In this document: positions 1 through 36,004 of the stretch, piece after piece
How positions within the stretch are numbered: position 1 is the first letter of the stretch
Layout of the letters: each line of letters starts with the position of its first letter
NCBI GenBank assembly: GCA_003151475.1
Contig: PLXQ01000010.1
Location: 13,548 to 49,551, forward strand
Reading direction: 5' to 3'
Source: Acidimicrobiaceae bacterium
GTDB lineage: Bacteria > Actinomycetota > Acidimicrobiia > Acidimicrobiales > UBA8190
DNA length: 36,004 bases
The notes under the pieces: generated by a model
Told to the model about the DNA's origin: nothing
Database searches by the model: none
Seen by the model: only the letters and a program-made list of their open reading frames with translations
Made by a program: the position numbers and the translations under genes

Positions 1-312
1 GAGCTCGAGAACGAGGTGATGGCCCATCCGGGGGTGTTCGAGGCGGCCGTGATCGGCGTGCCCGACGCCAAGTGGGACGAGCGTCCGCTCGTGGTGGTGG
101 TGGTGTCCGAAGAGGAGCATCCCGATCCCGACGCGCTGGTCGAATTCCTGACCGGACGGGTGGCGCGGTGGTGGCTGCCCGAGCGGTGGGCGTATGTCGA
201 TGAGCTGCCCAAGACGAGCGTGGGCAAGTTCGACAAGAAGGCGCTGCGTAGCCAAGTGGCCGACGGGAAGATCGAGATCCACGAGGTCGGCGCCGCGCGC
301 CGCGCCGACTGA
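1..312 (+). CDS. Acyl-CoA synthetase (AMP-forming), C-terminal end
   Basis: This is the last 103 residues of a gene that begins before the window; the frame is open from base 1 and stops with TGA at 310-312. It is the mobile C-terminal domain of an acyl-CoA synthetase of the ANL superfamily, which activates a carboxylic acid with ATP and transfers it to CoA. The sequence ELENEVMAHPGVFEAAVIGV near the start and the A10-type motif PKTSVGKFDKKALR near the end are diagnostic. The lysine in VGKFDKK is the residue that in this family closes over the acyl-adenylate. Substrate cannot be told from this part; the PKTSVGKFDKK wording is typical of medium/long-chain fatty-acid ligases. It is followed by a small unassigned gene after 20 bp. 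Confidence 0.9.
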   Translation, partial: ELENEVMAHPGVFEAAVIGVPDAKWDERPLVVVVVSEEEHPDPDALVEFLTGRVARWWLPERWAYVDELPKTSVGKFDKKALRSQVADGKIEIHEVGAARRAD

Positions 313-332
313 GGACAGCGGACTCGACGTTC

Positions 333-548
333 ATGGGTGCCGAGGATCTGGCCGAACGCTTGGCTCAGCTGTCGGAAGAGATCGGCGATCTGGCTTTCGA
401 CCGATTGCGCGAAGCGTCGTCGTCGGCCGGCCGCGGTGAGGCGCAACCGGCGCTCGTGGCTGAGGAGAAGCGTCTCACCCGTGCCCGGCGCGCCGTCGAC
501 AAGGCCGTCGTGCTGCTGCGGGCCCCGGGCGAGAGCATCGACGACTGA
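333..548 (+). CDS. Small unassigned helical protein
   Basis: This 71-residue reading frame starts with ATG 20 bp after the acyl-CoA synthetase stop and ends 15 bp before the stop of the convergent gene at 564. I do not recognise a named family. The sequence is charged and helix-prone: a segment MGAEDLAERLAQLSEEIGD, a short Ser/Ala/Gly linker, then a second basic helix EEKRLTRARRAVDKAVVLLR. There is no signal peptide, membrane segment or cysteine. No strong Shine-Dalgarno is visible before the ATG. The codon use matches the surrounding genes and the frame fits neatly between two real genes, which is the main reason to call it. It could be co-transcribed with the ligase. Confidence 0.55.
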   Translation: MGAEDLAERLAQLSEEIGDLAFDRLREASSSAGRGEAQPALVAEEKRLTRARRAVDKAVVLLRAPGESIDD

Positions 549-563
549 CGGTTTTCGGCAGGG

Positions 564-1388
564 TCACCGTGCGCGTCGCCGCAACTCACGCTCAGCGACG
601 AGAAGTGTTGCCTTTTCTCGCTTCTGCCGCGTGACCGCCTTTTGGAGCTCCTGCGAAGCCTCCTTCACCTCGCGCTCCGCTTTGCGTAAGTGAGCAGCAA
701 TGTCGCGTCGACGGGAGTTTGCTGCATCATGACGCTGACGGGCCTGGTCGAGAGCCGCGCTGGCGGTGTCCAATGCAGTTTGGGATGCGGCCATGGCCTT
801 CTCGGCTTCGTCGAGAAGATTCCGACGAGCATCATCGGGTTCGGATTGTGACTCAGAGCTCTGCCTCTTGCTGGTCCGTCGTCCGCGTGTCAGGACGTCG
901 GGCTCGGTGGTCTGAACGCCACCGAATCCGACGTGGCTCAGGGCATCTGGGAGTCGACCAGCCTTGAGTGCGAGGCCGGACGACTCATTGGCCATGGCCG
1001 CTTCTATCGTGGCCACGAGTTGTCGTTGAACGTCCGTGCCGAACGACATTCCCGCAGTCTTGGCCTCAACGGCGGCGAGCCGTAGAACGCGTTGGACAAG
1101 CTCCTGACGGTCGCTCGATAGCCGGCGAAGATCCGCCCCCTTGGACTGATCCTGAGCTTGGCGGAGGTCCTTTCCCAGGGCGAGGATCTTCACGATCTCC
1201 TTCGGGTGGCCTCGGACGAGCTGATTGGCCAGCCACGCTGGCTGAGAGGGCTTGCGGAGCTTTCGGACAGCAGCAGCGGTCTCTTTGTCCTCCGAGGCCG
1301 AGAGTTCCTTGGCCCGGGCGTTGCGAGCCTCGGTGAACTGCTCCATAGGTAGGCCATAGAGTTCGTCGGCCACGTCGTCCAGAGCCAT
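564..1388 (-). CDS. Conserved actinobacterial coiled-coil protein of unknown function
   Basis: The protein has 274 residues. The N-terminal part (about 1-80) carries a pattern I recognise from many actinobacterial hypothetical proteins: DDVADELYGLPMEQFTEARN followed by KLRKPSQPAWLANQLVR. From about residue 185 to the end it is almost entirely charged heptad-like sequence rich in Ala, Glu, Arg and Lys (for example AEREVKEASQELQKAVTRQK), so a long C-terminal coiled coil is likely. There are no membrane segments or signal peptide, so it should be cytoplasmic. The ATG at 1386-1388 was chosen because the recognisable domain begins directly after it. Base composition here is a little lower in G+C than in the rest of the window. 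No function can be given. Confidence 0.75.
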   Translation of the reverse strand: MALDDVADELYGLPMEQFTEARNARAKELSASEDKETAAAVRKLRKPSQPAWLANQLVRGHPKEIVKILALGKDLRQAQDQSKGADLRRLSSDRQELVQRVLRLAAVEAKTAGMSFGTDVQRQLVATIEAAMANESSGLALKAGRLPDALSHVGFGGVQTTEPDVLTRGRRTSKRQSSESQSEPDDARRNLLDEAEKAMAASQTALDTASAALDQARQRHDAANSRRRDIAAHLRKAEREVKEASQELQKAVTRQKREKATLLVAERELRRRAR

Positions 1389-1777
1389 CTCCGCATCATC
1401 GCTCGCCGGCGCACACCCGCGCAGTCAATGTGTGATTTCGCAAACATGCAATGGAAATCCAAAGATGGGATGTGGAACCTCCTTCCAGAAAGGTCATTCC
1501 GACCTTCTCCATCAGCCGCCCGACGCTCGGTGTTCGGCGCTATATACGCCCGTCTGCCATGTACTGCGTCATGTGAGGATCCTGGCGGAGCGGCAGTGCC
1601 CGCCACCACTGCTCGGAAAGCCAACGTTATGGCTGTAATGCCGTTGCCGAGCCCTCATCACGTACAAATCGCCAAGGCCGGTTGAAGGCGCGGACCAGCG
1701 CCCATAGAGTGCTGGCGTGGATATTCAGCGCCCAAGCGCTGGCACTGGTGCCGCAGTCGGCGGCGAAGGGGGTCCCC
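1389..1777. other. 389-bp intergenic region between divergent genes
   Basis: The gap separates the divergent coiled-coil gene and the universal stress gene and must hold promoters for both. It is noticeably richer in A+T than its surroundings, including CGCTATATACGCC near 1549. A 6-bp perfect hairpin CAGCGC-CCAA-GCGCTG lies at 1726-1741, about 36 bp before the usp start, and a similar imperfect inverted repeat (CCAGCGC to GTGCTGG) lies just upstream at about 1695-1715. Reading frames across it are short and look random. No RNA gene was recognised. Confidence 0.5.
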
Positions 1778-2218
1778 ATGTACAAAGCGATTGTCGTTGG
1801 CACCGACGGGTCAGACCGGGCCGACGTCGCCGTCAATGAGGCTTTTGCCCTGGCAAAGATGACGGGGGCCAAGGTACATGCCGTCCATGCAGTTCACGCC
1901 GCGGCCGCGACGGGATTCTCTGACGTGCCGGGAACCGCGCAGTCAACCAGTGCCAGCCTGCGCGAGCACGTTGACCACGTCGGCACGGAGCTGCTTGCCA
2001 AGGCCGAACATCAGGGGGTGTCTGCCGAGATGCACAATCCCGAGGGTGACCCGGCGGATGCGCTCATCAGCGTCGCCAACGCTGTGGACGCCGACATCAT
2101 CGTGGTTGGAAACCGGGGTATGGCAGGGATGAAACGCCTTGTGCTCGGGAGCGTGCCCAACAAGGTGTCGCATCAGTGCCCCTGCAGCCTGCTCATCGTG
2201 AACACGGACCGCACCTGA
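1778..2218 (+). CDS. Universal stress protein, UspA family
   Basis: This 146-residue single-domain universal stress protein starts MYKAIVVGTDGSDRADVAV, the usual first strand and nucleotide-binding loop. Near the C-terminus it has the complete ATP-binding signature G-2x-G-9x-G-(S/T): GNRG, nine residues, then GS, so it belongs to the ATP-binding subgroup. Such proteins act in the cytoplasm in stress, hypoxia and dormancy responses; what this one controls is not known. An upstream in-frame start would add 32 residues that look non-coding. The ATG at 1778 has a purine-rich Shine-Dalgarno (GAAGGGGG) a few bases before it and starts exactly where the family starts. It is alone on its strand: the next gene is convergent, 5 bp away. 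Confidence 0.9.
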   Translation: MYKAIVVGTDGSDRADVAVNEAFALAKMTGAKVHAVHAVHAAAATGFSDVPGTAQSTSASLREHVDHVGTELLAKAEHQGVSAEMHNPEGDPADALISVANAVDADIIVVGNRGMAGMKRLVLGSVPNKVSHQCPCSLLIVNTDRT

Positions 2219-2223
2219 TCCCT

Positions 2224-3303
2224 CTAGGGCGACGAGAGAGCGCTCCTCATCCGGGCGATGACCTCGTCGACGACGTCGGTGGTGGTGGCATCGCCGCCGA
2301 GATCGAAGGTCCGGACACCGTCGGCGGCGGCACCCAAGGTGGAGGAACGGATGGCGCCGGCGACGATCGCCGCGCCGGGATCTCCGCGCCGCGCCGCATA
2401 GTCGAGCACGGCGGCACAGGCCAGGAGCATGGCCATGGGGTTGGCGACATCTTTTCCGAGCAGTGACGGGGCCGTGCCGTGGGGCGCCTCGGCCATGGCC
2501 ACGGTGGGGTGGAGGTCGTCGTCGAGTGCGAGGAGGACCGATTCGGCCCCGGCGATCGAGCCGAAGAGAGCCAGGACGAGATCGGAGAGGACGTCGCCGT
2601 CGCGGTTCAATGCGGGGATGACGAGGGGCATCTCGCCGGATTCGGTGAGGAGACCGGCGTAGGCGGCATCGATGAGGATGGGGCGGTAGCGGACCTCTTG
2701 ATGGCGGAGCGCCGCTGCGTCCATCTCCTCTTTGAGCAGTCCCTCGTAGAGCGGTGAGACCGTCCACTTCGGCCCGCCGTAGACGCAGGCGTCGAGGGCG
2801 GCGGCGCTCTGGAAGGAGTACTCGGCCACGGCCCGGCAGGTGCCGCGGTCGATGCGTTCGGTGCGCCAGGCCTGCTCGTCTTTCGTCCCCGGGGTGCCCG
2901 TTCTCTTCTCCTGCGCCCCGTAGGCGTCGCCCACCGCCATGCGGACGACCACGATGGGGTGGACGACCGGCGCCAGGGGGACGACGCCGGGAATTCTCCG
3001 GCCCGTGCGGACGATGACCGAGCCACCCACCCCTTCGCGCAGGATGCGGTTGGGCGAACCGACGTCTCCCACCTCGGGGGGCGTGATGGTGGCCGCCTTC
3101 AGGCCCAGCCCGAGGGCGCGCATGGCCAGCGCCGCTTCGCTGACGACGGCGTTGGCCGTCGCCCGCCGATTCTCGAGGGAGAGATCGAAGCGCTGGAGCT
3201 CGATCCGAATACCGAGAGGCGGGGAGTTGAGGACGCGCAGCGCCTGCTCCAGGAGCTCCTGTCCCGTCTCGTCGCCCTCGCAGACCACCAACGCGGTGCC
3301 CAT
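2224..3303 (-). CDS. Isocitrate/isopropylmalate dehydrogenase family protein, divergent
   Basis: The protein has 359 residues and is a beta-decarboxylating dehydrogenase related to eukaryote-type NADP isocitrate dehydrogenases. The match runs in order: ATITPPEV (71-78), SPNRILR (83-89, carrying the Ser, Asn and Arg that bind isocitrate), RMAVGDAY (121-128, Arg and catalytic Tyr), GPKW (Lys179), LID (Asp212) and RDGDVLSD (234-241, the metal-binding aspartates). In the coenzyme site, however, it reads EAPHGTAPSLLGKDVANP instead of the HGTVTRHYR form of NADP-IDH, which resembles isopropylmalate dehydrogenases and NAD-type enzymes. It is also shorter than type-II IDH (about 400 residues). The reaction is probably oxidation and decarboxylation of a 2-hydroxy dicarboxylate; the substrate is uncertain. 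It is the last gene of the long minus-strand run, 14 bp after the LOG gene. Confidence 0.75.
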   Translation of the reverse strand: MGTALVVCEGDETGQELLEQALRVLNSPPLGIRIELQRFDLSLENRRATANAVVSEAALAMRALGLGLKAATITPPEVGDVGSPNRILREGVGGSVIVRTGRRIPGVVPLAPVVHPIVVVRMAVGDAYGAQEKRTGTPGTKDEQAWRTERIDRGTCRAVAEYSFQSAAALDACVYGGPKWTVSPLYEGLLKEEMDAAALRHQEVRYRPILIDAAYAGLLTESGEMPLVIPALNRDGDVLSDLVLALFGSIAGAESVLLALDDDLHPTVAMAEAPHGTAPSLLGKDVANPMAMLLACAAVLDYAARRGDPGAAIVAGAIRSSTLGAAADGVRTFDLGGDATTTDVVDEVIARMRSALSSP

Positions 3304-3317
3304 TGATGACCCTCGGG

Positions 3318-4469
3318 TCAGTCCACCCAGGTGTTGACGACGTCGATCATCTGGCGGAGCCGGCCGTAGTGGATGCGGTCGAAGCGGAAGGCCAGGCGGG
3401 GGAGATCGACATTGTCACGCGACGAGCGTTCGGGCGAGAGCGGCTTCGACGGTCGGATGGCGCCGCCGCCGATGACGATGTCGGCGAACCGACGGTTGAG
3501 CTCGGCCAGCTGGCCCCGCGACGGGGCGTGCTGGAGGCGCATGACGAGAAGGTCGCCCACCCAGCGGACCGAGTGGTAGTTGCGGAAGAAACCCAGGATC
3601 TCGTTGGTGGCGATGTCGACGTCGGCGGTGATGCGGTAGAGGCAGTGGTCCTCGGGTGAGACGAGACCACGGGTGGCCACCTGCTCGTCGACGAAGCGCT
3701 GCCAGCCCCGCCAGTAGGTGCCGTCGGGGACGTCCAGGAAAACGAGGGGCGCCGGTTGGGCCTTGCCCGTCTGGAGCAGGGTCAGCAATTCGAAGGCTTC
3801 GTCCAGGGTGCCGAAGCCGCCGGGGAGAACGGCATAGCCGTCGGATTCCTTGATGAGCATGAGCTTGCGGGTGAAGAAGTAGCGCATCTCGACGAGCTTC
3901 GGGTCCTGGGCGATGAAGGGGTTGGCCCCCTGCTCGTGGGGGAGGCGGATGTTCACGCCGATGGACATCTCGCGGCCGGCGCCCTCCATGCCCGCCGCCA
4001 TGATGCCGGGGCCGGCCCCGGTCACCACCATCCAGCCGTGCGAGGCCATGCGCTCGGCCAGGCGGCGGGTCTGGACGTAGAGAGGATCCTCGGGAAGGGT
4101 GCGGGCCGAGCCGAAGAAGGTGACCTTGAGGGCGTTTCGGTAAGGGCGGAAGACGCGGAAGGCCTCGGCCATCTCGGCCAGGGCGGCGGCGGCCAGCTTC
4201 AGGTCGATGGGCTCGGTGTGTTCGGCGGCCAGAAGGGCGACGGTGGCGAAGATGGCGCGGTAGAGGTCGGGTCGCTCGGTGACACCGGCCGATGCGAGCA
4301 GCGCGTCGACGAGATGGGCGTGGGCCGGATCGAGGACCTCGGTCGGTAGCTGCTCGGCCCCGGCGGTGTCGGCCGACAACGGGGGAGGGGGGGACTCGTC
4401 CTCCAGAGGAGTAACGGTGTCTCCCGGCGGTGTGACGGTGTCGCCCGGCGGTGTGACGGAGTCGGTCAC
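3318..4469 (-). CDS. LOG family protein (nucleoside 5'-monophosphate phosphoribohydrolase-like)
   Basis: This 383-residue protein has the LOG/lysine-decarboxylase-like Rossmann domain. Visible motifs are FFGSART, the glycine-rich VVTGAGPGIMAAGMEGAG, and the signature PGGFGTLDE, whose Glu and preceding Arg (MRYFFTRK) form the active site in cytokinin-activating LOG enzymes. Members cleave AMP or related nucleotides to base and ribose phosphate; the long forms with an extra C-terminal part, like this one, are mostly uncharacterised. The reading frame is open far upstream inside fbiC, but that extension is an antisense-like shadow. I chose GTG at 4469, 5 bases after the fbiC stop, with GAGGG overlapping that stop as a weak Shine-Dalgarno. 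The first 30 residues are low-complexity with a repeated TPPGDTV unit, so the true start could lie slightly inside. Confidence 0.8.
   Translation of the reverse strand: MTDSVTPPGDTVTPPGDTVTPLEDESPPPPLSADTAGAEQLPTEVLDPAHAHLVDALLASAGVTERPDLYRAIFATVALLAAEHTEPIDLKLAAAALAEMAEAFRVFRPYRNALKVTFFGSARTLPEDPLYVQTRRLAERMASHGWMVVTGAGPGIMAAGMEGAGREMSIGVNIRLPHEQGANPFIAQDPKLVEMRYFFTRKLMLIKESDGYAVLPGGFGTLDEAFELLTLLQTGKAQPAPLVFLDVPDGTYWRGWQRFVDEQVATRGLVSPEDHCLYRITADVDIATNEILGFFRNYHSVRWVGDLLVMRLQHAPSRGQLAELNRRFADIVIGGGAIRPSKPLSPERSSRDNVDLPRLAFRFDRIHYGRLRQMIDVVNTWVD
4415..4456. repeat. 21-bp tandem repeat in the LOG gene 5' end
   Basis: Two adjacent 21-bp units, 4415-4435 and 4436-4456, are identical but for one base. 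They encode the repeated TPPGDTV-like heptapeptide at the N-terminus of the LOG protein. Because the period is a multiple of three, copy-number change would not break the frame. A run of G residues just downstream (4380-4393) encodes a proline stretch. Confidence 0.85.
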
Positions 4470-4474
4470 GGCCC

Positions 4475-6760
4475 TCAGCAGGGGGCGGGGACGCGGCCGT
4501 AGAGGGTGGTGCGCTGCTCCAGGCGGCGTCCCAGGGGTTCCACGACGGCGGCGAATTCGTCCTCGCCCATGAACTGGCCGTGACTGGCACCCGCGGCGCG
4601 CGAGATGTTCTCGTCCATGAGGGTGCCGCCCAGATCGTTGACCCCGGCGCGGAGCAACTGGGTGGCGCCGACGGCTCCCATCTTCACCCAGGAGACCTGG
4701 ATGTTGTCGATGGAGCCGTGGTAGGCGATGCGGCCCACGGCGTGCATGAGGAGCGCCTCGCGGAAGGTGGGGCCCCGGCGGGCCTTGTGCTGGAGGTAGA
4801 TGGGGGTGGCCATGTGGACGAAGGGGAGGGGGACGAACTCGGTGAAGCCACCGGTCTCGGCCTGCAGAGCGCGGGTGCGGACGATGTGGCGGGCCCAGGA
4901 GCGGGGGCGTTCGACGGCGCCGAACATGATGGTGACGTTCGAACGGAGGCCCACCGAGTGGGCCGTGCGGTGCGCCTCGAGCCACTGCTCGGTGTTGATC
5001 TTGTCCGGGCACAGAACGGCGCGGACCTCGTCGTCCAAGATCTCGGCCGCCGTGCCCGGCAGGGTGGCGAGGCCGGCGTCTTTCAGCCGGCGGAGGTAGT
5101 CGGCCAGGGGCTCGTCGAGACGCTTGGCCCCTTCGGTGACCTCGAGAGCGGTGAAGGCGTGGATGTGGATGCGGTCGGTGGCGGCGCGGACGGCGCGGAT
5201 GACGTCCAGGTAGTAGTCGCCGTCGAAGGAGGGGTGGATACCTCCTTGGAGACAGACCTCGGTGGCGCCCAGCTCTTCGGCCTCGCGGACGCGGTCGGTG
5301 ATGTCGGAGAGCTCGAGGAGATAGGGCGAGCCCCGGAGGTTGAGCGAGAGGGGACCCTTCGAGAAAGCACAGAAGCGGCACTTGAAGGTGCAGACGTTGG
5401 TGTAGTTGATGTTGCGGTTGGCCACCCAGGTGACGATGTCTCCCACGGTGTCGGCCCGGAGCTGGTCGGCCAGCTCGGCCACGGCCCGGACCTCGCGACC
5501 GCGGGCGCCGAAGAGGGTGACGATCTCGTCCTCGTCGGGAACCTGGCCCAGAGTGACCCCGGTGAGGACCTCGGCCAGCGGACTGCCCGCACCCGGTAAC
5601 GGCGCCACGGCTGGAGCTTCGGTGACCGCCGCCAGGAGAGCGGGGGGATCGGCCGTGCCCCCCGAGCACCAGGGGTCCTCGCGGCCGAGGCCGTCGGCGT
5701 CGGCGTGGTCGAGGACGAAGAAGCGCATGGCCGGGTCGAGGAAGCGCTCGGGTTGGTGGGCGAACTCGGGGTAGACGGTGAGGCGGGGGGCGAGGGTCAT
5801 ACCGGCCGCCTCGGTGGCGGCGTGCAGGATGTCGAGGCCGGGCCAGGCCCGTTCGGGGTTGACGTGGTCGATAGTGACGGGCGAGACACCGCCCCAGTCG
5901 TCGATGCCCGATTCGAGCAGCGGTGCCAGGTCGTCCGAAAGGTTGGGCGGCGCCTGAACATGGACATCGGCCGGGAGAAGGAGCCGGGCCACGGCGATGG
6001 TCCAGGCCAGTTCGTCGGCAGGACAGGGGGGCGCGTTGTGCATGGCCGTGTCCGGCTTCGGTAAGAAATTCTGGACGATGACCTCTTGGATGTGGCCGAA
6101 GCTCCGATGGGAGTCGGCGATGGCAGTGAGGGTGTCGATGCGACCGGCGCGTGTCTCGCCGATGCCGACGAGGAGGCCGGTGGTGAAGGGAATGGAGAGC
6201 TCACCGGCGAAGCGCAGCGTGGCCAGGCGGCGGTCGGGTGTCTTGTCCGGCGCGCCGCGGTGACAGGCCAGATCGGGATCGAGGGACTCGAGCATCATGC
6301 CCTGGCTGGCCGAGACCGGACGGAGCCGTTCGAGGTCGTCCTTGGCCAGGGCACCGGCGTTGGCATGGGGGAGAAGACCCGTCTCGTCTCGGACCAAGGT
6401 GCAGGCGGCCACCAGGTAGTCGACGGTGGAGGTGAAGCCGTGCTCGGTGAGCCACTGCCGGGCCACCGGGTAGCGGTCTTCGGGGCCTTCGCCCAGGGTG
6501 AAGAGCGCCTCGTGGCAGCCCGCGGCGGCGCCGGCCCGGGCGATGGCCAGGACTTCGTCGGAGGAGAGGTAGGCGGCGGCGAGGCGGGCCGGAGGCTTGG
6601 CGAAGGTGCAGTAGCCGCAGCGGTCACGGCAGAGGTGGGTGAGGGCGATGAAGACCTTCGGGGAATAGGTGATCCGGTTCCCGTGGCTGGCGAACCGGAC
6701 GGCCCGGGCCTCGGCCTGCAGGTCGGCGAGGGTGGCCACGAGGAGGTCGTTGCGGTCCAC
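4475..6760 (-). CDS. fbiC: FbiC, bifunctional F0 synthase (CofG-CofH fusion)
   Basis: This 761-residue fusion makes F0, the deazaflavin core of cofactor F420, from 5-amino-6-ribitylaminouracil and tyrosine. It has two radical SAM domains, each with a CxxxCxxC cluster motif. The CofG half comes first with CRDRCGYC (Cys44, 48, 51), the CofH half second with CTFKCRFC (Cys457, 461, 464). Both halves look complete, including the CofH segment TEVCLQGGIHPSFDGDYY. The frame is open back into pgl, but homology begins at VDRNDLLVATLADLQ. I prefer GTG at 6760 because AAGGTGA stands 6 bases before it; GTG at 6769 is possible. It follows pgl by 52 bp and precedes the LOG gene by 5 bp, so the three are probably one transcript. 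It indicates that this organism makes F420. Confidence 0.95.
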   Translation of the reverse strand: MDRNDLLVATLADLQAEARAVRFASHGNRITYSPKVFIALTHLCRDRCGYCTFAKPPARLAAAYLSSDEVLAIARAGAAAGCHEALFTLGEGPEDRYPVARQWLTEHGFTSTVDYLVAACTLVRDETGLLPHANAGALAKDDLERLRPVSASQGMMLESLDPDLACHRGAPDKTPDRRLATLRFAGELSIPFTTGLLVGIGETRAGRIDTLTAIADSHRSFGHIQEVIVQNFLPKPDTAMHNAPPCPADELAWTIAVARLLLPADVHVQAPPNLSDDLAPLLESGIDDWGGVSPVTIDHVNPERAWPGLDILHAATEAAGMTLAPRLTVYPEFAHQPERFLDPAMRFFVLDHADADGLGREDPWCSGGTADPPALLAAVTEAPAVAPLPGAGSPLAEVLTGVTLGQVPDEDEIVTLFGARGREVRAVAELADQLRADTVGDIVTWVANRNINYTNVCTFKCRFCAFSKGPLSLNLRGSPYLLELSDITDRVREAEELGATEVCLQGGIHPSFDGDYYLDVIRAVRAATDRIHIHAFTALEVTEGAKRLDEPLADYLRRLKDAGLATLPGTAAEILDDEVRAVLCPDKINTEQWLEAHRTAHSVGLRSNVTIMFGAVERPRSWARHIVRTRALQAETGGFTEFVPLPFVHMATPIYLQHKARRGPTFREALLMHAVGRIAYHGSIDNIQVSWVKMGAVGATQLLRAGVNDLGGTLMDENISRAAGASHGQFMGEDEFAAVVEPLGRRLEQRTTLYGRVPAPC

Positions 6761-6812
6761 GGCGGTCACCTTAGTGGGCTGTCTCTCGGGTCCGACCCGA
6801 CCGAGGTGATGC

Positions 6813-7481
6813 TCAGCGGCCGGCGGCGGCGTGGTCGACGAGCCAGACGATCTCCCCGGCCCGGACGCGGGTGGCGGGCACGTCGACGCCCGAGCTGATC
6901 TGGCTCCAGATGTCGCGCTTGGACGCACCGGCCAGGGTGAAGACGACCCGTCGGGCCCGGGCAATGGCCCCGAAGGTCAGGGTCATGCGCTTGTGGGGAT
7001 TGCGGCCGCTCGGGTCGGTGGTGATGAGGGCCATCCGGCCCGGCGGTGCGTCGAGGTCGGCCGTCCCCGGGAACAGAGAGGCCGTGTGGCCGTCGGGGCC
7101 GACACCCAGATGGACGAGATCGAGGGCGGGTAGCCAGGCCAGCAGCCGGTCGTAGTCGTCGACGTCGTCGCACGACATGGGGTGGAAGCCGGCAACATCG
7201 CCCACGCGATCGAGCAGGGCCTCGCGTACGAGACGCTGGTTGGCGTCGGGATCGTCGGGCGCCACGCACCGCTCATCGCCCATGAGGACGTCGACCACGC
7301 TCCAGTCGATGGCTCCGGCCGACGCGTCGGCCAGGGACTCGTAGCAGAGCCGGGCCGTGGGGCCTCCGGACAGGACCAGGGTGAAGCCGGGCTCGGCCCG
7401 GGTGGCGAAGCTGTCGAGGACGGTGTCGGCGAAAGAGGCAGCGATGTCGTCGACGGTGCGGACGGTACCCGTCGGGGTCAC
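6813..7481 (-). CDS. pgl: 6-phosphogluconolactonase
   Basis: This 222-residue enzyme hydrolyses 6-phosphogluconolactone, the product of Zwf, to 6-phosphogluconate. It is the NagB/SugarP-isomerase-like type: SGGPTARLCYE (38-48) is the phosphate-binding loop, GDERCVAPDDPDANQRLVRE (68-87) the conserved central motif, and LGVGPDGHTASLFPG (125-139) the catalytic segment with its histidine. Length is near the usual 230-250 residues. It starts with GTG at 7481 in a GTGA overlap with the zwf stop codon, so translation is probably coupled to zwf. The two enzymes catalyse consecutive steps. Confidence 0.95.
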   Translation of the reverse strand: MTPTGTVRTVDDIAASFADTVLDSFATRAEPGFTLVLSGGPTARLCYESLADASAGAIDWSVVDVLMGDERCVAPDDPDANQRLVREALLDRVGDVAGFHPMSCDDVDDYDRLLAWLPALDLVHLGVGPDGHTASLFPGTADLDAPPGRMALITTDPSGRNPHKRMTLTFGAIARARRVVFTLAGASKRDIWSQISSGVDVPATRVRAGEIVWLVDHAAAGR

Positions 7482-9030
7482 GGGTCGCGCCAGCGGCGCA
7501 GGTCGCGCGCCAGGAGAAGCTCCGCCTCGCGCGGCCCCCAGGTCCCGGCCTGGTAGTGCGCCAGGGGAACGCCGTCTTCGGACCAGGCTTCGAGGAAGGG
7601 GTCGGCGATCCGCCAGGCCTGCTCCACCTCGTCGGTGCGGATGAACAAGGTGGCGTCGCCGATCATGGCGTCATGGAGCAGTCGTTCGTAGCCGTCGGTG
7701 CGGGGACCGGGGAAGGTCTCGGCGTAGGAGAAGTCCATCCCCACCGAGCGGACGCGGAAGGCCTCCCCGGGCACCTTGGCCCCGAAGCGCAGACAGATGC
7801 CGTCGTCGGGCTGGATGCGCAGGATCAGGGCGTTGGGCCGCAGATCGCGGGTGAGCGCGCCTCCGAAAGCCAGGTGGGGGACGCGCTGGAACTCGAGGGT
7901 CACCTCCGTCGAGCGCTTGGGCAGGCGCTTGCCGGTGCGGATGTAGATGGGCACCCCGGCCCAGCGCCAGTTGTCGACGGCGAGCTTCATGGCCACGAAG
8001 GTCTCGATCCGGCTGTAGGGGTCGACATCGGGTTCCTGGCGGTAGCCGGGGACCTCGTTGCCCTCGATGAAACCGGTCGTGTACTGGGCCCGCACGGCCG
8101 CTCCCACCGCCTCGTCGACGCTCGGGATGACGACGGCCTGGAGGAGCTTGACCTTCTCGTCGCGGATGCTCTGGGCGGCGATGGCGGCCGGTGGTTCCAT
8201 GAGGGTGAGCGCCAGCACCTGCATGACGTGGTTCTGGACGATGTCGCGCAGCGCCCCGGCCGTCTCGTAGAAGCCGCCGCGGTGCTCGACGCCGAGCTGC
8301 TCGGCCACGGTGATCTGGATGTTGTCGATGTAGCGCCGGTTCCAGACGGGTTCGAAGATGGCGTTGGCGAAGCGCAGGGCCAGAACGTTCTGGACGGTCT
8401 CCTTGCCCATGTAGTGGTCGATGCGGAAGATCGACGATTCGTCGAAGGCCTCATGGAGCGTGGCGTTCAGCGCCAGGGCGCCCTGGAGGTCGCGACCGAA
8501 GGGCTTCTCCACCAGCAGCCGGGCGAAGGCGCCATCGGGACCCGGCGTCGAGCATCCGTGCTTTCCGAGGGCGGTGGCCACGGGGCCGAAGAGGTCGGGG
8601 ACCGTGGCCAGATAGAAGATCCGGTTGCCGGAGGTGCCGTAGGTCTTGTCGGCGTCGTCGAGGACCACCCGTAATTGCTCGAAGGTGTCGGGGTCGGCGT
8701 ACTCGCCCGAGATGTAGCGGAAGCGCTTCACGACCTCCTTCCACGCCGCCGTTGGCTTCGGGACCGCCTTCAGCGCCACGTTTCTGAAGTCGTCGTCGCT
8801 CCACGCCGTGCGGGCCACCCCCACCACGGCGAAGCCGGCGGGCAGCGCCCCGTGGTCGGCCAGGCTGGCGATGGCGGGCAGCAGCTTCCGGGCCGTCAGG
8901 TCCCCCGAGGCGCCGAAGACGACGAGGACGAGGGGCGGGGGAGTGGTGACGGAGTCGAGCTCGTGGCCGACGGCGACGACGGACGCGTCGAGGTCGATGT
9001 CGTCGACGTCGAGGCCCGGGGTCTCGACGA

Positions 9031-9034
<4 letters not shown>
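7478..9034 (-). CDS. zwf: Glucose-6-phosphate 1-dehydrogenase
   Basis: This 518-residue enzyme oxidises glucose 6-phosphate to 6-phosphogluconolactone, normally with NADP+. The nucleotide-binding motif GASGDLTARK is at 41-50 and the substrate and catalytic signature RIDHYMGKETVQN at 204-216. The N-terminal 35 residues are an acidic extension with no clear role. Its ATG at 9032-9034 overlaps the gnd stop (ATGA), and its own stop overlaps the pgl start (GTGA). The three oxidative pentose phosphate genes are therefore coupled in the order gnd-zwf-pgl. No OpcA-like allosteric partner gene, which often accompanies actinobacterial zwf, is seen in this window. Confidence 0.96.
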
Positions 9035-9966
<932 letters not shown>

Positions 9967-10034
9967 TTTCTGTCGCCTCTCTGTGGTGCCGGCCTCTCGC
10001 TGCCAGCCGATGTGCCGGTGTCAGCCTGTTGGTG

Positions 10035-11426
10035 TCAGCCGATGTCGGACATGTCGTCGGCGGCCACCCGGATGACGCGTCGGCCGTGGGTGAGGAGACT
10101 GCGGTGGTCGCCCAGCGACTGCGCCGCGATCAGGATGCCGAAGTCGTAGTCCTTCTCGGGGATGGGGACCTCGGGTCCGGGGGTGGCCGAGACGATCTGC
10201 ACGGCCACCACCGTGTTGGGCCCGCCCTTGTGCAGCTGACCGGTCGAGTGCAGAAAGCGCGGGCCGTAGCCGGCGGTGACCGGTGCGCCGTCGAGATGGT
10301 CCCGGACCCGGCGGCGCAGCGTCTGCATGGCGGCGTCCTGGCCGAAGGGCAGATAGGCCTGCAGCGATACGTAGTCACCGGCACCGACGGTCTCTGTCAG
10401 CCAGGCGAGGACACCCGAGGCGTCGGCCGTCTCCACCGGCGGCAGAGGGAGCTGGGCCAGGGCGTCGTTGGTGTTCTTCTTGGACTCGGCCACATTGGGC
10501 TCGTCGAAGGGATCGATGCCGAGGACGTGGCCGCAGATGGCGACGGCCACCTCCCACCGGTAGAACTGCTCGGCCACGTCCGCCGGCTGCGTGGGGTGCA
10601 GGGGGACGATGTGGCGGTCGGGTCCCTCTTCGGGATCGGTGGTGGGGACGGGGATGCAGCCGATGCCGCGTTTGCCCGTCGACTCGGCGATGAGCTGCTC
10701 CACCCAGAGCCCGAACGAGGCGTAGGCCTCGGGCACGATCACCGTGACCTTGTCCCGGCCCTTCTTGGCGTCCTCGCCCATGGCCATGCCGAGGCCGGCC
10801 GCCTCGAGCAACTCGGCATCGAGGGCCCGGCCGCAGAGCTCGGCGATGTCGTAACCGATCAGGGCGGCGGGCACCATGCCGAAGTACGACATGACCGAGT
10901 ACCGGCCGCCGATGTCGGGCTGGTTCTCGAAGCAGCGGTTGAAGCCCCGCTCCTTGGCCACCGTGGCCAACGGCGTCGCGGGGTCGGTGATCACGGCGTA
11001 GCGGCTGGGGTCGGGCAACTGGCTCCAGGCATGGGCCAGTAAGACGTTCGGTTCCAAAGTGGAGCCCGACTTGGACGACACGAGGACGAAGGCATCGGAG
11101 AAATCGAGGCTTCCCACGGTGGCCGGGTGAGTGGTGTCGCACACCACCAGCCGGCGGCGCCCCGTTCCCGCACCGCCGGGGGTGCCCGTCGCGGTGAGCA
11201 CCGACTCGAGCACGGCGGGACCGAGCGACGAGCCGCCCATGCCCAGCAGGATGACGGTCGACTGCTCGATACCGGCCGCCCACGAGGTGATGTCGGCCGC
11301 TTCGGACTCGATGCGCCGGGGAACGTCCAGCCAGCCGAGCCGGTTGGGCGAGACGTTGCCGTCGGGCCACAACGAGGCGTCGCGGTCCTGCAGTTTCTTG
11401 ATCAGGACGGTGGCGTCATCGGTCAT
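10035..11426 (-). CDS. pgi: Glucose-6-phosphate isomerase
   Basis: This 463-residue protein of the phosphoglucose isomerase family interconverts glucose 6-phosphate and fructose 6-phosphate. The sugar isomerase (SIS) domains show LGMGGSSLGP (61-70) and the phosphate-binding loop SSKSGSTLEPN (117-127). A catalytic-region equivalent lies near DIGGRYSVMSYFG. It is shorter than the E. coli enzyme (about 550) and resembles the Pgi half of the transaldolase-Pgi fusion proteins found in some bacteria. Here it stays a separate gene directly after tal (18 bp). The ATG at 11424-11426 is the only reasonable start. Confidence 0.92.
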   Translation of the reverse strand: MTDDATVLIKKLQDRDASLWPDGNVSPNRLGWLDVPRRIESEAADITSWAAGIEQSTVILLGMGGSSLGPAVLESVLTATGTPGGAGTGRRRLVVCDTTHPATVGSLDFSDAFVLVSSKSGSTLEPNVLLAHAWSQLPDPSRYAVITDPATPLATVAKERGFNRCFENQPDIGGRYSVMSYFGMVPAALIGYDIAELCGRALDAELLEAAGLGMAMGEDAKKGRDKVTVIVPEAYASFGLWVEQLIAESTGKRGIGCIPVPTTDPEEGPDRHIVPLHPTQPADVAEQFYRWEVAVAICGHVLGIDPFDEPNVAESKKNTNDALAQLPLPPVETADASGVLAWLTETVGAGDYVSLQAYLPFGQDAAMQTLRRRVRDHLDGAPVTAGYGPRFLHSTGQLHKGGPNTVVAVQIVSATPGPEVPIPEKDYDFGILIAAQSLGDHRSLLTHGRRVIRVAADDMSDIG

Positions 11427-11444
11427 GGGGGCAAACCCTTCTGG

Positions 11445-12578
11445 TCAGTGTCCGGCCGCCAGGGCATTGGCCTTGTCGGTGAGTGACTGCATGAGCTCGT
11501 CGAAGGACTTGGAGAAGCTGGCCACTCCCTCGTCCTCCAGGGTCCGGCCCACGTCGGCCATGTCGACGCCGAGCGCCTCGAGCCGGGCCAACACCCGGGC
11601 CGACTGTTCGGGATGGGCGTCGATGGTCCGGGCCACGATGCCGTGGTCGAGGAAAGCGTCGATAGTGGCGTCGGGCATGGTGTTTACCGTGTCGGGACCG
11701 ATGAGGTTGTCGACATAGGCCAGGTCGGGATAGGCCGGGTTCTTGGTCGAGGTCGAGGCCCACAACGGGCGTTGCACCTTCGCCCCCCGTGCCGCCAGCG
11801 CCTCCCAGCGCGGTCCGCCGAAGACCTTCACGAAGCGTTGGTACGCCTGCTGGGCCTGGGCGATGGCGGCCATGCCCCGGACGGCGAGCAGGGCCTGCTT
11901 GGCCGTCTCGTCGGCCGCCTGGGCGGCGGCCGTCTCCAGTCGCCGGTCCACTTCGGTGTCCACCCGGCTGACGAAGAACGAGGCCACGCTGCCGATGCCC
12001 GAGAGATCGGACGTCCCGGCGGCGACGGCGTCCTCGAGGCCGCCCACATAGGCCTCCATGACGTCGTCGTAGCGCTCGAGGCTGAAGATCAGAGTGACGT
12101 TGATGCTCCGGCCCTCGCCGATCATCGTCCGGATGGCGGGCACGCCCTCGACGGTGGCGGGGATCTTCACGAACAGGTTGGGCCGGTCGATGCGCTCGTG
12201 CAGCTCACGAGCCGACGCGACGGTGCCCGACGTGTCATGGGCCAGCGCCGGCGCCACTTCGATCGAGACGTAGCCGTCCACGCCGTTCGATGATTCGTGA
12301 ACGGGTCGCAGGACGGCCAGGGCGTCGATGATGTCGGTGATCACCAGCTCCCAGTACGAAGCCTCCACTGTGTGCGACTCGAGCAGGCTCTTGAACTGCT
12401 CGTCGTAGTCGGCCACGCCTTCGATGGCCTTGGCGAAGATGGTGGGGTTGGAGGTGACACCCCGGATCCCCTGGTCCACCAGTTTCTGCAGCTTGCCCTG
12501 GGCCAGATAGTCGCGTCGGAGGTTGTCGAGCCAGGGGCTCTGACCTTGCTGCGCATAGAGATCGTCGAGTGTCGTCAT
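11445..12578 (-). CDS. tal: Transaldolase
   Basis: This 377-residue enzyme transfers the dihydroxyacetone unit between sedoheptulose 7-phosphate and glyceraldehyde 3-phosphate. It starts MTTLDDLYAQQGQSPWLDNL and carries the conserved GIRGVTSNPTIFAKAI motif (38-52). The Schiff-base lysine is Lys138 in NLFVKIPAT, followed by INVTLIFSLERY. The frame is open 68 codons further upstream into tkt, but that part is non-homologous. The ATG at 12578 has the Shine-Dalgarno AAGGGAA about 6 bases upstream. It lies between tkt (88-bp GC-rich spacer) and pgi (18 bp). Confidence 0.95.
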   Translation of the reverse strand: MTTLDDLYAQQGQSPWLDNLRRDYLAQGKLQKLVDQGIRGVTSNPTIFAKAIEGVADYDEQFKSLLESHTVEASYWELVITDIIDALAVLRPVHESSNGVDGYVSIEVAPALAHDTSGTVASARELHERIDRPNLFVKIPATVEGVPAIRTMIGEGRSINVTLIFSLERYDDVMEAYVGGLEDAVAAGTSDLSGIGSVASFFVSRVDTEVDRRLETAAAQAADETAKQALLAVRGMAAIAQAQQAYQRFVKVFGGPRWEALAARGAKVQRPLWASTSTKNPAYPDLAYVDNLIGPDTVNTMPDATIDAFLDHGIVARTIDAHPEQSARVLARLEALGVDMADVGRTLEDEGVASFSKSFDELMQSLTDKANALAAGH

Positions 12579-12666
12579 GGCAATTCCCTTGTCCTTCTCT
12601 CGATGGCGGTGGCCGTGGTCGACCCCTCGGCACCGGCGCCGGCGCCGAGGGCCCGGGCGCCCCGGG

Positions 12667-14646
12667 TCACGCGAGGAGCGCCCGCGCCCGCGCCACCACG
12701 TTCTCGGTCGTGTACCCGAAATGCTCGAGAACCTCACCACCGGGCGCCGAGGCGCCGAAATGGTCGATGGAGATGGAGTCATCGGCGTAGCGGTCCCAAC
12801 CGAACGAGGCGCCCGCCTCGACGGCCAGCGTGGCGATCTCGGGCGGTAAGACGCCCAGCCGGTACTCCTCGTCCTGCAGGGCGAACAGCTCCCACGAGGG
12901 AAGAGAGACCACCCGGGCCCGCACGGCCTCGCCGCCGGAACCGGCGGCCAGGGCCCGGGCCGCCTCCACGCAGAGATGGACCTCGCTCCCGGTGCCCACC
13001 AGGATCACGTCGGGATCGGCGTCCTCGGCCTCGACGAGGATGTAACCGCCGGCCGCCACTCCGTCGGCGGCCTCGGCCGTTCCTTCGAGCACGGGCACGT
13101 TCTGCCGGGTGAGCGCCAGGCCCGTCGGCCCGTTGGAATCGACGGCGATCCGCCAGGCGTGGGCCGTCTCGTTGGCGTCGGCCGGCCGGATCACCCGCAT
13201 GCCGGGCATGGCCCGCATGGCGGCCAGGTGCTCGACGGGTTGATGGGTGGGGCCATCCTCACCGAGTCCGACGGAGTCGTGCGTCCACGAGTAGATGACA
13301 TGAGCCTCGCTGAGAGCGGCCAGCCGGACGGCCGGTCGCATGTAGTCGCTGAAGATGAAGAAGGTGCCGCCGACGGGCAGTACCCCTCCGTGCAGCGCCA
13401 ACCCGTTCATCACCGCCCCCATGGCGTGCTCCCGGATCCCGAAGTGGATCTGGGCCCCGGCGGGGGTCTGCTTCTCCTGGGCCTGGCCGTCGTTCAGCGC
13501 CACCCCGTTGTTCTCGGTGAGATCGGCCGACCCCGCCATCAGACCGGGGATGGACCCGACCGTGGCGTTGATGCAGGCGTTGACGGCCCGCCGGGTGGCG
13601 GTCTCGTCCCCCGCCTTGAAGGTGGGCAGGTTCTTCTCCCACCCGGCGACGCCCCGACCGGCCTGGCCCGCCTCCCAGGCCTGGCGGTCGCCCGTCCAGC
13701 CCTCGAAGCGCGTCTGCCATTGCTTCCGGCGTTCCCGGCCCCGGCCGGACGAGCCCCGGTAGTACTCGAGGACCTCGTCGGGGACCCAGAAGCTCTTGTC
13801 GACCGGAAGCCCCAGGATCTCCTTGGTCTTGGCGATCTCCTCGTCGCTCAGCGGCGATCCGTGAGCGGCGGCGGTGTCCATCACATCCGGTGCCGGCCAG
13901 CCGATGTGGCTGCGCAACGAGATCATGGACGGCTTGTCCTCCACCGCCATTGCCCGCCGCAGGGCGGCTTCCAGGGCGCCGGTGTCGTTGGCCACCTCGC
14001 CGATGTCCTCGGTGTGCCAGCCGTAGGCGGCGAAGCGCCCGGGGACGTTGTCGGAGTAGGCCAGCTCGGTGGGGCCGTCGATGGAGATGTGGTTGTCGTC
14101 GTAGACGTAGATCAGCCGCCCGAGCCCGAGGTGACCGGCCAGGGACGCCGCTTCGTGGCTGACCCCTTCTTCGAAGTCGCCGTCGGAGCAGAAGACGAAG
14201 GTGTAGTGGTCGACCAGCTCGGGCCCGTAGCGGGCCCGCAGCCAGCGCTCGGCCAGCCCCAGCCCCACCCCGTTGCCCACGCCCTGGCCGAGCGGACCGG
14301 TCGTCACCTCGACGCCGGTGGTCAGGTGGATCTCGGGATGCCCCGGGGTGCTGCTGCCCCACTGCCGGAACTGCTTCAGGTCATCGAGGGTGAGCCCGTA
14401 ACCGGTCAGGTACAGCATCGAATAGAGCAGGATCGACGCGTGGCCGCACGACAGCACGAACCGGTCCCGGTCGGGCCACTTGGGCTCCTCCGGGTCGTGG
14501 TTCATCACCCGGGTCCACAGGACATGGGTCAGGGGGGCGAGGGCCATAGCCGTCCCGCTGTGGCCCGAGTTCGCCTTCTTCGGCGCGTCCATGGCCAAGC
14601 CCCGGATGACATTGATCCCCAGCTGCTCCAACGCGTCATCGCTCAC
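12667..14646 (-). CDS. tkt: Transketolase
   Basis: This thiamine-diphosphate enzyme of about 659 residues moves two-carbon ketol units between pentose and hexose phosphates. Near the N-terminus it has KKANSGHSGTAMALAPL (substrate loop), then the ThDP/metal motif SDGDFEEGVSHEAASLAGHL with YDDNHISIDG, and in the second half the pyrimidine-domain segment GLGEDGPTHQPVEHLAAMRA. The C-terminal domain ends FGYTTENVVARARALLA. The start is uncertain. A TTG at 14664 overlaps the upstream stop (TTGA) and GTG codons occur at 14655 and 14646. I chose 14646 because GGTGGG lies 4 bases before it and homology begins at VSDDALEQLG. Confidence 0.93.
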   Translation of the reverse strand: MSDDALEQLGINVIRGLAMDAPKKANSGHSGTAMALAPLTHVLWTRVMNHDPEEPKWPDRDRFVLSCGHASILLYSMLYLTGYGLTLDDLKQFRQWGSSTPGHPEIHLTTGVEVTTGPLGQGVGNGVGLGLAERWLRARYGPELVDHYTFVFCSDGDFEEGVSHEAASLAGHLGLGRLIYVYDDNHISIDGPTELAYSDNVPGRFAAYGWHTEDIGEVANDTGALEAALRRAMAVEDKPSMISLRSHIGWPAPDVMDTAAAHGSPLSDEEIAKTKEILGLPVDKSFWVPDEVLEYYRGSSGRGRERRKQWQTRFEGWTGDRQAWEAGQAGRGVAGWEKNLPTFKAGDETATRRAVNACINATVGSIPGLMAGSADLTENNGVALNDGQAQEKQTPAGAQIHFGIREHAMGAVMNGLALHGGVLPVGGTFFIFSDYMRPAVRLAALSEAHVIYSWTHDSVGLGEDGPTHQPVEHLAAMRAMPGMRVIRPADANETAHAWRIAVDSNGPTGLALTRQNVPVLEGTAEAADGVAAGGYILVEAEDADPDVILVGTGSEVHLCVEAARALAAGSGGEAVRARVVSLPSWELFALQDEEYRLGVLPPEIATLAVEAGASFGWDRYADDSISIDHFGASAPGGEVLEHFGYTTENVVARARALLA

Positions 14647-14660
14647 GCGGCCCACCGTAC

Positions 14661-15827
14661 TCAACGACGGGAGTCAGGAGTGTCGCGCAAGAGAGCCATC
14701 GAGGCGGTGAATCCGTGGACGAAGTTCTGCCCGCCCACCGGTCCGATCTCCCCGGCGGCGAAGCAACCGGCGAGGGGGACGGGACCGAGCAGATCGGTCA
14801 GCACCCGGACGTCGTGGTGCGGCTCGTCGAACAGCCGCGAACCCCGCCCGTTGCAGGTGAAGACGAGCGCCCCGTCGGCCTCGTGGCCCTTCAGAAGCAC
14901 GTGCAGATCCTCGTCGGCCGTCCGTGCGTCGCGCAGATGGAACTGCACCGTCGTCCCCACGGGCATGACGTCGCCCACGGCGATGGCCCCCGTCGTCCGG
15001 TCGGCGCCGAGCACGCTGCGCAACAGGAAGTCGCCCCGCCCGAACGACTCCCGGTGCTCGTCGATCACCCGGCCCAGCTGCAGCCCACCCATCTCGAGCA
15101 GCGCCACCTCTTCTTCGGTTAGCGCCCCGTGGGCCTGGGACACGAGCCTCTCGAGCGCCGGCGCCCCGGCCAGCTCGAGGATCACATTGCGGTCGGAGCG
15201 GGTCACCACGACCGGTTGCCCGAAGGGCCGGCATCCCTGCGAGACCACCGTCTCCACTCCGACCCCGGGACCGAGCAACACCGCAACGGCTCCCGAGGTC
15301 ATGAGCCGCCGCCCGATGGCCAGCCGGTTGCCGCCCGGGGCGTGGGCGGCCGAGGCCATTCCCCCGACCACGGGCAGACCGGGATAGCGCCTCCCCACCC
15401 AGGCGAGGAACCGGTCGGCCGGGAAGCTGAAGGGATCGGCCATCAGCAGAAGCGCCTGGGGAGTGAAGGCGATCTCGTCGGGCCAGCCGCCTACCACCAG
15501 CTCGCCACTGCCGGCGTCCTCGGTGGCGGTCAGGGCCATGGGCAGAAGCGGCCCCGTGCGCGCCGCGAAGAGCGAGATAGCGGCGGTCTGCTCGACCTCG
15601 CGATGGGGGCCGACGATCGACTCGGCGGCCACCCCGAGCAGCACCAACGGATGCAGGATGTCGTCGATGGCGGCCACGGTGTCCTCGAGGGCGCCGGCGA
15701 AAGGTGCGGTGACGAAGACGAAGGCCAGATCGGGACGTTCGCCGAACCGGTCGAGGATCTCCCCGGCCACCTCGCCCACGGCATGGGCAGGGACCGGGTG
15801 TTCGCTCAGGGCGGCGGCGAACGGCAT
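14661..15827 (-). CDS. FIST-domain sensory protein
   Basis: The protein has 388 residues and starts MPFAAALSEHPVPAHAVGEV. It fits the FIST N plus FIST C architecture, thought to bind small ligands in signal transduction. The N-terminal half carries FVFVTAPFAGALEDTVAAID and LVLLGVAAESIVG; the C-terminal half has HVLLKGHEADGALVFTCNGR and PLAGCFAAGEIGPVGGQNFV, the typical FIST_C ending that describes reporting of a new versus old state. It has no attached kinase, GGDEF or methyl-accepting domain and no membrane segment, so it would be a free-standing cytoplasmic sensor. The frame extends upstream into nagA, but the ATG at 15827 is where homology starts. It sits 25 bp after nagA and overlaps or abuts tkt. 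Confidence 0.85.
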   Translation of the reverse strand: MPFAAALSEHPVPAHAVGEVAGEILDRFGERPDLAFVFVTAPFAGALEDTVAAIDDILHPLVLLGVAAESIVGPHREVEQTAAISLFAARTGPLLPMALTATEDAGSGELVVGGWPDEIAFTPQALLLMADPFSFPADRFLAWVGRRYPGLPVVGGMASAAHAPGGNRLAIGRRLMTSGAVAVLLGPGVGVETVVSQGCRPFGQPVVVTRSDRNVILELAGAPALERLVSQAHGALTEEEVALLEMGGLQLGRVIDEHRESFGRGDFLLRSVLGADRTTGAIAVGDVMPVGTTVQFHLRDARTADEDLHVLLKGHEADGALVFTCNGRGSRLFDEPHHDVRVLTDLLGPVPLAGCFAAGEIGPVGGQNFVHGFTASMALLRDTPDSRR

Positions 15828-15852
15828 TGCTCTTGACCCTACCCGTCGCCCT

Positions 15853-16980
15853 TCAGACCCCCGTACGCGCCGGCCATGCCACCTCGCCGCAGATCCACAC
15901 CCTTTCGACCTCCAGATCGGATCCGAGCGCCACCAGATCGGCCCGGCGTCCGGGGCCGATCGCGCCCCGGTCCGAGAGATCGAGCAGGGCGCCCGGCGTC
16001 GCGCTGGCGGCGCCACAGGCGTCGGCCAGATCGATCCCGGCCACCTGCACCGAGTTGGACACGGCCCGCTCCATCCGCAGCACCGAACCGACGAGGGTCC
16101 CGTCGCGCATCCGCGGCGGTTCGCCCGCCGCGCCGAGCACCATCTCGACGGCGCTGCTGCTGTTCCCGGTGGCCACGGCGTCGGTGACGAGAACCGTCCG
16201 TGACGCCCCCTTGGCGCCGAAGGCCATGCGCACCAGAGCCGGATGGATATGGACGAGATCGGCGATCAGCGACACGGCGAGACGGTCGTCGGACAGCGCG
16301 GCACCGAGAAGACCGGGCTCCCGGGGGCGAAACGGGCCCATGGCGTTACCCAGATGGGTGACGAGCCGCGCCCCGGCGTCGGCCGCCCGCCGGGCCACAT
16401 CCACATCGCAGGCGGAATGCCCGAGGGACACGAGCACACCGGCGCCGCTCAGTTGCTCGATGGCGTCGAGGGCGCCGGTGAGCTCGGGGGCGAGGGTCAC
16501 TATCGCCACCCCCGGCCCGAGGCTCCCGAGCCAGCTCCGGTCGACGGATCGGGCCAGATAGGCCGGGTCGTGGGCGCCCGCCACGGCCAGGAAGGGGCCC
16601 TCGAGATGGGCCCCGGCGATGGCGGGCCGGAGGCCGGGGGGCCGACCCGCCGCCGCGGTCACCCGGGCCAGAGAGGCCTCCATCTCGTTCCGGGGGGCGG
16701 AGATCAAGGTCGGGCACCACGTGGTCACTCCCTGGGAGAGAAGCTCGGCGTCGAGCACGTCCCAGTCGCCGTCGGTGGCGCCGGCCACGTCCACGGCGCC
16801 GATGCCGTTCATCTGCAGATCGACGAATCCCGGGGCCAGCACCTGGTGGGTGACGGGCCCGGTGGCGGGGCCGACACCGGTGATCAGCCCCCCGTCGATC
16901 TCCACCTGGCCGGGCGAGATCGGCCCCGAGGCCGTGACAACGGTGGCCGCTCGCACGACGGTGGCGGTGGCGCTCGTCAT
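15853..16980 (-). CDS. nagA: N-acetylglucosamine-6-phosphate deacetylase
   Basis: This 375-residue amidohydrolase removes acetate from GlcNAc-6-phosphate in amino-sugar and cell-wall recycling. It follows the E. coli NagA pattern: APGFVDLQMNGIGAVDV (49-65, the QxNG variant without the HxH pair), AHLEGPF (124-130) with metal ligand Glu127, SLGHSACD with His188, THLGNAM with His209, ADLVHIHP with His245, and VTDAVATG with catalytic Asp267. The usual HLFNAM reads HLGNAM here. The frame is open 135 codons further upstream through the divergent thioesterase gene, but that is a shadow. The ATG at 16980 is used. It begins the long minus-strand run. No nagB is present in the window. Confidence 0.9.
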   Translation of the reverse strand: MTSATATVVRAATVVTASGPISPGQVEIDGGLITGVGPATGPVTHQVLAPGFVDLQMNGIGAVDVAGATDGDWDVLDAELLSQGVTTWCPTLISAPRNEMEASLARVTAAAGRPPGLRPAIAGAHLEGPFLAVAGAHDPAYLARSVDRSWLGSLGPGVAIVTLAPELTGALDAIEQLSGAGVLVSLGHSACDVDVARRAADAGARLVTHLGNAMGPFRPREPGLLGAALSDDRLAVSLIADLVHIHPALVRMAFGAKGASRTVLVTDAVATGNSSSAVEMVLGAAGEPPRMRDGTLVGSVLRMERAVSNSVQVAGIDLADACGAASATPGALLDLSDRGAIGPGRRADLVALGSDLEVERVWICGEVAWPARTGV

Positions 16981-17005
16981 GGCCGTCGTACGGTACCTTC
17001 TCGAC
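16981..17005. promoter_or_regulatory. Overlapping divergent promoters, nagA / thioesterase
   Basis: Only 25 bp separate the two divergent starts. On the plus strand TACCTT (16994-16999) stands 6 bases before the GTG, a spacing expected for a leaderless transcript. On the minus strand TACCGT (complement of 16990-16995) stands 9 bases before the nagA ATG. The two -10-like hexamers overlap by two bases, so the promoters would compete. The -35 boxes would lie inside the opposite genes; none is convincing. Confidence 0.4.
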
Positions 17006-17410
17006 GTGTCTGATCCCCGGGTGCAGGTGCCGCCCAATTGCGACCTCACCCTGGGCATGGTCTGCATCGAGAAGTCCGAGCCCGGGCGCACCACGTGGCA
17101 GATGCCGGCTGACGAGCGCTTCACCAACCCCGTCGGCATCATCCAGGGGGGCTTCCTGGCAGCATGTTGTGATTCGGCCATGGGCGCCTCCGCCGTCACC
17201 TGGGCCCAGGGGAAGAAGGTCTTCTCCTCCAACGCCGAGATGAAGGTCAGCTTTCTCGCCCCCGTCCGGGCGGGCGGCACCCTCACCTGTGCGGCCCGGG
17301 TGGTCTCGGGGGGTAGCCGGGTGGCGTTCGTGGAGGCCGAACTGACGAACGACGAGGGCCGTCTGGTGGCCAAGGCCAGCTCCACCTACCTTTTCTCTCC
17401 CCGGACCTGA
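17006..17410 (+). CDS. PaaI-type hotdog thioesterase
   Basis: This 134-residue hotdog-fold protein resembles PaaI-like acyl-CoA thioesterases. It has FTNPVGIIQGGFLAACCDSA in the place of the usual N..G.xHGG....D motif. Asn41 and Asp56 are kept, but the usual histidine before GG is Gln47. Core strands NAEMKVSFLAPVRAGGTLTC and RVAFVEAELTNDEGRLVAKA follow, ending in SSTYLF. The likely reaction is hydrolysis of an acyl- or aryl-CoA; the substrate is unknown and the His-to-Gln change makes activity less certain. GTG at 17006 is preferred; ATG at 16979 would add nine residues and overlap the nagA start codon. It probably forms homotetramers, as in the family. Confidence 0.8.
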   Translation: MSDPRVQVPPNCDLTLGMVCIEKSEPGRTTWQMPADERFTNPVGIIQGGFLAACCDSAMGASAVTWAQGKKVFSSNAEMKVSFLAPVRAGGTLTCAARVVSGGSRVAFVEAELTNDEGRLVAKASSTYLFSPRT

Positions 17411-17521
17411 CGCTTCGGCCCCGTGGCCGAGCGGTGAGGGGGCCGGGGTCACGAGGACGCCGACTGCTTGCCTACGCTTGTCGCAGCGGGGGAGGATGGT
17501 CGATCACCACTGAGGAGGACC

Positions 17522-17899
17522 GTGCCGGGACGTGATGATCGACGGGAGAAAGGTGCCGGTCGTGGGGGTATCGCCGCCGGTGGCAGCGAATTCGTCGAGC
17601 TGGTGGTGGCGTACGCCAAGCAGGAGACCCTGGGCCCACTGCGCGGCCTGGCCCGCTTCGTGGCCATGGGAGCGGCCGCCACCATTGCCTGGTCGGTGGG
17701 ATCGCTCCTTCTCCTCGTCGCCCTCCTGCGGTTACTCCAGACCGAGACGGGATCGACCTTCCAGGGCAATCTCTCGTGGTTGCCCTACCTGATCACGGCC
17801 GCTGCCGCCCTGGCCGTCCTCGGACTCTCGGCGTGGCGGATCACAAAGACACCGTCGACCCGCCCGGTCGCCGGTAAGGCAGCGGGAGAGGGGCGATGA
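17522..17899 (+). CDS. Small two-helix membrane protein, holin-superfamily-III-like
   Basis: The protein has 125 residues: a charged N-terminus (PGRDDRREKGAGRGG), a conserved-looking amphipathic stretch EFVELVVAYAKQETLGPLRG, and two hydrophobic segments (about 52-75, TIAWSVGSLLLLVALLRLL, and about 83-103, YLITAAAALAVLGLSAW), then a polar tail. This pattern is the one commonly annotated as phage holin family (actinobacteriophage holin superfamily III) in bacterial chromosomes. There are no phage genes nearby, so a lysis role is unlikely and the name should be read as a fold label only. GTG at 17522 is chosen for its strong Shine-Dalgarno GAGGAGG four bases upstream. Its stop overlaps the next gene (ATGA). 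Confidence 0.7.
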   Translation: MPGRDDRREKGAGRGGIAAGGSEFVELVVAYAKQETLGPLRGLARFVAMGAAATIAWSVGSLLLLVALLRLLQTETGSTFQGNLSWLPYLITAAAALAVLGLSAWRITKTPSTRPVAGKAAGEGR

Positions 17900-18120
17900 G
17901 CATGGCCGGCACCGCCAGTACGACCAGGATCACCCGAGGCGACCTCGAAGCCAAGCTGCGTGAGGTGACGGGGGAGGCCACCGAGACGGTGGAGGCCGCC
18001 CGACCGCAGCTCATCGGCGGGGCCGTGGCGGGGCTGCTATTGGTCGTCATCGTCTCCTACCTCTTCGGTCGCCGTCGCGGCCGCAAGCGCTCGGCCATCG
18101 TCGAGATCCGCCGGGTCTGA
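17896..18120 (+). CDS. Small single-pass membrane protein
   Basis: The protein has 74 residues: a polar N-terminus with GDLEAKLREVTGEATETVEA, one hydrophobic segment IGGAVAGLLLVVIVSYLF (about 39-57), and a strongly basic tail GRRRGRKRS. The positive-inside rule places the tail in the cytoplasm. The ATG overlaps the stop of the previous gene (ATGA), with GAGAGGGG just upstream, so the two membrane proteins are probably made together. I do not recognise a named family. A second ATG two codons in is possible. Confidence 0.7.
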   Translation: MSMAGTASTTRITRGDLEAKLREVTGEATETVEAARPQLIGGAVAGLLLVVIVSYLFGRRRGRKRSAIVEIRRV

Positions 18121-18126
18121 ACGGCC

Positions 18127-18342
18127 ATGGACCGCCTACTGCGAACCCTCGTCAGACGTTCGATGAAGCGCGGCCTGGCCGGGGAACCGATCTGGCTCGC
18201 CGTCGCCGTCGGCGTCTGGCTCGTCCGTCGGGCCCGCAACGCCGGTCCCGAAGTCGTCTGGCAGGGTCGGGTCTCGCCCGGTCAGCGCCTGGTCGTCACC
18301 ACCATGGATCCCGCCACCCCGGCGGGACCGGACAAGGGGTGA
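18127..18342 (+). CDS. Small basic protein, possibly membrane-associated
   Basis: The protein has 71 residues. It starts MDRLLRTLVRRSMKRGLAGE, strongly basic, then a short hydrophobic stretch PIWLAVAVGVWLVRRA, then a polar region ending DPATPAGPDKG. It follows the previous gene by 6 bp and its stop overlaps the GTG of trmI (GTGA), which is good evidence that it is a real gene in the same transcript. No family is recognised. The hydrophobic part is marginal for a full transmembrane helix. Confidence 0.65.
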   Translation: MDRLLRTLVRRSMKRGLAGEPIWLAVAVGVWLVRRARNAGPEVVWQGRVSPGQRLVVTTMDPATPAGPDKG

Positions 18343-19217
18343 CGCCCGCCGATGGCGGGTCCCCCGGGACACTGGTGGCGGGGGAGCGGGTCCTGCTCGT
18401 CGACGCCAAGGCCCGTAAGTACCTCCTCACCTTGAAGCCGGGGGCGATGTTCCACACCCACGCCGGCATCGTGGCCCACGACAGCATCATCGGGGGCACC
18501 GACGGTGCATCGGTCACCGGCTCCACCGGTCGCCATTTCCTCGTCGTCCGTCCCACCTTGTCCGACGTGGTGCTCAAGATGCCGCGCGGCGCCCAGGTCA
18601 TCTACCCGAAGGACTTGGGGGCCATCCTCCTCGCCGCCGACATCGGACCGGGTATGAGGGTGCTCGAGGCGGGAGTGGGCTCAGGGGCACTGTCGATGGC
18701 GCTGCTGCGGGCCGGAGCCGACGTCGTGGGCTATGAGGTCCGGCCCGATTTCGCCAACGGGGCCCGGGCCAATGTGGCCGCCTGGAGCGGCGACGACGTG
18801 GCCTACCGGGTCGAGGTGCGAGACGTCTATGAAGGCATCGACGAAGTCGACCTCGATCGCATCGTCCTCGATCTCCCCGAACCCTGGCAGGTTCTTGCCC
18901 ATGCCGAGAAGGCGCTGCGGCCCGGCGGCATCATCCTCGCCTACCTGCCGACCATCAATCAGGTGGCCACGCTGCGGGCAGCCATGACCAGAAGCGCCTT
19001 CGGCATGGCCGAGACATCGGAGACCCTGCGCCGGACCTGGCACGTAGAGGAACGTTCGGTCCGCCCCGACCACCGGATGGTGGGACACACGGGATTTCTC
19101 ACCTCGGCCCGCCTTCTCGTTCCCCTGGACGAGACGTCCGCCTCCCTCGAGGACGACGCCGCGGCGTCGGAGCAGGACCCCGACGAAGGGTTCGAAGACG
19201 ACCCAGCGGAGCAGTAG
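18339..19217 (+). CDS. trmI: tRNA (adenine-58-N1)-methyltransferase
   Basis: The protein has 292 residues. It has the small N-terminal domain of TrmI (VDAKARKYLLTLKPGAMFHT, then HDSIIGG), the SAM-binding motif RVLEAGVGSGALSMAL (107-122) with acidic YEVRPDF, and the catalytic-region motif LDLPEPW. It methylates N1 of A58 in the T-loop of tRNA. The last 30 residues are an acidic tail (EDDAAASEQDPDEGFEDDPA). In Mycobacterium tuberculosis the homologue Rv2118c also lies just upstream of mpa, so the link to the proteasome locus is conserved. It is translationally coupled to the small gene before it. Confidence 0.93.
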   Translation: MTPADGGSPGTLVAGERVLLVDAKARKYLLTLKPGAMFHTHAGIVAHDSIIGGTDGASVTGSTGRHFLVVRPTLSDVVLKMPRGAQVIYPKDLGAILLAADIGPGMRVLEAGVGSGALSMALLRAGADVVGYEVRPDFANGARANVAAWSGDDVAYRVEVRDVYEGIDEVDLDRIVLDLPEPWQVLAHAEKALRPGGIILAYLPTINQVATLRAAMTRSAFGMAETSETLRRTWHVEERSVRPDHRMVGHTGFLTSARLLVPLDETSASLEDDAAASEQDPDEGFEDDPAEQ

Positions 19218-19232
19218 GCGCCGGACGGCGCC
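19217..19232. terminator. Compact GC hairpin between convergent trmI and ferredoxin
   Basis: GGCGCC (19217-19222), loop GGAC, GGCGCC (19227-19232) forms a perfect 6-bp hairpin starting at the last base of the trmI stop codon. It lacks a U-tract, as many actinobacterial terminators do. The position between two convergent genes supports a two-way terminator. Confidence 0.4.
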
Positions 19233-19233
19233 G

Positions 19234-19277
19234 CTGTCAGCCCTGCTCGATGAAGCTGTCAGCCCTGCTCGATGAAG
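19234..19277. repeat. Perfect 22-bp tandem duplication at ferredoxin 3' end
   Basis: Units 19234-19255 and 19256-19277 are identical over 22 bp (CTGTCAGCCCTGCTCGATGA then AG). The second unit holds the last six codons and the stop of the ferredoxin gene; the first is a copy of this tail lying beyond the stop. The duplication therefore does not change the protein. Confidence 0.95.
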
Positions 19278-19495
19278 ATGCACTCGCCGGGGCACTCTTC
19301 GGCCGCCTCGGTCACGGCGTCCTCCAGGTCCTCGGGCACGAGCGCCATCCCGGCGGAACCGCCCGGGTCGTTCTTCACGTTGTCGGCGTCCTTCACGTAG
19401 GCCAGTCCGTCGTCGAGAAGGGTGAAGACGGCCGGCGCGATCTCCTCGCACAGCCCGTCCCCGGTGCACAGATCCTGATCGATCCAGACCTTCAT
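19259..19495 (-). CDS. 3Fe-4S type ferredoxin
   Basis: This 78-residue ferredoxin starts MKVWIDQDLCTGDGLCEEIA. The cysteine pattern C10-x5-C16 with C68-Pro near the end fits single-cluster 3Fe-4S (or 4Fe-4S with a fourth ligand) ferredoxins of the kind that serve cytochrome P450 systems. An extra Cys72 follows (CPGEC). The body is very acidic. It would carry one electron in the cytoplasm; no P450 or reductase gene is in the window, so the partner is unknown. The ATG at 19495 was chosen because the ferredoxin fold starts there; an upstream in-frame start adds 12 unlikely residues. It is transcribed away from arc. Confidence 0.88.
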   Translation of the reverse strand: MKVWIDQDLCTGDGLCEEIAPAVFTLLDDGLAYVKDADNVKNDPGGSAGMALVPEDLEDAVTEAAEECPGECIFIEQG

Positions 19496-19783
19496 GGCGG
19501 TTCTTCTTGCCCTCTCCTGCCGACGGACCAACTAACCGGACGGTAACGACGGGCCGTTCGGAGTGCCAATTACCGGCCCGCACCTGCACGCGGACCCACC
19601 TCGACCGGCGTCACACGCCGTCCAACGGCCGGATGGGGTCGCCCGGAGCATCCAGACTACCGGGCACGGGGCAGTAATCCAGCACCATGCGTTTATCCGG
19701 CCACAGGGCGCGCCTATAAGCACGGAGCCCGGTGTATCGTCGAAAGTGAGGCTTAGAGCGACCGGCGGGGAGGTGGTTCCGAG
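19496..19783. promoter_or_regulatory. Divergent promoter region, ferredoxin / arc
   Basis: This 288-bp region between the divergent ferredoxin and arc genes is the best place for the proteasome-locus promoter. On the plus strand TATAAG (19715-19720) and TATCGT (19735-19740) are -10 candidates. The ribosome-binding site GGGGAGG (19767-19773) lies 10 bases before the arc GTG. No reading frame in it looks real and no operator was recognised. Confidence 0.45.
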
Positions 19784-21547
19784 GTGGCCGATTCCGACGA
19801 GCAGCAAGAGGATTTGGCCCTCCGTCAGGAGCTCGAGCACCTTCGCGAAAGGGCCCGCCAGGCCGAGGAGGAAGTCGGCGTCCTAAGACGCCGGCTATCC
19901 GAGGGCCCCGGGAGGGTCCAGTCGCTCGAAGAGCGCATGCTCGACGCCAAGGGCCAACTGGCCCAGGCGGTCTCGCAGAACGAGAAGCTCACCTACACGC
20001 TGCAGCAGGCCAAGGAGCACATCGCCGCGCTGCGCGAAGAGGTCGACAAGCTCACCCAGCCGCCGAGCGCCTACGGCACCTTTCTCTACGCCAACGAGGA
20101 CGGCACCATCGACGTCTTCTCCGGGGGCCGCAAGATGCGGGTGGCCGTCCACCCCGAGATCAACGCCGAGGAGTTGCGCCGGGGACAAGAGGTCGTCCTC
20201 AACGAATCGCTCAACGTCGTGCTGGCCAGAAACGGCGACGACTCCGGTGAGGTCGTCACCTTGAAGGAGCTCTTGGAGGACGGCCGGCGCGCCATCGTCT
20301 ACGCCCGCGCCGACGAAGAGCGCGTGGTCGAGCTCTCGCACAGCCTCGACGGCGTGCACCTGCGCGCCGGTGACTCGGTGCTCATGGAGGCCCGCTCGCA
20401 GCTGCTCGTCGAGAAGCTGCCGCGTCCCGAAGTCGAAGAGCTGGTGTTGGAAGAGGTGCCCGACATCACCTACAGCGACGTCGGTGGCCTCGACGACCAG
20501 ATCGAAGCGATCATGGACGCCGTCGAGCTCCCGTATCTGCATCGGGCGCTGTTCGCCGACTACAAGCTGCCGGCGCCGAAGGGCATCCTCCTCTACGGTC
20601 CCCCCGGCTGCGGCAAGACCCTGATCGCCAAGGCGGTCGCCAATTCGCTGGCCAAAAAGGTGGCCCAGGTCACGGGTAACCAGAACATCCGCAGCTATTT
20701 CTTGAACATCAAGGGACCGGAGCTGCTCAACAAGTACGTGGGCGAGACCGAGCGCCAGATCCGCCTCGTCTTCCAACGCGCTCGGGAGAAGGCCGAAGAG
20801 GGTGTCCCCGTCATCGTCTTCTTCGACGAGATGGATTCGCTCTTCCGCACCCGGGGCACGGGCATCAGCTCCGACATGGAGTCCACCATCGTTCCCCAGC
20901 TGCTGGCCGAGATCGACGGCGTGGAGACACTGCGCGACGTGATCGTGATCGGTGCGTCGAACCGCGAGGACCTCATCGACCCGGCCATCTTGCGCCCGGG
21001 ACGGCTCGACGTGAAGATCAAGATCGAGCGACCGAACGAAGAGGCGGCGTCCCAGATCTTCGCCCGCTACCTCACGTCGGACCTTCCCTTCGATCCCGTC
21101 GAGGTCGACCGCCTGGGCGGCGGCGACCAGTCCAAGGCCGTTCAGGCCATCATCGAGACGACGGTGGCCGAGATGTACCGGGCCGACGACGAGAACCGCT
21201 TTCTCGAGGTCACCTACCAGAACGGTGACAAGGAACTGCTTTACTACCGCGACTTCTCCTCGGGAGCGATGATCGAGAACATCGTCCGCCGGGCGAAGAA
21301 GCTGGCCATCAAGAGGGTCATCGCCGGCGAAGGGGGAGGGATCCGTACCTCGGATCTCCTCGAGTCCATCCGCCGGGAGTACAAGGAGAACGAGGACCTT
21401 CCGAACACCACCAACCCCGACGACTGGGCCCGGATCTCGGGCAAGAAGGGCGAGCGGATCGTCTATGTCCGCACCCTGTTGGCGGACTCCGAGGAGGCGC
21501 GTGGTGGCCGAGCGATCGAACGGGTGGGTACCGGGCAGTATCTGTAA
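19784..21547 (+). CDS. arc: Proteasome-associated ATPase ARC (Mpa)
   Basis: This 587-residue AAA+ ATPase recognises pupylated proteins, unfolds them and feeds them to the 20S proteasome. Residues 1-92 form the coiled coil that binds Pup; 95-215 hold the two OB-type interdomain folds ([20 protein letters not shown] and the second barrel around [18 protein letters not shown]). Then comes the AAA module: Walker A GPPGCGKT (272-279), Walker B VIVFFDE (343-349) and arginines R404 and R407 in ILRPGRLD. The protein ends GTGQYL, matching the conserved C-terminal Gln-Tyr-Leu tail that docks on the proteasome alpha ring. GTG at 19784 has GGGGAGG 10 bases upstream. It is the first gene of the plus-strand proteasome run. 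Confidence 0.97.
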
Positions 21548-21618
21548 TCCGGTCGCCCCTGGTCATGAACACTGAGTTGCGCTGTCCCGGGAGCCGCGAA
21601 CGGCCGTCGGGTCGGGGC

Positions 21619-21624
21619 TAGGGT
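21619..21624 (+). promoter_or_regulatory. -10-like element before dop
   Basis: TAGGGT stands exactly 7 bases before the dop ATG, and no Shine-Dalgarno sequence is seen (the bases between are CGTTTTC). This is the arrangement of a leaderless transcript, common in actinobacteria. No clear -35 box was found. Confidence 0.4.
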
Positions 21625-21631
21625 CGTTTTC

Positions 21632-23119
21632 ATGGCGGTCGCCAAGGTTTGCGGGATCGAAACGGAGTACGGGATCCACCACGTCGGTGGTGACGGGAAC
21701 CCCGTGGCCTCTTCGTCGCTGCTGGTGAACGCCTACGTCATGGATCTGGCGCGAGCCGGATGGGACTTCGAGGACGAGACGCCGGGCAACGATGCCCGGG
21801 GATTCGCCCGCGAGGGCTCCATGCCCCCGGAGGTGGAAACCCATCTCGTGAACGCGGTGCTCACCAACGGGGCCCGCTACTACGTCGACCACGCCCATCC
21901 CGAGTTCTCCACCCCCGAGTGCATCAGCCCCCTGGAGGCGGTTCTCTACGACAAGGCGGGCGAGGAGGTCCTGCGCCGTTCGATGCTGGCGGTCGGACGT
22001 TCGCTCCCGCCCGGTCAGTCGATCATCGTCTACAAGAACAATTCCGATAGCAAGGGCAACTCCTACGGCACCCACGAGAACTACCTGATGGACCGGGCGG
22101 TGCCCTTCGCCCGCATCGCCCATCTCATCACGCCGCACTTCGTGACCCGCCAGATCTTCACCGGGGCGGGCAAGGTCGGCAGCGAAACACCGGGCGCGGC
22201 CGGCCGCGACATCACCTTCCAGATCGCGCAACGGTCGGAGTTCTTCGAAGAAGAGATCGGCCTGGAGACGACGCTCAAGCGTCCGATCGTGAACACCCGT
22301 GACGAACCGCACGCCGACCCCCAGCGTTACCGGCGGCTCCATGTCATCGTCGGCGACGCCAACATGGCCGAGGTGGCGACATTTCTGAAGATGGGCACCA
22401 CGGCGCTCGTCCTGGCCCTGATCGAGGACGACGGTTTCGACGGGGTGGATCTGGCTCTGGCCAACCCGGTGCAGGCCATCCGCCAGGTGGCCCTCGACCC
22501 CACCCTCTCCACCGCCGTCGAGATGGCCGACGGCCGGACGGTCACCGCCCTGGCGCTGCAGTGGGAGCTCTACGGGCTGGCCCGCAAGTACGCCGAGGAC
22601 AGGGGTCTCGACTGCCTGGGCGACGAGATCGTGGGGCAGATGGTGCTCCAGCGCTGGGAAGACGTGCTCCACGGGCTCGAGACCGATCCCTCCCAGGTGG
22701 CCGGCCAGGTGGACTGGGCGGCCAAGCTCCAGCTCCTCGAGGCCTACCGCGAGCGCCACGGCCTCGACTGGGACGACAGCCGGCTGGCGGCCGTGGACCT
22801 GCAGTATCACGACCTGCGCCCCGAACGGTCCCTGTTCGCCCGACTCGACACGGAGCACCTGGTCAAAGCCGAAGACGTCCTGGCGGCGGTCACCGAACCC
22901 CCCCGACGTACGCGGGCTTACTTCCGGGGGCAATGCTTGAAACGTTGGGCCTCAGCGGTGGCCAGTGCCAACTGGGATTCGCTGGTGTTCGACCTCGGGA
23001 CCGACCCGCTGCGGCGCGTCCCTATGATGGATCCGCTTCGCGGAACAGCCGAACATGTGGAGGAGTTGCTCAGAGAATGCGCCACGCCGGCGGAGTTGTT
23101 GACAAGGTTGAGCGGTTAG
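21632..23119 (+). CDS. dop: Depupylase / Pup deamidase Dop
   Basis: This 495-residue protein of the glutamine-synthetase-like Pup-enzyme family starts with the family signature VCGIETEYGIHH. The catalytic aspartate is Asp86 in YYVDHAHPEFSTPEC. Before it lies the Dop-specific loop (about 46-68, ETPGNDARGFAREGSMPP), which PafA lacks; this tells the two paralogues apart. The enzyme removes Pup from proteins and, where Pup ends in Gln, deamidates it. Here Pup already ends in Glu, so depupylation should be its only needed role. It follows arc after 84 bp and precedes pup by 12 bp. Confidence 0.96.
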   Translation: MAVAKVCGIETEYGIHHVGGDGNPVASSSLLVNAYVMDLARAGWDFEDETPGNDARGFAREGSMPPEVETHLVNAVLTNGARYYVDHAHPEFSTPECISPLEAVLYDKAGEEVLRRSMLAVGRSLPPGQSIIVYKNNSDSKGNSYGTHENYLMDRAVPFARIAHLITPHFVTRQIFTGAGKVGSETPGAAGRDITFQIAQRSEFFEEEIGLETTLKRPIVNTRDEPHADPQRYRRLHVIVGDANMAEVATFLKMGTTALVLALIEDDGFDGVDLALANPVQAIRQVALDPTLSTAVEMADGRTVTALALQWELYGLARKYAEDRGLDCLGDEIVGQMVLQRWEDVLHGLETDPSQVAGQVDWAAKLQLLEAYRERHGLDWDDSRLAAVDLQYHDLRPERSLFARLDTEHLVKAEDVLAAVTEPPRRTRAYFRGQCLKRWASAVASANWDSLVFDLGTDPLRRVPMMDPLRGTAEHVEELLRECATPAELLTRLSG

Positions 23120-23131
23120 AGGAGTTGAGGA

Positions 23132-23329
23132 ATGGCTGAACGGGAGTTGAAGCGCAAGCCAGCGGCGGCACCGCGCGAGGAGCAGGTGATCGAGGAGGCG
23201 CCGCAGACTGCCGCGCAGGGCGAGAAGCTCAAGGCCGAACTCGACGACCTGCTCGACGAGATCGACGAAGTCCTCGAAGAGAACGCCGAGGAGTTCGTGC
23301 GGAACTACGTCCAAAAGGGCGGGGAGTAA
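23132..23329 (+). CDS. pup: Prokaryotic ubiquitin-like protein Pup
   Basis: This 65-residue, acidic, largely disordered modifier protein ends NYVQKGGE. The central helix-forming segment EKLKAELDDLLDEIDEVLEE is the part that binds the ARC coiled coil. The C-terminal Glu would be joined by PafA to substrate lysines. Because the last residue is Glu rather than Gln, no deamidation is required before ligation, as in corynebacteria. It starts with ATG 12 bp after dop behind a strong GAGGAGTTGAGGA sequence, which fits high expression, and precedes prcB by 4 bp. Confidence 0.97.
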   Translation: MAERELKRKPAAAPREEQVIEEAPQTAAQGEKLKAELDDLLDEIDEVLEENAEEFVRNYVQKGGE

Positions 23330-23333
23330 CTGC

Positions 23334-24140
23334 GTGGGCCTGCCGCTCTTCCCGTCCGGGGATGACCCGGGCCCCAGTTTCGCCGCCCTGCTGCGCAGGA
23401 CGGACCCGACCACACCGCTGCTCCCGGGAATCGACCCCTCCGGAGTGCCGCTAACCGTGCGCCACGGCACGACCGTGGTGGCCATGCGCTACACCCAAGG
23501 TGTCATCATGGCCGGCGACCGCCGCGCCACCGAAGGCCACATCATCGCCCATCGGGCCATGGAGAAGGTCTTTCCCGCCGATCGCCACTCGGCCGTGGCC
23601 ATCGCCGGCGCTGCCGGCCCGTCGGTCCAGATGGTGCGGCTCTTCCAGACCCAGCTCGAGCACTACGAGAAGGTCGAAGGGGTCGCTCTGAGCCTCGAAG
23701 GCAAGGCCAACCAGTTGGGCCAGATGGTGCGCGAGCACCTGCCCATGGCCATGCAGGGCCTCGTCGTCGTACCCCTCTTCGCCGGTTTCGACCTGGCCCG
23801 GGGCCAGGGTCGCATCTTCAGCTACGACGTCACCGGCGGCCACTACGAAGAGGCCGACCACGCCGCGACCGGGTCGGGCGGCCGCGACGCCCGGACGACC
23901 ATCAAGTTGGGGTGGCACCCGGGGTTGGCGCGCGACGAGGCCATCGAGCTCGCCGTGCGTGCGCTGTACGAGGCGGCCGACGAGGATTCGGCCACCGGCG
24001 GCCCCGATCTCGTCCGGGGCATCTTCCCCATGGTGGCCACTGTCACCCTGGAGGGATACGAGACCGTGCCCGATGCCGAAGTGGCCGAACGCTTCGGCAC
24101 CCTTCTGGCCCGTCGCAGTGCCGGGGGTCCCGCGTTATGA
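23334..24140 (+). CDS. prcB: 20S proteasome beta subunit
   Basis: The precursor has 268 residues. A 45-residue propeptide precedes the autocatalytic site LTVRHG/TTVVAM; cleavage after Gly45 frees Thr46, the catalytic nucleophile. Downstream GVIMAGDRRATEG carries the conserved Asp and Arg, and the Lys of MEKVFP matches the active-site Lys33 equivalent. The subunit forms the two inner heptameric rings of the proteasome. GTG at 23334 is 4 bp after the pup stop, with GGGGAGTAA of that gene serving as ribosome-binding site. Its stop overlaps the prcA ATG (ATGA), which ties the two core subunits together in translation. Confidence 0.97.
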   Translation: MGLPLFPSGDDPGPSFAALLRRTDPTTPLLPGIDPSGVPLTVRHGTTVVAMRYTQGVIMAGDRRATEGHIIAHRAMEKVFPADRHSAVAIAGAAGPSVQMVRLFQTQLEHYEKVEGVALSLEGKANQLGQMVREHLPMAMQGLVVVPLFAGFDLARGQGRIFSYDVTGGHYEEADHAATGSGGRDARTTIKLGWHPGLARDEAIELAVRALYEAADEDSATGGPDLVRGIFPMVATVTLEGYETVPDAEVAERFGTLLARRSAGGPAL

Positions 24141-24880
24141 CCATGCCCTACTACGTGGCCCCCGAACAGGTCATGAAGGACCGGGCCGAGTACGCCCAGA
24201 AGGGCATCGCCCGGGGCCGCTCCCTGGTCGCCACCATCTACGACGGCGGCATCGTGATGGTGGCCGAGAACCCGTCGCGCTCGCTGCACAAGGTGAGCGA
24301 GATCTACGACCGCATCGCCTTCGCCGGAGTGGGGAAGTACAACGAATTCGATCAGCTGCGCGTCTCCGGAGTCCGTCATGCCGACACCAAGGGCTTCGCC
24401 TTCAGTCGCGAGGACGTCGACGCCCGTTCGCTGGCCAACCTCTACGCGCAATACCTGGGCCAGGTCTTCACCCATGAGATGAAGCCGCTCGAGGTCGAGG
24501 TCCTCGTGGCCGAGCTCGGGATCGAGCAGCGCCTCGATCAGATGTACCACATCGCCTACGAAGGCACGATCACCGACGAGGACCATTTCGCCGTCCTCGG
24601 GGGCGAAACGGAGACCATCACGTCGCGCGTGGCCGCCGCCTTCGTCGACGGCTGGGACCTGGACACGGCCCTGCGCGGTGCCGTCACCGCCCTCGCCGGT
24701 CCCGACCGCACCCTCGGACCCGATGACCTCGAAGTGGCCGTCCTGGCCCGCACGACGGGCCGGCGTGCCTTTCGCCGCCTGGGCCCGGCCGAGTTGGGCG
24801 AGCGCCTGGCCGCCCCTCGCCGCGGTGGCCGGGGGTCCCGGTCGACTCCCTCTGCTCCGGCCGACGACCCTCCCGGCTGA
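24137..24880 (+). CDS. prcA: 20S proteasome alpha subunit
   Basis: The subunit has 247 residues and forms the outer rings that gate entry and bind ARC. It starts MTMPYYVAPEQVMKDRAEYA, the usual N-terminal gate and first helix, then IARGRSLVATIYDGGIVMVA, with no catalytic threonine, as expected for alpha. GKYNEFDQLRVSGVRHAD and the long core match actinobacterial PrcA. The C-terminus is a Ser/Pro/Arg-rich tail. The open frame extends back inside prcB, but the ATG at 24137 in the ATGA overlap is clear; a second ATG two codons later is possible. It is followed by a GC hairpin and a convergent gene. Confidence 0.97.
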   Translation: MTMPYYVAPEQVMKDRAEYAQKGIARGRSLVATIYDGGIVMVAENPSRSLHKVSEIYDRIAFAGVGKYNEFDQLRVSGVRHADTKGFAFSREDVDARSLANLYAQYLGQVFTHEMKPLEVEVLVAELGIEQRLDQMYHIAYEGTITDEDHFAVLGGETETITSRVAAAFVDGWDLDTALRGAVTALAGPDRTLGPDDLEVAVLARTTGRRAFRRLGPAELGERLAAPRRGGRGSRSTPSAPADDPPG

Positions 24881-24899
24881 CCGACCGGGCGTTAGGCAC

Positions 24900-24921
24900 C
24901 GCCGGAGGGGCTCGGCCGGCG
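24900..24921. terminator. GC hairpin after prcA
   Basis: CGCCGG (24900-24905) can pair with CCGGCG (24916-24921) around a 10-base loop. It lies between the convergent prcA and DUF2007-like genes and has no U-tract. It may end transcription in both directions. Confidence 0.3.
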
Positions 24922-24927
24922 ACTTCC

Positions 24928-25179
24928 TCAGTCGTCGGCGGGTCCCGACGCGACGTCGTCGAAAAGCGCTTCCACCTGGTCGGCCATGAGCAGCTCACGG
25001 GCCTCGTCGGCCTGATCGACGAGCACGAGCACCTGGACCGGGCCGGGCAGGGGATAGGTCCCGTCGCCTCCGCCACGTGACTGGGTGAGGATGCCGTCGG
25101 CTCCGAGCCGGGCCACGAGCACCCGGGCCTCGAAGGAGGACCCCACGGTGGTGAGAGGAACCATGACCGGAGACGCCAT
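24928..25179 (-). CDS. Small DUF2007-like protein inside the proteasome locus
   Basis: The protein has 83 residues. The pattern VPLTTVGSSFEARVLVARLG followed by a variable loop, PVQVLVLVDQADEARELLMA and an acidic C-terminus matches the DUF2007 (putative signal-transducing) type of small ferredoxin-like-fold protein; I judge this by pattern only. There is no signal peptide, cysteine or membrane segment. It points against prcA and pafA and separates them. ATG at 25179 is chosen; ATG at 25164 would remove five residues and the frame is open further upstream without homology. Its role is unknown. Confidence 0.65.
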   Translation of the reverse strand: MASPVMVPLTTVGSSFEARVLVARLGADGILTQSRGGGDGTYPLPGPVQVLVLVDQADEARELLMADQVEALFDDVASGPADD

Positions 25180-25275
25180 GACCGGATGGTACCGCCCGGC
25201 ATGGCGCGGCGCCCGGGTGAATTCCCAGGCCCGGTGAAAGGGGCCCAGAGTCACAGGAAGGACCGGGGCGGGCGC

Positions 25276-25281
25276 TACCGT
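25276..25281 (+). promoter_or_regulatory. -10-like element before pafA
   Basis: TACCGT stands 8 bases before the pafA GTG. There is no Shine-Dalgarno in the bases between (GGATATCG), which suggests a leaderless or nearly leaderless transcript for pafA, independent of the prcBA transcript. Confidence 0.35.
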
Positions 25282-25289
25282 GGATATCG

Positions 25290-26648
25290 GTGGACAAACG
25301 CATCTTCGGCCTGGAGAACGAGTATGGGGTCACCTGCACCCTGCGCGGCCAGCGTCGGCTCAGCCCCGACGAGGTGGCACGCTATCTCTTTCGCCGGGTG
25401 GTCAGCTGGGGCCGCTCGTCGAACGTCTTTCTGGAGAACGGGGCCCGGCTCTATCTCGACGTGGGCAGCCACCCCGAATACGCCACCCCCGAATGCGATT
25501 CCATTGCCGACCTGGTGGCCCACGACAAAGCCGGTGAGCGCATCCTCGACCATCTGGTCACCGGAGCCGAGGCCCGGCTGCGCGAAGAGGGGATCCGCGG
25601 CGTCATCTACCTGTTCAAGAACAACACCGATTCGGCCGGTAACTCCTACGGCTGCCACGAGAACTACCTCACCAGCCGGCGCGACGATTTCGCCCACTAC
25701 ACCGAAATCCTCATTCCCTTTCTGGTGAGCAGGCAGATCTTCGCCGGCGCCGGAAAGGTCCTGCAGACGGCCCGGGGCGCCGTCTACTGCCTGTCGCAGA
25801 GGGCCGAGCACATCTGGGAAGGCGTCTCATCGGCCACCACCCGCAGCCGGCCCATCATCAACACCCGCGACGAACCGCACGCCGACGCCGAGCGCTTCCG
25901 CCGCCTCCATGTCATCGTGGGCGACTCGAACATGAGCGAGTACGCCACGTTTCTGAAGGTGGGCTCGACGAGCATCCTGCTGCGGATGCTCGAGGATCCC
26001 GGCACCGTCCTGCGTGACCTCACCCTCGAGAACCCGATCCGCGCCATCCGCGAGATCAGCCACGACCCGACCTGTCGCCGTCAGGTCCGCCTGGCCAACG
26101 GCCGCGAGGTGAGCGCCCTCGACATCCAGTCGGAGTACCTGAACCGGGCTCTGCGCTTCCGCGACACCCACGGATTGTCACCGCAGGAGGACCGCGCCCT
26201 CGAGATGTGGGAGCACTGCCTGAAGGGCCTCGAGTCGGACCCCATGACGCTCGGGCGCGAATGCGACTGGGTGACCAAGCACCAGATCATCGAGGGGTAC
26301 CGGGCGCGCCACAGCCTACCGCTCGGACATCCGAAGGTGGCCTTGCTCGACCTGCAGTACCACGACGTGAACCGGGCGCGTGGTCTGTACTACCGCGTCG
26401 AAGCCCGCGACCGCGTCGACCGCATCACCGATGACGCCACCATCACCGAGGCCATGAACAAGCCCCCGCAGACGACGCGGGCCCGACTGCGCGGAGAGTT
26501 CATCCGCAAGGCCAAGGAGCGTCGACGGGACTTCACGGTCGACTGGGTGCACCTCAAGCTGAACGACCAAGCCCAGCGGACGGTGCTGTTGAAAGATCCT
26601 TTCCGATCACATGACGAGCGGGTCGAGAAACTGATCGCCAGCCTGTGA
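25290..26648 (+). CDS. pafA: Pup-protein ligase PafA
   Basis: This 452-residue enzyme uses ATP to phosphorylate the C-terminal Glu of Pup and joins it to substrate lysines. It starts [16 protein letters not shown], the paralogue of the Dop signature. The catalytic aspartate is Asp57 in [17 protein letters not shown]. The Dop-type loop is absent, which fixes the assignment as ligase. [16 protein letters not shown] and [20 protein letters not shown] are conserved nucleotide and metal site segments. The start is GTG at 25290. Its stop overlaps the GTG of the signal peptidase gene (GTGA). Confidence 0.97.
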
Positions 26649-27301
26649 TCCACGGCGAACCGGTCGACCACGGTCCCGGTGCATCTCCCGCTGACGTCTT
26701 CGACGCGCCACCGTCGATCGACGACCCCGGCCCCGCCCCACGCGGGCGGCACGCGAAGGCTCCGGCCGAGCGCACCCATCGCCGACGCTGGCTGCTCGAG
26801 TGGCTCATCGTTCTCGTGGTGGCCGTGGCCCTGGCCCTGGGCGTGCGCACCTATGTGGCCCAGACCTTCTTCATCCCCTCGGCTTCCATGCAACCCACTC
26901 TGCTCATCGGGGACCGCATCCTGGTCGACAAACTCAGCTACCACCTCCATGGCGTGGGCCGGGGTGACATCGTGGTCTTCGCCACACCGCCGAAGGAGCA
27001 GAGCGACCCCACCATCAAGGATCTGGTCAAAAGGGTCATCGGGCTCCCCGGCGATGTCATCTCGTCGAAAGGCGGCCTGGTGTACATCAACGGCGCGCCG
27101 CTCCACGAGCCCTATCTCGTGAACGGAACGGTGACGACCGACATCACGACCCAGAAGATCCCCCCCAACGAGTACTTCGTGATGGGGGACAACCGGGGGG
27201 ATTCGCAGGACAGCCGCTTCTTCGGTCCCATCTCGCGCTCGCTCATCGTGGGGCGTGTGGTCTTGCGGATCTGGCCCCTGTCACGCCTGCACGCCTTCTG
27301 A
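26645..27301 (+). CDS. lepB: Signal peptidase I
   Basis: The 218-residue membrane-bound serine protease removes signal peptides from exported proteins. It has a polar cytoplasmic N-terminus (1-50), one transmembrane segment (about 51-67, [17 protein letters not shown]), then box [13 protein letters not shown] with catalytic Ser81, box [13 protein letters not shown] with catalytic Lys129, and box [17 protein letters not shown]. The catalytic domain lies outside the membrane. Its GTG overlaps the pafA stop, so it is translated with the Pup ligase, and tatB, tatC follow: export functions are grouped right after the proteasome genes. Mycobacteria have pafB and pafC at this position instead. Confidence 0.95.
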
Positions 27302-27399
27302 TCCGGCCCTGCCGCACCAAGGCATCTGCCTTCCGAACCGGGACACCGCCGGGGTCGGCAATGTCCGATCCCGGTCATCCAGAGGTGCCCCCTCTCTCG

Positions 27400-27405
27400 T
27401 AGACT
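27400..27405 (+). promoter_or_regulatory. -10-like element before tatB
   Basis: TAGACT stands 9 bases before the tatB ATG in the 113-bp gap after lepB. No Shine-Dalgarno is visible before the ATG. A separate start for the tat-helY genes is possible. Confidence 0.3.
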
Positions 27406-27414
27406 CCGTATCGC

Positions 27415-27861
27415 ATGTTGTCACTGAGCCCCGCAAAACTGCTGGTCCTGCTGGTCATCGCCCTGATCGTGCTGGGACCCGAAAAGCTGCCCCATGTGGC
27501 GCGCCAAATAGGCGCGGCGTGGGGTGATTTCCGCCGTTTCCGCACCCGGTTGGAAAGCGAAGTACGCGGCTCCTTTCCCGACCTGCCCGCCACCCACGAG
27601 GTGGCCCAGGCCGTCCGTTCGCCCCTGGCCTTCCTCGACCGCTTGGCCGATGAGCACGAGAAATCCCAGACGGCGAGCACGGAGTCCGCTGTCGACCAGT
27701 CGGTCACCGGCTCGGTGCCGTCGACCGGGCCACCCTTGCCTGGCACCAACGGCAACGGTGTCAACAGCGGTGAGGCGGGTGTGGAGACGAGCGAACGGGG
27801 AAGCGTCCCTGAAGTGGTGGCGCTACGTCCCGTCGTGCCCGACGACCCGAGCATGAACTGA
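27415..27861 (+). CDS. tatB: Sec-independent translocase TatA/B family protein, TatB-like
   Basis: The protein has 148 residues. It has an N-terminal transmembrane segment (about 7-20, AKLLVLLVIALIVL), the hinge GPEKLP (21-26), an amphipathic helix (HVARQIGAAWGDFRRFRTRL), and a long disordered Ser/Thr/Gly-rich tail. The GPEKLP hinge with Glu and the long tail fit TatB more than TatA. In mycobacteria the gene at this place next to tatC is called tatA, so naming is by sequence feature. It works with TatC to recognise twin-arginine signal peptides at the membrane. No second TatA-like gene is in the window. Confidence 0.85.
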   Translation: MLSLSPAKLLVLLVIALIVLGPEKLPHVARQIGAAWGDFRRFRTRLESEVRGSFPDLPATHEVAQAVRSPLAFLDRLADEHEKSQTASTESAVDQSVTGSVPSTGPPLPGTNGNGVNSGEAGVETSERGSVPEVVALRPVVPDDPSMN

Positions 27862-27881
27862 CCGCCGGCAACACCGCCTCC

Positions 27882-28655
27882 ATGGCTCTCCGACTCCGTC
27901 TCAGAAGCAGGGCGTCGCGGCCCACGCCCGATGCCATGACCCTCGTCGAGCACATCGGCGAGCTGCGCCGCCGCCTGCTCGTCACCGTCACCGTGTTGTT
28001 GATCACAGCCACGGTGTCTTTCGTCGTCTACCCCCACATCCTCAACTTCTTGAAGTCGCCGTACTGCACCGTGGTGGGACCGAAGCACTGCCTGCTGTAT
28101 GTGACGGGGCCGCTCGACGGGCTGGCGCTGCGCATCAAGATCGCCACCTACGGCGGGCTGTTCCTGGCCTCACCGGTCATCTTGTGGGAGGTCTGGCGCT
28201 TCATCACCCCGGGTCTGCGCCGCAACGAGAAGCGCTACGCCATCCCTTTCATCGTGGCGTCCATCACCCTCTTCGCCGCCGGAGCGGTGCTCGCCTACTA
28301 CACCTTCCCCCACGCACTTCTGTTCCTGCAGAAGGTGGGGGGACCGTCGCTGCACCAGATCTACACGCCGAGCAACTATCTGGGTCTGATCGTGGCCCTC
28401 ATGGCCGTGTTCGGCCTCACCTTCGAGTTTCCCGTGGTCCTGGTGTCGCTCGAGCTGGCCGGTGTGCTTCGTCCGGAGAAGCTCGCCTCGTGGCGCCGGT
28501 GGGCCATCGTCGGGCTCACCGCCTTCTCGGCCGTCATCACCCCGAGCGGCGATCCCTTCTCGATGTTGGCCCTGGCCGTCCCGCTCTATCTCTTCTATGA
28601 GCTGTCGATCCTGATCGGGAAGCTGCTGCTGCGCCGCAGAGCGCCGGCGGTGTGA
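27882..28655 (+). CDS. tatC: Sec-independent translocase TatC
   Basis: This 257-residue membrane protein has six predicted helices and is the main receptor for twin-arginine signal peptides. The conserved N-terminal motif MTLVEHIGELRRRL contains Glu27, equivalent to Glu15 of E. coli TatC. FITPGLRRNEKR is the first cytoplasmic loop signature, and ITPSGDPFSM in the C-terminal part is also typical. It starts with ATG at 27882, 20 bp after tatB; the second Met (19) is where homology to most TatC proteins starts. Its stop overlaps the GTG of helY. Confidence 0.96.
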   Translation: MALRLRLRSRASRPTPDAMTLVEHIGELRRRLLVTVTVLLITATVSFVVYPHILNFLKSPYCTVVGPKHCLLYVTGPLDGLALRIKIATYGGLFLASPVILWEVWRFITPGLRRNEKRYAIPFIVASITLFAAGAVLAYYTFPHALLFLQKVGGPSLHQIYTPSNYLGLIVALMAVFGLTFEFPVVLVSLELAGVLRPEKLASWRRWAIVGLTAFSAVITPSGDPFSMLALAVPLYLFYELSILIGKLLLRRRAPAV

Positions 28656-30805
28656 CCCCCGGGGGTGACCCGGGGAACCCGGTCCGCGCCGCCGTGGTGG
28701 GGCGGCTCGGCTTCGAGCCCGACGCCTTCCAACGCCGGGCCTTCGACGCCCTCGACGCCGGGAGCTCGGTGCTCGTTTCCGCCCCCACGGGGTCGGGCAA
28801 GACGGCGGTGGCCGACTACGCCGTCGCCCGGGCCCTGGCCGGCGGGCGCAAGGCCTTCTACACGACGCCGCTCAAGGCCCTGTCCAACCAGAAATTCGCC
28901 GAGCTGGCCGCCGCTTACGGCCACGATCAGATCGGTCTCCTGACCGGCGACGTCTCGCACCGGCCGGACGCGCCGGTGGTTGTCATGACGACCGAGGTCG
29001 TACGGAACATGTTGTTCGCCCGGTCCCCCCAGCTGGCCGGGCTGGGACTGCTGGTGCTGGACGAGGTCCATTACCTACAGGACCCCTACCGGGGCTCGGT
29101 GTGGGAAGAAGCCATCATCTTGGCCCCCGACGATGTGGTGCTCGTCTGCCTGTCGGCCACCGTCTCCAACGCCACCCAGTTGGGGGCCTGGTTGACGGCC
29201 GTCCACGGTCCCACCGAGGTGATCGTCGAGGGACACCGGCCGGTAAAGCTGCACAACCATGTGGCCATCGCCGAGAAAGGCAGCCGCCAGGTCGACCTCT
29301 TGCCCCTGCTGTCGCACGGCCGGCTCCATCCGCAGGCGGCCGCTCTCGATCAGCGCATCACCCGCATGGCGCGGCGCCCGGGGGGCCTGCGCCACTCGCG
29401 CCTCGCCACCCCCCGCCGCACGGAGATCATCGACGCTCTGGCCCAGAGAGACATGCTGCCGGCCATCGTCTTCATCTTCAGCCGCGCCGCCTGTGACGAC
29501 GCCGTGCGCCAGTGTCTCGATGACGGCGTCCGCCTCACCACACCGGCTGAACGCGGAGAGATCCGGGCCCGTTGCGAGCAGCGCACGGAGGGCCTGCCCG
29601 AGGACGAGCTGCGCGTCCTCGGCTACGGACCCTGGATCAGTGGCCTGGAAGCCGGGGTGGCGTCGCACCACGCCGGTTTGATCCCCGCCTTCAGAGAGGC
29701 GGTGGAGGAGTGCTTCACCGCCGGTCTTCTCCAGGTCGTTTTCGCCACGGAGACGCTGTCGCTCGGTATCAACATGCCGGCGCGCACGGTCGTCATCGAG
29801 CGGCTGACCAAGATGCGCCAGCACGGGCGCAGCGGGCTCACCACGGGGGAGTACGCGCAGCTCACCGGTCGGGCCGGGCGGCGCGGGCTCGATTCGGTGG
29901 GCCACGCCGTGGTGGCATGGGCCCCCCAGCTTTCCTTGCCCGAGCTGGCCACTTTGGCCACGTCGCCCCCGGCCGCGCTCACGTCGTCGTTCCGGGCCAC
30001 CTACAACCTGGCCGTGAACCTCGTCCGTCGCTACGCCGCTGATCAGGCCTACGACATCCTCGACCGCTCCTTCGCCCAATTCGTGAGCACCGACCACCAC
30101 CACGCGTTGTCGCGCCGCATGGATCGTGCCTTGCGTCTTCTCGAGCGTCGCGGTCATGTCGATCTCGATGCGTGGAAGCTCACCGCACGCGGGGAGCTGG
30201 TGGCGCGCATCTACCACGAGTCGGATCTTCTGGTGGCCGAGGCGTTGGATGAGGGGCTCTTCGACGGACTCGATCCGCCGGCCCTGGCCGCCGTGGTCTC
30301 GGGCTGTACCTACGAGGTACGAGCCGGACGCTGGCACCCCGAGCCCCGGCCACCGAAGGACGTCGCCCCCCGGCTCCACGCGCTGGTGGCGCGCGCCGAA
30401 GGCCTGAGAGACGACGAGGAGCAGGCGCGCCTGGCCCGCACGCGAGAACCCGATCTGGGTTTCGCCGAGGTGGCCTGGCGCTGGGCGCGCGGCGAGCGCC
30501 TGGCCCGGGTGCTCGAGCGGGCGGAACTGGCACCGGGTGACTTCGTGAGAAACGCCAAGCAACTCGTCGACCTCCTGCGCCAACTGGCCACCGTGGCGCC
30601 CGACCCGGCCACGGCGGACAGCGCCCACCGGGCGGCCACGGCGCTCCAGCGCGGCGTGGTGGCCTCCTCCGTGGCGCCTCCCATGGCCGAGGCGGAGGCC
30701 GAGGCCGATGCGCACGACGGGGCCGAGATCGAGCCCGACAGCGCCCCCGGAGGGGCTCCCGGGCCACCTCCCGAGGAGCCGGTGCAGGGCCCCGTCCGGG
30801 CCTGA
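28652..30805 (+). CDS. helY: HelY-type DExH-box helicase (Ski2/Mtr4-like)
   Basis: This 717-residue superfamily 2 helicase has Walker A APTGSGKT (44-51), Walker B DEVH (137-140, in LVLDEVHYLQD), motif III LSATVSN and motif VI QLTGRAGRRGLD. It has the Ski2/Mtr4 C-terminal helical region (RYAADQAYDILDRSFAQFV, DSC-like part) and an acidic, Pro-rich tail. Such proteins unwind RNA or RNA/DNA structures; the actinobacterial member lies next to tatC in mycobacteria too (Rv2092c). It is shorter than mycobacterial HelY (about 900), lacking some of the accessory C-terminal part. GTG at 28652 overlaps the tatC stop. Its precise substrate is not known. Confidence 0.9.
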   Translation: MTPGGDPGNPVRAAVVGRLGFEPDAFQRRAFDALDAGSSVLVSAPTGSGKTAVADYAVARALAGGRKAFYTTPLKALSNQKFAELAAAYGHDQIGLLTGDVSHRPDAPVVVMTTEVVRNMLFARSPQLAGLGLLVLDEVHYLQDPYRGSVWEEAIILAPDDVVLVCLSATVSNATQLGAWLTAVHGPTEVIVEGHRPVKLHNHVAIAEKGSRQVDLLPLLSHGRLHPQAAALDQRITRMARRPGGLRHSRLATPRRTEIIDALAQRDMLPAIVFIFSRAACDDAVRQCLDDGVRLTTPAERGEIRARCEQRTEGLPEDELRVLGYGPWISGLEAGVASHHAGLIPAFREAVEECFTAGLLQVVFATETLSLGINMPARTVVIERLTKMRQHGRSGLTTGEYAQLTGRAGRRGLDSVGHAVVAWAPQLSLPELATLATSPPAALTSSFRATYNLAVNLVRRYAADQAYDILDRSFAQFVSTDHHHALSRRMDRALRLLERRGHVDLDAWKLTARGELVARIYHESDLLVAEALDEGLFDGLDPPALAAVVSGCTYEVRAGRWHPEPRPPKDVAPRLHALVARAEGLRDDEEQARLARTREPDLGFAEVAWRWARGERLARVLERAELAPGDFVRNAKQLVDLLRQLATVAPDPATADSAHRAATALQRGVVASSVAPPMAEAEAEADAHDGAEIEPDSAPGGAPGPPPEEPVQGPVRA

Positions 30806-30861
30806 CGGAGCCTCGCGGTCCTGGCCGGGTGGGGTCCGCCACTGCTCGGGCGGGCCAGCCG

Positions 30862-30867
30862 TAATGT
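30862..30867 (+). promoter_or_regulatory. -10-like element before the ThyX-like gene
   Basis: TAATGT stands 9 bases before the ATG, in the 71-bp gap after helY. No Shine-Dalgarno sequence is present between (TGCCCGGGC), so transcription starting very close to the ATG is possible. Confidence 0.35.
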
Positions 30868-30876
30868 TGCCCGGGC

Positions 30877-32499
30877 ATGTTGCCCTATGCCGACGAGACG
30901 TTCACCGACGATGAGGCGGAGGTCCTGCGCCCGTACGTCACGAACCTCGAAGGCCCGGTCTTTGCCCTGGTCAACCTGCCTGAAGTGGTGAAGGGCGCTC
31001 TGTTCGCCCGCTACTCCCGGTCGGGCAAGAGCCTGCGCCGGCTCTTCCTCGACGAGTTCGTGGGGGACCTCGACGTGAGCGGCGACGCCGGCGTGGACGC
31101 CACCATGGGTCTGCGACGGGCCGAGGAGTTGTACGAGAAGGTCTTCTTCGAATACGGCGACGATTCCGTGGCCCAGTTGGGTGGGGTCCACCTGGCGTGT
31201 GAGCAGGCCTCGAACGTCTTGACCAAGGTGCTCGAGTGGGGTCGGCTGATGGCCTACCTGGAGCAGTCGACGCGCTACATCGTCTACGACTCGCGGCTGG
31301 CTACCGGCCACTACCGGTACTACCGCGATCCCGACGTCCTCGACTCGCCCTTCGGGGCGCGCTTCGTGGGCGACATGGACCGGATGTTCGACACCTACGC
31401 CACCCTGCTCCCGCAGCTGCAGGCTTTTCTCACCCGCCGCTTCCCGCGCCAGGCCGGTGACTCTGACTTCGTCCACCGGCAGTCGATCCGGGCTAAGGCC
31501 CTCGACGCCCTGCGGGGACTGCTGCCGGCCGGGTCGCTGTCGAACGTGGGCATCTACGGCACCGGCCAGGCCTATGAGATGTTGCTTCTGCGGATGCGCT
31601 CACATCCTCTTCCCGAGGCGCGGCGCTACGCCGATCTCATCTTGACCGAGCTGCGCAAGGTCATCCCTTCGTTTCTCCAGCGCGTGGATCTGCCTGACCG
31701 CGGCGGAGTGTGGTCGGAGTACCTGGCTTCGACGCGTACCGATGTCGACGAGGTGGTGGGTCACCTGTGGCCCGACGCTCGGGACGCAGAACCCGAGGTG
31801 CCGAACTCCGTCACCCTCGAGGACTGGGATCCCGAGGGTGAGGAAAAGGTCATCGCCGCCATGTGCTATCCGCACATAGCTCTGCCCGAAACCGAGGCGC
31901 TGCGGCGGGTGCGCGCCCTTTCCACCGAGGACAAACGCGCCGTCGTCCGGGCCTATGTGGGTGACAGGACGAATCGCCGGCACCGTCCGGGGCGGGCTTT
32001 CGAGCGCACCGACTACCGCTTCGACATCGTCTCGGACTACGGCGCCTTCCGGGACCTTCAACGACACCGGATGTTGACCATCGACTGGCAACCGTTGACA
32101 CCGTCGCTCGGCTACGACGTCCCCGACATCGTGAGCGAAGCGGGCATCGCCGATGAGTTCGAATCCTCGTTGTCGCGGTGCCGCGATCTCTACGAGGACA
32201 TGGCCCCGACGTTTCCGCACCAGGCCCCCTACGCCGTGGCACTGGCCTTTCGCATCCGCTACGTGATGCAGATGAACGCCCGGGAGGCGATGCACGTACT
32301 CGAACTGCGTTCGGGCCCGCAGGGACATCCCGTCTACCGCCGGGTGGCGCAGGAGATGCACCGCCTGATTGCCGAGCGCGCCGGGCACCGCCTGATTGCC
32401 GAAGCCATGACGTTCGTGGATCACGACGAGCACGAACTCGAACGACTCGACGCCGAAAGACGGGCCGAGGCCCGCCGCGAGGCCGCCGCGCCGCTGTAA
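30877..32499 (+). CDS. Double-length ThyX-like protein with split signature motif
   Basis: The 540-residue protein is made of two ThyX-like halves. ThyX is the FAD-dependent thymidylate synthase (about 220-250 residues, signature RHRxxSxxxxSxR). In the N-half, YGDDSVAQLGGVHLACEQAS leads into WGRLMAYLEQSTRY (121-134): the second part of the signature (S, R, Y) is kept, the RH and first Ser are lost. In the C-half, LQRHRMLTIDWQ (394-405) keeps RHR but loses the serines, and NAREAMHVLELR (467-478) matches the ThyX helix NxRxxxHFLxLR. The N-half equivalent of that helix (GTGQAYEMLLLRM) is degenerate. Whether the two halves complement each other in one site, or the protein has another activity, is open. 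It follows helY by 71 bp. Confidence 0.8.
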   Translation: MLPYADETFTDDEAEVLRPYVTNLEGPVFALVNLPEVVKGALFARYSRSGKSLRRLFLDEFVGDLDVSGDAGVDATMGLRRAEELYEKVFFEYGDDSVAQLGGVHLACEQASNVLTKVLEWGRLMAYLEQSTRYIVYDSRLATGHYRYYRDPDVLDSPFGARFVGDMDRMFDTYATLLPQLQAFLTRRFPRQAGDSDFVHRQSIRAKALDALRGLLPAGSLSNVGIYGTGQAYEMLLLRMRSHPLPEARRYADLILTELRKVIPSFLQRVDLPDRGGVWSEYLASTRTDVDEVVGHLWPDARDAEPEVPNSVTLEDWDPEGEEKVIAAMCYPHIALPETEALRRVRALSTEDKRAVVRAYVGDRTNRRHRPGRAFERTDYRFDIVSDYGAFRDLQRHRMLTIDWQPLTPSLGYDVPDIVSEAGIADEFESSLSRCRDLYEDMAPTFPHQAPYAVALAFRIRYVMQMNAREAMHVLELRSGPQGHPVYRRVAQEMHRLIAERAGHRLIAEAMTFVDHDEHELERLDAERRAEARREAAAPL

Positions 32500-32513
32500 G
32501 AGGCCGCCTGTAC

Positions 32514-32529
32514 GGCCAAGTGTTTGGCC
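32514..32529 (+). terminator. Hairpin after the ThyX-like gene
   Basis: GGCCAA (32514-32519), loop GTGT, TTGGCC (32524-32529) is a perfect 6-bp hairpin 14 bp after the stop codon. An A-rich, not T-rich, stretch follows (AGGAAAACC), so it is at best a factor-dependent or U-less terminator. Confidence 0.4.
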
Positions 32530-32907
32530 AGGAAAACCACTGGAGCCGTGACCAGGGAGGACGCGCGAACTACCTGGTGAACGCCGGAGAACGACGCTTG
32601 ACGGGGTCCTCACTGGTCGGCGTAGTCTTCGGCGAGTCCCAGACGCCCCAAGGGCCCGCGACCGGTGGTCCCCGGCCGGATCGAGCTTACGGGGGGGATG
32701 CTGTGAGAGGCGGAAGGGTGGCCCGAGGGACTGAGTAGAGAACGCTCCACCATCACGTTGGCGGACACGATCGTGAAAGTGGAGACGGCACCAAAGGTCC
32801 CCGGGCCCTACCGCCCTCAACACACCTCCGAACCTGAGAGCACAATTTCTCGCGGCACGCGGTGATCCGGCCCCTGTGGGGTGGTCTGAAGCGCCGATCG
32901 GAGCAGA

Positions 32908-32913
32908 TACACT
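32908..32913 (+). promoter_or_regulatory. -10 element for the DUF4193-type gene
   Basis: TACACT at 32908-32913 lies 33 bases before the ATG, giving a short leader with a clear Shine-Dalgarno GAAGGA (32936-32941), 5 bases from the ATG. A -35 box is not clear. Confidence 0.4.
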
Positions 32914-32946
32914 CCCGCGCGTCAGACGACCTCCCGAAGGACACAG

Positions 32947-33438
32947 ATGGCCGACGACCTGGATGAAGTGACAGAACCTGACGAGCTCGAGGGCGCCGAG
33001 CTCGAGGATCTCGCCGACGACGAGCTGATCGACGAGGACCTCGTCGATCCCTTGGCCGACGACGACGATCTGGTCGACGACCTGGTCGACGAGGAATTGG
33101 TCGAGGTGGAGCCCGTGGTCGTCCCCGTGGCCAAGGCCAAAAAGGCGGCCAAAGCGGCTCCGGCGGCCGCGCCGGCGGCGGAAGAGGCCGAGGAGGACGA
33201 CGACGAGGTCGACGACGAGGATGTCGAGGCCAGCCTGGACGAGATCCTGAAGGAGCGCCTCGTCGTCGAAGAAGAAGTCGAGGACGAGGAGGTCGCCGAG
33301 CCCGACGACAGGTCCGAGTCATCGGAACGGGTGCTGCCCAAGCAAGCCGACGAGTTCGTCTGCAGCTCGTGCTTCTTGGTGAAGAACGCCAGCCAGCTGG
33401 CCGACCCCGACAAGGGGCTGTGCCGGGACTGCGTGTGA
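32947..33438 (+). CDS. DUF4193-like protein with long acidic N-terminus
   Basis: The protein has 163 residues. The C-terminal 35 residues (LPKQADEFVCSSCFLVKNAS, ending LCRDCV) match the actinobacterial DUF4193 family and form a CxxC...CxxC zinc-ribbon-like knuckle. The N-terminal 120 residues are extremely acidic, mostly Asp, Glu, Leu and Val in repeated steps, broken by a Lys/Ala/Pro patch (KAKKAAKAAPAAAPAAEEA, about 63-81). Usual family members are about 100 residues, so the acidic and Lys/Ala parts are an unusual extension. No membrane segment is present. Function is unknown; the ribbon could bind protein or nucleic acid. The next gene follows after 33 bp. Confidence 0.85.
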   Translation: MADDLDEVTEPDELEGAELEDLADDELIDEDLVDPLADDDDLVDDLVDEELVEVEPVVVPVAKAKKAAKAAPAAAPAAEEAEEDDDEVDDEDVEASLDEILKERLVVEEEVEDEEVAEPDDRSESSERVLPKQADEFVCSSCFLVKNASQLADPDKGLCRDCV

Positions 33439-33471
33439 CAGTGTCGGCACCGATCCCCCGGAGGCCCCGAC

Positions 33472-33987
33472 GTGGCTGACGACAAGTCTCCCGCTGAGCG
33501 AGTTCTCGACCTGGTCGTCTTCGGCCCGGCCGGACTGGCTCTGGTGGCCGTCGAGGAATTCCCGAAGTTGGTGGACAAGGGTCGGCACCATCTCGAAGGC
33601 CAGGTCCGCACCGCCCGTCTCGTGGGGCAGGTGGCGGTGCAGATGGGTCGACGGCAGCTGGGCCAGCTGGCCACCCAGGTCATGCCCAAAGCCCCGTCGT
33701 CCCCGACGACGTCGCCCCCCGCGCCGAGCGATCCGGCGCCGGTCTACGAATCACAGGTCACCGAGTCAGAACCGGCCGCCCTCGCAGCGGCGAACGGAAG
33801 CGGGACCCTGCGCAGCCTGGCCATCCCCGGCTACGACAGCCTGTCGGCGTCACAGGTGGTCCAGCGACTGGCCGGTCTGTCGCACTCCGAGCTCGTCGAC
33901 GTCCGGGAACACGAGCAGTCACACCGGCACCGCCGCACCATCTTGAACCGCGTGGAGCAACTGCTCACCGGAGTCGACGTCGAGTAA
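33472..33987 (+). CDS. Unassigned protein with C-terminal actinobacterial motif
   Basis: The protein has 171 residues and starts with GTG. The N-terminal part (VLDLVVFGPAGLALVAVEEF, then a basic helix with repeated QV and QL) is hydrophobic but not a clear membrane segment. A Ser/Pro-rich linker (about 74-95) follows. The C-terminal 55 residues, IPGYDSLSASQVVQRLAGLS then ELVDVREHEQSHRHRRTILN, form a small helical module I recognise from many short actinobacterial proteins, of unknown role. It is 33 bp after the DUF4193-like gene with no strong promoter between, so they may be co-transcribed. Confidence 0.75.
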   Translation: MADDKSPAERVLDLVVFGPAGLALVAVEEFPKLVDKGRHHLEGQVRTARLVGQVAVQMGRRQLGQLATQVMPKAPSSPTTSPPAPSDPAPVYESQVTESEPAALAAANGSGTLRSLAIPGYDSLSASQVVQRLAGLSHSELVDVREHEQSHRHRRTILNRVEQLLTGVDVE

Positions 33988-34021
33988 CGGCGACGGCCGA
34001 AGCGGATCCGGCGGTTCGACC

Positions 34022-34498
34022 ATGGAGGCAGCCAGACCGGCGGTACGCGCTGACGGGGAGCGTTGCGCGGAGCTCTGTCAGCAGGCGCTCGACGCCCTGG
34101 CGCATGTCCGGGGTGGCCCCCTCTTCTCGCGTCGCGAGACCGGCCTCGTGGCCAAGGCTCTGCTGCGCCCGGGTGGACTCGACCGCCTCCTGGCCGACGG
34201 TCGCCGCCGTGTCCTCGTCGGCACCGTCGACGACGCGGTGGTGGGACTGGCACTCGGACGCATCGACGCCGTGGGGGAGGCCACCCTCGGCGTCATCGAC
34301 GCCTTCTACGTAGAGCCCGGGGCACGCGGCGTCGGCGTGGGGGCCGCCATGGTCGACGACCTGGTGCGCTGGTTCAGCACCTCGCGCTGTCGCGGCATCG
34401 ACGTCACGGCGCTGCCGGGGGACCGCGAGACGAAGAACTTCCTCGAGGGGTCAGGCTTCAAAGCCCGGCTCCTCACCATGCACCGCCTTCTCGACTAG
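34022..34498 (+). CDS. GNAT family N-acetyltransferase
   Basis: The protein has 158 residues with a GCN5-type acetyltransferase fold. Motif A is seen as IDAFYVEPGARGVGVGAAMV, containing the acetyl-CoA pyrophosphate loop R-G-V-G-V-G, followed by DLVRWFSTSRCRGIDVTALP and the motif B-like ETKNFLEGSGFKARLLTMHR. The acceptor substrate cannot be predicted. ATG at 34022 starts 34 bp after the previous gene. The Nudix gene after it has its Shine-Dalgarno overlapping the stop codon of this gene, so the two are in one transcript. Confidence 0.85.
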   Translation: MEAARPAVRADGERCAELCQQALDALAHVRGGPLFSRRETGLVAKALLRPGGLDRLLADGRRRVLVGTVDDAVVGLALGRIDAVGEATLGVIDAFYVEPGARGVGVGAAMVDDLVRWFSTSRCRGIDVTALPGDRETKNFLEGSGFKARLLTMHRLLD

Positions 34499-34510
34499 GA
34501 GGTGGTGGCA

Positions 34511-34927
34511 GTGGAGGCGACGACGCCCGCCCCGCCCCGGCCGGTGGTCGCCGTCGGTGGCATCGCCGTAGTGGACGGGGCGCTTCTCCTCGTGCAAAGG
34601 GCGACGCCGCCGCAGGTAGGCCGCTGGACCTTGCCCGGCGGGCGCGTCGAACCGGGGGAGACGATGACGGCGGCCGTCGAGCGCGAGCTGCTCGAGGAGA
34701 CCGCCCTGTCGGTCCGCTGCGGTTCCTTCGTCGGATGGGCCGAGCGCCGCGGCCACGGGTACCACTACGTGATCTTTGATTTCGCCGTCACCACCCACGG
34801 ACGGGGCACCCCCGTGGCAGGCAGCGACGCGGCGGCGGTCGCCTGGGTCTCGCTGGCCGATGTGGCGGCACTGCCCTTGGTGGAGGACCTGCAGGGATTC
34901 CTGGAGCAGCACGGCGTACTCGGCTGA
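34511..34927 (+). CDS. Nudix hydrolase
   Basis: This 138-residue protein hydrolyses a nucleoside diphosphate linked to some other group X. The Nudix box is complete except for one change: GGRVEPGETMTAAVERELLE then ETAL, matching Gx5Ex7REUxEExGU with Ala for the last Gly. The catalytic Glu pair is present. GRWTLPGG before it is typical of MutT/ADP-ribose pyrophosphatase-like members. GTG at 34511 is chosen because AGGAGG (34497-34502), overlapping the acetyltransferase stop, lies 8 bases upstream; GTG at 34502 overlaps that Shine-Dalgarno and is less likely. The substrate is unknown. Confidence 0.88.
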   Translation: MEATTPAPPRPVVAVGGIAVVDGALLLVQRATPPQVGRWTLPGGRVEPGETMTAAVERELLEETALSVRCGSFVGWAERRGHGYHYVIFDFAVTTHGRGTPVAGSDAAAVAWVSLADVAALPLVEDLQGFLEQHGVLG

Positions 34928-34928
34928 G

Positions 34929-34948
34929 CACGCCACCGGGCCGGCGTG
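34929..34948. terminator. Hairpin between convergent Nudix gene and last gene
   Basis: CACGCC (34929-34934) pairs with GGCGTG (34943-34948) around an 8-base GC-rich loop, one base after the Nudix stop codon and 12 bp before the stop of the opposite gene. No U-tract. Possible two-way terminator. Confidence 0.4.
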
Positions 34949-34960
34949 AGCGGGGGTGGA

Positions 34961-36004
34961 TCAGCCCCGGCGGGCGGCCACGGCTCCGGCCCGGCGGGGA
35001 CCGGGCGGCGGCGGGATGGGAAGTCCGAGCAGCCGGGCCAACTCGGGCACGAGGCCCGCCGCGTGGCGTGCCGCGGTCAGCAGGTCGGCCGAGGCGTCGG
35101 CCGGCAGCCCGGCCGGCTTCACCGTCCGGCGGACAGGGGAGTTGATCACGGCGTCGAGGAGGTCCTTCCACTGCGTCTCATCGAGCGTGGGAGCCATAGC
35201 GGTTCCGGCGGACTCGGCCAGGCGGACGGCGAGATCGGCGGGCACCCGGGCCGAGGGCTCCGGGGGCTTGGCCGCCACCCGCAGGGCGTCGGCTACCCGG
35301 CCCTCGTCGAGGGCACTCGTCACACGACCGAGCCACGCCACCCGCAGGGCGGCCACCCGGGAGTCGAGTGCTTCGCGCAGCGCTCCCACCAACTCGCGGC
35401 CCTCGTCGTCGAGCGAGACGGTCGAGGCACCGGCGACGACGGAACGCATCTCGCGCAAGGGCGCTTCGCGGCCGGCGGCCCGCAACGCCACGGCGCGGTC
35501 TTTCCACGCGGCCAGATTCATCCGCGGCAGAAGTTCTTCGGCCATGGTCAGAAGCGGCTGCGGTGAGATCTCGGCCCGGCCCTCGGTCCGGGCCCGGCTG
35601 TTCTGCTCCTCGATGGCTTGACGCACGGCGGGGATCCCACCGCGCAGAAGCTGCTCGGCCACGGGGATCTGCTCGGCGCTCAGAGCGGCCAGAGCGGCAT
35701 TGCGATTGGTGGTGACGGCTTCCGGGCGCCGGGGCCTGTCGCGACGTTGCGGTCGCTCCTCGCGCCCGGGGCGCGGACCTGTACCGGGCCGTTCGCCGCC
35801 GCCGGAACGCTCAGCACCGGCGCGTTCGGGCCGACCGGCCGCATCGGGTCCGCGGCTTGGACGGGCTCGCTCGCCGCCGCCGGAACGCTCAGCACCGGCG
35901 CGTTCGGGCCGACCGGCCGCATCGGGTCCGCGGCTTGGACGGGCTCGCTCGCCGGCACTGCGCGGCCTCTCGTCCCGCTCGCCGGCACTGCGCGGCCTCT
36001 CGTC
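34961..36004 (-). CDS. Unassigned protein with repetitive Arg/Pro/Glu-rich region, N-terminus beyond window
   Basis: The frame is open without a stop from 34961 to the end of the window, giving at least 347 residues; the start lies outside. The GTG at 35662 is an internal Val, because the continuous sequence AALAALSAEQIPVAEQLLRG crosses it. The first about 95 residues seen are low-complexity Arg, Pro, Glu, Gly, Ala with two exact DNA repeats (DERPRSAGER twice, and a 26-residue unit starting ARPSRGPDAAGRPERAGAER twice). The C-terminal 250 residues look like a folded helical domain (MAEELLPRMNLAAWKDRAVA, ETQWKDLLDAVINSPVRR) and end in a basic Pro-rich tail. No family recognised. The basic disordered part suggests nucleic acid binding, which is inference. 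Confidence 0.7.
   Translation of the reverse strand, partial: DERPRSAGERDERPRSAGERARPSRGPDAAGRPERAGAERSGGGERARPSRGPDAAGRPERAGAERSGGGERPGTGPRPGREERPQRRDRPRRPEAVTTNRNAALAALSAEQIPVAEQLLRGGIPAVRQAIEEQNSRARTEGRAEISPQPLLTMAEELLPRMNLAAWKDRAVALRAAGREAPLREMRSVVAGASTVSLDDEGRELVGALREALDSRVAALRVAWLGRVTSALDEGRVADALRVAAKPPEPSARVPADLAVRLAESAGTAMAPTLDETQWKDLLDAVINSPVRRTVKPAGLPADASADLLTAARHAAGLVPELARLLGLPIPPPPGPRRAGAVAARRG
35794..35949. repeat. Two copies of a 78-bp tandem repeat
   Basis: Units 35794-35871 and 35872-35949 are identical over 78 bp (26 codons) and encode the 26-residue Arg/Pro/Ala/Glu-rich unit of the minus-strand protein twice. Perfect identity including third codon positions points to a recent duplication. 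Confidence 0.92.
35946..36004. repeat. 30-bp tandem repeat at the window edge
   Basis: A 30-bp unit at 35946-35975 is repeated from 35976 to the window end (29 bases seen, all identical). It encodes DERPRSAGER twice on the minus strand. The array may continue outside the window. Confidence 0.9.

Follow-up and report, generated by a model that had tools for sequence, protein, structure and literature searches.

A tandem ThyX with its active-site signature divided between two fused halves is the likely sole thymidylate synthase of many genomes in an actinobacterial class

A 36,004-nucleotide stretch of DNA from an Acidimicrobiaceae bacterium (the window) encodes a double-length, fused ThyX, likely the only thymidylate synthase of its cell, with the RHR and flavin residues coming from its C-half and the E-x-S-x-R-Y loop from its N-half; we put the probability of this reading at about 0.8. 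Judged from sequence, the fused ThyX is a real, widespread and apparently undescribed variant with a divided active site, and is probably active. It occurs across many actinobacteria and in certain other bacteria, as well as in a few large phages. The features of the gene and its product are given below (types I and II are two groups of relatives, described further on).

30877..32499, + strand: fused double ThyX gene, 540 aa, ATG start
30877..31746, + strand: N-half, Thy1 domain keeping the acid/dUMP loop, residues 1-290 (boundary approximate); second Thy1 stretch
31159..31161, + strand: N-half D95, where H53 would be (261/261 type I; H in 64/64 type II)
31237..31278, + strand: N-half signature W121-G-R...E129-x-S131-x-R133-Y134 (E, S, R and Y in 328/328)
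31513..31515, + strand: N-half R213 of R-x-L-L-P (328/328)
31567..31569, + strand: N-half Q231, where R165 would be (261/261 type I; R in 64/64 type II)
31798..32496, + strand: C-half, Thy1 domain keeping RHR and the FAD helix, residues 308-540 (boundary approximate)
31981..31983, + strand: C-half H369, equivalent of the folate-stacking H53 (256/261 type I proteins)
32062..32070, + strand: C-half R396-H397-R398, placed by the alignments
32275..32310, + strand: C-half helix N467-x-R469...H473...L477-R478 (R469 in 260/261 type I; R478 in 328/328)

Only four sense codons separate the in-frame stop from the ATG of this reading frame. A Pfam scan of the 540-aa protein gave Thy1 alone, in two matching stretches totalling 109.3 bits, with no PF00303 (ThyA) domain, and the protein missed the cut-off of the NCBIfam thyX equivalog TIGR02170 (44.4 vs 87.9 bits). 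Organism-named relatives among the best 120 listed were Acidimicrobiales, which makes their class the probable origin of the window. Residues 121-134 of the N-half read WGRLMAYLEQSTRY, and residues 396-407 and 467-478 of the C-half read RHRMLTIDWQPL and NAREAMHVLELR, respectively; R213 of the N-half presumably has a ligand role. The Thy1/ThyX fold was predicted directly for the C-half and, for the N-half, through a type II relative, in agreement with the view of the preliminary description that the protein is a tandem ThyX-like one. The fold matches listed for the window protein cover the C-half, with PDB 6j61 at the top, and include ThyX-fold proteins with other roles (by the titles of 3ge9, 3fnn and 4p5b). 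Compared with solved structures, the family profile matched ThyX in every case except one at E 0.45, its best match to M. tuberculosis ThyX sitting in the N-half, and the window protein alone as a sequence query gave no match to solved structures.

The division of the signature between tandem halves, which the preliminary description had read from the single sequence, was confirmed in two alignments (61/61 and 328/328). The class alignment joined the window protein to tandem proteins from 60 genomes of one class, 61 in total; loci L001, L002 and L031 were omitted as duplicates, and every fetched locus of the 60 contained one tandem frame. E129, S131, R133 and Y134 in the N-half and R396, H397, R398 and R478 in the C-half were present in all 61. 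The wider alignment also drew on further loci and on 360 database proteins, of which 355 were kept and 5, fragments below 480 aa, were dropped; the resulting 533 proteins were cut to 328 by a redundancy filter. Each database list held the best 120 of 8000 scored candidates, with remoter tandem proteins lying outside this view. E129, S131, R133 and Y134 of the N-half and R396, H397, L477 and R478 of the C-half were found in 328/328 non-redundant relatives, at identities down to ~21%. The third residue of the C-half RHR was kept in 327/328 if the Paenibacillus plasmid protein L214 is counted against it, as this protein reads R-H-N-R and its RHR depends on the aligner's gap. Among these 328 tandem proteins, none had RHR at the N-half place or E-x-S-x-R-Y in the C-half, and none carried the complete RHR...S-x-R-Y signature within one domain, in either half; the whole residue set of the signature occurred once per chain in 328/328 (L214 as R-H-N-R). 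No relative with two full signatures appeared among the 328, and the split pattern, whose conservation the preliminary description had asked to have checked, was conserved among homologues.

At the place of RHR, the N-half read mostly W/R/K-G-R in type I, which keeps the third arginine (R123), and D-E-Q in type II, where these residues were conserved in 63, 64 and 60 of 64 proteins. The first R of RHR was present in the N-half of a minority (34/149 loci, 9/49 in P1-120 and 18/62 in P121-240). Single-domain ThyX controls (22 rows, 21 distinct) had both signature parts in one chain; they were chosen by a loose form of the same motif from 23 loci tried, of which L032 alone lacked it, and thus show the register rather than the frequency. 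The split signature is not due to chance and, across the sequences aligned, is invariant between phyla.

The split follows the subunit roles documented for ThyX. Passages of PMC6514825 assign the M. tuberculosis site to three subunits: subunit A supplies RHR (95-97) and R199, subunit B supplies S71 and R190, and subunit C supplies R87, S105, R107 and Y108 together with a backbone contact at 103. For T. maritima ThyX, passages of PMC11940539 describe R78 as turned towards the flavin, S88, Y91 and R90 as positioned as helping acids, and H53 as coming from a third monomer. Mapped onto the fused protein, residues of the A role fall in the C-half, and S, R and Y of the C role fall in the N-half; the equivalents of R78/H79/R80, S88, R90, Y91 and R174 were each located where the split predicts in the 328 proteins (L214 excepted, third R). 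The C-role R87 of M. tuberculosis had no arginine counterpart in the N-half (N113), and several single-domain ThyX also lacked R87. In type I the B-role serine was in the N-half (S97, 261/261), with the H and R in the C-half, where the conserved R373 (61/61) may replace this serine. The earlier suggestion that the two copies shared out the active site is well supported by this agreement with subunit roles, by the invariance of the split and by the lack of another thymidylate synthase.

ThyX, a studied drug target, is described in the passages cited as a homotetramer with four sites. In the fused protein, each working site would combine the RHR and flavin-binding residues of a C-half with the acid/dUMP loop of an N-half, and two chains would form a pseudo-tetramer with two complete and two incomplete sites, the latter incomplete because an N-half W-G-R together with a C-half loop without S, R and Y lacks needed residues. 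We infer this count from 222 symmetry, which leaves the incomplete pair lacking both RHR and S-R-Y; the quaternary assembly and the catalytic activity are likewise predicted. Compared with ordinary ThyX, the fused enzyme would likely work with half the number of active sites.

The tandem proteins differed in where they hold the B-role residues. Type I (261 proteins, the organism names shown being of Actinomycetota, Bacteroidota and Delongbacteria) had these equivalents in the C-half (H53 in 256/261, R165 in 260/261) and D and Q in the N-half (261/261), while type II (64 proteins from the database, the named ones being of Terriglobales and Acidobacteriia, with jumbo phage Tunturi_5 alike) had the H and R in the N-half (64/64) and E/D and A/S/G in the C-half instead. 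A Vibrio phage protein (L213) and L214 kept the N-half H and were less strict at other positions. The exception to the pattern is the B-role serine, which both types have in the N-half. In a tree of halves, the N-halves of both types grouped together (100/99) and the C-halves did so weakly (78/57), with the long branch C_L214 outside. Since the halves group by half and not by lineage, the split is old, and the tree favours one old duplication behind types I and II. The replacements at the incomplete sites were conserved in their turn (D-D-S and Q231 in type I, D-E-Q in type II). We tentatively suggest, as a possible but rather doubtful extension, that one fused ancestor gave two split geometries (A and B roles in the C-halves of type I; B role in the N-half of type II), amounting to two asymmetric tetramers, and that the incomplete sites are now closed or regulatory in the main dTMP-producing enzyme of one or more actinobacterial classes.

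The distribution of thyA, thymidine kinase and DHFR genes over genomes supports a role in dTMP synthesis. The source genome (93% complete) had no other Thy1 and no thyA, thymidine kinase (TK) or Pfam DHFR match, which answers the question raised earlier of whether thyA or a normal thyX is also present. By Thy1 matches, 102 of 148 class genomes had two or more, 29 had one and 17 had none; two matches were taken as a fused gene, as was borne out by the 60 fetched loci, with a few of the others in short frames, and a third match was seen in G119 and G020. The 29 one-Thy1 genomes comprised 28 from a family of small genomes, each with one canonical ThyX of ~220 residues, and G016, with a short frame. 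Among the 110 genomes at least 90% complete (92 with two or more Thy1, 9 with one and 9 with none), thyA was present in 3/92 tandem genomes (G009, in two pieces; G114; and G063, a weak match), 0/9 one-Thy1 genomes and 9/9 genomes without Thy1, leaving 89/92 complete tandem genomes without thyA and 48/92 without both thyA and TK. Tandem gene, thyA and DHFR occurred together in G009 and G114. Pfam DHFR was matched in 1/89 tandem genomes without thyA (G099) vs 6/9 thyA-only genomes; Fisher tests gave 5.4e-7 for this difference and 4.7e-11 for any Thy1 vs thyA, values that overstate independence because the genomes are related. Within the class genomes tested, thyA was thus replaced in 89/92 and Pfam DHFR missing from 88/89, in line with passages of PMC9931769 in which folA is often missing from ThyX users; DHFR was also matched in control ThyX genomes, e.g. 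Thermotoga maritima, so its absence is supportive only. At lower completeness (73–87%), 8 of the 17 genomes without Thy1 were also without thyA, which indicates that missing genes do occur. Outside the class, 48 of 55 chosen genomes scored with the tandem profile had the fused gene, one of them (G266) with a partial thyA match. By this distribution, the tandem gene behaves as its genome's only thymidylate synthase.

Several other Thy1 and ThyA matches were observed in these scans. G119 (84% complete) carries, on the minus strand of L032 and in addition to a tandem gene, a second, single-domain Thy1 of 289 codons with R-N-Y for R-H-R and S-T-R-F. Weak PF00303 matches of ~35–45 bits in many Actinomycetota genomes (G162, G166, G176 and others), several of them without Thy1, are perhaps divergent ThyA. 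The single weak Thy1 matches of G156, G184, G195, G217 and G296 were considered as half-genes of a split tandem, and this was rejected: L219:1369-2265 encodes a circularly permuted single ThyX of ~300 residues, with the signature and FAD helix first and the canonical N-terminal piece last, L223 is alike, and L220–L222 were judged by the same partial Thy1 match. The five L219–L223 genomes had no tandem gene and no full thyA match. A heteromer with a separate ThyX was rejected for the window, whose source genome is without other Thy1.

In the window, a DSHCT-domain helicase gene precedes the fused thyX; a helicase match lay upstream on the same strand in 39/60 loci and next door (< 2 kb between midpoints) in 8/60. 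A DUF4193-like match was found downstream in 29/60 loci, where low-complexity matches to this D/E-rich protein are possible; the DUF4193 protein of the window (32947-33435) has a long acidic, D/E-rich N-terminal part. In phage Tunturi_5 the tandem gene adjoins a dCMP deaminase gene, with a dUTPase nearby, and on a plasmid of Euzebya a gene for dCTP deaminase is found three genes upstream of tandem thyX; these neighbours fit dTMP synthesis. The phage dCMP deaminase at L212:3941-4903 has a carbohydrate-binding CBM_5_12 match at residues 170-209. In Parabacteroides a dihydrofolate reductase gene is near the tandem gene, so this genus may be an exception to the folA rule; the record concerned (L215:4989-10275, Parabacteroides distasonis "plasmid", dihydrofolate reductase four genes on from tandem thyX) looks chromosomal rather than plasmid in gene content. 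A scan of viral sequences produced a single locus, L179, a putative viral IMG/VR contig of 60,850 bases, with a type I tandem thyX at 2950-4593 after hexapeptide-repeat-like genes.

The preliminary description had also allowed that the protein left dTMP synthesis for another flavin- or nucleotide-dependent job. The altered second site is compatible with this, and there are precedents for ThyX folds in other roles, namely the atypical Corynebacterium glutamicum ThyX (by title, not required for thymidylate; 3ge9, 3fnn) and the UMP/dUMP methylase PolB (4p5b). Yet thyA is missing from 89/92 complete tandem genomes, 48 of which also lack TK, thyA is present in all nine complete genomes without Thy1, and the catalytic equivalents are kept where the split predicts, so that another job is disfavoured and, in our estimate, improbable. 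Canonical one-domain chemistry, with one half forming full sites from other residues and the other half being structural, would suit the C-half, which alone gives the best fold match to ThyX and keeps the flavin residues. It is improbable, as the C-half is without the S, R and Y that the passages cited implicate in acid catalysis and dUMP binding, and as E, S, R and Y at 328/328 would be unexpected in a merely structural N-half.

Complementary degeneration is a common route after gene duplication and need not be adaptive. The split could accordingly be neutral decay of a duplicated gene, with no functional meaning beyond the keeping of one set of sites. This too appears improbable given the age of the split, seen in the grouping by half (strong for N-halves, weak for C-halves), and the conservation of the replaced places themselves, such as D-E-Q of type II; these observations are still compatible with a neutral origin.

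Relative to ThyX (PF02511 Thy1, EC 2.1.1.148), the fused protein has the same fold, the catalytic residue set when both halves are read together, and a similar genomic setting in which thyA is replaced and folA frequently missing, but consists of two diverged Thy1 domains, neither with a full signature, and an assembly of four domains is predicted to contain two complete sites instead of four. It probably works like ThyX but has the whole signature in neither domain, and we class it as a ThyX variant. The C. glutamicum atypical ThyX (by its titles) shares the fold and is structurally atypical, but is a single domain of ~255 residues from a host that is ThyA-dependent by entry title. The Thy1 of Thermus thermophilus (6j61), which by its title has an additional C-terminal domain, is a longer ThyX, but its database chain of 270 residues is no double ThyX. 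The trypanosomatid deoxyhypusine synthase DHSc/DHSp, in passages of PMC7581365, is a former homotetramer now built as a heterotetramer of diverged paralogues with two live and two dead sites; it differs in being an unrelated enzyme with separate rather than fused genes. By titles and abstract starts, none of the open-licence papers listed deals with ThyX in a double or fused form, and the passages of PMC9931769, PMC5954106 and PMC10733785 with duplication or fusion wording contained none on a duplicated or fused ThyX. Passages of PMC7824862 report that ThyA-type and ThyX enzymes are anticorrelated in jumbo phages and are silent on the double form.

Synthesis of dTMP is essential, and the fused form is a natural separation of subunit roles within the enzyme responsible, a real difference from ordinary ThyX that is hidden by the common database name. 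Mutations in a single half can hit one active-site role and leave the others intact, making the three-subunit site model directly testable. The family would be a well-sampled case of a homomer that became a half-active assembly through duplication.
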